Source of the DNA: Caballeronia concitans | GTDB taxonomy: Bacteria; Pseudomonadota; Gammaproteobacteria; Burkholderiales; Burkholderiaceae | Length of the DNA: 64,000 bases | Assembly (NCBI RefSeq): GCF_001544615.1 | Contig: NZ_FCNV02000010.1 | Coordinates: forward strand, 1 to 64,000 | Direction of reading: 5' to 3' | In this document: positions 1 to 64,000 of the stretch, piece by piece | How positions within the stretch are numbered: the stretch's first letter is position 1 | Layout: each line of letters starts with the position of its first letter | Made by a program: the position numbers and the translations under genes | Notes under the pieces: model-generated | Seen by the model: the letters and a program-made list of their open reading frames with translations, nothing else | Database searches by the model: none | What the model was told of the DNA's origin: nothing

Positions 1-44
1 TTATTTCATGATTCCTGCCGGCAAATCGTTCCTGAGATTACCGG

Positions 45-2366
45 ATGGCGCTGGACCGGATGGCAAGTTCAAGGGCAGATGCGCAAGCGGCAGCCGACAC
101 GGCGCTCGCCACCACGCCAGGCACGGCAGCGGCGCTGCGCGCCCAATTGGCGCTGCAACAACAGATCGACTTATTGGAGCATCGTCAGCAGCACGGCGCA
201 CCGTGGCATCTGCGCGCGGGCTTGAACCACAACGATGCCATTCTCACGTCGCTCTGGCCGTCGTATGCGACAGTAGCTGTGCGTAACCTGCGCGACCCTG
301 CCGCGCGCCAGCTTGAAGCGACGCTCGCCCAACTGGCCCGGGCACGCGCCGACTCCCTCGCCAGCACCCAAGAACAGCAGCACGATTACCACGCGCTCAA
401 GAGCTATCTGATGCTGGCGCAGCCTCAACACGTCGATGCAACTTATCTCGCCAAGCAGCTTTCCGCCATATGGCCCGTCGTGGCCGGCATGAGCACGGGC
501 GAATGGCTCGACACGTCGGGACGTCTCGCATCCTTCTATGCGTCGCATCTGGGTATGCATCCGGAGTTGAAGTTCGCTGCGTCGAACGATCTGATCAGCG
601 CTGCGCGGAACATGCTCGTCAATCAGATCGGCCTGCAGAACTCCGACGACACCCTCTACCAGTCCGTGCTCGAGCAGGCGAAGGGCAAGTATGCGGACAT
701 GTCGCTGACCACGCTTATCAATGCCGCGGACGCGCGCGGCCTTTTCTCGACCGGCCAGACGGTGCCGGGAGTGTACACACGCGCAGCGTGGGACGGCATG
801 ATCGGCGAAGCGATTGATAAAGCGGCGAGGGAAGGCCGCGTTGGCGCCGACTGGGTGCTGGCGGATGAGCGCGCCGCACGCGTTCCCGGCGCGGCGCTAG
901 AGGCACAGCAGGATACGGAAGAAGTGAAGCAGCGACTGCGCGCGCGCTATTTCGCCGAGTACACCGCAGCGTGGCAGGCAATGCTCAATAGCATCCAGTG
1001 GCGCAACGCCTCGAATCTAAGCGACGCCATCAGCCAACTCACGCGCCTCACCGATGCCCAAACGTCGCCGCTGATTGCGTTGATGAAGTCGGTCCAGTAT
1101 CAGGCGCAGGCGGGGCGTCCGTCTCAGGCGCTGGCCGATACTCTGGTTCGAAAGGCGCAGGATCTGATCGGAAACAAGACGAGCATCGAGGCTCAGCCGG
1201 AGATCAATCCGCTCGATAAATCGTTCGGGCCGCTTCTGGCGCTCATGGGTGATGACGTGGTCACCGGCAATGGCGATGCAAACCGCAAATCCAGCGGCAA
1301 ATCGACCAAGAGCGCCACCGATTTCAGCGGTGTGAGTCTCGCGCACTTTCTGACGGTGGCCACGACAATGCGTTTGAAGTTGCAGCAGATCGCCACCAGC
1401 GCTGACGCACAGTCGATGGCGCGACAGATGGCGCAGGCGGTATTTCAGGGCAAGCTCTCCGAACTCACGCAGGCGCGCGACGATGCGGCGCTTACGGCCG
1501 CGAGCCTCGGCTCGCAATGGTCCGGCCTAGGCGAAGCGCTGTTCGCCCGACCTCTCGACGTGGCGTGGGAAACCATTCTGCAACCCGCAGCAGCGAGCCT
1601 GAACGAAGCATGGCGCGTGTCGGTGGCCGCACCCTTCACGAGCGCCTTCGACGGGCACTACCCGTTCTCGGATACCGACGCTGATGCTTCGTTTGTTGAG
1701 CTCGGTCGTTACATCAAGCCCGATACCGGGTTGATCTCGCGCTTCGTGACGACGCAACTCGCTGGCATGCTTCAACAGCAAGGCAACGCTTGGGCACCGA
1801 ATGAACTCGCGCCCCAGGCACTGCAATTCGATCCCGGATTCCTCTCGGCATTGCGGCAGTTGTCGACTCTCGGCGCACAGCTCTACGCGCAGGGCGACGC
1901 CAGCTATAGGTTGCAGATCATGCCGCATCCGACGCCCGACGTGACGCGCAGCATCCTCACCATCGACGGCACGAAAATCGAGTACTTCAACCAGCTGGAA
2001 ACCAATACGTCGATTGTATGGCCGGGTAATGCCCAGAACGGACGCGTGCAGTTGACGTGGGAATCCGTGGGCGCCGGTACACGCATAGCATTTGCCGCTA
2101 ACGGTGACTGGGCCTGGCTGCGCTTGCTCGGCACGGCGCAAGTGAAACCGCTGGACAGCACGACTTACGCACTGACCTTCAATCAAGGCAGCGGCTTTCC
2201 GCTGCACTATGACCTCAAGGCGCAGGTCGGCGCAGGACCGCTCGATCTCCTCAAGCTGCGCGGGTTCAAGATGCCGCAGCGCATCTTCACCGTGGCTCGT
2301 GGCGGCGTGCCCGCAGGCATCGCGTCGCTGCCGCCGCTGCCGCTGCCGCCGGAGATGCTGCCATGA
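45..2366 (+). pseudogene. tssM: TssM (IcmF/VasK) C-terminal part, 5' end missing
   Basis: C-terminal ~773 residues of TssM, the inner-membrane and periplasmic subunit of the type VI secretion membrane complex. Visible: the IcmF-related helical region (GAPWHLRAGL near residue 55) and the C-terminal beta domain (HPTPDVTRSILTIDG near 620; GDWAWLRLL near 690). Full TssM proteins are about 1,100-1,300 residues and begin with membrane helices and a Walker-type domain, none of which is here. The ORF opens at an ATG nine bases after an in-frame TGA (33-35), with another TGA at 9-11 and no convincing ribosome site. The stop overlaps the tssF start (ATGA). It is either a truncated or nonsense-damaged gene, or the frame shifts close to the window edge. 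Family call is firm; intactness is not. Confidence 0.72.
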
Positions 2367-4231
2367 CCGCACCGTGGAAACATTCGGCGCTCGAGCACGA
2401 GAATCCGTACCTTAGATACTTCGACGAGGAGATGCGCTATTTGCGCGCGGCCGCGTCGGAATTCGCTCGAGGGCAACCAGACGCCGCGCGGCGGCTCGAT
2501 ATGCGCTATGGCGAAGTCGGCGACAGTGTTCGCGCAACCTTCGAGGGCTTCGCGCTGCTCATGGCGCGTCTGCGCATGAAGCTCGATGATGGCGGCCCGG
2601 AATTCACTGAGGCGCTGCTCGACAACCTCTACGAACATGCTGCGCGGGCGATCCCTTCACTCTCGATCATCGAATGCACGCCGCTGGGCCGTGGGGCTGC
2701 TGCCGCGGCGCAGATTCCCGTCGGAGCCACCGTGCGCTCAGCGCCAGTCGGTCATGGTCAGGTGCGGTGTCTTTATCGAACGACTCAGGTCGTCCAATTG
2801 TTACCGCTCTCGGTCGAGGATGCGCAGATCGCGGTGCGCGATGGCGGACGCACGGTCATCCGTCTCACGTTCAAACTGTGGCTGGGCGAGCAGCGCGAGG
2901 CCACGGACCTGTCACGCATCCGGCTATACCTGCACGGCGACCGTCCTGCCGCAGCCGCGCTGTACGCAGCGCTGATGCATCAGGTCGCGTCGATCGGCCT
3001 GCGACTGCCTTCGGTGCGCAACGGCGAACTGCGGCCGCTTGACGACGTGCATCGTGTGCACTTCGAAGCGGCGGGCTTCGGACCGTCTACCCGCCTATGG
3101 CCGGTGGCGGTGCCCGCGCGTGACCGGCGGCTGGATCGTGAGCAGACGCTGCTCGAGTATTTTGTATTTCCGCAGAAATTCCATTTCGTCGATCTGTGCG
3201 GCTTCGACGTCTCGATGTTGCCGTCGGGCGAGTCGCACATGACGTTCGAGATTGAGCTGGACGGTCGCATGCCGGGCGATTATTCGGTCAGCCGCGAGAG
3301 CTTCCGTCTTTTCTGCACGCCTGTGATCAATCTGTTCGAGGTGGATGCGCTGCCGCTGCGGCCGACCGATTGGCATGACCGTGAACACCGCGTTCTCGTG
3401 CAGCCCGGCGTGGCCGATCACGTCGAGCCGTATGACGTGCTTGCGGTGACCGCCGCCGATCCCGAGGATAGCGCGCGTCATGCCTATCAGGCGTTCACGA
3501 GCTTTCGGCATCGTGGCTGGAAGCTGCGCTACGAGAAGCCGGAGCGGTATTTCCATACATCGAAGCGCTTCGGCGTGACCGGCCGTGAACTGTGGCTGAC
3601 GCTTTCGGGCCAACTTTGGGAGCGCTTCCACGATGACGCGCGCCATGACGAAGACCGGCCGGAACCGGACCGATACCTGACGGTGCGTGCGCTCGCGAAC
3701 AACGGCCGCCTGCCGCGCATGGCACTCGAGGAGGCGACGATCACCGAGACAGTGACGGGTTTCACCGGCATCGCGTCCGTACGGAACTTGAGCGCACCGA
3801 CGCTGCCGCTGTATCCGCCGCGTCATCACCCGACGTACGACTGGCGCGTGCTTGGGCATTTCGCGGCGGGTGGCGCGAATGAACTGAACATGATCGGAAT
3901 AGCGGGCGCGCCGGTGCTGCGCGAAGCGCTGGAACTCTATGACTGGTCGGCTGACGAGGGGATTGCCCGGCGCATCGACGCGATCGCGGAGGTACGGTTG
4001 AGCCATCACGAGACGGTCGGAAAGGGGCGCATGCAGCGCGAGATTCGCATGCACATTCGGCTCGACGCGACCGCGTTTGACGGTCCGGGCGACGCGGCGC
4101 TCTTCGGCGATGTACTGGCCCGGTTCATAGGCCGCTATGCGAGCTTTCATCATGCAATGCGGCTCGCGCTTGAGGTCGACGGTCATGAGACCCTCTATCC
4201 GCTTATCGAATACGAGGGAGTACCTTTCTGA
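2363..4231 (+). CDS. tssF: Type VI secretion baseplate subunit TssF
   Basis: TssF (VasA/ImpG family) forms the T6SS baseplate wedge with TssG, TssE and TssK in the cytoplasm. The 622-residue length matches the family. Family features are the N-terminal YLRYFDEEMRYLR segment (about residues 13-25), ALLMARLRMKLDD (about 63-75) and the diagnostic LLEYFVFPQKFHF block near residue 262. The start overlaps the tssM stop by four bases, implying translational coupling. No tssG, tssH or other T6SS gene follows. The next gene is a LacI regulator about 220 bp away, so tssF sits at the end of an incomplete locus and may no longer serve a working apparatus. Confidence 0.9.
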   Translation: MTAPWKHSALEHENPYLRYFDEEMRYLRAAASEFARGQPDAARRLDMRYGEVGDSVRATFEGFALLMARLRMKLDDGGPEFTEALLDNLYEHAARAIPSLSIIECTPLGRGAAAAAQIPVGATVRSAPVGHGQVRCLYRTTQVVQLLPLSVEDAQIAVRDGGRTVIRLTFKLWLGEQREATDLSRIRLYLHGDRPAAAALYAALMHQVASIGLRLPSVRNGELRPLDDVHRVHFEAAGFGPSTRLWPVAVPARDRRLDREQTLLEYFVFPQKFHFVDLCGFDVSMLPSGESHMTFEIELDGRMPGDYSVSRESFRLFCTPVINLFEVDALPLRPTDWHDREHRVLVQPGVADHVEPYDVLAVTAADPEDSARHAYQAFTSFRHRGWKLRYEKPERYFHTSKRFGVTGRELWLTLSGQLWERFHDDARHDEDRPEPDRYLTVRALANNGRLPRMALEEATITETVTGFTGIASVRNLSAPTLPLYPPRHHPTYDWRVLGHFAAGGANELNMIGIAGAPVLREALELYDWSADEGIARRIDAIAEVRLSHHETVGKGRMQREIRMHIRLDATAFDGPGDAALFGDVLARFIGRYASFHHAMRLALEVDGHETLYPLIEYEGVPF

Positions 4232-4409
4232 CAACGGGTGGAACCATGCGCCGCCTGGCGATAGGGCTCTGCACCGCGACCGACGGCCGCTGCTGCGCGC
4301 GGCCGCGCGCAGACATCTTCCCGCCGGTCCCCACGAACCATGACGGACCGCCTTTAAGCGTTTATCCCTATCCATTTCCGGTTGCCTTGCGCGCACATCG
4401 GACCAAATA

Positions 4410-4425
4410 ATGTAATCCATTACAT
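4410..4425. promoter_or_regulatory. 16-bp palindrome, likely operator of the LacI-type regulator
   Basis: ATGTAATCCATTACAT is an inverted repeat with 7-bp arms (ATGTAAT/ATTACAT) around CC. It lies 25 bases upstream of the regulator's ATG at 4451. Size, symmetry and position fit a LacI-family operator used for autoregulation and perhaps control of the transporter operon behind it. It is AT-rich against a GC-rich background. No second copy was noticed in the gaps I inspected. Confidence 0.6.
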
Positions 4426-4450
4426 CTCGTCCGCCCAGTTGGCGCGCAGC

Positions 4451-5470
4451 ATGTCCGATACCGTTCGTTCCCGCGAGGAAGTGTCGATTGCCGATGTCGC
4501 CGAGCGCGCCGGTGTGTCCGTCGCCACGGTGTCGCGCGTGCTCAACGGCCACACGAACGTGCGCGAGGCGACGCGCGAAAAGGTGCGCGCGGCGGTGGCG
4601 GCGAGCGGCTATCGCATCAACGAGCTCGCGCGCAATCTGCGCACGGCGGAAAGCCGCCTGCTGCTCACCATGGTGCCCGACTTCGGCAATCCGTTCTACG
4701 CGGCGATCGTGCGCGGCATCGACAGCGTCGCGCGTCAGAACGGCTATTTCATGTTGCTCTGCGATACCGGCGCGGACCCGTTGCGCGAACGAAGCTACTT
4801 CGATCTCTTGCGCGGCCGCCGCGCCGATGGCGCCATCTGCCTCGATCCCGCCGCCGTGCAGAACGCGCTCGCCGAGGAAGCATCCGCGCTGCCGTGGGTC
4901 GCATGCTGCGAATTCGATCCCGACGCGGGCGTGCCGTATGTCGGCATCGACAATCATCTCGCTGCGGGCGATGTCGTGCGATATCTGATCGCCAAGGGCC
5001 ACCGCCGAATCGCGCTGATCAATTCCGGCCACGGCTATCTATACGGACGCCAGCGGCAAGCGGGCTATCGCGATGCGCTCGAAGCCGCCGGCATCGCGGC
5101 GAATCCGGCGTGGCAGATCGATCTCGACAGCCTCGACTACGACGCAGGCGAACGCGCCGCCGCGCAACTCGCATCGCTTGGGCGCGAACGGCCGACAGCC
5201 ATCTTCGCGGTCTCGGACACGCTCGCCATCGGCGTGATGAACGGACTGCGCGGCGCGGGCCTTCGCGTGCCGGAAGATGTCGCCGTCGTCGGCTTCGACG
5301 ATATCGCCGTTGCCGCGCACGTCGATCCGCCGCTCACCACCGTCGCGCAACCGATGCAGGCGCTCGGCGAAGCCGCCGCCAATCTGCTGCTCAAGCGCCT
5401 GCGCGATCCGCGCGCGCATGTGCCGGGCGTGCTGCTGCCGCATCGGCTGATACAAAGAAGGAGCGCCTGA
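4451..5470 (+). CDS. LacI-family transcriptional regulator of a sugar ABC operon
   Basis: A 339-residue repressor. The N-terminal helix-turn-helix (VSIADVAERAGVSVATVSRV, about residues 11-30) and hinge helix are followed by a periplasmic-binding-protein-like effector domain (VPDFGNPFYAAIVRGI; later VVGFDDIAVAAHVDPPLTTV, the usual LacI C-lobe signature). I chose ATG 4451 because an upstream ATG (4382) would place the palindromic operator inside the coding region. The stop is 2 bp before the ABC ATPase gene, so regulator and transporter are probably cotranscribed. The effector is probably the transported sugar or a catabolite, identity unknown. Confidence 0.9.
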   Translation: MSDTVRSREEVSIADVAERAGVSVATVSRVLNGHTNVREATREKVRAAVAASGYRINELARNLRTAESRLLLTMVPDFGNPFYAAIVRGIDSVARQNGYFMLLCDTGADPLRERSYFDLLRGRRADGAICLDPAAVQNALAEEASALPWVACCEFDPDAGVPYVGIDNHLAAGDVVRYLIAKGHRRIALINSGHGYLYGRQRQAGYRDALEAAGIAANPAWQIDLDSLDYDAGERAAAQLASLGRERPTAIFAVSDTLAIGVMNGLRGAGLRVPEDVAVVGFDDIAVAAHVDPPLTTVAQPMQALGEAAANLLLKRLRDPRAHVPGVLLPHRLIQRRSA

Positions 5471-5472
5471 CG

Positions 5473-6960
5473 ATGAGTCTTGCCGTGCGTTTCGACGGAA
5501 TCGAGAAACAGTTCGGGCCGGTGCGCGTGCTGCACGGCGTGAGCTTCGATCTCGCGCCGGGCCGCATCTACGGCTTGCTCGGCGAAAACGGCGCGGGCAA
5601 GTCCACGCTCATGAAGATTCTCGCGGGCTACGAGCGCCCGAACGCGGGCGACGTATCCATCGACGGTGTGCGCACCGATTTCACCAGCTCGCGTGATGCC
5701 GAACGCGAGGGCATCGTGCTCATTCACCAGGAACTGAATCTCGCGGATCACCTGAGCATCACGCAGAACATGTTTCTCGGGCACGAAGTGCGCAAGGGCT
5801 TCTTTCTCGACGAAGCCGCGATGCGCGACGACGCCCGCGCCGCGCTCGCCGATGTCGGCCTGCACAAGAATCCGGATACGAAGGTGCGCGAACTCATTGT
5901 CGCGGAAAAGCAGCTCGTCGAGATCGCGAAGGCGATGCTGCGGCGTGCGCGCCTGCTCATCATGGACGAGCCGACTGCGACGCTCACGCCGTCCGAAACG
6001 CAGCGCCTGTTCGCGTTGATGGCGCGCCTGAAGGACGCGGGCACGACCATCGTTTATATCTCGCACAAGCTCGATGAAGTGGAGCGCGTGACGGACGAGG
6101 TGATCGTGATGCGCGACGGCCGCTTCGTCGCGCGCGCGCCGACGCCCGACCTCACGCGGCGGCAGATGGCAAATCTGATGGTCGGCCGCGAAGTCTCCGA
6201 CATGTTCCCGCCGAAGCCCGCGCTCATCGACGATGCGCGCGTCGCGTTCGAAGTGGAAGGCGCATCGGTGCCGGGCTGGGCGGATGGCGTGAGCTTTTCC
6301 GTGCGCGAAGGCGAAGTGCTCGGCTTCGCGGGTCTCGTCGGCGCGGGGCGCACCGAGCTGTTCGAAGCGCTCGTCGGCTTGCGTGCGCTGAGCGCGGGGC
6401 GCGTGTCGATCGCGGGCGAAACCGCGACGCTCAAAAGTCCGCGCGACGCGATGCGTCACGGCATCACGTATCTGAGCGAGGACCGCAAGGGACGCGGCCT
6501 GCACGTCGACATGGCGCTCAAAGACAATCTCACGATGATGACGCTCGAACGCTACGCGCATCCGCTCATCGACAAGCGCGCGGAGCGCGGGGCGCTGTCC
6601 GTCGCGCTGAAGGACTTCGGCATTCGCACGGGCAATCCGTCGAGCCGCGCGCGCATGCTGTCCGGCGGCAATCAGCAGAAGCTCGCGCTCGCCAAGTTCC
6701 TGCATCCGGACCCGCGCGTGATCGTGCTGGACGAACCCACGCGCGGCGTCGATGTCGGCGCGAAACGCGACATCTATTTCCTGATTCATCGCCTCGCCGC
6801 GGAAGGGCGCGCGGTGATCGTCATTTCTTCCGAGCTGATCGAACTGATCGGGCTATGCCATCGCGTCGCGGTGATGCGCGCAGGCGAGCTCGTTGCGACG
6901 CTCGGCATGGACCTTCTGACCGAAGAGAGGTTGATCGCGCATGCGACCGGCACACACTGA
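5473..6960 (+). CDS. Sugar ABC transporter ATP-binding protein (RbsA/MglA type)
   Basis: A 495-residue tandem ATPase energising import of a monosaccharide or polyol (CUT2 subfamily). Domain 1 has Walker [10 protein letters not shown] (residues 38-46 approx.) and Walker [12 protein letters not shown]. Domain 2 has the degenerate Walker [11 protein letters not shown] typical of RbsA, signature [14 protein letters not shown] near 396 and Walker [13 protein letters not shown] near 417. ATG 5473 follows the regulator stop by 2 bp. The 3' end overlaps the permease gene by 20 bp. Substrate cannot be read from sequence. Confidence 0.93.
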
Positions 6961-7957
6961 AGACACCGCGAGCGAAAGCCGCTTTGCCACGTTCTCGCGC
7001 GTTCTGTTCGGCGTCGGGCCGCTCATCGGCTTGATCGCGCTGTGCGTCGGCGGCACGCTGCTCAACGGCGACTTCGCCACCTTCGACAACGCGATGAACG
7101 TGCTCACGCGCACGTCGTTCATCGGGATCATCGCGGTGGGCATGACGTTCGTGATCATCTCGGGCGGCATCGATCTGTCCGTTGGATCGATGGCCGCGTT
7201 GATCGCGGGCAGCATGATCTACATGATGAACGGGCTGATGCAAGGCTTTCATGGGCACGCAGTGCCGCCGCTTCTGATCATCGCGCTCGGCATCGTGCTC
7301 GCGCTCGTGCTCGGCGCGCTCTTCGGTCTCGCGCATGGCCTGCTCGTGACCAAAGGGCGCATCGAGCCGTTCATCGTTACGCTCGGCACGCTCGGCGTGT
7401 TTCGCGCGCTTCTGACGTGGCTCGCGGACGGCGGCGCGCTCACGCTCGACAACTCGCTCGTCGATCTCTACGGCCCCGTGTATTACGCGAGTCTCTTCGG
7501 CATACCCGTGCCGATCTGGGTCTTCGCGATCGTCGCGGCGGGCGGCGCGCTGGTGCTCAATCGCACGGTGTTCGGCCGGCATGTGCAGGCCATCGGATCG
7601 AACGAACAGGTCGCGCGTTATGCGGCGATTCGCGTCGACAACGTGAAGATCGCGACGTACGTGCTGCTCGGCCTGTGCGTGGCCGTCGCCACCGTTTTGT
7701 ACGTGCCGCGCCTCGGCTCCGCGACACCGACGACGGGCCTCTTGTGGGAACTCGAAGCAATCGCGGCGGTGGTCGTCGGCGGCACGGCGCTCAAGGGCGG
7801 CGAAGGGCGCGTGATCGGCACGGTCATCGGCGCGATTCTGCTTTCGGTCATCAACAACATCCTGAATCTCACGAGCATCATCAGCGTGTATCTGAACGCG
7901 GCGGTGCAGGGCGCCGTCATCATTCTCGTTGCTTTCCTGCAGCGCGGTCGTCGTTAG
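6941..7957 (+). CDS. Sugar ABC transporter permease (RbsC type)
   Basis: A 338-residue hydrophobic inner-membrane protein of the BPD_transp_2 family with about ten predicted membrane segments. [20 protein letters not shown] (about residues 63-82) and the loop [18 protein letters not shown] (about 284-301) are the family hallmarks. It pairs with the preceding ATPase as a homodimeric CUT2 channel. The 20-bp overlap with the ATPase gene indicates coupling. The binding-protein gene follows after 32 bp. Confidence 0.93.
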
Positions 7958-7989
7958 CCAGAGCTTTCAATAAAACCGGAGACATCGTC

Positions 7990-8955
7990 ATGAAGAAAAT
8001 GCTTCGCGCGCTCGGCGCGCTCACGCTTGCGGCAAGCGCGGTCGCGCTCGCTTCGTCGTCCGCGCTTGCCGCCGACAAGGTGATACTCGGCGTCGCCATT
8101 CCGACTGCCGATCACGGCTTCACCGGCGGCATCGTGTGGTGGGCCAACGAGGCGAAGAAAGAACTGGAGAAGGCGCATCCCGATCTGAAGGTGATCGTGA
8201 AAACGGCGGGCAGCGCGCCCGAGCAGGCGAATCAGCTGCAGGATCTCGTGACGGTCAACAAGATCAATGCGCTCGTGATCTTCCCGCAGGAATCGGCGTC
8301 GCTCACGCAGCCCGTCGCGCAGGTGCACAAGAAGGGCGTGTACGTGACCGTGGTCGATCGCGGCCTCACCGACACCAGCGCGCAGGACGCCTACGTCGCC
8401 GGCGACAACACCGCGTTCGGCAAGATTCCCGCCGAGTATCTCGCGAAGGAGTTGAACGGCAAGGGCGATATCGTCGCGCTGCGCGGCATTCCGACGACGC
8501 TCGACAACGAACGCTGGACTGCCTTCGAAGGCGTGATCAAGCAGCATCCCGACATGAAGATTCTCGATGCGAAGTACGCGAACTGGAATCGCGATGACGC
8601 GTTCAAGGTCATGCAGGACTATCTCACGCGCTTCAAGCATATCGACGCGGTCTGGGCCGCCGACGACGACATGATGGTCGGCGTGCTGAAGGCGATCGAT
8701 CAGGCGAAGCGCACGGACATCAAGATAGTGTTCGGCGGCGCGGGATCGAAGGAAGCGGTGAAGCGCATCATCGACGGTGACAAGCGCGTGCAGGCCGATG
8801 TGTCGTATTCGCCGAAGTTCATCTACGACGCGATCAAGCTGACCGCCGAAGCGCGCCTGAAGGGCGACAAGCTGCCGCCGACGACCATCATTCCTTCCGT
8901 GCTGATCACGAAGGACAACGCGAAGCAGTTCTATTACCCGAACTCGCCGTTCTGA
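7990..8955 (+). CDS. Sugar ABC transporter periplasmic binding protein
   Basis: A 321-residue Peripla_BP_4 (RbsB-like) solute receptor. The N-terminus [20 protein letters not shown] is a classic Sec signal peptide with likely cleavage after ALA at about residue 28. The mature protein begins [20 protein letters not shown], with hinge segments such as VDRGLTD and [10 protein letters not shown] expected of type I sugar receptors. It forms one importer with the ATPase and permease before it. A perfect 20-bp palindrome seven bases after its stop may protect the upstream mRNA and dampen expression of the two enzymes downstream. Confidence 0.92.
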
Positions 8956-8961
8956 GCGCAG

Positions 8962-8981
8962 GCCGGCCACGCGTGGCCGGC
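8962..8981 (+). terminator. 20-bp perfect palindrome (mRNA hairpin) after the binding-protein gene
   Basis: GCCGGCCACG followed directly by its reverse complement CGTGGCCGGC, then ATTCTTATC. The stem is very stable but the downstream T run is poor. It is more likely a processing/stability hairpin or a leaky terminator giving unequal expression within the operon than a full stop. Confidence 0.5.
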
Positions 8982-9000
8982 ATTCTTATCGAGGCGAAAG

Positions 9001-10062
9001 ATGAAGACCATCAAGGGCCCCGCGATCTTTCTCGCGCAATTCATGGGCGATGCCGCGCCGTTCGATTCATTGAAGAACCTCGCGGCGTGGGCGGGTTCGC
9101 TCGGCTACAAGGGCATTCAGGTGCCGTGCGATCCGCGTCTGATCGATCTCGAGAAAGCCGCATCGAGCGATGCGTATTGCGACGATATCCGCCGCACCGT
9201 CGAAGAGGCGGGCGTCGAGATCACGGAATTGTCTACGCATCTGCAAGGGCAGCTCGTCGCCGTGCATCCCGCTTATGACACGCTCTTCGATGGCTTCGCC
9301 GCGCCGCACGTTCGAGGCGATCCGGCGGCGCGCACCGAATGGGCGATCGGGCAGTTGAAGCATGCGGCGGCGGCATCGAAGCGATTGGGACTGAGCGCGC
9401 ACGTGACGTTTTCGGGCGCGCTCGCGTGGCCGTATGTGTACCCGTGGCCGCAGCGTCCGGCGGGTCTCGTCGAAGCGGCATTCGATGAACTCGCGACACG
9501 CTGGCGCCCGATTCTCGACGAGTTCGATCGCGCGGGCATCGACGTGTGCTACGAACTGCATCCCGGCGAAGACCTGCACGACGGCGTGACGTTCGAGCGC
9601 TTTCTCGCCGCCGTGGACGATCATCCGCGCGCGAACATCCTCTTCGATCCGAGTCATTTCGTGCTGCAGCAGTTGGACTATCTCGCGTTCATCGACATTT
9701 ATCACGCGCGCATCAAGGCGTTTCATGTGAAGGACGCGGAGTTTCGCCCCAACGGACGGCAAGGCGTGTATGGCGGCTATTCGGGTTGGGTGGATCGCGC
9801 GGGGCGTTTCCGGTCGCTCGGCGACGGTCAGATCGACTTCAAGGCGATCTTCTCGAAGATGGCGCAATACGACTTCGGCGGCTGGGCCGTGCTCGAATGG
9901 GAATGCGCGCTGAAGCATCCGGAAGACGGCGCGCGCGAGGGCGCGGTGTTCATACGCGACCACATCATCCGCGTGGCCGAGCGCGCGTTCGATGACTTCG
10001 CGGGCAGCGGCGCGAGCCGCGAGAAGATGCGCGACGTGCTCGGGTTAGGAGAGCAGCGATGA
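9001..10062 (+). CDS. Sugar phosphate isomerase/epimerase (AP-endonuclease 2-like TIM barrel)
   Basis: A 353-residue member of the xylose-isomerase-like TIM barrel family. Likely metal-binding elements are YELHPGED (about residue 184), FDPSHF (about 218), HVKDAEF (about 242) and VLEWECALKH (about 297). Such proteins isomerise or epimerise keto-sugars or polyol oxidation products (IolE/IolI relatives). It ends by overlapping the dehydrogenase start by four bases. Linkage to the transporter suggests it handles the imported sugar after oxidation. The exact reaction is unknown. Confidence 0.85.
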   Translation: MKTIKGPAIFLAQFMGDAAPFDSLKNLAAWAGSLGYKGIQVPCDPRLIDLEKAASSDAYCDDIRRTVEEAGVEITELSTHLQGQLVAVHPAYDTLFDGFAAPHVRGDPAARTEWAIGQLKHAAAASKRLGLSAHVTFSGALAWPYVYPWPQRPAGLVEAAFDELATRWRPILDEFDRAGIDVCYELHPGEDLHDGVTFERFLAAVDDHPRANILFDPSHFVLQQLDYLAFIDIYHARIKAFHVKDAEFRPNGRQGVYGGYSGWVDRAGRFRSLGDGQIDFKAIFSKMAQYDFGGWAVLEWECALKHPEDGAREGAVFIRDHIIRVAERAFDDFAGSGASREKMRDVLGLGEQR

Positions 10063-11180
10063 ACCGCGTGCGATTGGGAATGGTCGGCGGCGGCGAGGGC
10101 GCGTTCATCGGCGCGGTGCATCGGATGGCGGCGCGGCTCGACGATCGTTACGAGCTGGTGGCGGGCGCGTTGTCGTCGGATGCGCGGCGGGCGGCGTCGA
10201 GCGCGGCGGCGATCGGCTTGCCGCGCAGCTACGACGATTATCGCGAGATGGCGCGCATCGAAGCGGGCCGTTCCGACGGCATCGAAGCGGTGGCGATCGT
10301 CACGCCGAATCATCTGCACGCGCCGATCGCGACGGCGTTTCTCGAAGCGGGCATCCACGTGATCTGCGACAAGCCGCTCGCCGTATCGCTCGATGAAGGC
10401 GAAGCGCTCGCGAAACTCGCACGCGAGAAGGGACTCGTGTTCGCGGTGACGTACACGTACACGGGCTATCCGCTCGTGCGCCATGCGCGCGCGATGGTGC
10501 GGCAGGGCCTGCTTGGCGATATCCGCGTGGTGCAGGTGGAGTATGCGCAGGACTGGCTGTCGTTGCCGGTCGAGAACGCGTCGAACAGGCAGGCGGCGTG
10601 GCGCACGGACCCTGCGCTCGCCGGTCCTGCCGGTTGCCTTGGCGATATCGGCACGCATGCGTATCAGCTTGCCGAGTACGTGACGGGGATGCGGCCTTCG
10701 GAGCTATCGGCGGAAGTGGCGACGTTCGTGCCGGGGCGACGTGTCGACGATCACGTGCAGGCGATGCTGCGTTACGCGAGCGGCGCGCGCGGCATGTTGT
10801 GGGCGAGCCAGGTCGCGGCGGGCGAGGAAAACGGCTTGCGGCTGCGCGTGTATGGGACGAAGGCGGGCTTGAGCTTCGATCAGCAATCGCCGAACGAGTT
10901 GTGGTTCACGCCGGTTGGCGGGGCATCGCAGAGAATTACGCGCGGGCGTGTGCAGGGGACCGAAGCGCAGCATGCGACGCGCGTGCCGGCGGGGCATCCG
11001 GAAGGGTATATCGAGGCGTTCGCGCAGGTTTATACGGATGCGGCGGCGTGCATCGCGAGCGGGACCACGCAGGGCGACGAGTGGCTCACCACGGTCGAGG
11101 ATGGCGTCGCGGGGTTGAGGTTCGTGGAGGCGGTGTTGCGCAGTAGCGGGGAGAATGGCCGTTGGGTCGGCGTCGAATGA
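10059..11180 (+). CDS. Gfo/Idh/MocA-family NAD(P)-dependent dehydrogenase
   Basis: A 373-residue sugar or polyol dehydrogenase. An N-terminal Rossmann fold (LGMVGGGEGAFIGAVHR, residues 5-21) and VAIVTPNHLHAPIA precede CDKPLAVS near residue 106, the family's EKP-like motif. The C-terminal alpha/beta domain includes GDIGTHAYQLAEYVTG, with the conserved GxHxxD/H-type helix. Coupled by a four-base overlap to the isomerase, it probably performs the redox step of the same pathway. Downstream lies a terminator shared with gnd. Confidence 0.88.
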   Translation: MNRVRLGMVGGGEGAFIGAVHRMAARLDDRYELVAGALSSDARRAASSAAAIGLPRSYDDYREMARIEAGRSDGIEAVAIVTPNHLHAPIATAFLEAGIHVICDKPLAVSLDEGEALAKLAREKGLVFAVTYTYTGYPLVRHARAMVRQGLLGDIRVVQVEYAQDWLSLPVENASNRQAAWRTDPALAGPAGCLGDIGTHAYQLAEYVTGMRPSELSAEVATFVPGRRVDDHVQAMLRYASGARGMLWASQVAAGEENGLRLRVYGTKAGLSFDQQSPNELWFTPVGGASQRITRGRVQGTEAQHATRVPAGHPEGYIEAFAQVYTDAAACIASGTTQGDEWLTTVEDGVAGLRFVEAVLRSSGENGRWVGVE

Positions 11181-11210
11181 AAAACGGGGCAGCTCGCAAG
11201 CCGCCCCGTT
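11181..11210. terminator. Terminator between the dehydrogenase gene and gnd (convergent)
   Basis: Stem AACGGGGC (11183-11190) pairs with GCCCCGTT (11203-11210). On the minus strand the stem is followed by a short T run (AAAA at 11181-11184 read in reverse), so it mainly serves gnd. It may work in both directions for the two convergent operons. Confidence 0.7.
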
Positions 11211-11236
11211 CGATCAACCGCCTTACTCTCCAGCCA

Positions 11237-12643
<1,407 letters not shown>

Positions 12644-12660
12644 GCTTGATCTCCGAATGA

Positions 12661-12696
12661 CCGAAGCGCTCGCAGCTCGTGGCGCGGGCGCTTCGG
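12661..12696 (-). promoter_or_regulatory. Inverted repeat in the gnd 5' leader
   Basis: CCGAAGCGC (12661-12669) and GCGCTTCGG (12688-12696) form a 9-bp stem with an 18-base loop, 17 bases upstream of the gnd ATG on the minus strand. It may be an RNA hairpin affecting translation or an operator. No matching protein can be named. Confidence 0.4.
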
Positions 12697-12887
12697 GATG
12701 AAACGTGTCGATGGATGCGGCGCTCGCGCTTCACAGGTCGCCCAGGGTTTCGACCGGCGCATCGTGGATGCGCGAGCGCAGACCGCCCGAATTTACCACT
12801 TTGGGCCGCATCCGGCAGCGGCGGCGACCGCACGCGCGCGGGAACAGCGGCATAGAATGAACGCCCTTATGCTGCATCGAACGATTC

Positions 12888-13229
12888 ATGGCGCTTTCCC
12901 GGCGCACGCGAGCGCATCACTATTCGGTTTATGTCGTCGAACTCTCGGACGCGGTCTGGAACGAGCCGCGCTTTCGCCGCGCGAATCCGGATTACGTGCT
13001 CGGCAAGCCGTTCGTCTATGTCGGGATGACGGGCATCGACCCGGACGTGCGTTTCGACAAGCACAAGGCGGGCATCCAGTCGAACCGCTTCGTGCGGGAG
13101 TTCGGGCTGCGGCTTCTGCCGCATCTTTACGAGATGTATAACCCGATGCCCTACGACGGCGCGCGCGACATGGAAGTGGAACTGGCGATCGGCTTGAGGG
13201 AAGCGGGCTACGGCGTGTGGCAGGCGTGA
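12888..13229 (+). CDS. Small conserved protein with GIY-YIG-nuclease-like core
   Basis: 113 residues. The segment YSVYVVELSD...FVYVGMTGIDPDVRFDKHKAG (about residues 12-61) follows the GIY-YIG pattern: YVV strand, YVG strand, then Arg and His a helix turn later. The usual catalytic Glu is not obvious in so short a protein. It is a plausible stand-alone GIY-YIG domain or degenerate relative. The ATG at 12888 is preceded by a -10-like TAGAAT near 12853. It stands alone between gnd and panE. Function unknown. Confidence 0.6.
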   Translation: MALSRRTRAHHYSVYVVELSDAVWNEPRFRRANPDYVLGKPFVYVGMTGIDPDVRFDKHKAGIQSNRFVREFGLRLLPHLYEMYNPMPYDGARDMEVELAIGLREAGYGVWQA

Positions 13230-13270
13230 GCCTGCGCGTTAAGCGGACAATCAACGACAAGGAGCGCGGC

Positions 13271-14206
13271 ATGCGGATTCTGGTAGTGGGCGCGGGCGCC
13301 ATCGGCGGATATTTCGGGGCGCGGCTGCTCGAAGCGGGACGCGACGTGACGTTTCTCGTGCGCGAACGGCGCGCACAACGGCTGCGCGACGGCGGCCTGA
13401 AAGTGCAGAGTCCCGACGGCGACCTGCGATTCAGCAATCCGCCGATCGTGCTGGCGCAAGACATCGACGCGCCTTTCGATCTCGTTCTGCTCAGTTGCAA
13501 GGCCTACGATCTGCAAGGCGCGATCGATTCGCTCGCGCCCGCCGTCGGCCCCGATACGGCGATCCTGCCGCTTTTGAACGGCATGTCGCATCTCGATGCG
13601 CTCGACGCGCGCTTCGGCGCGGACAAGGTGCTCGGCGGCCAATGCGTGATCGCCGCGACGCTCGACGCGCACGGCGCCATCCTTCATTTGAACACGATGC
13701 AGTCGATGACCATCGGCGAGCGCGCGGGCGGGCGCTCGGCGCGCATCGACGCGATCGCGGAGCAATTGAGCGGCGCGCGTTACGAGCTGAACGTGAGCGA
13801 AGACATTCTGCAATCGATGTGGGACAAGTGGGTGTTCCTCGCGACGCTCGCCGCCGGAACGTGCCTGATGCGTGCGCCCATCGGCGATATCGTGACCGCG
13901 CCGGGCGGCGAAGCGCTGCTGCGCGGGCTGTTCGACGAATGTCGCGGTATCGCCGGCGACAACGGCCATCCGCCGGGCGAAGCCGTGCTCGCGCGTTCGC
14001 GGACGTTCTTCTCGGAGCGCGGCTCGTTGATGACGGCGTCCATGCTGCGCGACATCGAGAACAACGCGCCGATCGAAGCGGATCAGATCGTCGGCGATTT
14101 GTTGGCGCGCCGAAAGACAGCGCCCGATGGAACGTCGCTGCTCGCGGTGGCGTACGCGCACCTGAAGGCGTACGAGGCGCGGCGCGCGCGTGCGTCCAAA
14201 GGCTGA
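13271..14206 (+). CDS. panE: 2-dehydropantoate 2-reductase family protein
   Basis: A 311-residue ketopantoate reductase family member: NADPH-dependent reduction of 2-dehydropantoate to pantoate in coenzyme A synthesis, or of a related 2-keto acid. Rossmann motif VVGAGAIGGYFGARL (residues 4-18), CKAYD lysine region near 77, and the C-terminal block SMWDKWVFLATLA and ENNAPIEADQIVGDL. ATG 13271 was chosen because AAGGAGCG precedes it by a good distance. Burkholderia genomes carry several panE paralogs, so pantothenate synthesis is not assured. Confidence 0.85.
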   Translation: MRILVVGAGAIGGYFGARLLEAGRDVTFLVRERRAQRLRDGGLKVQSPDGDLRFSNPPIVLAQDIDAPFDLVLLSCKAYDLQGAIDSLAPAVGPDTAILPLLNGMSHLDALDARFGADKVLGGQCVIAATLDAHGAILHLNTMQSMTIGERAGGRSARIDAIAEQLSGARYELNVSEDILQSMWDKWVFLATLAAGTCLMRAPIGDIVTAPGGEALLRGLFDECRGIAGDNGHPPGEAVLARSRTFFSERGSLMTASMLRDIENNAPIEADQIVGDLLARRKTAPDGTSLLAVAYAHLKAYEARRARASKG

Positions 14207-14280
14207 TGGATTGCGAGGGCCGCTTTTGCTGCGCGGCCCGACGCTGTACGCTCACGCTTCTTTGCATCTCATGACGCGCC

Positions 14281-14832
14281 ATGCATCAGCACGACGACAC
14301 GCACCGACCGACCATCGCGGAAATTTTCATCGGCTTTCTGACGCTCGGCCTCACCGCATTCGGCGGCGCGCTGCCGCTCGCGCGCCGTGAAATCGTCGAG
14401 CGCCGCAAATGGCTCGACGCCGATGCCTTCACCGATCTGCTCGGCCTCTGCCAGTTTCTTCCCGGCGGCAACGTGATCAATCTGTCGGTGGCGATCGGCA
14501 TGCGATTTCGCGGCTTGCCCGGCGCGCTCGCGGGTCTGCTCGGGCTGATCGTCGGACCGTCGCTCGTCGTGATCGGGCTCGGCGTCATCTATCAGCGCAC
14601 GCATCAGGATCCGCGCGTCGCGCATCTGTTCGCCGGGCTCGCGGCGGCGGCGGCGGGGCTGCTCGTCGCGATGTCGGTCAAGCTCATGTGGCCGCTGCGC
14701 AAGAAGCCGGAAGCGGCGGCGGTCGCGCTCGTCATGTTCGCGGCCGTCGCGCTCTTGCGCACGCCGCTTCTCCCGTCGATGCTCGTGCTCACGCCCATCT
14801 CCGTGCTCGTCGCGTGGAAGGTGCGCCGATGA
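14281..14832 (+). CDS. Chromate transporter, N-terminal-type half (short-chain ChrA)
   Basis: A 183-residue membrane protein of the CHR family. It carries the N-terminal half motifs FLTLGLTAFGGALPL (about residues 17-31) and QFLPGGNVINL (about 58-68). Short-chain CHR proteins work as pairs of two homologous halves with opposite topology, exporting chromate or related oxyanions. The stop overlaps the second half's start (ATGA at 14829-14832), so the two are coupled. Confidence 0.88.
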   Translation: MHQHDDTHRPTIAEIFIGFLTLGLTAFGGALPLARREIVERRKWLDADAFTDLLGLCQFLPGGNVINLSVAIGMRFRGLPGALAGLLGLIVGPSLVVIGLGVIYQRTHQDPRVAHLFAGLAAAAAGLLVAMSVKLMWPLRKKPEAAAVALVMFAAVALLRTPLLPSMLVLTPISVLVAWKVRR

Positions 14833-15356
14833 AAGACGATCTCGTTTCGCTCGCGGGCATCTTCAGCCAGTTGTCGCTGCTCGCGTTCGGCGGCGGCAAC
14901 ACCATTCTTCCGGAGATGCAGCGGCAGGTCGTGCAGGTCCATCACTGGATGACGAAGGCCGATTTCTCCGCGCTCTTCGCGCTCGCGCAGGCCGCGCCGG
15001 GGCCGAACATGATGGTCGTCACGCTGATCGGCTGGCACGTCGCCGGATGGCCGGGCGTGCTGATCACGTCGCTGGCGAAGTTCGGGCCGTCGTCGCTCGT
15101 GACGATCCTCGCGCTGCACGCGTGGGAGCGCTTCAAGGACCGGCCGTGGCGGCGTTACCTTCAGATCGGACTCGTGCCGATCACCGTGGGTCTCGTCGCG
15201 TCGAGCGCGCTGCTGATCGCGGAGGCGTCGGATCAGACGGCGGTGCTCGTCGGCATCACGGCAGGCGTCGCGTTGCTGGCTTACAAGACGAGGCTGCATC
15301 CGCTCTGGCTGCTCGGGGCGGGCGCGCTCATCGGGCTGACCGGCTTCGGACAATAA
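14829..15356 (+). CDS. Chromate transporter, second half (short-chain ChrA)
   Basis: A 175-residue partner of the preceding CHR half. It has LLAFGGGNTILPEMQRQVV (about residues 15-33) and the paralogous loop AQAAPGPNMMVVTLIGW (about 53-69). ATG 14829 overlaps the upstream stop. Together they equal one long-chain ChrA split in two, the normal form of SCHR pairs rather than a frameshift, because each half has its own start and the motifs of a complete domain. Substrate may be chromate or another oxyanion. Confidence 0.88.
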   Translation: MKDDLVSLAGIFSQLSLLAFGGGNTILPEMQRQVVQVHHWMTKADFSALFALAQAAPGPNMMVVTLIGWHVAGWPGVLITSLAKFGPSSLVTILALHAWERFKDRPWRRYLQIGLVPITVGLVASSALLIAEASDQTAVLVGITAGVALLAYKTRLHPLWLLGAGALIGLTGFGQ

Positions 15357-15424
15357 AGCGCTAGCTGGCAGGTTTTCTGCTGATTTGCAGACACGAAAGA
15401 CACGAAAGAAACGAGGACAGCGCC

Positions 15425-15763
15425 ATGACCATGACCACCGAATACGCGAAGACCGCGCCCGATCGCAGCGAAGTCGATGCGCTGACCGGTCCCACCGTCG
15501 TCGAATTCGGCACCGACTGGTGCGGCTTCTGCCGCGCCGCGCAACCGCTCATCGCGCAGGCGTTTCAGGCGCATCGCGGCGTGCATCACATCAAGATCGA
15601 GGACGGCAGCGGCCGTCCGCTCGGACGATCCTTCCGCGTGAAGCTCTGGCCGACGCTCGTCTTCATGCTCGGCGGCAAGGAAGTCGCGCGCCTCGTGCGC
15701 CCCGGCGATGCCAGCGAAATCCGCGACGCGCTCGCGCTCATCGACGAGCCGCTCGCCGAATGA
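15425..15763 (+). CDS. Thioredoxin-family protein with WCGFC active site
   Basis: A 112-residue single thioredoxin fold. VVEFGTDWCGFCRAAQPL (about residues 25-42) holds a CGFC active site in place of CGPC, and LWPTLVFMLGGKEV supplies the cis-proline loop. No signal peptide, so cytoplasmic. It probably reduces a disulfide substrate, acting as a thioredoxin-like reductant. It stands alone after the chromate transporter genes, and a link to oxyanion stress is only positional. Confidence 0.85.
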   Translation: MTMTTEYAKTAPDRSEVDALTGPTVVEFGTDWCGFCRAAQPLIAQAFQAHRGVHHIKIEDGSGRPLGRSFRVKLWPTLVFMLGGKEVARLVRPGDASEIRDALALIDEPLAE

Positions 15764-15837
15764 CCGTCTTCGTGCGATAGCGCGCTAAGGGTTATCGCGG
15801 GCAAGACGCGCGCGGGTCAAACTTGTATGATGACCCG

Positions 15838-16569
15838 ATGACTTTTTCCGCCAACCCGACGCGCATGTTCGAGAAGATCCCGCCCCGCGCGCTTTCCGAC
15901 ACGGTCGCGCAGCAATTGCAGAAGCTGATCGAGAAGGGCAGTTTCGCCGCCACCGGCAAGCTGCCGAGCGAAGCCGTGCTCGCGCAGGAATTCGGCGTGA
16001 GCCGCACGGTCATCCGCGAGGCGGTGTCGCGCCTGAAGAACGAAGGCATGGTCGAGCCGCGGCAGGGCAGCGGTGTGTTCATCGTCGAGCGCGCGGGCAT
16101 CCGGCCGTTGCGGATCGATTACGCGCAGGCGGTCGAGCCGGGCGCGGTCGTGCAGATTCTCGCGCTGCGCCGGGCGATCGAAGCGGAAGTCGCCTCCGAA
16201 GCCGCGATGCGCCGCACCGATGCGCAGATGGCCGCGATCGACGCCGCGCTCGCCCGCATCGACGAGGCCGTGCGCGATGGTCGCGATGGCGTCGCGGAAG
16301 ACGTGGCGTTTCATCGCGAGATCGCGAACGCGACCGGCAACCCGTATTTCCTGACAACGCTCGCCTTCCTGAATCAATATCTGGAAGCGGGCACGCTCGT
16401 GACGCGCCGCAACGAGGCGCTGCGCGAGGACTTCTCGCGGCAGGTGCGCGAAGAACACGCCGCGATCGCCGCCGCCATCCGCGCGGGCGATCCGGCAGCC
16501 GCGCGCCACGCCGCCCAGACGCATCTCTACAACGCCGCGCGCCGTCTCGCGGAAGCCGGCATCCGCTAA
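15838..16569 (+). CDS. GntR/FadR (FCD)-family regulator of the threonate/erythronate genes
   Basis: About 243 residues. The N-terminal winged helix (LSDTVAQQLQKLIEKG; LPSEAVLAQEFGVSRTVIREAV, about residues 18-60) is followed by a C-terminal FCD ligand/metal domain (DVAFHREIANATGNPYF; REEHAAIAAAIRAGD...HAAQTHL). These proteins usually repress acid-sugar catabolism and release DNA on binding a pathway acid. I took ATG 15838 over an upstream TTG because the upstream stretch holds TTGTATGATGAC, possibly part of its own operator. It precedes ltnD by 22 bp, likely one operon. Confidence 0.88.
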   Translation: MTFSANPTRMFEKIPPRALSDTVAQQLQKLIEKGSFAATGKLPSEAVLAQEFGVSRTVIREAVSRLKNEGMVEPRQGSGVFIVERAGIRPLRIDYAQAVEPGAVVQILALRRAIEAEVASEAAMRRTDAQMAAIDAALARIDEAVRDGRDGVAEDVAFHREIANATGNPYFLTTLAFLNQYLEAGTLVTRRNEALREDFSRQVREEHAAIAAAIRAGDPAAARHAAQTHLYNAARRLAEAGIR

Positions 16570-16591
16570 CCATCACTCGAAGAGAATCGCC

Positions 16592-17485
16592 ATGTCCAGA
16601 AACGTGGGAGTCATCGGCTTGGGCGCAATGGGTTTGGGCGTCGCGCGCTCGCTGCTGCGCGCGGGCTTCGCCGTCCATGCGTGCGACGTGCGCCGCGAAG
16701 CGCTCGACGCTTTCGCGGCGGAGGGCGGCATCGCGTGCGAATCGCCGGCGGAAATGGGCGGCAAGTGCGATGTCGTCGTGACGCTCGTCGTCAACGCCGC
16801 GCAGACGGAAACCGTGTTGTTCGGCGACAAAGGCGCGGTTGCGTCGATGAAGCCGGGCGGCGTCGTGCTCGCGTGCGCGACGGTCGCGCCGGGCTTCGCG
16901 GTGGAACTGGGCAAGCGCGTGGAAGCGGCGGGCTTGCTGATGCTCGACTCGCCCGTTTCCGGCGGCGCGGCGAAAGCCGCATCCGGCGAGATGACGATGA
17001 TGACCTCCGGCCCCGCCGACGCCTACGCCGCGTGCGAAGACGTGCTGCAGGCGATCGCGGGCAAGGTGTATCGCCTCGGCGATGCGCACGGCGCGGGATC
17101 GAAAGTGAAGATCATCAATCAGCTGCTCGCGGGCGTGCATATCGCCGCAGCCGCCGAAGCGATGGCGCTCGGCATGCGTGAGGGCGTCGATCCGGACGCG
17201 CTCTACGACGTCATCACGCATAGCGCGGGCAATTCGTGGATGTTCGAGAACCGCGTGCCGCACGTGCTCGCGGGCGACTACACGCCGCTTTCCGCCGTCG
17301 ATATCTTCGTGAAGGACCTGGGCCTCGTGCTCGATACCGCGCGCACGACGAAGTTTCCGCTGCCGCTTTCGGCAGCGGCGCATCAGATGTTCATGATGGC
17401 GTCGACGGCCGGCCACGGCGGCGAGGACGATATCGCGGTCATCAAGATTTTCCCGGGCATCGACGTTCCGAAGGGCGCGAAGTGA
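16592..17485 (+). CDS. ltnD: L-threonate dehydrogenase (beta-hydroxyacid dehydrogenase family)
   Basis: A 297-residue NAD-dependent dehydrogenase oxidising L-threonate (or a related 4-carbon sugar acid) at C2 to 2-oxo-tetronate. Rossmann [20 protein letters not shown] (residues 5-24), substrate loop [17 protein letters not shown] (about 117-133) and catalytic lysine block [19 protein letters not shown] (about 167-185). 2-hydroxy-3-oxopropionate reductase (GarR) is the family alternative. The neighbouring otnI and denD genes favour LtnD. Confidence 0.85.
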
Positions 17486-17531
17486 TCGCGCGGCCCGGCC
17501 TGCCACGACAACCCATTCAAGGAGAACTCCG

Positions 17532-18320
17532 ATGCCTCGCTTCGCCGCGAATCTCTCGATGATGTACACGGAACACGCGTTCCTCGACCGCTTCGCCGCC
17601 GCCGCGAAGGACGGCTTCAAGGCGGTCGAATTCCTCTTTCCGTACGACTTTCCCGCCGCCGACATCAAGACGCGCCTGACGGACAACGGCCTCACGCAGG
17701 CGCTCTTCAATGCGCCGCCGGGCGACTGGGCGGCGGGCGAGCGCGGCATCGCCTCGTTGCCCGGACGCGAGGACGAGTTCAAGGCGAGCGTCGAGCGCGC
17801 GCTCGAATACACGGCCGTGCTCGGCAACGAAAAGCTGCATGTGATGGCGGGCCTGATCGCGCCGGATCAGCCGCGCGACGTGCATCGCGCGGTGTATCTC
17901 AAGAATCTCGAGTACGCGGCGAAAGCGGCGCAAGGCGCGGGCGTGCGCGTCGTGATCGAGCCGATTAACACGCGCGACATTCCCGGCTTCTTCCTCAATC
18001 GTCAGGACGAAGCGCAAGCCATTTGCGATGAAATCGGCGCGCCGAATCTGCAAGTCCAGTTCGATATCTATCACTGCCAGATCGTCGAAGGCGATGTCGC
18101 CGTCAAGCTCAAGCGCGACATGAAGCGGCCCAACGCGGGCATCGGCCATATCCAGATTGCGGGCGTGCCGGACCGCAACGAGCCGGATATCGGCGAAATC
18201 AACTATCCGTATCTCTTCGATGTGATCGATTCGCTCGGGTACGACGGCTGGATCGGTTGCGAATACCGGCCGAAAGCGGGCACGTCGGAAGGCCTCGGCT
18301 GGCTCAAGTCCTATCTTTGA
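17532..18320 (+). CDS. otnI: 2-oxo-tetronate isomerase (hydroxypyruvate-isomerase-like)
   Basis: A 262-residue TIM-barrel isomerase resembling Hyi/OtnI. It begins [21 protein letters not shown], and [15 protein letters not shown] (about residue 142) and [15 protein letters not shown] (about 174) carry the conserved Glu/Asp/His metal ligands. OtnI interconverts 2-oxo- and 3-oxo-tetronate so that erythronate and threonate breakdown converge. AAGGAGAA sits upstream of the ATG at suitable distance. It follows ltnD by 46 bp. Hydroxypyruvate isomerase is the alternative name. Confidence 0.85.
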
Positions 18321-18336
18321 AACAGGAGCGGTGCCA

Positions 18337-19305
18337 ATGCAAATCCTCATCACCGGCGGCGCGGGCTTTCTCGGGCAGCGGCTCGCCAAGCGTCTGCTCG
18401 ATCGCGGCGAACTGAACGGCAAGCCGATCACGAAGCTCGTGCTGCTCGACGTGGCGCGTCCCGCCGACGAACGCCTGCTCGCCGATTCGCGCGTGCAGGC
18501 CGAAACCGGCGACATCTCGGATCGCGCGGTGCTGGAACGCCACGTCGACCGGAACACGGAAGCCATCTTCCATCTCGCCGCGATCGTCTCCGGCCAGGCC
18601 GAAGCCGACTTCGATCTCGGCATGAAGATCAATCTGGACGCATCGCGCGCGCTGCTCGAAGTCTGCCGCGCGGCGGGACACGCGCCGCGCGTCGTGTTCA
18701 CGAGTTCGGTCGCGGTGTACGGCGGCACGCTGCCGGAGGTCGTGCAGGACGATACGGCGCTCAATCCGCAATCGTCGTATGGAACGCAAAAGGCGATCGC
18801 CGAATTGCTGCTGTGCGACTACACGCGGCGCGGTTTCGTCGATGGCCGCGTGCTGCGGCTGCCGACCATCAGCGTACGGCCGGGCAAGCCGAACGCCGCG
18901 GCTTCGTCGTTCGCGAGCGGCATCATTCGCGAGCCGCTGAACGGCGAGCGATCGACGTGTCCCGTCGGCGGCGACACGCGCGTGTGGCTCGCGTCGCCGA
19001 GAAGCGCGGTCGAAGCGCTCGTCGCCGGCTGCGAGCTGGATCGCGCGGCGCTCGGCAATCGGCCGGTGGTGAATCTGCCGGGCTTGTCGGTGAGCGTGAA
19101 CGAGATGGTCGCGGCGCTGCGCGAAGTGGCCGGCGACGAAGCCGTCGCGCGCATCGACTGGCAGCGCGACGAGCGCATCGGGAAGATCGTCGAAAGCTGG
19201 CCGGGCGCGTGGAACACGGCGCGCGCCGAACAACTCGGCCTCGTTGGCGACAAGTCTTTCGCCGACGTGATCCGCGCTTACATCGAAGAAGAACAACGCG
19301 CGTGA
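18337..19305 (+). CDS. denD: D-erythronate dehydrogenase (SDR family)
   Basis: A 322-residue extended short-chain dehydrogenase oxidising D-erythronate to 2-oxo-tetronate with NAD. ILITGGAGFLGQRLAKRLL (residues 3-21) is the cofactor site, and VVFTSSVAVYGG with SSYGTQKAIAELL (Y-x-x-x-K, about residues 149-161) is the catalytic part. ATG 18337 is preferred to GTG 18331 because AGGAG lies 9 bases upstream of it. It closes the gntR-ltnD-otnI-denD operon. The kinase (OtnK) and aldolase (OtnC) that normally complete the pathway are not in the window. Confidence 0.87.
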   Translation: MQILITGGAGFLGQRLAKRLLDRGELNGKPITKLVLLDVARPADERLLADSRVQAETGDISDRAVLERHVDRNTEAIFHLAAIVSGQAEADFDLGMKINLDASRALLEVCRAAGHAPRVVFTSSVAVYGGTLPEVVQDDTALNPQSSYGTQKAIAELLLCDYTRRGFVDGRVLRLPTISVRPGKPNAAASSFASGIIREPLNGERSTCPVGGDTRVWLASPRSAVEALVAGCELDRAALGNRPVVNLPGLSVSVNEMVAALREVAGDEAVARIDWQRDERIGKIVESWPGAWNTARAEQLGLVGDKSFADVIRAYIEEEQRA

Positions 19306-19310
19306 CCCAC

Positions 19311-19343
19311 GACGCCGTGCGGCCCCGCACGGCGTCACGCTTT
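19311..19343 (+). terminator. Terminator-like hairpin after denD
   Basis: GACGCCGTGC (19311-19320) pairs with GCACGGCGTC (19327-19336) around a six-base loop, then ACGCTTTC. The stem is strong but the T run is weak. Position 6 bp after the denD stop fits transcription termination. Confidence 0.55.
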
Positions 19344-19537
19344 CATCCGCATTTCCGCGCTAAACTCATCTCTTAAATGTGACGAAGGCCGGCTGGGCGC
19401 TCCATGCGCCGCTGCGGATCGCGGGCGCCGCTTGCCCGATTCTCCCCGTTGCTCCCGGTTCGCCGCCTTTCGCCGCCTTCGCGCGCGAAGCCTCTTCGTC
19501 CCGTCACCACGCCGTCGCGCCACGCGGGAGATTCCCC

Positions 19538-20644
19538 ATGTTGCTGCATCAGCTAGTCGATCGCTTCGGCCCGGCGATCGTTTTCATCAACGTGATGGGC
19601 TCGGCGCTCGGGCTGCCCGTGCCCGCCATGCCGACGATGATCATCGTCGGCGCGTCGATCGCGTTGATGGCCGTGAACGGCTCGGCGTTCTGGATGCCGC
19701 TCTTCGGCGTGCTGTGCGTCGCCGTCGCGGGCGGCGTGATCGGCGACTTCGTCTGGTTCCAGGGCGGGCGCAAGTACGGCGATCGCACGCTCAAGACCAT
19801 CTGCAAGCTCTCGCTGTCGCGCGATACGTGCGTGAAGAAAACGGAGCGCTTCTTCGGCCGATGGGGCGTGCGGATTCTGCTCGTCGCCAAGTTCATCCCC
19901 GGTCTGTCGCTCGTCTCCGTGCCGCTCGCGGGCGCGATGGGCGTGCGCCTGCGCAGCTTCGTCGCGCACGATGGGGCGGGCATCGCGTTGTGGGGCGCGG
20001 TCGGATTGAGCGTCGGCGTGCTGTTCGCGGCGCAGCTGGAAATGGTCTTCGCGCTGATCTCGCGCCTCGGCCAGCAAGCGGTGACGGTCGTGGCGGCGCT
20101 GCTCGCGATCTACGTGACGTATCGCTGGTGGCGTCGCCGTGCGCTGATGGCGACGCTGGAAAAGGCGCGCATCACCGTCGACGATCTCTACGCGCTGATG
20201 CACGCGGAGCCGTTGCCCGTGATCTTCGACATCCGTTCGCCGGAGAAGCGCATGCTCGATCCGTTCGCCATTCCGGGCGCGCTTTTCGCCGACGAGCGCG
20301 AGCTGCAGAAGATCATCGAAAGCTACGACAAGTCGCGCAAGGTCGTGATCTATTGCTCGTGCCCGAACGAAGTGTCGGCGGCGTGGATGGCGAAGACCAT
20401 GCGCAACGCGGGCTTTCGCGACGTGCTGCCGCTGACCGGCGGGCTCGACGCATGGCGGCTCGCGGGTTTCGAGGTCGCGAATCTGACGGAGTTCGGCGAA
20501 CTGGTGGCGAAGAACCCCGAAGAAGCGGCGGAGATGGCGGCGGCCTGCGCGCTGCCGATCGTGCAGCAGGCGCAGGCGGCACAGGCGGCGCAGGCTGCGG
20601 CGTCGTTGCATCCACACGGCTTACAACACGGAGATCGCGCATGA
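19538..20644 (+). CDS. DedA-family membrane protein fused to a rhodanese domain
   Basis: 368 residues. The N-terminal ~200 residues are a DedA/SNARE-associated membrane domain (GDFVWFQGGRKYGD; RFFGRWGVRILLVAKFIPGLSLV, about 107-129, with the family's F/GR and PG motifs). A cytoplasmic rhodanese domain follows (about 220-310) with the potential catalytic cysteines in VVIYCSCPNEVSAAWMA. The C-terminus is Ala/Gln-rich. ATG 19538 is chosen over upstream starts because CGGGAG precedes it. The stop overlaps the next gene's ATG, coupling it to the reductase-like protein. Suggested role: lipid or membrane homeostasis linked to sulfur transfer, which is inference. Confidence 0.88.
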   Translation: MLLHQLVDRFGPAIVFINVMGSALGLPVPAMPTMIIVGASIALMAVNGSAFWMPLFGVLCVAVAGGVIGDFVWFQGGRKYGDRTLKTICKLSLSRDTCVKKTERFFGRWGVRILLVAKFIPGLSLVSVPLAGAMGVRLRSFVAHDGAGIALWGAVGLSVGVLFAAQLEMVFALISRLGQQAVTVVAALLAIYVTYRWWRRRALMATLEKARITVDDLYALMHAEPLPVIFDIRSPEKRMLDPFAIPGALFADERELQKIIESYDKSRKVVIYCSCPNEVSAAWMAKTMRNAGFRDVLPLTGGLDAWRLAGFEVANLTEFGELVAKNPEEAAEMAAACALPIVQQAQAAQAAQAAASLHPHGLQHGDRA

Positions 20645-22434
20645 GCACCACCCCGAGCGGACACGGAACGGACATGCCGAACGTGGTCGCGTGGAGCCCG
20701 GGAATGCCGCCGCCGGACGAGCCGAACATCGTGCCGACCGGCGCCGCGTCGTCCGCTTCCGCCGACGAGGCCCCGTTCTCGCCGCTGCAAACGCGCTCGC
20801 ATCAGATGTTTCCGCGCCTGACCGACAACGAGATCGAGCGCATGAGCCGCTTCGGCACGGCGGCGCGCTGGCGTGCGGGCGAGTGGTTGTTCCGCATGGG
20901 CGAAGCGGGGCGCGGCATGGTCATCATCCTGAAGGGACTCGTGCGCGTCACGCGGCGCGATGCGCTCGGCAACAGCCATCTCGTCGTCGAACACGGTGCG
21001 GGGCATTTTCTCGCGGAAGTCGCGCAGCTTTCGGGCAAGCCGTGTCTCGTCGATGGCATGGCGGCCGAAGACGTCGAGGGCATCGTGGTGCCGCCGGAGC
21101 GTCTGCGCGCGCTGCTCGTCGCGGAAGCGGAACTCGGCGAGCGCATCATGCGCGCGCTCATTCTGCGGCGCGTCGGATTGATCGAGAAGGGCAGCGGTCC
21201 CGTGCTGCTCGGCCAGTCGGACGATGGACGCCTCGTCTCGCTGCAAGGCTTCCTGCGCCGCAACGGGTATCCGCACACGGTCATCGACGCCTGCTCGGAC
21301 CCGGACGCCATCGCGCTGCTCGAACGCATTTCGGCATCGACCGCGGATTTCCCGCTCGTCATTTGTCCGGACGGCACCGTGCTGCGCGCGCCCGACGAGA
21401 ATCAGGTCGCGACGCAACTCGGCTGGCTGCCCGAATTCGATGCAAACCATATCTACGATGTCGCGATCGTCGGCGCGGGGCCGGCCGGTCTCGCGACGGC
21501 GGTGTATGCGGCGTCCGAGGGCTTGTCGGTGGCGGTGTTCGATTGCCGCGCGCCGGGCGGTCAGGCGGGCGCGAGCGCGCGCATCGAAAATTATCTCGGC
21601 TTTCCGACTGGCATCTCCGGTCAGGCGCTCGCGGGCCGCGCGTTCGTGCAGGCGCAAAAGTTCGGCGCGCATATCGCCATTCCGACGCGCATCAAGGCGC
21701 TGCATTGCGGGGCGTCGCCAATTCAGATCGAGCTTGAGAACGGTACGCGCGTGACGACGCAGACGGTCGTGATCGCGTCGGGCGCGGCATATCGGCGGCC
21801 CGCGATAGAAGGACTTGAGCGTTACGAAGGGCACGGCACGTACTACTGGGCGTCGCCGGTCGAGGCGAAGCTCTGCAAGAACGCGGAGGTCGTGCTGGTC
21901 GGCGGCGGGAATTCGGCGGGGCAGGCGGCGGTGTATCTCGCGTCGCACGCGAAGCACGTGCATGTGCTCATTCGCGGTGCGGGGCTCGCGGCGAGCATGT
22001 CGCATTATCTGGTGGAGCGCATCGGTTCGTTGCCGAACGTGACGGTGCGCAAGCACACGGAGATCGTCTCGCTGACGGGCGATGACCGCGCGCTCACCGC
22101 CGTCCACTGCAAGACGCCCGATGGTCCGCTCACGATCGAATCGCGGCATCTGTTCCTGTTCACCGGCGCGGACCCGAATACGGACTGGCTGCGCGATTGC
22201 AGCGTGAGCGTCGATAAAAAGGGCTTCGTGCTGACCGGCCCCGAAGCGCACGACGGCCGCACGCAAGACGTGATGGGACTCGAGACGAGCGTGCCGGGTG
22301 TATTCGCGATCGGCGACGTGCGTTCTACATCGACGAAGCGCGTCGCGGCTGCGGTGGGCGAGGGCGCGGCGGTCGTCGCGCAGATTCACGCGCTGCTGGC
22401 GCAGCGGCAGGCGTTGGGCGTGGAGCGCGCCTGA
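20641..22434 (+). CDS. cNMP-binding domain fused to a thioredoxin-reductase-like flavoprotein
   Basis: 597 residues. Domain order: low-complexity N-terminus; cyclic-nucleotide-binding-type jelly roll (about 57-180, AGEWLFRMGEAGRGMVIILKG); a short thioredoxin-like middle (SLQGFLRRNGYPHTVID, about 200-270); then a TrxB-like FAD/NAD fold (IVGAGPAGLATAVYAASEG; VVLVGGGNSAGQAAVYLASHA; GVFAIGDVRS). In thioredoxin reductase the NADPH domain holds a CATC pair. Here the same place reads HGTYYWASPVEAKLC, so the redox disulfide is absent. It starts inside the DedA-rhodanese stop codon. Probably a redox or signal-controlled flavoprotein oxidoreductase. Confidence 0.88.
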   Translation: MSTTPSGHGTDMPNVVAWSPGMPPPDEPNIVPTGAASSASADEAPFSPLQTRSHQMFPRLTDNEIERMSRFGTAARWRAGEWLFRMGEAGRGMVIILKGLVRVTRRDALGNSHLVVEHGAGHFLAEVAQLSGKPCLVDGMAAEDVEGIVVPPERLRALLVAEAELGERIMRALILRRVGLIEKGSGPVLLGQSDDGRLVSLQGFLRRNGYPHTVIDACSDPDAIALLERISASTADFPLVICPDGTVLRAPDENQVATQLGWLPEFDANHIYDVAIVGAGPAGLATAVYAASEGLSVAVFDCRAPGGQAGASARIENYLGFPTGISGQALAGRAFVQAQKFGAHIAIPTRIKALHCGASPIQIELENGTRVTTQTVVIASGAAYRRPAIEGLERYEGHGTYYWASPVEAKLCKNAEVVLVGGGNSAGQAAVYLASHAKHVHVLIRGAGLAASMSHYLVERIGSLPNVTVRKHTEIVSLTGDDRALTAVHCKTPDGPLTIESRHLFLFTGADPNTDWLRDCSVSVDKKGFVLTGPEAHDGRTQDVMGLETSVPGVFAIGDVRSTSTKRVAAAVGEGAAVVAQIHALLAQRQALGVERA

Positions 22435-22437
22435 TCT

Positions 22438-23838
22438 TCACGCGTCCGGCGGAAACCGCAGCGTGAATTCGATCCACCCGTCCGGCGTGCAATCGGCGGA
22501 AGCGGTGCCTCCGTGCATGTGCATGATCGCCTGCACGATCGACAGCCCGAGCCCGCTCGATTCCGTGAACTGGCTGCGGGCCGCATCGCCGCGATAGAAG
22601 CGGTCGAAGAGCCGCGCGAGTTCTTCCTTCGCGACGCATGCGCCGCGATTACCCACGACGATGCGCGCGCCGTTGGCATCCACATGACCGGACAGGCGCA
22701 CGACGGTGCCCGCCGCCGCGTAACGCACCGCATTCACCACGACATTGCCGATCGCGCGCCGGCACATGATCGCGTTGGCGCGCATCTCGCCGCTTGCGTC
22801 GATCTCGAACGTGATGCGGCGTTCTTCCGCGATGCCTTCGAAATACGCCGCGATCGTTTCCAGTTCTTCGCGGATGTCGATCCGCTCGCGCTCGATCGGC
22901 TGCTGCGAATGATCGGCTTGCGCGAGAAAGAGGATGTTCTGCGCGATGCGCGCAAGCCGCTCCAGTTCTTCGAGATTCGATTCGAGCACGCCCCGATATT
23001 CCGCGACGCTGCGCTCGTGCGCGAGCATCACCTGCGTCTCGCCGATCAACACGCCAATCGGCGTGCGCAACTCGTGCGCGAGATCCGCCGAGAATTGCAG
23101 CAGGCGTTCGTAGCCGTGTTCGAGACGATCGAGCATCGCATTGAACGATGCCGCGAGGCTCTGCAATTCCGCCGGCGCATGCGCGACGTCGAGCCGTGCG
23201 GACATGCGGTTCGGCGTGATTTCGGCGGCCTTGTCCGCCATCAGCTTGAGCGGCATGAGTCCGCGGCGCGTGACCCACCACGCGAGCAGCATCGTCACGA
23301 GCACCGCGCCGATCACCGTGATCCACACGCGCGCAAAGTATGCGGACAGCACGCGCGCTTCCTGCGTCATCACGTGCGCCGCGATGATCTCGACTACTTC
23401 GCCGCTCTCGCCGATGCGCGCCTGCGCGCCGACCCAGCGCATGCGCACGCCATCGGCGCGCGTGCCTTCGTAGAGATCGTCGAGACCGATCGCACGATCG
23501 ACCGGCACGATATGCAGCGGCGGCAACGGCATGTGCTCGGGATTGACGTTGATGAAGGGCGGCGTGCCCGCGCGCCGAAAAATGATCACGTCCTGCCGGT
23601 CGCCGAGCATCGTTTCGAAGAGCCTCGGCCGCGCTTCGATCTCGTTGATCGTATAAAGATCGTGCAGCAGCGAGCGAAAATGTTCGACGCGCGCGATCAC
23701 CTGATAATCGGCGCGCGTGGAGAGCGCGGAATTCGTCGCGTGATAAAGCGACGCGCCGACCATGCCGACCACCACGCAGACGATCGCCGCGAACGACAAC
23801 GCGATGCGAACCGCGAGCGACTGCGAATGGCGCTTCAA
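22438..23838 (-). CDS. Sensor histidine kinase of an OmpR-type two-component system
   Basis: About 466 residues in the CusS/heavy-metal-sensor-like group. First membrane helix near residues 9-30 ([21 protein letters not shown]), a periplasmic sensor of ~130 residues, a second helix ([20 protein letters not shown]), HAMP, HisKA with phosphorylated His in [14 protein letters not shown], and HATPase ([31 protein letters not shown]). The start I infer is TTG 23838, overlapping the regulator's stop (TTGA). No ATG fits. It probably controls the divergent cytochrome/molybdoenzyme operon. Confidence 0.88.
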
Positions 23839-24506
23839 GAATCTTCCCCGAACGAATAGCCGATGCTGCGCACCGTGTGAATGAGCTTCGGTTCGAACGC
23901 GTTGTCGATCTTCGCGCGCAGCCGCTTGACGGCGACATCGACCACGTTGGTATCGCTGTCGAAGTTCATGTCCCACACTTCGGATGCGATCAGCGTGCGT
24001 GAAAGCGCTTCGCCCTGATGCTTGCAGAAGAGATGCAAAAGCGCGAATTCCTTGTTCGTCAGCACGATGTCGATGCCCTTGCGCGTGACCTTGCGGCGCA
24101 GGACATCGACGTGAAGATCGGCGACCTTGTAGGTATCCGATTCGCGCATCACGCCGCGCCTGAGCAGCGTGCGAATGCGCAGCACGAGTTCGGTGAACGA
24201 AAACGGCTTGACGAGATAGTCGTCCGCGCCGAGTTCGAGTCCGTGAATGCGGTCGCTGACCTGATCGCGCGCCGTGAGAAAAATGACAGGCAAGTCACGC
24301 TTCGCGCGCAACGCGGACATCACTTGCCATCCGTCGATGCCGGGCAGCATCACATCGAGCACGATGAGTTCGTATGAATTCGCGAGCGCCTGATGCAGTC
24401 CATCCGTGCCGTTGCGCACGAGATCGACCTGATAGCCGGACTCGATGAGCCCTTTTTTCAGGTAGTCGCCGGTCTTGCGGTCGTCTTCGATCACGAGGAT
24501 GGTCAT
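23835..24506 (-). CDS. OmpR/PhoB-type response regulator
   Basis: 223 residues. Receiver domain [19 protein letters not shown] with acidic pocket at the start, phospho-acceptor Asp in [13 protein letters not shown] (about residue 51) and Lys in YLVKPFSF (about 101). The C-terminal winged helix ([36 protein letters not shown]) binds DNA. ATG 24506 gives the standard receiver N-terminus, and the upstream in-frame start adds 11 atypical residues. It is translationally coupled to the kinase. Its likely target is the inverted repeat at 24572-24587 in the divergent promoter. Confidence 0.93.
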
Positions 24507-24571
24507 GCGCGCGTGCTTCGTCAGGGAGGTTGACGTCATTCTAGCCAGCGCGCGCGCGAGGCCGGCGAACT

Positions 24572-24587
24572 ATGACAAAAAAGTCAT
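24572..24587. promoter_or_regulatory. Inverted repeat ATGAC-N6-GTCAT in the divergent promoter
   Basis: ATGACAAAAAAGTCAT lies between the divergent response-regulator and cytochrome b561 genes. The layout resembles the boxes recognised by CusR/CopR-type OmpR regulators (TGACA/TGTCA arms around a short AT spacer). A further GTCGTCATC follows at 24590-24599. It is probably the binding site through which the two-component system controls itself and the operon. Confidence 0.55.
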
Positions 24588-24624
24588 CGAGTCGTCATCG
24601 ATCGATCAGCGCCGCGCCGCTAGC

Positions 24625-25257
24625 ATGCGCTTCATGCTCGATAACTCAATCGCGAGGCCCGACGTGCAGCATCCCACGGTTCAGCCGCTATGGCTACGCA
24701 TCACGCACTGGCTCAATGCGCTCGCTATCGTCGTGATGGTGACGAGCGGATGGCAGATCTATAACGCATCGCCGATCTTCGCGCCGTTCACGTTTCCTCC
24801 GTCCATCACGCTGGGCGGCTGGCTCGGCGGCGCGCTGCAGTGGCATTTCGCGGCGATGTGGCTGCTCGTTGCGAACTTCATCGTGTATGTCGCGATGAAT
24901 GTGGTGACCGGCCGCTTCAGGCGACGCATGTTTCCGCTGAGCATCAAGAGCGTCGTGAAAGACGCATTCGATGCGCTGCGCGGCAAGCTCGGCCACGACG
25001 ATCTCACGCACTACAACGCCGTGCAGAAGCTCGCTTATCTCGCGGTGATCGTGGATATCGTCGTCATCATTCTGTCGGGGCTGGTCGTATGGAAGTCCGT
25101 GCAGTTCCCGTTGCTTCGCACGCTGATGGGCGGCTATGACAACGCCCGCGTCGTGCATTTTTTCGGCATGAGTTTTCTCGTGGCGTTCGTCGTGCTGCAT
25201 GTCGTGATGGTCGCGCTCGTGCCGCGTTCGCTCGTGCTGATGATCAAAGGACGTTGA
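24625..25257 (+). CDS. Cytochrome b561-family membrane protein
   Basis: About 210 residues with four or five membrane helices. Heme-ligand-type His are seen in RITHWLNALAIVVMVTSGW (about residues 22-40), the second helix region (ALQWHFAAMWLLV), YNAVQKLAYLAVI and ARVVHFFGMSFLVAFVVLHV. Family role: carries electrons between the quinone pool and a periplasmic partner. ATG 24625 or 24634 may be used. It lies 4 bp before the molybdoenzyme gene, which makes it the likely membrane electron partner of that enzyme. Confidence 0.88.
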   Translation: MRFMLDNSIARPDVQHPTVQPLWLRITHWLNALAIVVMVTSGWQIYNASPIFAPFTFPPSITLGGWLGGALQWHFAAMWLLVANFIVYVAMNVVTGRFRRRMFPLSIKSVVKDAFDALRGKLGHDDLTHYNAVQKLAYLAVIVDIVVIILSGLVVWKSVQFPLLRTLMGGYDNARVVHFFGMSFLVAFVVLHVVMVALVPRSLVLMIKGR

Positions 25258-25261
25258 AGCC

Positions 25262-26029
25262 ATGTCGATGCGCAAATCCAGTCTCGATGCAGAGTCGATC
25301 ATCAAGGACGCCGCGAAGGAGTTGAAAGCGCCCGCGCGACGCTTGTTCGGCAAGCGCATTCTCACGCTCGGCGGTCTCGTGATGCTGTCGGGCTGCAATA
25401 TCACCGACGACAAATCCGTGAACGCGATGCTGCGCAAGATATCGTCGTTCAATGACGATGCCCAGGCTTTTCTGTTCGATCCGAACAAGCTCGCGCCGAC
25501 GTATCCCGAATCGATGATCACGCGCCCGTTTCCGTTCAACGCGTTCTATGACATCGACGAAGTGCCGGAAGTGGATGCATCCGCGTACAAGCTCGAAGTC
25601 GGCGGCCGCGTGACGGGCAAGCGCGTTTGGACGCTCGACGAACTGCACGCGATGCCGCAGGAAAGCCAGATCACGCGGCATATCTGCATAGAAGGATGGA
25701 GCGCGATAGGCAAGTGGGGCGGCGTGCGCTTCGCGCATTTTCTGGCGCGCGCGGGCGCCGATACGAGCGCGAAGTATGTCGCGTTCCATTGCGCGGACAA
25801 CTACTCGACGAGCATTGACATGCCGACCGCGCTGCATGCGCAAACGCTCCTCACGCTGACTTACGACGGCCAGATCCTGCCGCCGAAATACGGCTTCCCG
25901 ATGAAGCTGCGCATGCCGACCAAGCTCGGCTACAAGAACCCGAAGCATATCGTCGCGATCACCGTGACCAACGATTACCCCGGCGGCTATTGGGAGAACC
26001 AGGGCTACAACTGGTTCGGCGGTTCCTGA
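25262..26029 (+). CDS. Periplasmic molybdopterin oxidoreductase, probable Tat-exported lipoprotein
   Basis: A 255-residue sulfite-oxidase-fold (Oxidored_molyb) protein related to MsrP. The N-terminus has the twin-arginine motif ARRLFGKR (residues 25-32), a hydrophobic stretch and a lipobox LSGC with Cys45. It is thus likely folded with cofactor in the cytoplasm, exported by Tat and lipid-anchored. The molybdenum ligand Cys is in TRHICIEGWSAIGKW (about residues 140-154). With cytochrome b561 before it, it resembles the MsrPQ methionine-sulfoxide repair pair in layout, but the substrate is unknown. Confidence 0.85.
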   Translation: MSMRKSSLDAESIIKDAAKELKAPARRLFGKRILTLGGLVMLSGCNITDDKSVNAMLRKISSFNDDAQAFLFDPNKLAPTYPESMITRPFPFNAFYDIDEVPEVDASAYKLEVGGRVTGKRVWTLDELHAMPQESQITRHICIEGWSAIGKWGGVRFAHFLARAGADTSAKYVAFHCADNYSTSIDMPTALHAQTLLTLTYDGQILPPKYGFPMKLRMPTKLGYKNPKHIVAITVTNDYPGGYWENQGYNWFGGS

Positions 26030-26073
26030 TGACGCAACATCGCTTGACCTCGTCCACACTCGAAGGAGATTCA

Positions 26074-26688
26074 ATGTCCATTCGCATGAAACTCGGCCTC
26101 GGCATCGCGGCGCTCGCATTCACGACCGCGGCGCTCGCGCAAACGCCCGCAGCGAAGCCCACGCGCATTCGTGGCGATATCGTCGCATCGTCGGGCGATA
26201 CGCTCACCGTGCACCGCAAGAGCGGCGACACCGTGAAGATCGCGCTGAAGGCGGACACGCCCGTGACCGCGCTGAAGAATATCAAGCTGCAGGACATCAA
26301 GCCGGGCGAGTTCGTCGGCACGGCGGCCACTACCGGCACCGACGGCAAGCTGACCGCGACCGAAGTGCTCGTGTTCCCCGAAGCCGCGCGCGGCACCGGC
26401 GAAGGCCACTACGATTGGGACCTCGGCCCGCAAAGCTCGATGACCAACGCGAACGTCGATCAGGTCGTGCAGGGCACGAGCGGGCGCGATCTGAAGCTGT
26501 CGTACAAGGGCGGATCGAACTCGGTGACGGTGCCGGAGAACGTGCCCGTCGTGACCTTCGCGCCGGCTACGCATGACGACCTGAAGGCGGGCAAGAAAGT
26601 GTTCGTCGTGGCGACTCCGGCTAGCGGCGGCACGTTCGCGGCGCAGCGCATCGTCGTCGAAAAGGATGGCGTCGTGCCGCCGATGTAA
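26074..26688 (+). CDS. Exported DUF5666-like protein
   Basis: 204 residues with a clear Sec signal peptide (KLGLGIAALAFTTAALAQ, cleavage near residue 23). The mature part has beta-rich repeats of the type IRGDIVASSGDTLTVHRKSGDTVKI, as in DUF5666 proteins. GAAGGAG sits 8 bases before ATG 26074, while the longer upstream reading overlaps the molybdoenzyme gene. It ends the operon controlled by the two-component system. Possibly an accessory or metal-binding periplasmic protein, function unknown. Confidence 0.75.
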   Translation: MSIRMKLGLGIAALAFTTAALAQTPAAKPTRIRGDIVASSGDTLTVHRKSGDTVKIALKADTPVTALKNIKLQDIKPGEFVGTAATTGTDGKLTATEVLVFPEAARGTGEGHYDWDLGPQSSMTNANVDQVVQGTSGRDLKLSYKGGSNSVTVPENVPVVTFAPATHDDLKAGKKVFVVATPASGGTFAAQRIVVEKDGVVPPM

Positions 26689-26704
26689 TCGCGCTTTCGC
26701 TTCG

Positions 26705-28126
26705 TCAAGCCGCGTCGCGCTTCTCGGCCATGTGCTCGAAGAAGCGCGCCGCGCGCCGGTCTCCCGCATACGCGGAGTTGATCCGCACCCACGCACACGC
26801 TTCGCCATTCGGCCGATAGTAGCTGCCCGGCGCAAGCGTCACGCCGAACTTCGCCGCTTCGTCGACGAGCACCGCTGAATCGTCGATGCCCGGCACGCGC
26901 GCCCATACGAGGCTGCCGCCGCTCGGTTCATCGAACACTTGCCAGCCGTAGCCTTCGAGTAGCTGCACGGCGCTCGACAACGAATCGCGCACGCGCTTGC
27001 GCAGCCGCTCCAGATATTTGCGATACGTCCCGCGTTCAAGAAGACTTGCCGCGACGCTTTCAGCGAAGCGCGTGCCGCCGAGGCTCGTCAGCACTTTGAC
27101 ATCGACGAGATCCTTCACGAGCTGCCGGTTCGCGGCCAGATACCCGATTCGCAGCGACGACGACAGCGTCTTCGACAACCCGCCCACGTAGATCACGCGA
27201 TCGAGCTGATCGAGCGATGCGAGCCGTTGCGTCGGCACGGACTGGAAGTCGGCGTAGATGTCGTCCTCGACGATGGAAAAGCCGTGCAGCGTCGCCAGTT
27301 GCAGCAGCTTGAACGCGACTTGCGGCGCGATGTTCGTCGCGGTCGGATTCTGGAAAACCGTGTTGACGAAGAAGAGTTTGGGCTTGTGCTGCTTGAGCAG
27401 CGCTTCAGCGACGTCGATGTCCGGACCGCTCGCGAGGCGCGGCACGCCGACGAGCCGCACGCCTTGCAGCTTCAGGAGGCCGAACAGGTTGTAGTAGCCG
27501 GGATCTTCGACGAACACGGTATCGCCGGGCTTGAGCATGGTCCGCACGATCAGGTCGAGCGCCTGGCTCGCGCCGTTCGTGATCATCACGTTCGGCAGAT
27601 CGGCGGCAATGCCGAGCGCGTTGAGCCGCAGTGTGATTTGCTGGCGCAAGGTGGCGTCGCCGTGCGGAATCGCGTAATCGATCACGCTCGACACATCGCT
27701 GCGCGACGCCTGGCGGATGGCTTGCGTGAGGCCATCGACATCGCGCCATGATTCGGGAATGAATCCGCTCGAAAGCTTGAGCGTCTCGCCGGGATAGTTG
27801 AACTGCTGAAGGACCTGATTCGATTCCTCTTCGGCGAGACGCGGATCGCAATTGCCGGATTCGCCGTCGCGGTCATCGACGCGATTCGCCACGAAAAAGC
27901 CCGAGCCGTGCTTCGGCTGTATAAGCCCACGCGACGCGAGCCGGTCGTACGCCTCGATCACCGGAAAGCGGCTGATGCGCTGTTCGGCGGCGAGCTGACG
28001 GATGGACGGCAGCTTGGCGCCGGCGAGCACGCGCCGCGAGCGGATCATCGCTTCGATCTGGCTGACGATCTGCTCGGTGAGCGGAACGCCGGTCTCGCCG
28101 TCGATAGTGAGCGGAAGTGCGTTCAT
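26705..28126 (-). CDS. MocR-type regulator (GntR DNA-binding domain + aminotransferase fold)
   Basis: 473 residues. The N-terminal GntR winged helix (LTEQIVSQIEAMIRSRRVLAGAKLP; IRQLAAEQRISRFPVIEAYDRL, about residues 16-64) is joined to a class I aminotransferase-like domain. The PLP-binding lysine is expected in YVGGLSKTLSSSLRIGYLA (about residues 315-333), and ITNGASQALDLIVRTML and VEDDIYADF complete the cofactor site. MocR proteins sense an amine or PLP ligand and control neighbours. The divergent DUF2917 gene and the GAACAGT repeats between them point to its target. Confidence 0.92.
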   Translation of the reverse strand: MNALPLTIDGETGVPLTEQIVSQIEAMIRSRRVLAGAKLPSIRQLAAEQRISRFPVIEAYDRLASRGLIQPKHGSGFFVANRVDDRDGESGNCDPRLAEEESNQVLQQFNYPGETLKLSSGFIPESWRDVDGLTQAIRQASRSDVSSVIDYAIPHGDATLRQQITLRLNALGIAADLPNVMITNGASQALDLIVRTMLKPGDTVFVEDPGYYNLFGLLKLQGVRLVGVPRLASGPDIDVAEALLKQHKPKLFFVNTVFQNPTATNIAPQVAFKLLQLATLHGFSIVEDDIYADFQSVPTQRLASLDQLDRVIYVGGLSKTLSSSLRIGYLAANRQLVKDLVDVKVLTSLGGTRFAESVAASLLERGTYRKYLERLRKRVRDSLSSAVQLLEGYGWQVFDEPSGGSLVWARVPGIDDSAVLVDEAAKFGVTLAPGSYYRPNGEACAWVRINSAYAGDRRAARFFEHMAEKRDAA

Positions 28127-28152
28127 CGTTTGAAGTGTTCGGTAGTGTCGAC

Positions 28153-28175
28153 TGAACAGTTTGATGCACTGTTCA
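28153..28175. promoter_or_regulatory. Inverted repeat 1 (TGAACAGT-N7-ACTGTTCA), MocR operator candidate
   Basis: Perfect 8-bp arms 27 bp upstream of the MocR start. The half-site GAACAGT recurs in two further inverted repeats in the same 290-bp gap, as expected for cooperative binding by a dimeric MocR regulator. Confidence 0.6.
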
Positions 28176-28259
28176 CGAGCGTGTCAGATGCGATTCGAAC
28201 GCAGCCGTAAAGCGGTGTCAAGACTGTCCGAATGGCCAGGGCGGTGTTCGGCGGCCGGC

Positions 28260-28277
28260 GAACAGTGCGAACTGTTC
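28260..28277. promoter_or_regulatory. Inverted repeat 2 (GAACAGT-N4-ACTGTTC)
   Basis: Perfect 7-bp arms of the same half-site as at 28153, here with a 4-base spacer. It lies centrally between the MocR gene and the DUF2917 gene. Confidence 0.55.
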
Positions 28278-28292
28278 ACCGTTTCCGCCTGC

Positions 28293-28311
28293 ACAGTTTC
28301 GACGCAACTGT
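28293..28311. promoter_or_regulatory. Inverted repeat 3 (ACAGT-N9-ACTGT)
   Basis: Shorter 5-bp arms of the same motif with a 9-base spacer. It is followed by looser copies (AGTGTTCATTC, GAATGTTCGGAACTG) up to about 28340, just ahead of the DUF2917 promoter region. Confidence 0.45.
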
Positions 28312-28416
28312 ACGCAAGTGTTCATTCAGAATGTTCGGAACTGGCCGAATAATGTACTCAACGGCTGCGAATGGTTTATTCGCGGCCGATTCGATCGGTC
28401 AACCGGGAGCGGCATC

Positions 28417-28734
28417 ATGCGTGAAATTCGGACATTCGAACTCGACCGGCGCGATGCGCCTACGCGCTGGTCCAGCCATCGCCCACAAACGCTGCGCGTG
28501 CAGCGCGGTCAAATCTGGATGACGGTGGAAGGCAAGGCGGACGATCACTGGCTCGCTGCGGGCGATGCGATCGAGCTGACGCCGTTTTCGACGATCTGGG
28601 TCAGCGGCGCATGCGATGGCAGCCGCTTTTCGCTGGCGTCGGTTTCGGCGCGCGGGCGGAGCGTCGGGGAAATTGTGCGCGCGTGGCTGGGCAAGCGCGT
28701 GGGGCAGAGCGGCGCCGCGGTGTCGAACCTCTAA
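28417..28734 (+). CDS. DUF2917 domain protein
   Basis: A 105-residue small beta-rich protein. TLRVQRGQIWMTVEGKADDHWLAAGDAIELTP (about residues 25-56) has the DUF2917 pattern, a cupin-like repeat of strands ending in a conserved W and GD. ATG 28417 follows CGGGAGC, and the longer upstream reading would run into the operator region. It is divergent from the MocR regulator that probably controls it. Biochemical function unknown. Confidence 0.8.
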   Translation: MREIRTFELDRRDAPTRWSSHRPQTLRVQRGQIWMTVEGKADDHWLAAGDAIELTPFSTIWVSGACDGSRFSLASVSARGRSVGEIVRAWLGKRVGQSGAAVSNL

Positions 28735-28750
28735 GCGGACGAAGCAGGCG

Positions 28751-28775
28751 AAAAAAAACCCGGCCAGAGCCGGGT
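28751..28775 (-). terminator. Rho-independent terminator of acnA
   Basis: ACCCGGC (28758-28764) pairs with GCCGGGT (28769-28775) around CAGA. Read on the minus strand the stem is followed by eight T (the A run at 28751-28758). It lies about 50 bp past the acnA stop and may also help end the plus-strand DUF2917 gene. Confidence 0.88.
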
Positions 28776-28828
28776 CCAATGTTCCCGCGCTCTTTCGAGC
28801 GCGGTCACCTGCAAAACACCACGCGTGC

Positions 28829-31546
<2,718 letters not shown>

Positions 31547-31614
31547 GGTTGTTTTCCTAGGGCTAAACGAGGAAATGCTTCGATTCAACGTTACTGTATG
31601 ACCGAGTCGATCGA

Positions 31615-33066
31615 CTAAATCACATACAGATCGACGTATTCATTGACCGGCATTGCTTCGAGCTTTGCCTGATCGAGCGATACCGCGAGGATCGCCTGTT
31701 GTTGCCTGGTTGGAAAGCGGCGCGCGAGGTTCGTCTTGAACTTCTCGACGAGCAGCGGAATGCCGTCCGCGCGGCGGCGCTTGTGACCGATCGGATATTC
31801 GACCGCGATTTCATCGAGCTTCGTGCCGTCATTGAATTCGACAGTCAGCGCGTTCGCAATCGAGCGCTTGTCCGGATCGAAATAATCCTTCGTGTATTGC
31901 GGGTCTTCCACGCATTCCATTTTCGCGCGCAACGTGTCGATGCGCGGGTCTTTCGCCACGATGTCTTCGTAATCGGCGGCGGTCAGGCGGCCGAAAATGA
32001 GCGGCACGGCGACCATGTACTGGATGCAGTGATCGCGGTCCGCGGGGTTATCCAGCGGGCCTTTCTTGTCGATGATGCGAATGGCCGCTTCGTGCGTGCG
32101 AATGGTGATCTTCCTGATGTCCTCGACGCCTCGGCCCATTTCCTCGAGCTTGTCGTGCAAGGTCATGGCCGCTTCCACCGCCGTCTGCGCATGGAACTCG
32201 GCCGGGAACGAAATCTTGAAGAGCACGTTCTCCATCACGTACGAGCCATACGGACGCTGGAACTTGAACGCATTGCCCTTGAAGAGGACATCGTAGAAGC
32301 CCCAGGTCTTGGCAGTCAGCACGGACGGATAGCCCATTTCGCCGGTCTTCGCGATGAGCGCGAGACGCACGGCGCGGGACGTGGCGTCGCCTGCGGCCCA
32401 CGACTTGCGCGAGCCCGTATTCGGCGCATGACGATACGTGCGCAGCGAGTGGCCATCGACGAACGCGAGCGATACCGCGTTGATCAGCTCGTCGCGCGTG
32501 AGGCCGATCATCTGGCCGACGACCGCAGTGGACGCGAGCTTCACGAGCAGCACGTGGTCGAGGCCGACTTTGTTGAACGAGTTCTCGAGCGCGATGCAGC
32601 CCTGAATCTCGTGCGCCTTGACCATCGCGATCAGGACGTCTTTCATCGTGAGCGGCTTCTTGCCGGACGCGACGGCGTTGCGCGACAGCCAGTCCGCGGT
32701 GGCGAGAATGCCGCCGAGGTTATCCGACGGATGACCCCATTCGGCGGCGAGCCAGGTGTCGTTGAAGTCGAGCCAGCGGATCATCGCGCCGATGTTGAAC
32801 GCGGCCTGAACCGGATCGAGCTGGAACTGGGTGCCGGGCACTTTCGCGCCGTTGGGGACGATCGTGCCGGGCACGATCGGTCCCATCAGCTTGGTGCAGG
32901 CGGGGTAGGAGAGCGCTTCGAGTCCGCAACCGAGCGTATCGATCAGGCAGTTGCGCGCGGTGTCGAGCGCAAGCGTACTGTCGACGTGGTAGTCGAGCAC
33001 GTAATCGACTATATCGACGAGTACCTTGTCCGGATCGGGGCGGACATTGGAAATCGGTGCGGACAT
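31615..33066 (-). CDS. prpD: 2-methylcitrate dehydratase (MmgE/PrpD family)
   Basis: A 483-residue cofactor-free dehydratase converting 2-methylcitrate to 2-methyl-cis-aconitate. PrpD proteins can also dehydrate citrate. Visible: [16 protein letters not shown] (about residues 37-52), [22 protein letters not shown] (about 97-118) with the conserved D/N-W-GHPSDN signature, and [21 protein letters not shown]. 68 bp upstream of acnA on the same strand. No prpB lyase, acnD or prpF accompanies it, so it may be geared to the TCA cluster. Confidence 0.92.
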
Positions 33067-33096
33067 CGAGGATTCCTGTTTATAGGCTGACGTCGC

Positions 33097-33618
33097 TTAT
33101 TCCGCCGGCTTGAGCATGAGCGGATTCTGCTTCAGCGCTTCGGCCTGCGTCGGAGCGGTTGCGCCCGCGGCCATTTCCGAGGTCATGCATTCGTCGGCAA
33201 GGCGCGACGAGTCCTTGTCCGAGAACAGCATTGCCTTGGTCGGGATCACGACGAGATCCATGCCCGAGGCCGAATCGTGGAAGCGATCGGCGCCGGTCGT
33301 CGTGTCTTGACGCGGCAGCTTGTAGTCCTTCTTCGCCCAGTTCACCGTGACGACGGAGTCACGCTTCATGTCGCCTTTCAGATAGAAAGCGAGGCCGTCC
33401 TTGCAGGCCCACTTGGTGGAACCTTCGGGAATCGGGTCCGTCTTGGCTGCTGCAGCCGCCGCTGCCTTGGGCGAGCGCTTGATGATGCGGCGGGCCGGAG
33501 CGGGGCGCTTGGCCTTGGCCGCGCTCGACTCGGTTGTCGCGGCGAACGCGTCGGCGCTCACGAACACGCTGGTGGTGGCCAGGGTGCCGACGATTGCAGC
33601 GATCAGAAGCTTATTCAT
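33097..33618 (-). CDS. Exported small protein with a MliC-like C-terminal half
   Basis: 173 residues. Sec signal peptide MNKLLIAAIVGTLATTSVFV with cleavage after AFA (about 26), an Ala/Lys/Arg-rich linker (about 30-60), then a folded part with two cysteines (STKWACKDGLAFYLKG; SRLADECMTSEMA) that may form a disulfide. The C-terminal arrangement resembles MliC/C-type lysozyme inhibitors, but the match is by eye only. It stands between prpD and prpC, a layout seen in Burkholderia TCA clusters. Function uncertain. Confidence 0.7.
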   Translation of the reverse strand: MNKLLIAAIVGTLATTSVFVSADAFAATTESSAAKAKRPAPARRIIKRSPKAAAAAAAKTDPIPEGSTKWACKDGLAFYLKGDMKRDSVVTVNWAKKDYKLPRQDTTTGADRFHDSASGMDLVVIPTKAMLFSDKDSSRLADECMTSEMAAGATAPTQAEALKQNPLMLKPAE

Positions 33619-33706
33619 CTAAAAACCTTTCAAAAACATTGGGGTTAAATGGCAGTTGTTGCGCGGATTGGAACGCATGACGAACCGTTCCGATCGCGCA
33701 AGCCCG

Positions 33707-34882
33707 CTATTTTCGCTTATTTATCGGCACGAACTTCAAATTCTCGGGGCCGGTGTAGTTGGCGCTCGGCCGGATGATCTTGTTGTCGATACGTTGTTCG
33801 ATGATGTGCGCGCTCCAGCCCGACGTGCGCGAAATCACGAAGAGCGGCGTGAACATGGCGGTGGGCACGCCCATCATGTGATACGAGACCGCGCTGAACC
33901 AGTCGAGATTGGGGAACATCTTCTTCGCGTCCCACATGACCGATTCGAGGCGCTCGGCGATATCGAACATCTTGGTGTCGCCCGCTTCCTTCGACAGCGA
34001 CTTCGCCACGTCCTTGATGACCTTGTTGCGCGGGTCCGAGATGGTGTAGACCGGATGCCCGAAGCCGATCACGACTTCCTTGTTCTCGACGCGACGGCGG
34101 ATATCGCTTTCCGCTTCGTCGGGCGTCTGATAGCGCGACTGGATATCGAACGCGGCTTCGTTCGCGCCGCCGTGCTTCGGGCCGCGCAGCGCGCCGATCG
34201 CGCCGGTGATCGCGGAATAGATGTCCGAGCCCGTGCCCGCGATCACGCGGCTCGTGAACGTCGATGCGTTGAATTCGTGTTCGGCGTAGAGATTGAGCGA
34301 GACGTGCATCGCCTTGACACACGATTCCGACGGCTCCACGCCATGCAGCAGATGCAGGAAGTGACCGCCGATGGAATCGTCGTCGGTTTCGACTTCGATG
34401 CGGCGGCCGTTGTGCGAATAGTGGTACCAGTAGAGCAGCATGGAGCCGAGCGACGCCATCAGCCGGTCGGCGATGTCCTTCGCGCCGGCCACGTTGTGAT
34501 CGTCCTTCTCGGGCAGCACCGTGCCGAGCACGGACACGCCGGTGCGCATCACGTCCATGGGGTGCGCGGAAGCGGGAATCCATTCCAGCGCGGCCTTGAG
34601 GTTCGCGGGCAGGCCGCGCAGCGCCTTCAGCTTGGCCTTGTACGCGGCGAGTTCCGCGACGTTCGGCAGCTTGCCGTGCACGAGCAGATACGCGATTTCC
34701 TCGAACTCGCTCGTGGTCGCGACATCGAGAATGTCGTAGCCGCGATAGTGCAGGTCGTTGCCGGTGCGGCCGACCGTGCAGAGCGCGGTATTGCCCGCCG
34801 TCACGCCCGAAAGCGCGACGGATTTCTTCGGCTTGAAACCACCCGCTGCCGCGGGCGAGTCGCTCGTTGCGGTATCGCTCAT
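33707..34882 (-). CDS. prpC: 2-methylcitrate synthase / citrate synthase (PrpC type)
   Basis: A 391-residue dimeric-type citrate synthase condensing propionyl-CoA (or acetyl-CoA) with oxaloacetate. The catalytic His region is [16 protein letters not shown] (about residues 228-243), with [14 protein letters not shown] (the HPVY form typical of PrpC, about 270-283) and Asp in [17 protein letters not shown] 34882 gives [10 protein letters not shown]. Upstream frames continue but lack a start site. It is distinct from the hexameric GltA gene 8 kb away, so the locus holds two citrate-synthase types. Confidence 0.93.
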
Positions 34883-34985
34883 TGCTTCAAGTCTCCTGTG
34901 TACGCCCGTCACGCGGCGTCGTCTCTTCTGCCTGGAAGGCGCGTCGCGCGTCGAGCCCGTACGCGGTGGAACGAAACCTTTGCAT

Positions 34986-36011
34986 TCATGCCGCGCTTCC
35001 CATCGACGATGCCACGGCCAGCGTCCCTCCGAAAAGCGGCGCGCATTCGTCGGGCATTGCGAGGCCCGTGGCTTGCGCGCGGCGCAGCACGGACCAGTAA
35101 TAGCGATAGCTCGCGCGGTCGTGCAGCGTGTCGCCGTGGCGCGTCGGGCCCCAGTGGGCGCGTTGCGCCGCGAGCAGGATCTCGGCGGCGAGCGTGACTT
35201 CATCGGCGCGCGGAGAAAAGGCCGCGACGATAGGTCGAATCTGCTCCGGATGAATGCTCCACATGCGCGTGTAGCCGAACTCGTTGCGGGCGCGCGCGGC
35301 ATCGTTGGCGACGACGCTCATGTCGCGCACTTCCGTCGATACGTTATGCGACGGCGCCTTGCCATGCGCGTGACACGCTGCCGCGATCTCCAGCTTCGCG
35401 CGCCGCACGAGCGGATGCTCGAACTGGCCGGGCGAGCGCATGGCGGTATCGGGAATGGCGCCGTTGTGCGCGGACACGAAGTCCATCAGGCCGAAGCTCA
35501 GCGATTCCACGCCGGGCAGCGCGGCCAGCGCGAACACTTCCGCGAGCGCGCCGTGCGTTTCGACCAGCACATGACACGGAATGGATTGCGCGACGCGGAA
35601 CTCGCGGCGCGATGCCTCGATGAACGCGACCATCTCGGCGGCGTCGGACACGCTGCGGATCTTCGGCAGCATGACGAACGCGGGCGCCTTCTTCGCGTGA
35701 CGCAGGATGATGCGCACGTCGTCGCGCCATGCCCGGTGATGAAAGTCGTGGATGCGCACGCCGACGCGCCCGAAGCGGTCGTCCTCGCCGCCGACGAACG
35801 ACGCCACCATCTCCGCGTGCTCGGCTTCGTGGCCGACCTGCGCGCCGTCTTCGCAATCGAGCGTGATGTCGAACACCGGCCCGAGTTCGGCCTGCAACGC
35901 AAGCGACTTCCTGATCAGCTTCTCGCTGCCGGCGTAGTGATCGCAGGGCGGCAGGACAGCGGGTTGAGGCTCGCCGTCAAAGAGCACTTCGGCGGGGGTG
36001 AGAGCGGGCAT
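34986..36011 (-). CDS. CoA-ester lyase of the HpcH/HpaI (CitE-like) family
   Basis: 341 residues with a TIM-barrel Mg-dependent aldolase/lyase fold. Likely Mg and catalytic residues are in [20 protein letters not shown] (about residues 50-69), [17 protein letters not shown] (about 114) and [17 protein letters not shown] (about 148). CitE-like proteins cleave or hydrolyse malyl-, citramalyl- or methylmalyl-CoA type thioesters. It lies between prpC and mdh in the minus-strand TCA group, which suggests a role in feeding C4/C5 acids into the cycle. Exact substrate unknown. Confidence 0.87.
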
Positions 36012-36136
36012 TGTCGGCGTCGGGTCCGATTGAAAAAAGGAGTTCGATGCTGCTCGTGCTTTTCATACTTCTGATGGGTCTGATTCGGCCGCGCTCGAAG
36101 GTTCGTTGCGATTCTTCAAGCGCGATCGAATCAGCC

Positions 36137-36185
36137 GCGAACGCCGCGAGGCGTTCGCGCTGACGGGAACCGCGCGGGCTCCCGT
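36137..36185 (-). terminator. Paired hairpins after mdh
   Basis: On the minus strand, just past the mdh stop, an ACGGGA/TCCCGT stem (36163-36185) is followed by a perfect 9-bp stem GCGAACGCC/GGCGTTCGC with a four-base loop (36137-36158). No T run follows. It could be a weak or Rho-assisted terminator, or an mRNA stability element between mdh and the lyase gene. Confidence 0.4.
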
Positions 36186-36199
36186 TGATGCCGTGATGC

Positions 36200-37186
36200 T
36201 TACTTGCCCAGCAGATGAGCGACGCCGTCACGCTCTTCGAGCAGTTCGTTCAGCGTGCCGTCCATCTTTTCGCGCGAGAACGCGTCGATTTCCAGGCCTT
36301 CGACACGCTTGTACTCGCCGTTTTCGCACGTGACCGGCACGCCGTAGATGATGTCTTCCGGAATGCCGTACGAGCCGTCCGACGGAATGCCCATCGTGAC
36401 CCACTTGCCGTTGGTGCCGAGCACCCAGTCACGCACGTGATCGATCGCCGCGTTGGCCGCCGATGCCGCCGAAGACAGGCCGCGCGCTTCGATGATCGCC
36501 GCGCCGCGCTTGCCGACCGTCGGGATGAACGTGTTGCGGTTCCATTCGTCGTCGTTGATGAGCTTCGTGAGGCTTTCGCCTTCGGCGGTGGCGAAGCGGA
36601 AGTCGGGGTACATCGTCGGCGAGTGGTTGCCCCACACGACGAGCTTTTCGATCGATGCGACCGGCTTGCCCGACTTGGCCGCGAGCTGCGACAGCGCGCG
36701 GTTGTGGTCCAGACGCAGCATGGCGGTGAAGTTCTTCTTCGGCAGGTCCGGCGCCGACTTCATCGCGATATAGGCGTTCGTGTTCGCCGGGTTGCCGACG
36801 ACCAGCACCTTCACGTCGCGGCTCGCGACTTCGTTCAGCGCCTTGCCCTGAACCGTGAAGATCTCGGCGTTCGCCGACAGCAGGTCCTTGCGCTCCATGC
36901 CCTTCGAACGCGGACGCGCGCCGACCAGCAACGCGATGTCGGCGTCCTTGAACGCAACCTTGGGATCGTCCGTGACGACCACGCCGGCGAGCAGCGGGAA
37001 CGCGCAGTCTTCGAGTTCCATCACGACGCCCTTCACGGCGGCTTGCGCTTGCGGCAGATCGAGCAACTGAAGGATCACGGGCTGGTCTTTGCCGAGCAGA
37101 TCGCCATTGGCGATACGGAACAGCAGCGAGTAGCCGATTTGACCTGCGGCGCCGGTGACGGCAACGCGCTTTGCGGACTTAGCCAT
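36200..37186 (-). CDS. mdh: Malate dehydrogenase
   Basis: A 328-residue NAD-dependent malate dehydrogenase of the cytosolic-type (LDH-like) family common in beta-proteobacteria: malate + NAD+ to oxaloacetate. Rossmann [19 protein letters not shown] (residues 8-26), substrate arginine loop [14 protein letters not shown] (about 91-104), [11 protein letters not shown] (about 129-139) and catalytic His in [13 protein letters not shown] (about 185-197). ATG 37186 gives [12 protein letters not shown]. It is divergent from the GntR regulator with a 568-bp gap. Confidence 0.97.
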
Positions 37187-37754
37187 TGAAACTCTCCTGG
37201 ACGGTACGTGGAACGCTAGGGAAAAACGCCATTTTATGCGCGTTACGCGAAGCGTTGATGAAGACATGCCGGCCATGCCGTCCGCTCAAGGTAGATAGCG
37301 GCGCAACGCTTGCGCCGCGTGAAAGCGTGACGGCATGGCTGTCATGCCATGAATCCTTCTCTTCGAGCGAGAGGCTGCGCGGTATGCGTGAGGGAACGGC
37401 GATTCGCTAGAGTCTGACGGACAAGCGCCCAAACGAGACGGCGCTGGACGTTGCGAGGCGGTAGGCAGGCAGCGGCGCGCGAATCGTTTGGCGATCGGCG
37501 TGAGGCGAAAGCGAAAGGGCGTGCCTGGCGGTTGGTGACGCTTGAACCGGAACCTTCCGAAGCCCGCTTCCGGCGAAAACCGCCGGAGAGACCAGGCTGA
37601 ACGGACGTTCGCCGGATTGCGTCATGACCCGCAAACCCTTGCTCGCCAAGGAGTGTAGGATTGGTCGGAGGCAAAGTCAACAGTATCTTATGTCTTATAT
37701 AAGACATAGGATCTTGCGGGAAAATGTGGACGCGCGGCAGCCCTTTGTGTTGAA
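37187..37754. other. 568-bp gap between mdh and the GntR gene
   Basis: No convincing gene. A 158-codon minus-strand frame here shows no recognisable domain and crosses into the GntR gene, so I discard it. The gap holds a small GGCATG/CATGCC hairpin (37332-37348), an mdh-side AT-rich patch (ATTTTATGCG, about 37231-37240, CATAAAAT on the minus strand, possible -10) and the 20-bp palindrome at 37689-37708. The length suggests long leader or extra regulation of mdh. Confidence 0.5.
37689..37708. promoter_or_regulatory. 20-bp perfect palindrome, likely GntR (HutC-type) operator
   Basis: TATGTCTTAT followed directly by ATAAGACATA, in strong AT contrast to the surroundings, 46 bp upstream of the GntR ATG. 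Core GTCTTATATAAGAC has the symmetry expected for a HutC-subfamily operator and overlaps where a -10 box would lie, so autorepression is likely. No second copy was found upstream of sdhC, gltA, acnA or prpC. Confidence 0.65.
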
Positions 37755-38561
37755 ATGCGCGGCATGAATTCCAACGCGGCAAACCCGGCGAGCAGCATCC
37801 CACCGAACGGCAACGCACAGTCGGCCGAGGCTGCTGGCGCGCCGTCGCCGACGTTCAGTCCGCTGTATCAGCAAATCAAGGCGCTCATCACGCAGGGCCT
37901 CGAATCGGGCGAATGGAAGCCGGGCGAAATCATTCCGAGCGAAGTGGAACTGGCCGCGCGCTATAAGGTGAGTCAGGGCACGGTGCGCAAAGCCATCGAC
38001 GAGCTCGCCGCCGACAATCTTCTCGTGCGCCGCCAGGGCAAGGGTACGTTCGTTGCGACGCACAGCGAAGATCGCGTGCAGTTCCGCTTCCTTCGCCTTC
38101 TGCCGGACGACGGCGACGTTCATCCCCACGTAAGCCGCCTGCTCGAATGCCGGCGTCTGCGCGCGCCCGCCGAGATTGCCCGTCAGCTCGACCTCAAGCC
38201 CGCCGATCCCGTGGTGCTCATCAAGCGCCTTCTGCAGTTCGACGGCGTGACGACCGTGCTGGATGAAATCTGGCTGCCTGGCGCGGTGTTCCGCGGCCTC
38301 ACGGCCGAACGGCTGGCCGAGTACAAGGGTCCGCTGTACGCCATGTTCGAAACCGAATTCGGCACGCGCATGATCCGGGCATCGGAGAAGATCCGCGCGG
38401 TCGCGGCGGACGAGACGGTCGCGCAACTGCTCGACGTCCAGCACGGCTTTCCGCTGCTGTCGGTCGAGCGGATTTCCTACACGTACGGCGATCGCCCGGT
38501 GGAAGTGCGGCGCGGCTGGTACGTGACGACCGGCTACTACTATCAGAACGACCTGAGTTGA
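37755..38561 (+). CDS. GntR/HutC-family regulator in the TCA cluster
   Basis: 268 residues (alternative ATG at 37764). The disordered N-terminus is followed by the winged helix (LYQQIKALITQGLESGEWKPGE; LAARYKVSQGTVRKAIDELAAD, about residues 37-83) and a UTRA/HutC effector domain (HPHVSRLLECRRLRAPAEIARQL to SVERISYTYGDRPVEVRRGWY). The effector is probably an organic acid or cofactor. It sits between divergent mdh and the sdh operon, and its palindrome lies in its own promoter. Likely a TCA-gene regulator, though only autoregulation is suggested by sites I can see. Confidence 0.9.
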   Translation: MRGMNSNAANPASSIPPNGNAQSAEAAGAPSPTFSPLYQQIKALITQGLESGEWKPGEIIPSEVELAARYKVSQGTVRKAIDELAADNLLVRRQGKGTFVATHSEDRVQFRFLRLLPDDGDVHPHVSRLLECRRLRAPAEIARQLDLKPADPVVLIKRLLQFDGVTTVLDEIWLPGAVFRGLTAERLAEYKGPLYAMFETEFGTRMIRASEKIRAVAADETVAQLLDVQHGFPLLSVERISYTYGDRPVEVRRGWYVTTGYYYQNDLS

Positions 38562-38698
38562 GCGAATGAGCAAAGTAATCGCGGACATCGGCTGAATTGT
38601 CCGCGAAGTGTCGACAGGGCATTCATGTTCGCCATTTTCACGCGCGCAGCAACAGTCTCTTGGGCGGGTTTTCCCTGCAGCGTGAAATAAAAAGGCGC

Positions 38699-38704
38699 TA
38701 AAAT
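38699..38704 (+). promoter_or_regulatory. Possible -10 box of the sdhCDAB operon
   Basis: TAAAAT 35 bp before the sdhC start, in an AT-rich patch (AAATAAAAAGG upstream). The matching -35 is poor (TTTTCC region), suggesting an activator or weak promoter. A guess from composition and position. Confidence 0.3.
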
Positions 38705-38738
38705 CGCGGATTAGTGTAATAACAAGTTGGGGTCTAGC

Positions 38739-39149
38739 ATGGCTGAAGCCGTAAAAAAACCAAGGCCTGAGTACCGGAACATCGGACTTGGGCAGATCGC
38801 GAAATATCGCTTGCCGCTAGCAGGGAAGGTCTCCATCCTGCACCGTATCAGCGGTTTGCTGCTCTTCGTTGCACTGCCGTTTCTGCTGTATCTGCTCGAT
38901 CAGAGTCTGACGTCGGAAATTAGTTTCGACGCGTTCAAAGGCTTCCTTGCCCACCCCATCGTCAAGATCATCACGCTCGTGCTGTCCTGGGCGTATCTGC
39001 ATCACTTCTGCGCAGGCATCCGCTTTCTCGTGCTCGACACGCACGTCGCCGTGAACAAGGAAGGCGGCCGCCAGACGGCGCTCGCCGTGCTCGTCGTGTC
39101 GCTGCTGCTGACGCTCGTCGTCGCCCTGAAACTATTCGGAGCCTTCTAA
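38739..39149 (+). CDS. sdhC: Succinate dehydrogenase cytochrome b556 subunit
   Basis: A 136-residue inner-membrane anchor of complex II with three membrane helices. KVSILHRISGLLLFVALPFLL (about residues 30-50) is the quinone-site signature, and LHHFCAGIRFLVLD (about 86-99) contains the axial heme b His. First gene of sdhCDAB; ATG 38739 with sdhD following after 4 bp. Operon order is the standard one for proteobacteria. Confidence 0.95.
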   Translation: MAEAVKKPRPEYRNIGLGQIAKYRLPLAGKVSILHRISGLLLFVALPFLLYLLDQSLTSEISFDAFKGFLAHPIVKIITLVLSWAYLHHFCAGIRFLVLDTHVAVNKEGGRQTALAVLVVSLLLTLVVALKLFGAF

Positions 39150-39153
39150 GAAA

Positions 39154-39522
39154 ATGGGTACGCAAAACAGAGTCGGCTCGAAGCGCCTCGTCGTCGGCGC
39201 ACATTACGGCCTGGGTGACTGGCTCGCGCAGCGCGTGACCGCCATCGTCGTCGCCGTCTATACGCTCGTTCTGCTCGTGCTGTTCTTCGGCGCGCACAGC
39301 TTCTCCTATGAAGGCTGGGCGTCGATCTTCGCGATGCAGTGGATGAAGCTCGCCACTTTCGTAGCCTTGCTTTCGCTCTTCTATCACGCGTACGTCGGCG
39401 TGCGCGACGTCTGGATGGACTACGTGAAGCCGGTCGGACTCCGCCTGTTCCTGACGGTGCTGACCGTGCTGTGGCTCATCGGATGCGCCGGTTACGCTGC
39501 ACAGATTCTCTGGAGAGTTTAA
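39154..39522 (+). CDS. sdhD: Succinate dehydrogenase hydrophobic anchor subunit
   Basis: 122 residues, three membrane helices. GLGDWLAQRVTAIVVAVYTLVLL (about residues 19-41) and SLFYHAYVGVRDVWMDYVKP (about 71-90), the latter with a candidate heme-ligand His and the conserved D-Y near the quinone site. With SdhC it anchors the flavoprotein and iron-sulfur subunits. 5 bp upstream of sdhA. Confidence 0.95.
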   Translation: MGTQNRVGSKRLVVGAHYGLGDWLAQRVTAIVVAVYTLVLLVLFFGAHSFSYEGWASIFAMQWMKLATFVALLSLFYHAYVGVRDVWMDYVKPVGLRLFLTVLTVLWLIGCAGYAAQILWRV

Positions 39523-39527
39523 AGAAC

Positions 39528-41303
39528 ATGGCTGCAATCAAGACTTCCCTGCCGCGTCGCCGTTTCGACGTGGTCATCGTTGGCGCGGGCGGATCGGGCA
39601 TGCGCGCGTCGCTGCAGCTCGCGCGCGCGGGCCTGTCGGTCGCGGTGCTGTCGAAGGTGTTTCCGACGCGCTCGCACACCGTCGCGGCGCAAGGCGGCAT
39701 CGGCGCATCGCTCGGCAACATGAGCGAAGACAACTGGCACTATCACTTCTACGACACGATCAAGGGCTCCGACTGGCTCGGCGACCAGGACGCGATCGAA
39801 TTCATGTGCCGTGAAGCGCCGAACGCAGTCTACGAACTCGAACACATGGGCATGCCGTTCGACCGCAACGCGGACGGCACCATCTATCAGCGCCCGTTCG
39901 GCGGCCACACGGCGAACTACGGCGAGAAGCCCGTTCAGCGCGCGTGCGCGGCGGCCGACCGTACCGGCCACGCGCTCCTGCACACGCTGTATCAGCAGAA
40001 CGTCGCGGCCAAGACGCACTTCTTCGTCGAGTGGATGGCGCTGGATCTCATCCGCGACGCCGACGGCGACGTGCTGGGCGTGACCGCGCTCGAAATGGAA
40101 ACCGGCGAGGTCTATATCCTCGAAGGCAAGACCACGCTGTTCGCCACGGGCGGCGCGGGCCGCATCTTCGCGGCATCGACGAATGCGTTCATCAATACCG
40201 GCGACGGCCTCGGCATGGCGGCGCGCTCGGGCATCGCGCTGCAGGACATGGAGTTCTGGCAGTTCCACCCGACCGGCGTGGCCGGCGCGGGCGTGCTGAT
40301 CACCGAAGGCGTGCGCGGCGAAGGCGGCATTCTGCGCAACTCGAACGGCGACCGTTTCATGGAGCGCTATGCGCCGACGCTGAAGGATCTGGCGCCGCGC
40401 GACTTCGTTTCGCGTTCGATGGACCAGGAAATCAAGGAAGGCCGCGGCGTGGGTCCGAACAAGGATCACGTGCTGCTCGACCTGTCGCACATCGGCGCCG
40501 AGACGATCATGAAGCGCCTGCCGTCCATCCGTGAAATCGCGCTCAAGTTCGCGAACGTGGACTGCATCAAGGAGCCGATCCCGGTCGTTCCGACCATCCA
40601 CTATCAGATGGGCGGGATTCCGACGAACATGCACGGTCAGGTCGTCGGCACGGCAAACGGCTACAACGATCCGGTCAACGGCTTCTACGCTGTGGGCGAA
40701 TGCTCGTGCGTTTCCGTGCACGGCGCGAACCGCCTCGGCACGAACTCGCTGCTGGACTTGGTGGTGTTCGGCCGCGCGGCGGGCAATCACATCATCAAGT
40801 ACGCGAAGGAGTCGCGCGAGCACAAGCCGCTGCCGGCCGATGCCGCCGACTTCGCGCTCGAGCGCCTCGCCGTGCTGGAGAAATCGACCTCGGGCGAATA
40901 CACGCAGAACATCGCGAACGACATTCGCGCGACGATGCAGGCGCACGCGGGCGTGTTCCGCACGTCGAAGCTGCTGGCCGATGGCGTGGGCAAGATCGCG
41001 GAACTGGCCGAGCGCGTCAAGCACGTGCATCTGAAAGACAAATCGAAGGTGTTCAACACCGCAAAGGTGGAAGCGCTGGAACTGGCGAATCTGATCGAAG
41101 TCGCCCGCGCGACGATGGTCTCGGCCGAAGCGCGCAAGGAAAGCCGCGGCGCGCATGCGCACAGCGACTACGAGCATCGCGACGACGACAACTGGATGCG
41201 CCACACGCTGTGGTTCAGCGAAGGCAATCGCCTCGACTACAAGCCGGTTCAGATGAAGCCGCTGACGGTCGAATCGGTGCCGCCGAAGGCGCGCACCTTC
41301 TAA
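39528..41303 (+). CDS. sdhA: Succinate dehydrogenase flavoprotein subunit
   Basis: A 591-residue catalytic subunit oxidising succinate to fumarate. FAD-binding [21 protein letters not shown] (split across residues 16-36), covalent-FAD His in [17 protein letters not shown] (about 44-60), active-site [21 protein letters not shown] (about 244-264) and [21 protein letters not shown] near 402. C-terminal HTLWF and Y/R-rich tail are complete. Its FAD insertion is assisted by SdhE encoded at the end of the operon. Confidence 0.97.
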
Positions 41304-41319
41304 GGGCAAGGGAATCGAA

Positions 41320-42024
41320 ATGGCAAAACGTATTTTTGAAGTCTACCGCTACGATCCGGACAAGGACGCGGCTCCCCGCATGCAGACGTACGAGCTCGAG
41401 ATCGACTCGCACGAGCGCATGCTGCTGGACGCACTGGTGAAGCTGAAGGCGTTGGACGAAACGCTGTCGTTCCGCCGGTCGTGCCGCGAAGGCGTGTGCG
41501 GTTCGGACGCGATGAACATCAACGGCAAGAACGGCCTCGCGTGCCTGACGAACCTGAACGACCTGCCGCAGCGCATCGTGCTGCGTCCGCTGCCGGGTCT
41601 GCCGGTCGTGCGCGACCTGATCTGCGACTTCACGCAGTTCTTCAACCAGTATCACTCGATCAAGCCGTACCTGATCAACGACACGCCGCCGCCCGAGAAG
41701 GAGCGTCTGCAGTCGCCCGTCGAGCGTGACGAGCTGGACGGCCTTTACGAGTGCATTCTGTGCGCCAGCTGCTCGACTTCGTGCCCGAGCTTCTGGTGGA
41801 ATCCCGACAAGTTCGTCGGACCGGCGGGCTTGTTGCAAGCCTATCGCTTCATCGCGGACAGCCGCGATCAGGCAACCGGCGAACGGCTGGACAACCTGGA
41901 AGATCCGTATCGTCTGTTCCGTTGCCATACGATCATGAACTGCGTCGACGTGTGCCCGAAGGGGCTCAATCCGACGAAGGCGATCGGCAAGATCAAGGAA
42001 TTGATGGTGCGCCGGGCTGTCTGA
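41320..42024 (+). CDS. sdhB: Succinate dehydrogenase iron-sulfur subunit
   Basis: A 234-residue electron-transfer subunit. [2Fe-2S] ligands [21 protein letters not shown] (residues about 55-75; read with the spacing C-x4-C-x2-D...C), [4Fe-4S] ligands [12 protein letters not shown] (about 147-158) and [3Fe-4S]/[4Fe-4S] ligands [17 protein letters not shown] (about 205-221). Passes electrons from SdhA-FAD to quinone. The stop is followed by sdhE after 1 bp. Confidence 0.97.
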
Positions 42025-42025
42025 A

Positions 42026-42319
42026 ATGGACGATGCGATGGTCGACAAGCAAGACGACGCCCACCAGTCCGACCCGCTTCGCCGCGCGCGCCTTCGGTGG
42101 CGCGCGCGGCGCGGCTTGCTGGAAAACGATCTGATCTTCGAGCGTTTTTTCAGCCGATATGAGCATGACCTCAGTGACGCCGACGTGGCCGCTCTGACCC
42201 GCCTGCTGGAGCTGAGCGACAACGAACTGATGGACCTGCTGCTCGCGCGGACCGAACCGGAAGGCGACCTCGCCACGCCGGACGTGATCCGCCTGCTTCA
42301 GATGCTGCGTTCCGTGTGA
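42026..42319 (+). CDS. sdhE: FAD assembly factor SdhE
   Basis: A 97-residue SdhE/Sdh5 (formerly YgfY, DUF339) protein that promotes covalent flavinylation of SdhA. The invariant motif RRGLLENDLIFERFF (about residues 28-42) contains the RGxxE core. The helical tail NELMDLLLARTEPEG is typical. Its position one base after sdhB fits cotranslation with the complex it matures. Confidence 0.93.
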   Translation: MDDAMVDKQDDAHQSDPLRRARLRWRARRGLLENDLIFERFFSRYEHDLSDADVAALTRLLELSDNELMDLLLARTEPEGDLATPDVIRLLQMLRSV

Positions 42320-42474
42320 TTTCGGCAGAAATCACCGGAGTTTTGCACAATGCGCCCTGAATCCCGGGCGACAAGAGGCCGAGAACAGACAGCGGCCGAC
42401 AGTGCAGTTGCGCCGCAGCTTCCGTCGTGCAAATTATCGAAACCCTGTATTCATACTTCGATTGAGGATGTGCT

Positions 42475-43776
42475 ATGACCCCGTCAGATGTTAAAGCCAC
42501 GCTATCGTTCAGCGACAACTCGCCGAGCGTCGAAATGCCGATCTACAAGGGCACGATGGGCCCGGACGTGATCGACATCCGCAAGTTGTACGGGCAGACC
42601 GGCAAGTTCACGTATGACCCGGGCTTCATGTCGACGGCGGCATGCAATTCCGCGATCACCTACATCGACGGCGACAAGGGCGAACTGCTGTATCGCGGCT
42701 ACCCGATCGAGCAGTTGGCCGTCAACGCCGACTTCCTCGAGACGTGCTATTTGCTGCTGAAGGGCGAACTGCCCACGGCTGCGCAAAAGAAGGAATTCGT
42801 GGACACGGTCACGCGTCACACGATGGTGCACGAGCAGATGCACTTCTTCTTCCGCGGCTTCCGTCGCGACGCCCACCCGATGGCCGTGCTGACGGCTGCG
42901 GTCGGCGCGCTGTCGGCGTTCTATCACGATTCGCTGAACATCAACGATCCGCGTCACCGCGAAGTGTCGGCCATTCGCATGATTGCGAAGCTGCCGACGC
43001 TGGTGGCGATGGCGTACAAGTTCAGCATCGGCCAGCCGTTCGTGTATCCGCGCAACGAGCTGTCGTACAGCGCGAACTTCATGCATATGATGTTCGCGAA
43101 CCCGTGCGAAGAGTACAAGGTCAACGACGTGCTGGTGCGCGCGCTCGACCGCATCCTGATTCTGCACGCGGACCACGAGCAGAACGCGTCGACGTCTACC
43201 GTGCGTCTCGCGGGTTCGTCGGGTGCGAATCCGTTTGCGTGTATCGCAGCGGGTATCGCGTGTCTGTGGGGCCCGGCGCACGGCGGCGCGAACGAAGCCG
43301 CGCTGAACATGCTGGAAGAAATCGGCTCCGTCGACAACATTCCTGAGTTCATCAAGCAAGTGAAGGACAAGAACTCGGGCGTGAAATTGATGGGCTTCGG
43401 CCACCGCGTCTACAAGAACTACGATCCGCGTGCGAAGCTGATGCGCGAAACCTGCCATGAAGTGCTGAACGAACTGGGCCTGCACGACGACCCGCTCTTC
43501 AAGCTCGCGATGGAACTGGAAAAGATTGCGCTGGAAGACGAATACTTCGTGTCGCGCAAGCTGTACCCGAACGTCGATTTCTACTCGGGCATCGTGCAGC
43601 GCGCGTTGGGCATTCCGACGTCGATGTTCACGTGTATCTTCGCGATGGCGCGCACGGTTGGCTGGATCGCGCAGTGGAACGAGATGATCGCCGATCCCGA
43701 GCAGAAGATTGGCCGTCCGCGCCAGTTGTTCATCGGTCAGACGCCGCGTGAAGTGAAGCCGCTCGAAAAGCGGTAA
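42475..43776 (+). CDS. gltA: Citrate synthase (type II, hexameric)
   Basis: A 433-residue citrate synthase making citrate from oxaloacetate and acetyl-CoA. Catalytic His in [17 protein letters not shown] (about residues 263-279), second His in [14 protein letters not shown] (about 305-318), Asp in [16 protein letters not shown] (about 362-377). [20 protein letters not shown] is the acyl-CoA cleft. The N-terminal beta extension is of the allosteric type inhibited by NADH. It ends the sdh-gltA run. A 155-bp gap upstream may carry its own promoter. Confidence 0.97.
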
Positions 43777-43800
43777 GCCGATTGGCGTATGCGGTGAATG

Positions 43801-43837
43801 AAAACCCCGGCGGGTGACTGCCGGGGTTTTTGTTTTT
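43801..43837 (+). terminator. Rho-independent terminator of gltA
   Basis: AACCCCGGC (43803-43811) pairs with GCCGGGGTT (43820-43828), followed by TTTTTGTTTTT. It ends the sdh-gltA transcript, 25 bp past the stop. The T-rich run abuts the stop of the convergent mazF gene. Confidence 0.92.
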
Positions 43838-43842
43838 GCGCG

Positions 43843-44163
43843 TCAGTCCGCGAAAATTTCCTGCAGTGTGTGAAGAGCGTCGTGCAGCGTTTCGTCTTCC
43901 AACTCGCCTTCCTTCTTCACGAGTCGCATTTTGTCGACGGTCCGAATCTGATCGAGAAGAATGAGGCCGTCCTTTCGCCCGAACGAGACCGGGATTCGAA
44001 AAGGCGTGGCCTTGCCGTTCGAAGTCATCGGCGCGACGATGACCGTGCGCATGTAGTCATGAATCTCGGGCGGCGAGACGACCACGCACGGCCGCGTTTT
44101 CTGCACTTCGCTTCCTCGTGTCGGGTCCAGCGCGACCAGCCAGATATCGCCGCGCGTCACCAT
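43843..44163 (-). CDS. MazF/PemK-family endoribonuclease toxin
   Basis: A 106-residue type II toxin cleaving mRNA. Family signature MVTRGDIWLVALDPTRGSE (residues 1-19), TRPCVVVSPPEI (about 24-35) and VSFGRKDGLILLDQIRTVDKMRL (about 59-81), matching MazF/PemK active-site strands. It overlaps the antitoxin gene by 7 bp on the minus strand, the usual antitoxin-first order. The pair is an accessory insertion between gltA and leuC. Confidence 0.9.
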   Translation of the reverse strand: MVTRGDIWLVALDPTRGSEVQKTRPCVVVSPPEIHDYMRTVIVAPMTSNGKATPFRIPVSFGRKDGLILLDQIRTVDKMRLVKKEGELEDETLHDALHTLQEIFAD

Positions 44164-44414
44164 TCGAGTTCTCCATCGTCGGCATTGCCGAACTCGCCCA
44201 ACGCGAGCACATCTTCGCCGCTCGCAGCAACGGCCTTGCTCGCCTCTGCCCAGCCTTCGCGTACTTGTTTGCGCGGCTTGCGCAATACGATGGCATCGCC
44301 TTCGACGTCCATTTCGATCTCGTTTTCCAGTTCGAGTTGCGCCAGGAACGGCTTGGGAATCAGCACGCCCTGTGAATTGCCTATCCTTCGGATCGTTGTC
44401 TTCATGAGTTCCAT
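44157..44414 (-). CDS. MazE/AbrB-like antitoxin
   Basis: 85 residues (alternative start at 44405 gives MKTTIRRIGNSQG). The N-terminal swapped-hairpin DNA-binding domain IRRIGNSQGVLIPKPFLAQL...DVEGDAIVLRKP (about residues 8-48) is classic SpoVT/AbrB. The acidic C-terminus (EDVLALGEFGNADDGELE) would wrap and neutralise the toxin. TGTATACA (44428-44435) just upstream may be the operator the complex binds to repress itself. Confidence 0.9.
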   Translation of the reverse strand: MELMKTTIRRIGNSQGVLIPKPFLAQLELENEIEMDVEGDAIVLRKPRKQVREGWAEASKAVAASGEDVLALGEFGNADDGELEW

Positions 44415-44720
44415 GCGGTCACCAATGTGTATACAATGTTATTACTGACGGGTTAGAACGTCAACGTCACTCGATGACCAGCCTAAGGCCCGGCGCGTCG
44501 CACGACCATTCAGCCGGACGGCATAAGCAAAAATGCCAATACGCCGCACGCGCGGAAACGGGTACTCCCGATCCAGGTATCGGCACCACCACTATAACTA
44601 CCTGTTTTTTCTAGCTTTTTTCACTCAGCCTAGTACCATGTGCCGACCGGGAAGTGGCATAATCGTCCAACAAGCCGCACCCTAAAACACCCCGCAGTCA
44701 CACCCACGAAAGCGCTCACC
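44415..44720. other. 306-bp gap between mazE and leuC, with regulatory DNA
   Basis: No gene seen. It contains the mazEF-side palindrome TGTATACA (44428-44435), a T-rich stretch (CTGTTTTTTCTAGCTTTTTTC, about 44602-44622) and GTGGCATAATC, whose CATAAT (44658-44663) could be the leuC -10 box with a weak -35. Lower GC than neighbours. Confidence 0.5.
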
Positions 44721-46130
44721 ATGTCCCAGACTCTCTACGACAAGCTGTGGAACACGCACGTCATCCACACGGAAGAGGACGGCACCTCGATCCTCTATAT
44801 CGACCGTCACCTGCTGCACGAGGTCACGAGCCCGCAAGCGTTCGAAGGTCTGAAGCTGGCCGAGCGTCCGGTGTGGCGCATCAGCGCGAATCTGGCCGTT
44901 TCCGACCATAACGTGCCGACGACCGACCGCTCGCACGGCATCGCCGATCCGGTCTCGAAACTGCAAGTCGACACGCTCGATACCAATTGCGACGATTTCG
45001 GCATCACGCAATTCAAGATGAACGATCTGCGTCAGGGCATCGTGCACATCATCGGGCCGGAGCAGGGCGCGACGCTGCCGGGCATGACCATCGTCTGCGG
45101 CGATTCGCACACGTCCACGCACGGCGCGTTCGGCGCGCTGGCGCACGGCATCGGCACGTCGGAGGTGGAGCACGTGCTCGCCACGCAAACGCTCTTGCAG
45201 AAGAAGAGCAAGAACATGCTCGTGAAGGTCGAAGGACCGCTGCCGCGCGGCTGCACCGCGAAGGACATCGTGCTCGCGATCATCGGCAAGATCGGCACGG
45301 CGGGCGGCACGGGCTACGCGATCGAATTCGGCGGCTCGACCATCCGCGCCTTGACGATGGAAGGCCGCATGACCGTCTGCAACATGGCGATCGAAGCGGG
45401 CGCGCGCGCGGGCATGGTCGCCGTCGACGACACGACCATCAATTACCTGAAGGACCGCCCGTATTCGCCGCAGGGCGTGGAGTGGAATCAGGCGGTCGAG
45501 TACTGGCGCCAGTTCAAGTCGGATGACGGCGCCCAGTTCGATCGCGTCGTCGAGCTGAACGCCGCCGAGATCGTGCCGCAAGTCACGTGGGGCACGTCGC
45601 CGGAAATGGTGACGTCGATCGACGGTCGCGTGCCCGATCCCGAGCGCGAAAAAGACCCCGTCAAGCGCGACGCGATGGAGCGCGCGCTGAACTACATGGC
45701 GCTGCAGCCGAATACGCCGATCGAATCCATCAAGCCGGACAAGATTTTCATCGGCTCGTGCACGAACGCGCGCATCGAAGACCTGCGCGCGGCCGCGTAT
45801 GTGGTGAAGTCGCTGGGCAAGCGCGTGGCGTCGAACATCCGTCTGGCGATGGTCGTGCCGGGCTCCGGTCTCGTGAAGGCGCAGGCCGAGCGCGAAGGGC
45901 TCGACAAGATTTTCACGAACGCCGGCTTCGAATGGCGCGAGCCGGGCTGCTCCATGTGCCTCGCGATGAACGCGGACCGCCTCGATCCGGGCGAGCGCTG
46001 CGCATCGACCTCGAATCGCAATTTCGAAGGGCGTCAGGGCGCGGGCGGCCGCACGCACCTCGTCAGCCCGGCGATGGCCGCCGCGGCCGCGATCGAAGGC
46101 CATTTCGTCGATGTGCGCAAGCTCGCGTGA
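44721..46130 (+). CDS. leuC: 3-isopropylmalate dehydratase large subunit
   Basis: A 469-residue aconitase-family subunit isomerising 2- to 3-isopropylmalate in leucine synthesis. [4Fe-4S] Cys in [17 protein letters not shown] (about residues 350-366) and [15 protein letters not shown] (about 411-425). [24 protein letters not shown] (split, about 129-152) is the substrate region. ATG 44721 gives [10 protein letters not shown]. leuD follows after 24 bp with no small gene between them. Confidence 0.97.
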
Positions 46131-46154
46131 TCAAACGGGACACTGAGAAAGACC

Positions 46155-46805
46155 ATGGAAAAATTCACTGTTCATAGCGGGCTCGTGGCGCCGCTGGATC
46201 GCGAAAACGTCGATACGGACGCGATCATTCCGAAGCAGTTTCTGAAGTCGATCAAGCGCACGGGCTTCGGCCCGAATGCGTTCGACGAGTGGCGTTATCT
46301 CGATGTCGGCGAGCCGGGGCAGGACAACAGCAAGCGTCCGCTGAATCCGGATTTCGTGCTGAACCAGGCGCGCTATCAGGGCGCGTCGATTCTCGTCACG
46401 CGCAAGAACTTCGGCTGCGGCAGCTCGCGCGAGCACGCGCCGTGGGCGCTGGATCAGTACGGCTTTCGCGCGATCATCGCGCCGAGCTTCGCGGACATCT
46501 TCTATAACAACTGCTTCAAGAACGGCCTGCTGCCGGTCGTGCTGACGGAGCAGCAAGTCGACAAGCTCATCAACGAGACGAACGCGTTCGTCGGCTACAA
46601 GCTGACGATCGACCTCGACGCGCAAGTCGTGCGTACCGGCGACGGCACCGAGTATTCGTTCGAGGTGCCCGGCTTCCGCAAGTACTGCTTGCTGAACGGT
46701 CTGGACGACATCGGCCTCACGCTGCGTCACGCGGACAAGATCAAGCAGTTCGAAGCAGAACGGCTCGCGAAGCAGCCGTGGTTGAACAACCGCGTGATCG
46801 GCTAG
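46155..46805 (+). CDS. leuD: 3-isopropylmalate dehydratase small subunit
   Basis: A 216-residue swivel domain partner of LeuC. Core motifs [20 protein letters not shown] (residues 15-34) and [21 protein letters not shown] (split, about 78-98), the second being the substrate-binding serine/arginine loop. The stop codon TAG is embedded in the first copy of a 14-bp tandem repeat, and leuB begins about 60 bp later. Confidence 0.97.
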
Positions 46806-46842
46806 ATTCAAGCGGCTAGATTCAAGCGGCTAGATTCAAGCG
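46801..46842 (+). repeat. 14-bp tandem repeat, three copies, at the leuD/leuB junction
   Basis: GCTAGATTCAAGCG occurs at 46801-46814, 46815-46828 and 46829-46842, and a decayed copy (CACAAATTCAAAGG) follows. The leuD stop (TAG, 46803-46805) lies in copy one, so each copy repeats a TAG. Slippage during replication would explain it. The leuB Shine-Dalgarno (AAAGGA) is in the decayed copy. Confidence 0.9.
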
Positions 46843-46865
46843 CACAAATTCAAAGGATGAGACAG

Positions 46866-47933
46866 ATGAAGATTGCAGTGCTCCCCGGCGACGGGATCGG
46901 TCCGGAAATCACGGCCGAAGCGGTCAAGGTGCTGAACGCGCTCGACGAGAAGTTCGAACTGGAAGAAGCGCCCGTCGGCGGCGCGGGATACGAGGCGAAA
47001 GGCCATCCGCTGCCCGATTCGACGCTCGCGCTCGCGAAGGAAGCCGACGCCATTCTTTTCGGCGCGGTCGGCGACTGGAAGTACGACTCGCTCGAACGCG
47101 CGCTGCGTCCGGAGCAGGCCATTCTCGGCCTCCGGAAGCATCTGCAACTGTTTGCGAACTTCCGCCCGGCGATCTGCTATCCGCAACTGACGGCGGCGTC
47201 GTCGCTCAAGGCCGAGATCGTGTCGGGGCTCGACATCCTGATCGTGCGCGAGCTGAACGGCGACATCTATTTCGGCCAGCCGCGCGGCGTGCGTCAGGCG
47301 CCGGACGGCCCGTTCGAAGGCGCGCGCGAAGGCTTCGACACGATGCGTTATTCGGAGCCGGAAGTGCGCCGTATCGCGCATGTGGCGTTCGCCGCAGCTC
47401 AGAAGCGCCAGAAGAAGCTGACGAGCGTGGACAAGGCGAACGTGCTTGAAACGTCGCAGTTGTGGCGCGACACGATGATCGACGTCGCAAAGGAATATCC
47501 GGATGTCGAACTGTCGCACATGTACGTCGACAACGCTGCGATGCAGCTCGTCAAGGCGCCGAAGGCGTTCGACGTGGTCGTGACCGGCAACATGTTCGGC
47601 GACATTCTGTCGGATGAAGCCGCCATGCTGACGGGCTCCATCGGCATGCTGCCGTCGGCGTCGCTCGACAAGAACAACAAGGGCCTGTACGAGCCGTCGC
47701 ACGGTTCCGCGCCGGATATCGCGGGCAAGGGCGTGGCGAATCCGCTTGCGACCATCCTGTCGGCGGCGATGATGCTGCGCTATTCGCTCGGCAAGGCGGA
47801 GCAGGCGGATCGCATCGAGAACGCGGTGAAGAAGGTGCTGGAGCAGGGCTACCGCACCGGCGATATCGCGACTGCGGACGGCAAGACCGTCGGCACGAAG
47901 CAAATGGGCGACGCCGTGCTGGCCGCGCTGTAA
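46866..47933 (+). CDS. leuB: 3-isopropylmalate dehydrogenase
   Basis: A 355-residue Mg/NAD-dependent decarboxylating dehydrogenase making 4-methyl-2-oxopentanoate, the last leucine precursor. [15 protein letters not shown] start (ATG 46866 preferred to 46857 for spacing from AAAGGA), [22 protein letters not shown] with active-site Arg/Tyr and [23 protein letters not shown], the metal-binding Asp block (about 240-262). Last gene of the leuCDB operon. Confidence 0.97.
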
Positions 47934-47953
47934 GACGCTTCACGCGATCGGAT

Positions 47954-47984
47954 CGGCCGTTTCCGCGCAAAGCTGGAACGGCCG
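47954..47984 (+). terminator. Hairpin after leuB
   Basis: CGGCCGTTTCC (47954-47964) pairs with GGAACGGCCG (47975-47984) with one bulged T. A stable stem 20 bp past the leuB stop, but without a T run, so a weak or Rho-aided terminator or a 3'-end stabiliser. Confidence 0.4.
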
Positions 47985-48062
47985 AATCGGTAGCAATGAC
48001 GCATCATTGGCGTCGTTTCGTCGGCCGCGCCCGGACTTGCCGACGAAACGCCGCAACTCGTG

Positions 48063-48068
48063 TATATT
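48063..48068 (+). promoter_or_regulatory. Putative -10 box of the asd leader transcript
   Basis: TATATT with a -35-like TTGCCG at 48037-48042 (20-base spacer, longer than ideal; TGTATA at 48061-48066 gives 18). The predicted start falls at about 48075-48077, i.e. at or just before the leader ATG. Confidence 0.45.
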
Positions 48069-48076
48069 GTTTGGTC

Positions 48077-48253
48077 ATGGCGAAGAACTCTCAATTCTCT
48101 ACGGACTCCATCGGTCGCGGCATCCACGCTCGCGTGACGGGTCTCGCCTTCGTCCAGCGCATCGACGGCATCGCCACCATTGGCGCAACCGCCATTGGCA
48201 CGTCGAAAACGCGCACGACGAAAATCTCCATTAAAGCGATCACGATTCGCTGA
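48077..48253 (+). CDS. Candidate Thr/Ile-rich leader peptide upstream of asd
   Basis: A 58-codon ORF starting at ATG 48077 and ending TGA 48251-48253. It holds 10 Ile and 9 Thr, and the last 30 residues alone hold 8 Ile, 7 Thr and 3 Lys (IATIGATAIGTSKTRTTKIS and onward), with several ATT and AAA codons uncommon in neighbouring genes. No Shine-Dalgarno is visible. A -10-like TATATT ends eight bases upstream, so a leaderless start is possible. A 9-bp hairpin follows before asd. Composition and place suggest an amino-acid-sensing leader like thrL, read as Thr/Ile (Lys) starvation control of Asd. It could also be a small protein or chance. Confidence 0.5.
   Translation: MAKNSQFSTDSIGRGIHARVTGLAFVQRIDGIATIGATAIGTSKTRTTKISIKAITIR
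48181..48194 (+). promoter_or_regulatory. Small stem inside the leader ORF
   Basis: TGGCG (48181-48185) pairs with CGCCA (48190-48194) around CAAC, within a stretch of several GCCA/TGGC elements (48172-48200). Alternative pairings among these could give competing structures, as attenuators require. Suggestive only. Confidence 0.3.
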
Positions 48254-48274
48254 TCGTCCCTCGTGTCCGAGCGT

Positions 48275-48313
48275 CTTCCCCGCGCGGCCACGCCGGGCAA
48301 GGATGCGGGGAAG
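48275..48313 (+). promoter_or_regulatory. GC-rich hairpin between the leader ORF and asd
   Basis: CTTCCCCGC (48275-48283) pairs with GCGGGGAAG (48305-48313), a 9-bp stem whose loop also contains GC-rich bases able to pair. It lies 21 bases after the leader stop and 21 before the asd ATG. There is no T run, so intrinsic termination is unlikely. It could act through Rho or by hindering initiation at the asd AAGG site (48325-48328). Confidence 0.5.
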
Positions 48314-48334
48314 AGTCCACAGATAAGGTTAGTC

Positions 48335-49456
48335 ATGAACGTAGGTCTCGTTGGTTGGCGCGGTATGGTCGGCAGCGTCCTGATGCAGCGCATGCAGCAG
48401 GAAGGCGATTTCGACCTGATCGAACCGGTGTTTTTCAGCACCAGCAATGCGGGCGGCAACGCGCCGTCGTTCGCTAAAAACGAGACGAAGCTCAAAGACG
48501 CAACGAGCATCGACGACCTGAAAAAGTGCGACGCCATCATCACCTGCCAGGGCGGCGACTACACGAACGACGTGTATCCGAAGCTGCGCGCGGCGGGCTG
48601 GAAGGGCTACTGGATCGACGCGGCATCGGCGCTGCGCATGAAGGACGATGCGGTCATCATCCTCGATCCCGTCAACCTCGACGTCATCAAGGATTCGCTC
48701 GTCAAGGGCGGGCGCGACTTCGTCGGCGGCAACTGCACGGTCAGCCTGATGCTGATGGCGCTCGGCGGCCTGTTCCGCGAAAACCTCGTCGACTGGATGA
48801 CGGCCATGACGTACCAGGCTGCATCGGGCGCGGGCGCGCAGAACATGCGCGAACTGCTGTCGCAGATGGGCGCGCTCAACGCGTCGGTGGCGGACGATCT
48901 GGCGAATCCGTCGTCGGCCATTCTGGATATCGACCGCAAGGTGCTCGCCACCATGAACAGCGACGCCATGCCGACCGATCATTTCGGCGTGCCGCTCGCG
49001 GGCTCCCTCATTCCGTGGATCGACAAGGATCTCGGCAACGGCATGTCGAAGGAAGAGTGGAAGGGCGGCGCGGAAACCAACAAGATTCTCGGCAAGCCCG
49101 CGATGGGCGAGCCGGGCTCGATTCCCGTCGATGGCCTGTGCGTGCGGATCGGCGCGATGCGCTGCCACTCGCAGGCGTTGACCATCAAGCTGAACAAGGA
49201 CGTGCCGCTCGACGAAATCAACGGCATGCTGGCTTCGGCGAACGACTGGGTGAAGGTCGTGCCGAACGAGCGCGAAGCGTCGATGCGCGATCTGTCGCCG
49301 GCGGTGGTCACGGGCACGCTGACGGTGCCGGTCGGCCGTCTGCGCAAGCTCGCGATGGGCGGCGAGTATCTGTCGGCGTTCACGGTCGGCGACCAGCTTC
49401 TGTGGGGCGCGGCCGAACCGCTGCGCCGCATGCTTCGCATTCTGCTGGACAAGTAA
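48335..49456 (+). CDS. asd: Aspartate-semialdehyde dehydrogenase
   Basis: A 373-residue enzyme reducing L-4-aspartyl phosphate to aspartate semialdehyde with NADPH, the branch-point precursor of Lys/diaminopimelate, Met, Thr and Ile. [18 protein letters not shown] (residues 3-20) binds NADP, the nucleophile Cys is in [11 protein letters not shown] (about residues 130-140), and the catalytic His in [18 protein letters not shown] 48335 has AAGG 6 bases upstream. Long-type (Gram-negative) Asd. The Thr/Ile-rich leader ORF and hairpin upstream suggest amino-acid-responsive control. Confidence 0.97.
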
Positions 49457-49491
49457 AGTAAACTACGCGCCTAAAGCGCGGACCTCGAACG

Positions 49492-49522
49492 AAAAGCGTC
49501 GCGTCATCGCGGCGCTTTTTGT
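49492..49522 (+). terminator. Rho-independent terminator of asd
   Basis: AAAAGCGTCGCG pairs (with one G-T) with CGCGGCGCTTTT around TCAT, then TTG TTT. Clear stem and T run 35 bp after the asd stop. Confidence 0.9.
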
Positions 49523-49626
49523 TTATGCGGCCGGTTTTTCGGGGCTGCATGCAAATGACCGGTCTTGACCGTCCGTGGCGCGCGTCCTCGTTCTGATTCA
49601 ACTTTTCGCCGTACCGTGGAGCTTCA

Positions 49627-51546
49627 ATGATTCGACGACCCCGCCGGTCTTTTATCCCGTCAGCGCATGCGGCGTCCGCCGCGGCAAGCGTCGCCCTCTG
49701 CGCGCTGCTTTCGACGATGTCCGGCGCGGCGATCGCGCAGGCGAGCGATGCAGCCGCGGGCGCATCGGCGGTCGCCGCATCCGGCCAGCGATACGCGGTG
49801 AAGCCGGGACAGTCGCTCAACGATGTCGCGGGCGAGATCACCGGATCGAAGGAACGCGCCGTCAAGGAAAAGATGGCGCGCGCGCTCTTCGACGCGAACC
49901 CGAACGCGTTCGCGGGCCATGACATCAACCGGCTCAAGCTCGGCGCCGTGCTCAACGTGCCGGCGAGCGAAGGCGGCGGTGCGTCGGAAGCCCAGGCTGC
50001 GGCCAGTGCCGATCAGGCTAGCGCGCCGGCACCCGCGTCGCAGGTTACGACCGCAGCGGCTTCGGAAAGCGCGCCGTCTGCATCGGCGGTCGAGTCTGCC
50101 AGCGTCGTGCAGCAGGCTTCGGAAGCGCAGCCGCCCGTTACACCCGCCGTGGCGCCGACGGCCAGCGCACCCGCGACGGAGTCGGCACCTGCGCGTCGCG
50201 TCGGTCCGGACCCGATGCTGTTCGGACTCGCCATCGCGGTGCTGCTCCTGCTCTTCCTTCTGATGATGTGGCGCAGCGCCAAGCGTCGACGGGCGAGGGC
50301 GGAGCCTGAAGCGCGCCGTCACGAGCGTGTGCCCGCGTCGCCTGTTTATCCGCCGCCTGCCGGCGCCGCCGACCTCGAGGGCGATGCGGTGCCACGCGAT
50401 CAGTCGGAGTTGAATGCGGTGGCGGCGAGCATGGAAAGCTACGAGGCGGCTCAGACGTTCGCCGCCCCTTCCGATGACGATGCCGGTCCGTCTGCCAAAG
50501 CCGCGCCTGAAGCGCCCGCAGTTGAACACGCGCCTGAGGCCGCCGAAACACAAGCGAACGACCGCGATCGCGCGGAGCCGCCCGCTCCGTTCATGCCGGC
50601 GGCGCCCGCTGCGCTCCATTCCGCGTTCATGCCGCCGCCTCGTGCTGAGACGACCGAAGCCGGCGCACAGGAACCGCAAGAGCGCGAGATCGCGGCCCGT
50701 GAAGCCGAGAAGTGGGAAGCCGATGAGCGCCAGGCCGCCGCGCGGCAAGCTGCGGCGCGGGAGGCGGAAGAGCGCGAAATCCGCGCTCGCGAAGCAGCGG
50801 CGCGCGATGCGCTCGCCCGCGAAATGGCGGGACGCGAAGGCGAAGCGAGGGAAGCAGCCGAACAGGAAGCGCAGGCGCAGCAGGCCCGCGAGGCGGCGGC
50901 GCGCGAGATCATCGCTCGCGAGGCGGAGTTGCGCCAGGTACAGGCGCATGCACACGAAGAACACGCGGAAGACGACGAGCCGACGCAAGGCGATCGCTTC
51001 CCGATGCCGAAGTTTCCGACGGAAGCGGTTCAGGCGCTCGATTCGCTGGACCTCGGCTTGCCGCCGCGCATGGGATTGAAGCTGAATTCTCCGCTCGATT
51101 CGGGCGCAACGCCGCCGCTGCGCGAGTCGCAAACGCCGATCGAGCCTGTGCCGTTCGTGCCGCAGCCCGTCGCTGGAACGGACGCCGCGCAGCAATCGAA
51201 GGCCGGTAGCGAGCCGCCATCCGCCGCCGCGCAGATCGAAGCGGGAACGGCCGGCGCGGCGTCGGTCGCGGGTCTGGGCGCGCGGCTGGGCCCGACTCAG
51301 TTCGGGCCGCTCAGCTTGGACTTCGATCTGGATCTTCCGTCGAACCAGACGGAGCCGTTGCCGGCGCTGACCCCGGCGCAGCTCGCGACCATCGCACGCA
51401 ACAAGCTGGAACTGGCCGTCGAATACATCGAATTGGGCGATCTCGGCGGCGCGCGCACGCTGCTGCAGGAAGTGATCGCATCGAACGATACGGCCACGCG
51501 CCAGAAAGCCGCCGCGCTGCTTTCGACCCTCGCGCCGCATTCCTGA
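49627..51546 (+). CDS. fimV: FimV/HubP-family polar protein
   Basis: 639 residues. Secreted start with hydrophobic segment ([19 protein letters not shown], about 19-37), periplasmic LysM-like domain [16 protein letters not shown] (about 56-71), an Ala/Ser/Pro-rich linker, one membrane helix ([20 protein letters not shown], about 198-217), a long Ala/Arg/Glu coiled-coil (about 348-445) and the C-terminal FimV TPR-like domain [20 protein letters not shown] (about 595-614). It organises the cell pole, type IV pili and chemosensory factors. Upstream of truA by 1 bp. Confidence 0.88.
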
Positions 51547-51547
51547 C

Positions 51548-52351
51548 ATGCGGATCGCGTTGGGCATTCAGTACGACGGCGCGGCGTTTTGCGGCTGGCA
51601 ATCGCAGCCGCACGGCAAGACGGTGCAGAACACGCTCGAGCGCGCGCTCGCGGAATTCGCGCAGACGCCGCTGCAGACGGTCGTCGCCGGGCGCACGGAC
51701 ACGGGCGTTCACGGGCTCGGCCAGGTCGTTCATTTCGAGACGGAGCTCGATCGCGCCGAGTTCTCGTGGGTACGCGGCACGAACGCGTTTCTGCCGGAAA
51801 CGGTCGCAGTGCAATGGGCGAAGCCGATGCCCGACGACTTTCACGCGCGGTTCGCGGCCTTCGAGCGGACGTACTTCTACGTGCTGTACGTCAATCCGGT
51901 GCGTTCGCCGATGCTGGCGAAGCGCGCGGGCTGGGTCCACACGCCGCTCGACGTCGCCGCGATGCGCGATTCCGCCGCGTGTTTGATCGGCGAGCACGAT
52001 TTTTCGTCGTTCCGCGCCGCGGATTGCCAGTCCAAAACGCCGGTCAAGCACGTCTATCAGATCGATGTGCGCGAGCAGGGCGATTTCGTCCATTTCCGTT
52101 TTCGCGCGAACGCGTTCCTGCATCACATGGTGCGCAATCTGATGGGGTGCTTCGTCGCGATCGGGCGGGGCCGACAGCCGGCTTCGTGGATGGCCGATGT
52201 CCTCGCCGCGCGCGATCGCCGCGTCGCCGCGCCCACTTTCATGCCGGACGGGCTTTATTTGGCCGAAGTCGGCTATCCGGAACGCTTCGCGGTACCGCCG
52301 CCGCATATCGCGAGCATGCCGTGGAGCGCCATCTGGACGGACGAAACATGA
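51548..52351 (+). CDS. truA: tRNA pseudouridine(38-40) synthase
   Basis: 267 residues. Makes pseudouridine at positions 38-40 of the anticodon stem. Catalytic Asp in [16 protein letters not shown] (about residues 45-60), [13 protein letters not shown] at the start and [20 protein letters not shown] (about 179-198) for RNA binding. Intergenic distance to fimV is 1 bp, and its stop overlaps trpF (ATGA). Confidence 0.95.
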
Positions 52352-53025
52352 CAGACATGAGCAACCAGGATTTGCATCGGACGAGAATCAAGCTCTGCGG
52401 GCTGTCGCGCGTGGAGCACGTGCAGCACGCCGTCGCGCTCGGCGCGGACGCCGTGGGCTTCGTCTTTTATCCGCCGAGCCCGCGTTCGGTGAGCGTCGCA
52501 GAAGCCGTGGAACTGGCGCGGCACGTGCCGCCGCTGGTGTCGGCGGTCGGGCTGTTCGTCAATGCGACTCCCGAGTGGATCGAGGAAGTCACGTCGAACG
52601 TGCCGCTTTCGCTGCTTCAATTTCACGGCGACGAAACGCCCGAAGAATGCGCGAAACTCGCGGCGATTGCGGGTTTGCCCTATTGGCGCGCAGTTCGTGT
52701 CGGGCCTGATGCGGCTGCAAGCGATTTGGTAGAATCGTCGCTTAAATATGCAGCCGCAGGCGGTATCCTGCTCGACGCGCTCGTCGAGGGCTTCGGCGGC
52801 GGCGGAAAGGTATTCGATTGGTCACTTATCCCAACAGATCTCGGGCATCGGGCCGTTTTGAGTGGTGGGTTGAACGCTCAAAACGTCAGTGACGCCATCC
52901 GGCGCGTGCGCCCGTTCGCGGTCGATGTCTCCAGCGGCATCGAGGTGCCGGGCGCGAAGGGCGTGAAAGATCCCGCCCGAATGACGGCGTTCGTGCGCGC
53001 GGTGCGCGAAGCGGACGCCGGCTGA
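52348..53025 (+). CDS. trpF: Phosphoribosylanthranilate isomerase
   Basis: A 225-residue TIM barrel performing the Amadori rearrangement of phosphoribosylanthranilate in tryptophan synthesis. General base Cys in [13 protein letters not shown] (about residues 12-24), general acid Asp in [21 protein letters not shown] (split, about 137-157), phosphate site [14 protein letters not shown]. Starts in the truA stop. Some relatives start at 52357. Confidence 0.95.
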
Positions 53026-53079
53026 TTCCGAACGTGGACCGGCCTCGCTGTGCTGGCCCACTACCGAGAGAGTGACGCA

Positions 53080-54273
53080 ATGTACAACTTGCCTGACGAA
53101 AGAGGCCATTTCGGCCAATATGGCGGCGTTTTCGTTTCCGAAACGCTCATTCATGCACTCGACGAACTGCGCCGCGCCTACGACGCGGCCCGCCAGGATC
53201 CCGAGTTCCAGGCCGAATACGACTACGAGCTGAAGCACTACGTCGGCCGTCCTTCCCCGATTTATCACGCCAAACGCTGGAGCGACATGCTCGGCGGCGC
53301 GCAGCTGTATCTGAAGCGCGAAGACCTGAATCACACCGGCGCGCACAAGGTGAACAACGTGATCGGCCAGGCGCTGCTCGCTCGCAAGATGGGCAAGCCG
53401 CGCGTGATCGCCGAGACGGGCGCGGGCCAGCACGGCGTCGCGACCGCGACGATCGCGGCGCGCTTCGGCATGGAATGCGTCGTGTACATGGGCGCGGAAG
53501 ACGTGCGTCGGCAGGCGGCGAACGTGTATCGCATGAAGCTGCTCGGCGCGACCGTCGTGCCGGTGGAATCCGGCTCGCGCACGCTCAAGGACGCGCTCAA
53601 CGAAGCCATGCGCGACTGGGTCACGAACGTCGAGAACACGTTCTATATCATCGGCACGGTGGCGGGGCCGCATCCGTATCCGATGATGGTGCGCGACTTC
53701 CAGCGGGTGATCGGCGACGAATGCCGCGTGCAGATGCCCGAAATGGCGGGCCGTCAGCCGGACGCGGTCATCGCGTGCGTGGGCGGGGGATCGAATGCAA
53801 TGGGCATCTTCTATCCGTATATCGACGATAAAGCCGTACGCCTCATCGGCGTCGAAGCGGCGGGCGACGGCATCGACACGGGCCGTCATGCGGCCTCGCT
53901 GATGGGCGGCAGCCCCGGCGTGCTGCACGGCAACCGCACGTATCTGCTTCAGGACGACAACGGCCAGATCATCGAGACGCATTCGGTGTCGGCGGGGCTC
54001 GATTATCCGGGCGTCGGTCCCGAGCACGCGTGGCTGAAGGACGCGGGCCGCGCCGAGTACGTCGGCATCACGGACGACGAAGCGCTCAAGGCGTTCCACG
54101 ATTGCTGCCGCATCGAAGGCATCATTCCGGCGCTTGAATCGAGCCACGCGCTCGCCTACGGCGCAAAGCTCGCGAAGACGCTGCCGCGCGACAAGGTGCT
54201 GCTCGTCAACTTGTCGGGCCGTGGCGACAAGGACATGCACACGGTCGCGGAGCGATCGGGCATTCAGTTCTAA
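53080..54273 (+). CDS. trpB: Tryptophan synthase beta chain
   Basis: A 397-residue PLP enzyme condensing indole and serine. PLP-lysine in [17 protein letters not shown] (about residues 82-98), catalytic [12 protein letters not shown] (about 110-121), phosphate loop [14 protein letters not shown] (about 231-244). ATG 53080 yields [19 protein letters not shown]. It precedes a DNA methyltransferase gene by 7 bp and then trpA, and works with TrpA as an alpha2-beta2 complex. Confidence 0.97.
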
Positions 54274-54280
54274 GCCGCAG

Positions 54281-55132
54281 ATGCGCACTGTCATTGACGA
54301 ACCGATGTCCGCCGGCGCGCTGCAGGGCGCCGGCATCGACATTCGCAACCGCGATTTCCTGGCCGATGCCGCGAATATTCCTGACGAGTCGATCGATCTG
54401 ATCGTCGCCGATCCGCCGTACGGATTGGGCAAGGACTACGGGAACGACTCGGACATGCTGTCGGGCGTCGCCTTTCTGGAGTGGACGTATCGCTGGCTCG
54501 ACATGGCGATCCCGAAGCTCAAGAAGAGCGGTTCGTTGTACCTGTTCTGTACGTGGCAATACTCGCCCGAACTGTTCGTGTTCCTGAAGCGCCGGATGAT
54601 GATGATCAACGAGATCGTCTGGGACCGGCGCGTGCCGAGCATGGGCGGAACGACGCGTAAATACACATCGGTACACGACAACATCGGCTATTTCGCGGTA
54701 TCGAGGGATTACTACTTCGATCTCGATCCGGTGCGCATCCCTTACGACGCAGCGACGAAAAAGGCGCGCTCGCGCAAGATTTTCGAAGGCAGCAAGTGGC
54801 TGGAGATGGGCTACAACCCGAAGGATGTCTGGTCGGTGTCGCGGTTGCATCGGCAGCACGCGGAGCGCGTCGATCATCCGACGCAAAAGCCGCTGGAAAT
54901 CATCGAGCGCATGGTGCAGGCGAGTTGTCCGCCGGGCGGCCGCGTGCTCGATCCGTTCATGGGCAGCGGCACGACGGCAGTTGCCTGCGCGCGCCACGGA
55001 CGGCTTTTCACGGGTTACGAAATCAACGCGGATTACTGCGCGATCGCGGAAAGCCGCCTTGCGCGCTCGCGTGAGACGCCCGTCAAGTCCGCCAGCGTTC
55101 CGATTGCCGCCGAAGCGCAAGCCGCTCAATAG
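54281..55132 (+). CDS. Orphan site-specific DNA methyltransferase inside the trp operon
   Basis: 283 residues. Motif IV DPPYG ([15 protein letters not shown], about residues 39-53) precedes motif I ([19 protein letters not shown], about 221-239), the beta-class order for N6-adenine or N4-cytosine methylation, with [15 protein letters not shown] before it. No restriction gene is near. It is placed 7 bp after trpB and 53 bp before trpA, so cotranscribed. From memory, a methyltransferase at the same place in Burkholderia cenocepacia (BCAM0992) was reported to modify GTWWAC and influence gene expression. Specificity here is not shown. Confidence 0.9.
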
Positions 55133-55185
55133 CGTCGCTGATTGCGTCTCGTCGACGCCTACCGAATACGACTACGAGAATTTCC

Positions 55186-55989
55186 ATGTCCCGTATCAAA
55201 AACACGCTCGCGGCGCTCGCCGCGCAAGGCAAAAAAGGGCTGATCCCGTTCATCACCGCCGGCGATCCGAACCCGGAACAGACCGTCGAGTTCATGCACG
55301 CGCTCGCCAAGGGCGGCGCGGACGTCATCGAACTGGGCGTGCCGTTTTCCGACCCGATGGCCGACGGCCCCGTCATCCAGCGTTCGTCCGAACGCGCACT
55401 CGCGCGCGGCGTCACGCTGAAGCGCGTGCTCGCGGATGTCGCGCGCTTTCGCGAAACCGACGACAAAACGCCCGTCGTCCTGATGGGCTACGCGAATCCG
55501 ATCGAGCGCATGGGCGCCGAAGCGTTCGCGCAGGCCGCGAAGCAGGCGGGCGTCGACGGCGTGCTGGTCGTCGATTACCCGCCCGAGGAATCCGAAGCGT
55601 TCAGCGCGACGATGCGCGCGTCGGACATCGATCCGATCTTCCTGCTCGCGCCCACGTCGACGGACGAGCGCATCGCGGCGGTCGGAAAAATCGCAAGCGG
55701 CTACGTCTACTACGTGTCGCTCACGGGCGTGACCGGCGCGGCAAATCTGGACGTTTCGCGCATCGCGAGTAAAATCCCGGCCATCAAGTCGCATGTGCCG
55801 CTGCCGGTTGGCGTCGGTTTCGGCATCCGCGACGCCCAGACCGCCCGCGCCGTGGCCGAAGTCGCGGATGCCGTGGTGATCGGCAGCCGGCTCGTGCAGT
55901 TGCTCGAAGAGGCGCCGCCCGAGACCGCGGCCGCGTCGCTCACGAGCTTCATCGCGGATATCCGCACGGCGCTCGACTCCGCCAAATAA
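55186..55989 (+). CDS. trpA: Tryptophan synthase alpha chain
   Basis: A 267-residue TIM barrel splitting indole-3-glycerol phosphate to indole and glyceraldehyde 3-phosphate. Active-site Glu and Asp in [25 protein letters not shown] (split; about residues 48-72), substrate loops [15 protein letters not shown] (about 180-194) and [19 protein letters not shown]. Stop followed by accD after 57 bp. Confidence 0.97.
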
Positions 55990-56046
55990 ACTTCGCCGCC
56001 GCGCCGCGTGAATCGCGCGCGGCCCCCGAACAGTCAAGGAAAAACG

Positions 56047-56919
56047 ATGAGCTGGCTCGACAAACTGCTGCCGCCCAAGATCAAACAAACCGATCCCAAA
56101 AGTCGCAAGGGCATTCCCGAAGGCCTGTGGGTGAAGTGTCCGGCGTGCGAGGCGGTGCTGTATCGCAACGACGTCGAGGCGAATCTGCATGTTTGCCCGA
56201 AGTGCAGCCATCACATGCGCATTGGCGCGCGGGAGCGGCTCGACCGCCTGCTCGACCCGGAAGGCCGCTATGAAATCGGCCAGGAAGTCGTGCCGGTCGA
56301 CGCGCTCAAGTTCAAGGACAGCCGCAAGTATCCGGATCGCCTGAAAGAGGCGATGGAAGACACCGACGAAACCGACGCGATGGTCGTCATGGGCGGCGCG
56401 ATCCACACGCTGCCGTGCGTGGTCGCGTGCTTCGAGTTTTCGTTCATGGGCGGCTCGATGGGCTCGGTCGTCGGCGAGCGCTTCGTGCGCGGCGCGCGTA
56501 ACGCGATCGAGCAGAACGTGCCGTTCATCTGCTTCACGGCGTCGGGCGGCGCGCGTATGCAGGAAAGCCTGCTTTCGCTGATGCAGATGGCGAAGACCAC
56601 CGCGCTCCTGACGAAGCTGTCCGAAGCGAAACTGCCGTTCATTTCCGTGTTGACCGATCCGACGATGGGCGGCGTGTCCGCGAGCTTCGCGTTCCTGGGC
56701 GACGTCGTGATCGCCGAGCCGAAGGCGCTGATCGGCTTTGCGGGTCCGCGCGTGATCGAGCAGACGGTGCGCGAAAAGCTGCCGGAAGGCTTCCAGCGCG
56801 CGGAATTCCTGCTGACGAAGGGCGCGGTCGACATGATCGTCGATCGCCGGAAGATGCGCGAAGAACTCGCCCAGTTGATGGCGTTGATGACGCGACAGCC
56901 CGCCGACTCCGTCGCCTGA
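56047..56919 (+). CDS. accD: Acetyl-CoA carboxylase carboxyltransferase beta subunit
   Basis: 290 residues. The N-terminal zinc finger ([13 protein letters not shown]...CPKCSHHM, about residues 31-54) precedes the crotonase-like carboxyltransferase core ([21 protein letters not shown], split about 161-181; [24 protein letters not shown], split about 216-239). Partner of AccA in malonyl-CoA formation for fatty acid synthesis. ATG 56047 gives [13 protein letters not shown] hairpin with a TTTT tail separates it from folC. Confidence 0.97.
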
Positions 56920-56933
56920 GGCCGTCTCTGTTC

Positions 56934-56979
56934 AGCGCCGCGCCGCGCGTGAACCCGCGAGGTTCCGCGCGGCGCTTTT
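56934..56979 (+). terminator. Terminator between accD and folC
   Basis: AGCGCCGCGC (56934-56943) pairs with GCGCGGCGCT (56967-56976), with inner pairing of GAACC and GGTTC, followed by TTTT. GC-rich stem with a short T run, though folC follows in the same direction after about 20 bp, so it may be leaky. Confidence 0.6.
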
Positions 56980-56997
56980 GCTTTCCCGATCTCGAAA

Positions 56998-58308
56998 ATG
57001 AACACATTCCCCACACTCGACGCGTGGCTCGCCCATCTGGAAGCGGCGCATCCGGTCGGCATCGACATGGGTCTGACGCGCATCGGCCGCGTGAAGGACG
57101 CGCTCGGGCTGACGTTCGATTGCCCCGTCATCACCGTCGGCGGCACGAACGGCAAGGGCTCGACCTGCGCGATCCTCGAAACCATCCTGCTGCGCGCGGG
57201 GTATCGCGTGGGCTGTCACACGTCGCCGCATCTGCTCGCGTTCAATGAGCGGGCGCGCATCGACGGCGCCGACGCCACCGACGCCGACCTGCTCGAGCAT
57301 TTCGAGGCCGTCGAAAAGGCGCGCGCAAGTCTGCCGGAGCCGGTCTCGCTGACCTATTTCGAGTTCACGACGCTCGCGATCCTGCATCTGTTCGCCTCGC
57401 GCGGGCTGGACGCGGTGATTCTCGAAGTCGGTCTCGGCGGTCGGCTGGACGCCGTGAATATCGTCGATACGGATTGCGCGGTCATCACGAGCATCGACAT
57501 CGACCATACGGACTATCTCGGCGATACGCGCGAGAAGATCGCGTTCGAGAAGGCGGGCATTTTCCGCGCGGGGAAGCCTGCGGTATGCGGCGATCCATCG
57601 CCGCCGCAAACGCTGATCGATCACGCCGAGGCGATCGGCGCGGATCTGTGGCTCGTCGGCCGCGATTTTCGTTACGAAGCGCAGCCGGGCAACGAGCGTC
57701 AGCAATGGAGCTACATCGGGCGCACTCAGCGGCGTTCGGCGCTCGCGTATCCGGCGCTGCGCGGGGCGAATCAGCTGATCAACACGTCGGCGGCGCTGGC
57801 CGCGCTGGAAGCGCTGCGCGACCGGCTGCCGGTGTCGGCACAGGACATTCGCCTCGGACTCGCGAACGTCGAATTGCCGGGCCGCTTCCAGGTGCTGCCG
57901 GGCAAGCCGCAAATCATTCTCGATGTCGCGCATAACCCGCACGCCGCCGCCGTGCTCGCGCAGAATCTGGGCAACATGGGCTACTTTCCGTACACGTACG
58001 CGGTGTTCGGCGCGATGAACGACAAGGATATCGATGGCGTCGTGCACCAGCTTCGCGGCGAAATCGATCACTGGAACGTGACCGCGCTGCCGACGCCGCG
58101 CGCGGCATCGGCGGAACGGCTCGATGCGGTGCTGCGCGAAGCCGGTGTCAACGAAGGTCCCGACAGCAGCGTTGCACGCTTTGAGAACCCGGCCGACGCT
58201 TTTCGAGACGCGTTAAGCCGAGCGTCCGAAAATGATAGAATCGTGGTTTTCGGTAGTTTCTATACGGTAGCTGGCGTCATGGCTTACCGCAAATCGCAGC
58301 ATCACTGA
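56998..58308 (+). CDS. folC: Folylpolyglutamate / dihydrofolate synthase
   Basis: 436 residues. P-loop VGGTNGKGSTCAILETILL (about residues 46-64), Mg-binding SIDIDHTDYLGDTREKIAFEKAGIF (split, about 164-188) and VAHNPHAAAVLAQNL with the ligase C-domain. Adds glutamate to folate and, in bacteria, also couples glutamate to dihydropteroate. Next gene is the SPOR-domain protein, 47 bp later. Confidence 0.95.
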   Translation: MNTFPTLDAWLAHLEAAHPVGIDMGLTRIGRVKDALGLTFDCPVITVGGTNGKGSTCAILETILLRAGYRVGCHTSPHLLAFNERARIDGADATDADLLEHFEAVEKARASLPEPVSLTYFEFTTLAILHLFASRGLDAVILEVGLGGRLDAVNIVDTDCAVITSIDIDHTDYLGDTREKIAFEKAGIFRAGKPAVCGDPSPPQTLIDHAEAIGADLWLVGRDFRYEAQPGNERQQWSYIGRTQRRSALAYPALRGANQLINTSAALAALEALRDRLPVSAQDIRLGLANVELPGRFQVLPGKPQIILDVAHNPHAAAVLAQNLGNMGYFPYTYAVFGAMNDKDIDGVVHQLRGEIDHWNVTALPTPRAASAERLDAVLREAGVNEGPDSSVARFENPADAFRDALSRASENDRIVVFGSFYTVAGVMAYRKSQHH

Positions 58309-58355
58309 GACGGCTGGCCACGTCGGGCGTCCACGTTTCACGCACCAAGCCATAC

Positions 58356-59219
58356 ATGGGACTTTTCTCGTTCGGCAAGAAAGACGACGCACGCGCGGCG
58401 AGCGACGCATACTCCGATTCCCCGCGCGGCTCGCGTCAAACCGTGCGGACGGAACGCCGCACGCGCCGCTCCGAGCGCACGGACGCCGACGCGATGATGC
58501 TCGACCCCACCTTGCCCGAGAAGCAGCGCGCGCGACGCAGGCTGGTCGGCGCGATCGCGCTGGTGCTGGCGGCGGTCATCGTGCTGCCGATGGTGCTGGA
58601 TTCGCGCCCGAAGCCCGTCACCGACGACATTTCCATCGATATTCCCAATCGCGCCGCGCCCGCTGCGAAGCAATCGCGCGACGCGGACGCCGATACGCAA
58701 GCCGGCGTCGCGCATGACGGTCCGGCTGCGGCATCCGCGCCAGGCGCCGCGGCTGCTGGCGTTACACAGCCGCAGCAGACGCAAGCCTCGGCGCCGGCCG
58801 CAGTGGCGCAGGCCAGGCCGGAAGCGAAGCCCGAGGCCAAGCCGGAAAGCAAGCCGGAGAACAAGCCGACGGTCGCAGCCAAGCCTGCCGCCAAACCACA
58901 AGCCACCGACGCCGCGCCCGAGACGAACAGCAACGCCAACACGACATCGACTGCTGCGAATACGCCGTCGTCGCCCGCAGGCAGCCGCTTCGTGCTGCAA
59001 ATCGGCACGTTCGACGACGAAACCGCCGCGCAGAACTGGGTCGCCAAGTTGAAAGCCGCGGGTGTGCCCGCATATGTCGAACATCGCCAGCAGTCCGACG
59101 GCTCATCGCGCGCGCTGCTGCGCGCCGGACCGTTCCCGGATCGCGCGTCGGCTTCGGCTGCGCTCGTGAAGGTGCGCCAGGCGGGACTCGCCGGCGGCAA
59201 GCGGCCGGCGTCGAACTAA
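58356..59219 (+). CDS. SPOR-domain cell-division protein (DedD-like)
   Basis: 287 residues. Cytoplasmic basic N-terminus, one membrane helix (LVGAIALVLAAVIVLPMVL, about residues 64-82), a long Ala/Pro/Lys-rich periplasmic linker (with KPEAKPESKPENKP repeats, about 150-175) and a C-terminal SPOR domain (FVLQIGTFDDETAAQNWVAKLK, split about 210-231; RALLRAGPFPDRASASAAL). SPOR binds denuded peptidoglycan at the septum. It sits between folC and cvpA, the DedD position. Confidence 0.9.
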   Translation: MGLFSFGKKDDARAASDAYSDSPRGSRQTVRTERRTRRSERTDADAMMLDPTLPEKQRARRRLVGAIALVLAAVIVLPMVLDSRPKPVTDDISIDIPNRAAPAAKQSRDADADTQAGVAHDGPAAASAPGAAAAGVTQPQQTQASAPAAVAQARPEAKPEAKPESKPENKPTVAAKPAAKPQATDAAPETNSNANTTSTAANTPSSPAGSRFVLQIGTFDDETAAQNWVAKLKAAGVPAYVEHRQQSDGSSRALLRAGPFPDRASASAALVKVRQAGLAGGKRPASN

Positions 59220-59225
59220 GCGCCG

Positions 59226-59759
59226 ATGTTCACGAGCTACGACTATGCGGTAATGGCCGTGATCGGTCTGTCCGCGCTGCGCGGCATGTGGCGCGGACTG
59301 CTCGCCGAGGCATTCGGGCTGGTCGGCTGGATCGCCGCCATTCTGATCGCGGGCCGCTTCGTGGGCGTCGTCGCGCCGTACATTCCGGCGACATGGCCGG
59401 GCGGCGCGCTGACGCAATGGCTGATCGCGTTTCTGCTGGTGGTCGGCGCGGTGCTGCTGCTGTCGAGCGTGCTGTCGGCGCTGTTGACGCGCATCACCGA
59501 AGTCACCGGCCTGCGCGGCGTGGACCGCTCGCTCGGCTTGCTGTTCGGTCTCGCCAGAGGCGTGATATTAGTGGTGATTCTGGTCGCCCTTGCCGGCTTG
59601 ACCGAATTGCCGCAAAAAGAATTTTGGCGCAATGCGCTGCTCAGGCCGACGGTCGAGCAGGGCGTGCGCGAACTGAAACCGCTGCTTCCCGATACGCTCG
59701 CCGCGTATGTGCACGTCGCCCCCGACTCGGGCGATCCGGCGCGAAACGCCGCACAATAG
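59226..59759 (+). CDS. cvpA: CvpA-family membrane protein
   Basis: 177 residues with four membrane helices. YDYAVMAVIGLSALRGMWRGLLAE (split; residues 4-27), GLVGWIAAILIAGRFV, LIAFLLVVGAVLLLSSVLSALL and GVILVVILVALAG carry the family pattern. Usual position is directly before purF. Linked to envelope integrity and colicin V/toxin entry in other bacteria, with molecular function unclear. Confidence 0.92.
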   Translation: MFTSYDYAVMAVIGLSALRGMWRGLLAEAFGLVGWIAAILIAGRFVGVVAPYIPATWPGGALTQWLIAFLLVVGAVLLLSSVLSALLTRITEVTGLRGVDRSLGLLFGLARGVILVVILVALAGLTELPQKEFWRNALLRPTVEQGVRELKPLLPDTLAAYVHVAPDSGDPARNAAQ

Positions 59760-59884
59760 ACGAACGGCAGGCTACACGAGGAACGCGACGCCAGGCTGCG
59801 TCTTTCGGTTCGGCTCCACGAACCGAGGCAGCGCGCTGGCTGCACGCCTTTCGACCCCGTTTCGACTCTTTGAAGGACCATGCC

Positions 59885-61432
59885 ATGTGCGGCATCGTAG
59901 GTGTAGTTTCCCAAAGCCCTGTCAATCAGGTCATCTATGACAGCCTGCTGCTCCTGCAGCATCGCGGTCAGGACGCGGCGGGCATCGCCACGGCCAACGG
60001 CAACAACTTCCACATGCACAAGGCCAACGGCATGGTGCGCGACGTGTTCCGCACGCGCAACATGCGCAGCCTGCCGGGCAACGTCGGCATCGGGCAAGTG
60101 CGTTATCCGACGGCCGGTTCCGCGTCGAACGAGGAAGAAGCGCAGCCGTTCTACGTCAACGCGCCGTTCGGCATCATCCTCGCGCACAACGGCAATCTGA
60201 CGAACTGGATGCAGTTGAAGGACGAGATGTTCCGGATCGATCGCCGGCACATCAACACCGCGTCCGACACGGAAGTGCTGCTCAACGTCTTCGCGCACGA
60301 ACTACAACTCGCAAGCTCGGGCCTCCAGCTCGACGCCGCCGCGCTGTGGAAGGCGGTCGCGGGCGTGCATCGCCGCGTGAAGGGTTCGTATGCGATCGTT
60401 TCGCTGATCGCCGGTTACGGGCTCGTCGCGTTCCGCGATCCGTTCGGCATTCGCCCGCTGGTGCTCGGCAAGCTGGAAACGTCGACGGGCGTCGAGTGGA
60501 TGGTTGCGTCGGAATCGGTGGCGATCGAAGGAATCGGCTTCGAATTCGTGCGCGACGTCGAACCGGGCGAAGCGATTTTTATCGACGCGGAAGGCAATCT
60601 GCATAGCCACCAGTGCGCCGAGAAGCCGGTGCTCAAGCCCTGCATTTTCGAACTGGTTTATCTGGCCCGTCCGGATTCGTGCCTCGACGGCGTGCCGGTC
60701 TACAACGCGCGTCTGCGCATGGGCGACTACCTCGCCGAGAAGATCAAGCGCGTGCTGCCCGACGTGCCGATCGACGTCGTGATGCCCATTCCCGATTCGT
60801 CGCGCCCCGCCGCGATGCAGGTGGCCGCGAAGCTCGGCGTCGAGTATCGCGAAGGCTTCTTCAAGAATCGCTATGTCGGCCGCACGTTCATCATGCCGGG
60901 CCAGGCGGTGCGCAAGAAATCCGTGCGCCAGAAGCTGAACGCGATGGGCATCGAGTTCAAGGGCAAGAACGTGCTGATCGTCGACGATTCCATCGTGCGC
61001 GGCACGACATCGCATGAAATCGTGCAAATGGCCCGCGACGCCGGCGCGAACAAGGTCATCTTCGCGTCCGCCGCGCCGCCGGTGAAGTTCCCGAACGTGT
61101 ACGGCATCGACATGCCGACGCGTGGCGAACTCGTCGCGCATGGCCGCAGCGACGACGAAGTGGCGCGCATGATCGGCGCGGATTATCTCGTGTATCAGGA
61201 CGTCGAGGATCTGAAGAGCGCGGTGCGCGATATCAATCCGGCGCTGGAGGATTTCGAGGCATCGTGCTTCGACGGTAACTACATTACCGGCGATGTGACC
61301 ACGGATTATCTCGATCGCATCGAAACCGCGCGTCTCGCGCCGCAAGAGCAGACGGACCGCGACATCGCGGGCGACGCGCTCGAGGGCGGTCCCGCGCGTT
61401 CGCAATTGCATCTGCAACTGTCGGTGGATTAA
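59885..61432 (+). CDS. purF: Amidophosphoribosyltransferase
   Basis: A 515-residue enzyme transferring glutamine amide nitrogen to PRPP, first step of purine synthesis. Met is removed to expose catalytic Cys2 (MCGIVGVVSQS). The N-terminal glutaminase domain has GIGQVRYPTAGSAS and AHNGNLTN, and the PRPP site is NVLIVDDSIVRGTTSHEIV (about residues 362-380). ATG 59885 is required by the N-terminal Cys. In several Burkholderia a metZ gene follows; here there is a terminator and a minus-strand regulator instead. Confidence 0.97.
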   Translation: MCGIVGVVSQSPVNQVIYDSLLLLQHRGQDAAGIATANGNNFHMHKANGMVRDVFRTRNMRSLPGNVGIGQVRYPTAGSASNEEEAQPFYVNAPFGIILAHNGNLTNWMQLKDEMFRIDRRHINTASDTEVLLNVFAHELQLASSGLQLDAAALWKAVAGVHRRVKGSYAIVSLIAGYGLVAFRDPFGIRPLVLGKLETSTGVEWMVASESVAIEGIGFEFVRDVEPGEAIFIDAEGNLHSHQCAEKPVLKPCIFELVYLARPDSCLDGVPVYNARLRMGDYLAEKIKRVLPDVPIDVVMPIPDSSRPAAMQVAAKLGVEYREGFFKNRYVGRTFIMPGQAVRKKSVRQKLNAMGIEFKGKNVLIVDDSIVRGTTSHEIVQMARDAGANKVIFASAAPPVKFPNVYGIDMPTRGELVAHGRSDDEVARMIGADYLVYQDVEDLKSAVRDINPALEDFEASCFDGNYITGDVTTDYLDRIETARLAPQEQTDRDIAGDALEGGPARSQLHLQLSVD

Positions 61433-61452
61433 GCCTTCATGCTGGTTTGAAG

Positions 61453-61488
61453 AAGCCCGCTCGGTCGATTCGACGAGCGGGCTTTTTT
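61453..61488 (+). terminator. Rho-independent terminator of purF
   Basis: AAGCCCGCTCG (61453-61463) pairs perfectly with CGAGCGGGCTT (61474-61484), followed by six T. It lies between convergent purF and the AraC-type gene, and can act for both. Confidence 0.93.
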
Positions 61489-61492
61489 GCGT

Positions 61493-62272
61493 TTATTGCC
61501 CGCGTTGCAGCCCGCTACTGCGCCATTGTCCCGGCGCGATGCCGAAGCGTTTCGAGAACGCATGCGTGAACGCGCTCTGATCGGCGAAACCGACATCGAG
61601 CGCAATGCCCGTGAGCGAGGCGCGCGGATCAGCAAGCAGGGTGAGCGCCGTATCGAGCCGCAAGCGATGCAGATAGCGATGCGGCGTCTCGCCGAACGCT
61701 TCGTTGAACAACTGATGAAAGCGCCGCATGCCGAAGCCGCAATGCGCGGCGAGATCGGCTACACGCAGCGGCTCGGAAAGATGCGTGCGCAGCCATCGGT
61801 CGATGCGGGCAAAGTCGAGGCCGCGCGTTTCGCCGATCAGCGACGCGCCGGCATCGGCCATCAACGCGCCGCACAGATGCGTGGCCGCTTGCCAGCCGAA
61901 GCGTCGCGGCATCGCGGCGGCTTCCACGCTCGCGTTCACCGCGACGTTCGCGACGAGCTGCGTGAGCTGCGCATCGAGCTCGATGGTGCGAGCGCGTTCG
62001 AAGAAGCGCGCCGGCACCGCCACCGACGACGCCGGCAGATCGAGCACGAGCTGGCGATTCACGCCCTCGGCCCAATACTCGTGACGCGCGCCCGCCGGAA
62101 TGATCCACGCGCGATGCCGATCGATCTGCGATTCGTTGCCGTCGACCGCCATGCCCATTGCGCCATCGAAGCCGAGCACGATCTGATGGAAGTCGTGCTC
62201 GTCCGATGCCTGCACCGCTTCATAGCGGCGCAGCGAGACCGTGGGCGTGGAAAGGCCGAGCGGCGCGCTCAT
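61493..62272 (-). CDS. AraC-family transcriptional regulator
   Basis: 259 residues. N-terminal cupin-like sensor (residues 1-130; HRAWIIPAGARHEYWAEG) and C-terminal double HTH (about 160-259; LRVADLAAHCGFGMRRFHQLF; SLTGIALDVGFADQSAFTHAF; FGIAPGQWR, the P-x-Q-W/R signature). Seven bp downstream of the FKBP gene on the same strand, so possibly co-transcribed. Target and effector unknown. Confidence 0.92.
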   Translation of the reverse strand: MSAPLGLSTPTVSLRRYEAVQASDEHDFHQIVLGFDGAMGMAVDGNESQIDRHRAWIIPAGARHEYWAEGVNRQLVLDLPASSVAVPARFFERARTIELDAQLTQLVANVAVNASVEAAAMPRRFGWQAATHLCGALMADAGASLIGETRGLDFARIDRWLRTHLSEPLRVADLAAHCGFGMRRFHQLFNEAFGETPHRYLHRLRLDTALTLLADPRASLTGIALDVGFADQSAFTHAFSKRFGIAPGQWRSSGLQRGQ

Positions 62273-62279
62273 CGCGATC

Positions 62280-62621
62280 TCAGACGTCGAGCAGTTCCAC
62301 TTCGAACACGAGCGTGGCGTTCGGCGGAATCACGCCGCCCGCGCCGCGCGCGCCGTAGCCGAGTTGCGGCGGAATGGTCAGACGGCGCACGCCGCCGACT
62401 TTCATGCCTTGCACGCCTTCGTCCCAGCCCTTGATGACCATGCCGCCGCCGAGCACGAAGGCGAACGGATCGTTGCGGTCCTTGCTCGAATCGAACTTCT
62501 GGCCGTCGGTCAGCCAGCCCGTGTAATGCACGCTGACCGTCTTGCCCGCGACGGCTTCGGCGCCTTCGCCGACGGTGACGTCTTCATACTTGAGACCGGA
62601 ATCGGTCGTGACTGTCGACAT
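62280..62621 (-). CDS. FKBP-type peptidyl-prolyl cis-trans isomerase
   Basis: 113 residues, one FKBP domain with no signal peptide, so cytoplasmic. [18 protein letters not shown] (about residues 30-47), [23 protein letters not shown] (split, about 53-75), [33 protein letters not shown] (split). Catalyses proline isomerisation in protein folding. Active-site aromatic and Asp residues are in place. Confidence 0.95.
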
Positions 62622-62730
62622 GTTTGCTCCCTGGTTGCACGGCTCTTATGCCGCTGGTCGAAACCAGCATTGTAGAACGGAGCGGGGGAGCGAGTCGGGG
62701 CGTGAGAAGCGCCCCGGAGAACGGTCCGGC

Positions 62731-63924
62731 CTATTTCGCGAGCAAATCCGAATGCTTGGGCGATGCCGGATCGAACGCGCCGCGCGATGGCGTCGTGGAC
62801 AGCATCACGTTCTGCGCCTGTGCGTCGAATACTTCGCGCGAGAAGCGGCGGCGGAAGTCGTTCGTGAGTCCGGTCATCGGCACGTTGCGCGCGGTGAAGA
62901 TGCGCTCGACGAATGCATCGTGATCGCCGGCGGGGAAAAGCAGCGCGTCCGGCAAGTACGATTCGAGGCCGCAGATGTGCGACATGACGATCGGCCGTTC
63001 CGCGAGCACCGCTTCGATCATCACGAGCGGCACGCCTTCGAACGCGGACGGCAGCACGAGCGTGTCGCTTGCAACGATATACGGCAGCACGTCGCTCTTC
63101 GGACCCACGATCCGCACGCAGGCCGTCAACGTCGGGCTGGCATCGACCATGGCGGCGAGCCGCGCCGAATCCGCGCCTTCGCCGACGATCAAGACGATCG
63201 CGCGCTTGAATGCCTCCGGATGGCGCTCGATGGATTCGAGCAGAAAGTCCTGCCGCTTCTGCTTGAAATTGATCCGCCCGATATGCGCGATGATCGTGGT
63301 CCCGTCGTCGGGCAGGCCGAGCTGTGCGCGCGCCGCGGACTTGGTGAGCATCGAACGGCTGAAGCGGTCATCGACATAGTTCTCGAGAATCATCGTGCGC
63401 GCGTTCGGCGCCAGCGCGCGCAGCTTGCCGCGCAGATGATCGTTGAGCGTCACGTATTCATCCGGCATGCGATACAGCACGCGCTTGGCGAGCCATTTGA
63501 CCTTCTCGGTCGTGCCGTTGTTTGCCGGGCCGTCATCGACGAGCGGCAGGTAGCTGATCGTGCGCACGTGTGCATAGCGCGCGGCAAGCAGACCCGCAAG
63601 CGCGGAAACGATCGTGCCCTGCGCGATCAGCAGTTTGGAGAGGTGCAACGTGCGCAGCGTGGCGGCGGTCGTGCGGATCGCGCGGAAGAGCGCGAAGAGA
63701 TCGCCGCGAATGGATTCCGCGGTGTACGAAAGGCTCACGACGCGCACCTTCGCATGATGCCGAGCCAGCTCGCTCACATAGCGATGCAATGGCGCATTGC
63801 TCTTCGACACCAGGATATGCAGCGTTTCTATGTTTCCGCTCGTCACGAGCGCGAGCATGAATCGCTTGAGCATCTCTTCATGCCCACCGTTGATGCCCGA
63901 GTCGCAATAGATTCCAATATTCAC
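62731..63924 (-). CDS. Glycosyltransferase family 4 (GT-B) protein
   Basis: 397 residues, GT-B fold. N-terminal Rossmann (NIGIYCDSGINGGHEEMLKRF, split, residues 2-22), C-terminal nucleotide-sugar domain (IAHIGRINFKQKRQDFLLESI, split, about 217-237; VGPKSDVLPYIVASDTLVLPS, about 278-298) and the E-x7-E retaining motif in SAFEGVPLVMIEAVLAERPIV (E near 301 and 309). Acts on a lipid- or envelope-linked acceptor, probably in surface polysaccharide or LPS assembly. It begins close to the window's right edge, so its operon context is not visible. Confidence 0.88.
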   Translation of the reverse strand: MNIGIYCDSGINGGHEEMLKRFMLALVTSGNIETLHILVSKSNAPLHRYVSELARHHAKVRVVSLSYTAESIRGDLFALFRAIRTTAATLRTLHLSKLLIAQGTIVSALAGLLAARYAHVRTISYLPLVDDGPANNGTTEKVKWLAKRVLYRMPDEYVTLNDHLRGKLRALAPNARTMILENYVDDRFSRSMLTKSAARAQLGLPDDGTTIIAHIGRINFKQKRQDFLLESIERHPEAFKRAIVLIVGEGADSARLAAMVDASPTLTACVRIVGPKSDVLPYIVASDTLVLPSAFEGVPLVMIEAVLAERPIVMSHICGLESYLPDALLFPAGDHDAFVERIFTARNVPMTGLTNDFRRRFSREVFDAQAQNVMLSTTPSRGAFDPASPKHSDLLAK

Positions 63925-64000
63925 CGGCTTCCTCCACTAACAGCGCGCGCCTTGCGCGTCTTCACTGCATGTTGATGAAATGCATCAATAGACGTGCGCT

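Follow-up and report, generated by a model that had tools for sequence, protein, structure and literature searches.

In the thrL class and the other leader-peptide attenuators of Enterobacteria (thr, ilv, and leu operons), a short open reading frame (ORF) rich in codons for the pathway product precedes the biosynthetic genes, and the position of the ribosome on it selects the RNA fold. Joint control of asd by several end products has also long been described in enterobacteria; the encoded aspartate-semialdehyde dehydrogenase (Asd) is the common step to Lys, Thr, Ile, Met, and cell-wall diaminopimelate. The trpL leader transcript of S. meliloti begins at the leader ATG (PMC7298713), and the leuL, trpL, ilvL, and thrL leader peptides of Streptomyces lividans are leaderless, several without a U run (PMC8079986). 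The LEU element before leuA in Actinobacteria joins a leader peptide to a conserved RNA able to form a pseudoknot; it lacks a terminator, and its control codons pair with the Shine-Dalgarno box (PMC1262725). Candidate cys leader peptides of Mycobacterium have control codons near the stop, no terminator, no conserved hairpins reported, and a suggested involvement of Rho (PMC1262725). Leaderless transcripts have been described in B. cenocepacia (PMC4603805) and C. metallidurans (PMC7563307), and 82 short 5′UTRs were reported elsewhere (PMC5688073); the word asd is absent from the main texts of these three papers, as distinct from their tables and supplements. The cited descriptions follow the sections of those papers considered here. 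Among the literature matches listed, in a search covering main texts and mainly open-access journals, no description of an asd leader peptide was recognised.

The window analysed here is a 64,000-nucleotide stretch of the 6.17-Mb genome of Caballeronia concitans. An earlier sequence-only reading had proposed that a Thr/Ile-rich ORF and a hairpin before asd form a possible leader-peptide attenuator for the aspartate family. The conserved leader and its codons support that proposal overall, with Lys joining Thr and Ile, and we put the probability that this locus holds a conserved candidate attenuator of asd, sensing Thr, Ile, and Lys through ribosome position, at roughly 0.8. The 58-residue ORF translates as had been claimed, with eight Ile and seven Thr among its last 30 residues, and the hairpin, here termed P3, is present and is kept in relatives (Table 1). 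To these observations are added the Lys codons, a helix (P2) interleaved with P3, and the position of the stop codon inside a further hairpin (P1). The ORF upstream of the leader is presumed to be leuB, by its family. Elsewhere in this genome, hom starts ∼27 nt behind another same-strand frame, aminotransferase-like by eye (G000:C26 209114-209650, L325); a leader directly before hom was considered and rejected, as the upstream frame leaves no room for it. Eight matches in a plasmid collection had no feature annotated under the match, and the two records inspected were almost unannotated overall.

Table 1. Features of the asd leader locus, given as positions in the window.
Feature	Position	Strand	Basis
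leuB (presumed), gene upstream of leader	46857..47933	+	ORF list; tblastn to relatives
Promoter-like motif TCGTGTATATT	48058..48068	+	-10-like hexamer TATATT at 48063-48068; no conserved -35; conserved in 116 distinct upstream regions
Leader ORF, 58 codons, ATG to TGA, predicted leaderless	48077..48253	+	ORF list; relatives; box-to-ATG spacing
P0, small hairpin within leader ORF	48116..48134 (48116-48120 / 48130-48134)	+	Pairs in 63/63 leaders with the HG..AR motif
Control codons -14 to -2, Thr/Ile/Lys	48209..48247	+	Codon counts in leaders
P1, hairpin around leader stop codon	48236..48257 (48236-48242 / 48251-48257)	+	Pairing in 96.3% of cells; several lineages with both-sided changes
P2, helix	48258..48296 (48258-48269 / 48285-48296)	+	Pairing and both-sided changes; two positions nearly always mismatched
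P3, hairpin, CTTCCCCGC / GCGGGGAAG	48275..48313 (48275-48283 / 48305-48313)	+	Alignments of relatives
Shine-Dalgarno-like AAGG of asd (putative)	48325..48328	+	Sequence; inference
asd, aspartate-semialdehyde dehydrogenase	48335..49456	+	ORF; match in 196/200 family genomes

To relate the leader to other genomes, the 58-residue peptide was searched against 200 genomes of the family. The leader was recovered before asd in 18 other genomes of the same genus (E up to 0.015), whereas outside the genus the peptide search gave matches at chance level only (E 0.02 or worse), a consequence of its fast divergence. The same layout was seen in other genera when the DNA upstream of asd was read in 60 further genomes. 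From 58 of these sequences a covariance model (R1) was made for the stretch between the stop and asd, and R1 matched 126 of the 200 family genomes. After weak matches in G142, G015, and G092 were discounted, 123 credible genomes were left, spanning nine of the 25 genera, including Caballeronia, Paraburkholderia, Burkholderia, Trinickia, and Cupriavidus, with one match per genome except for two in G158. The match ends at the start of asd in 77 of the 123 as read from the sequence, and its coordinates agree with those of asd by eye in 40 more, asd coordinates being unlisted for six g24 genomes. Among named asd loci, 54 of 80 matched R1, every one ending at the asd ATG.

A leader pattern (a -10-like box, an ATG within 21 nt, and an ORF end 60–110 nt before asd) was applied to 136 upstream regions and gave a leader ORF in 127, 112 of them distinct, with lengths of 37–62 aa and stop codons 81–93 nt before asd. 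The nine regions without a leader were L017, which has an in-frame stop; four reduced g8 genomes without a parsable leader (L067, L068, L101, and the very degraded L102); L126, where the leader tail is retained and the start was not found; and L157, L171, and L174, which have no R1 element. Broken or strongly degraded leaders were observed in some symbiont or reduced genomes (L017, L067, L068, L101, L102, L126). L156, a truncated region, was left out of the survey, and a separate leader pattern gave no leader in order genomes L085–L091. The sequence-only reading had made its case depend on conservation of the ORF and its Thr/Ile content; in nine genera both the layout and the codon content are kept, and Lys joins the other two residues.

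Thr, Ile, and Lys account for 71% of the last 16 residues in the 112 distinct leaders; the share is 13% for six neighbouring proteins and 10% when the same DNA is read in its two other frames. At codons -14 to -2 they make up 1,191 of 1,456 codons (82%), and 1,191 of the 1,200 ANN codons there encode one of the three (496 Thr, 416 Ile, and 279 Lys; the others are 6 Ser, 2 Asn, and 1 Met), compared with 308/485 (63%) in six window genes; in nine genus representatives, the figures are 98/98 ANN codons and 98/117 codons overall. The constraint therefore appears to act on amino acids and not merely on nucleotides, since a shared first A (ACN, ATH, AAR) would also yield Asn, Met, AGY Ser, and AGR Arg, which are hardly seen. 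Thr, Ile, and Lys are all made through Asd and Asn is not; Met, another product via Asd, is nearly absent among the leader control codons. The residue at a given position often differs between leaders, mostly by swaps among these three, and pN/pS values of 0.71–0.84 (225 pairs) indicate that exact residues are weakly constrained, which matches the expectation for putative control codons. Codon usage in the leader tails (window positions 48209-48250 and other leaders) also differs from that of the six neighbouring genes: 92% of tail Lys codons are AAA versus 10% (AAG reaching 90% in those genes), and 53% of tail Ile codons are ATT versus 15%.

The -10-like box ends 8 nt before the leader ATG, as the sequence-only reading had noted, and its guess that the leader could be leaderless gained support from the spacing in relatives, which is 6 nt in 76 leaders, 8 nt in 32, 7 nt in 13, 9 nt in five, and 19 nt once. 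Because the box ends 6–9 nt before the ATG in 126 of 127 leaders, the mRNA is predicted to be leaderless, probably starting at the ATG itself. No conserved -35 was found in 116 distinct upstream regions, and a simple sigma-70 scan of the + strand of 47900-48400 returned no promoter pair, the box standing without a recognisable -35. The motif TCGTGTANAYT followed after 4 to 10 nt by ATG occurs once in the whole genome and not at all as a reversed-pattern control; the invariance of the promoter motif among leaders is partly imposed by the pattern used to find them.

Three conserved helices were recognised around and behind the leader stop. P1 is of the type ACGATCA/TGATCGT and P2 of the type CCGTCGTGCCCG/CGGTCACGCCGG; P2 and P3 interleave in a pseudoknot-like order that fits an H-type pseudoknot with short loops, and the two may coexist or compete. 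Conservation of P2, P3, and the joining bases far exceeds that of the peptide. In an initial alignment of 58 sequences (A1), both sides had changed in one of 26 pairs, a count reached by 481 of 500 shuffles, and an RNAalifold consensus contained P3 alone, with zero covariation; the weak signal reflects helices that are nearly invariant. A wider set (A2) comprised 82 distinct rows once L102 and L103 (from G142, not upstream of asd) had been excluded from the pair counts; the model that aligned this set contained the P1 and P3 pairs and none of the P2 pairs. In A2, P2 changes from C-G to U-A in all 14 distinct Cupriavidus rows and takes U-A and A-U in reduced g8 genomes, and P1 changes from C-G to U-A in L082 and L101 and from A-U to U-A in six distinct g24 rows. 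Covariation in P3, which the sequence-only reading had offered as a check, was absent from A1 and appeared in A2 as both-sided changes in L067, L068, and L101 only. P2 cells were paired in 786 of 820 cases without the two mismatch positions and in 793 of 984 with them.

Several further features of the RNA were seen. Some stretches of P2 or P3 use different bases to pair in L067, L068, and L101, and g24 genomes L099 and L100 carry an additional G in one P2 strand and an additional C in the other. Within the leader ORF, the second pair of P0 is A-U in 44 and G-C in 19 of the 63 leaders with the HG..AR motif, whereas part of the other pairing follows from the amino-acid anchor itself. The motif is missing from another 23 leaders of these genera, which were unscored. 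P0 is a covarying hairpin and a possible pause hairpin that would keep polymerase and ribosome in step. The folding energy of the whole leader was unremarkable (z = -0.12).

Folding was computed for 104 sequences with the RNA free from different points, as it would be behind a ribosome whose footprint was set at about 13 nt beyond the A site. In transcripts ending before the P3 3′ strand, the mean probability of P2 was 0.53 with the RNA free from stop-28, 0.59 from stop-14, and 0.77 from the stop, and fell to 0.12 from stop+9 and 0.01 from stop+13; on these figures, P2 would be blocked while a ribosome sits at the stop and free to form during a stall upstream. With more of the leader free (stop-40, stop-60), P2 fell to 0.31–0.32 even before P3 was complete. 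In full-length RNA, with pseudoknots left out of the model, P3 beats P2, which came out ahead in no more than 3 of 58 sequences; since P3 wins in the finished RNA wherever the ribosome stands, P2 must act during transcription or jointly with P3 as a pseudoknot. By computation, then, the position of the ribosome would decide whether P2 forms.

Sequence comparison supports the leader, its Thr/Ile/Lys codons, the box-to-ATG spacing, and helices P1 to P3 as conserved elements, from which the following mechanism is proposed. The transcript would begin with the leader ATG or no more than about 3 nt from it, and a ribosome would initiate on the leaderless mRNA; the conserved ORF, with its pathway-product codons, is of the kind that marks attenuators, and its translation is predicted. 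With charged tRNA for Thr, Ile, and Lys in ample supply, the ribosome would reach the stop and cover the P2 5′ strand, so that P3 forms alone and asd is lowered; with any of the three scarce, it would stall in the Thr/Ile/Lys codons, P2 would form in the nascent RNA, and asd would be expressed. P2 may act as a competitor of P3, or the two may form a pseudoknot together. For the effector step, Rho-aided termination is the preferred guess, given the missing U run, a composition rich in C and poor in G (44% C, 23% G) between the stop and the end of the P3 5′ strand, and an accessibility of the asd ribosome site that is constant across the modelled states. P2/P3 with Rho as the mechanism is accordingly a tentative proposal, put at less than even odds. 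An intrinsic terminator was rejected: no terminator-like site was found in this region of the window, and the missing T run behind P3, already remarked on in the sequence-only reading, is conserved, with a mean of 2.9 and a maximum of 6 T in the next 10 nt (104 related sequences).

The same leader-peptide sensor might instead have a translational output, with the stalled ribosome altering the fold around the asd start or the access of ribosomes to it. A missing U run suits this reading, as does the end of P3, 21 nt before the asd ATG and so beside the 30S footprint as it extends upstream of a start codon, and the LEU element is a terminator-free precedent in the sections considered (PMC1262725). 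Accessibility of the asd Shine-Dalgarno site is nevertheless 0.54–0.56 in all four modelled states, on which grounds its sequestration as the switch was rejected. Pairing of the control codons with the ribosome site, as in the LEU element, was likewise rejected, since the energy of that duplex is -7.96 versus -8.99 for shuffled control codons, and more than 0.3 of the site is so paired in just 17 of 104 full-length folds. A translational output is on this evidence rather unlikely.

It is improbable that the true regulator is the P2/P3 pseudoknot, binding a ligand or protein, with the ORF secondary: although P2, P3, and the joining bases are conserved far beyond the peptide and are ordered as in an H-type pseudoknot with short loops, the Thr/Ile/Lys content is kept at the amino-acid level and recurs with a different RNA in Comamonadaceae-like genomes and in family f14 (below). 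A known RNA family was rejected, as Rfam had no match for the window leader (E up to 10) or for nine related loci (gathering cut-off), which also tells against the pseudoknot as the true regulator. Very improbable, and rejected, is a small protein with its own function, asd control being incidental. A MAKISQIS..HGKTARA-type N-terminal motif is recognisable in many Burkholderia sensu lato leaders, yet g24 and Comamonadaceae-like leaders have N-termini that look unrelated to it, Cupriavidus leaders are similar at the first residues alone, lengths vary over the range given above, pN/pS is about 0.8, and the HG..AR stretch encodes the paired hairpin P0. As for a chance ORF within a conserved promoter region, short ORFs are common, and reverse-strand controls reach seven Thr/Ile/Lys in 12 residues in 2 of 97 order regions; retention of the frame in 127 of 136 regions and the 98/98 ANN codons in nine genera refute this reading, whose probability is negligible. 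By these comparisons, the leader ORF before asd is more than chance.

Leaders of other types were also seen before asd. Of the inspected named loci without R1, 8 of 25, all Comamonadaceae-like and including Curvibacter and Hylemonella, carry a different Thr/Ile/Lys tail (e.g., ..ITIKTTTIKG and stop). Behind this tail lies a conserved GGTTCGTC..GACGAGCC helix, for which CCGGC/GCCGG is the competing pairing. A sequence model of this second type built from 11 sequences (R2) matched 83 of 100 genomes (one per genus, family of G329; E up to 0.01), seven of the 83 with E above 1e-5, and the best 30 of the 83 were read, contributing 30 of the 36 loci surveyed. In 27 of these 36 the ATG lies 6–10 nt behind a -10-like box under a permissive pattern, so that this type is also predicted to be leaderless; of the remainder, four are continuous with leuB, three were unparsed, one was incomplete, and one was parsed from a wrong start. 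In 36 distinct sequences, a set overlapping the 36 loci without being identical to them, 289 of 290 ANN codons at -12 to -2 encode Thr, Ile, or Lys. The helix choice flips with the start of the free RNA, the first helix having a probability of 0.99 from stop+9, 0.44 from stop+13, and 0.01 from stop+16 (24 sequences).

Where the leader frame is continuous with leuB (L307, L313, L315, and L318 among the 36; also L176, L187, and L228), the Thr and Lys codons are therefore LeuB's own last codons. Some Comamonadaceae-like leuB frames were observed to end in ..ATITKTTIKG, ..AAITKTKG, or alike, directly before the same second-type RNA switch. The LeuB C-terminus there looks, from its sequence, as if it served as a leader peptide. 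A third Thr/Ile/Lys leader form was found in all three genomes of family f14 (L201/L322, L279/L323, L324), with a downstream RNA that looks different by eye; in L201, the leader ATG has a Shine-Dalgarno-like AGGAAG upstream of it. No tail with at least seven Thr/Ile/Lys was found in the inspected named Pandoraea (L171, L174) and Zoogloea loci. In a survey of the order (97 regions, out of 127 order genomes with an asd match), at least nine Thr/Ile/Lys in 12 residues occurred in three regions versus no reverse-strand controls, and at least seven in five versus two.

Taken together, these loci may represent an undescribed leaderless attenuator class, widespread in Burkholderiales, in which Thr, Ile, and Lys supply would be integrated at Asd by a pseudoknot-like switch with no intrinsic terminator, in at least two RNA designs, and with LeuB C-terminal codons as the sensor in some Comamonadaceae-like genomes; we consider this composite picture just short of an even bet. 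If it is true, translation of the last leuB codons reports aspartate-family supply to asd. Such leaders would give joint control of asd a concrete mechanism in a large bacterial order, with one peptide reading three amino acids, and would offer, for a proteobacterial order, an attenuator that is predicted to be leaderless and has no intrinsic terminator. The two RNA designs, the leuB-fused variant, and the broken symbiont copies form a natural experiment on switch evolution, and the asd leader is a likely lever in amino-acid production strains, e.g., of Cupriavidus.

Compared with the known systems, the asd leader resembles the thrL class in being a short ORF rich in pathway end-product codons before a biosynthetic gene, with a computed fold that depends on ribosome position; it differs in its target, in the added Lys codons, in its predicted leaderless start, and in having neither a U-run terminator nor an Rfam match. 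Its predicted start at the ATG would match that of the leaderless leaders of S. meliloti and Streptomyces, and it lacks a U run as do several of the latter, whereas these belong to another class and another phylum, respectively, and have other targets, none before asd in the sections of the papers considered. As in the LEU element, a peptide is combined with a conserved RNA, here one that may form a pseudoknot, and no terminator, for a different gene and different amino acids, and as in the Mycobacterium cys leaders, the control codons lie near the stop and there is no terminator, although the asd leader has three conserved helices (within the sections considered, as above). Because leaderless leaders without a U run in Streptomyces and a pseudoknot without a terminator in Actinobacteria have been described, leader-peptide attenuation of this kind is already known; the target asd, the three-amino-acid sensor, the RNA, and the lineage appear to be new.
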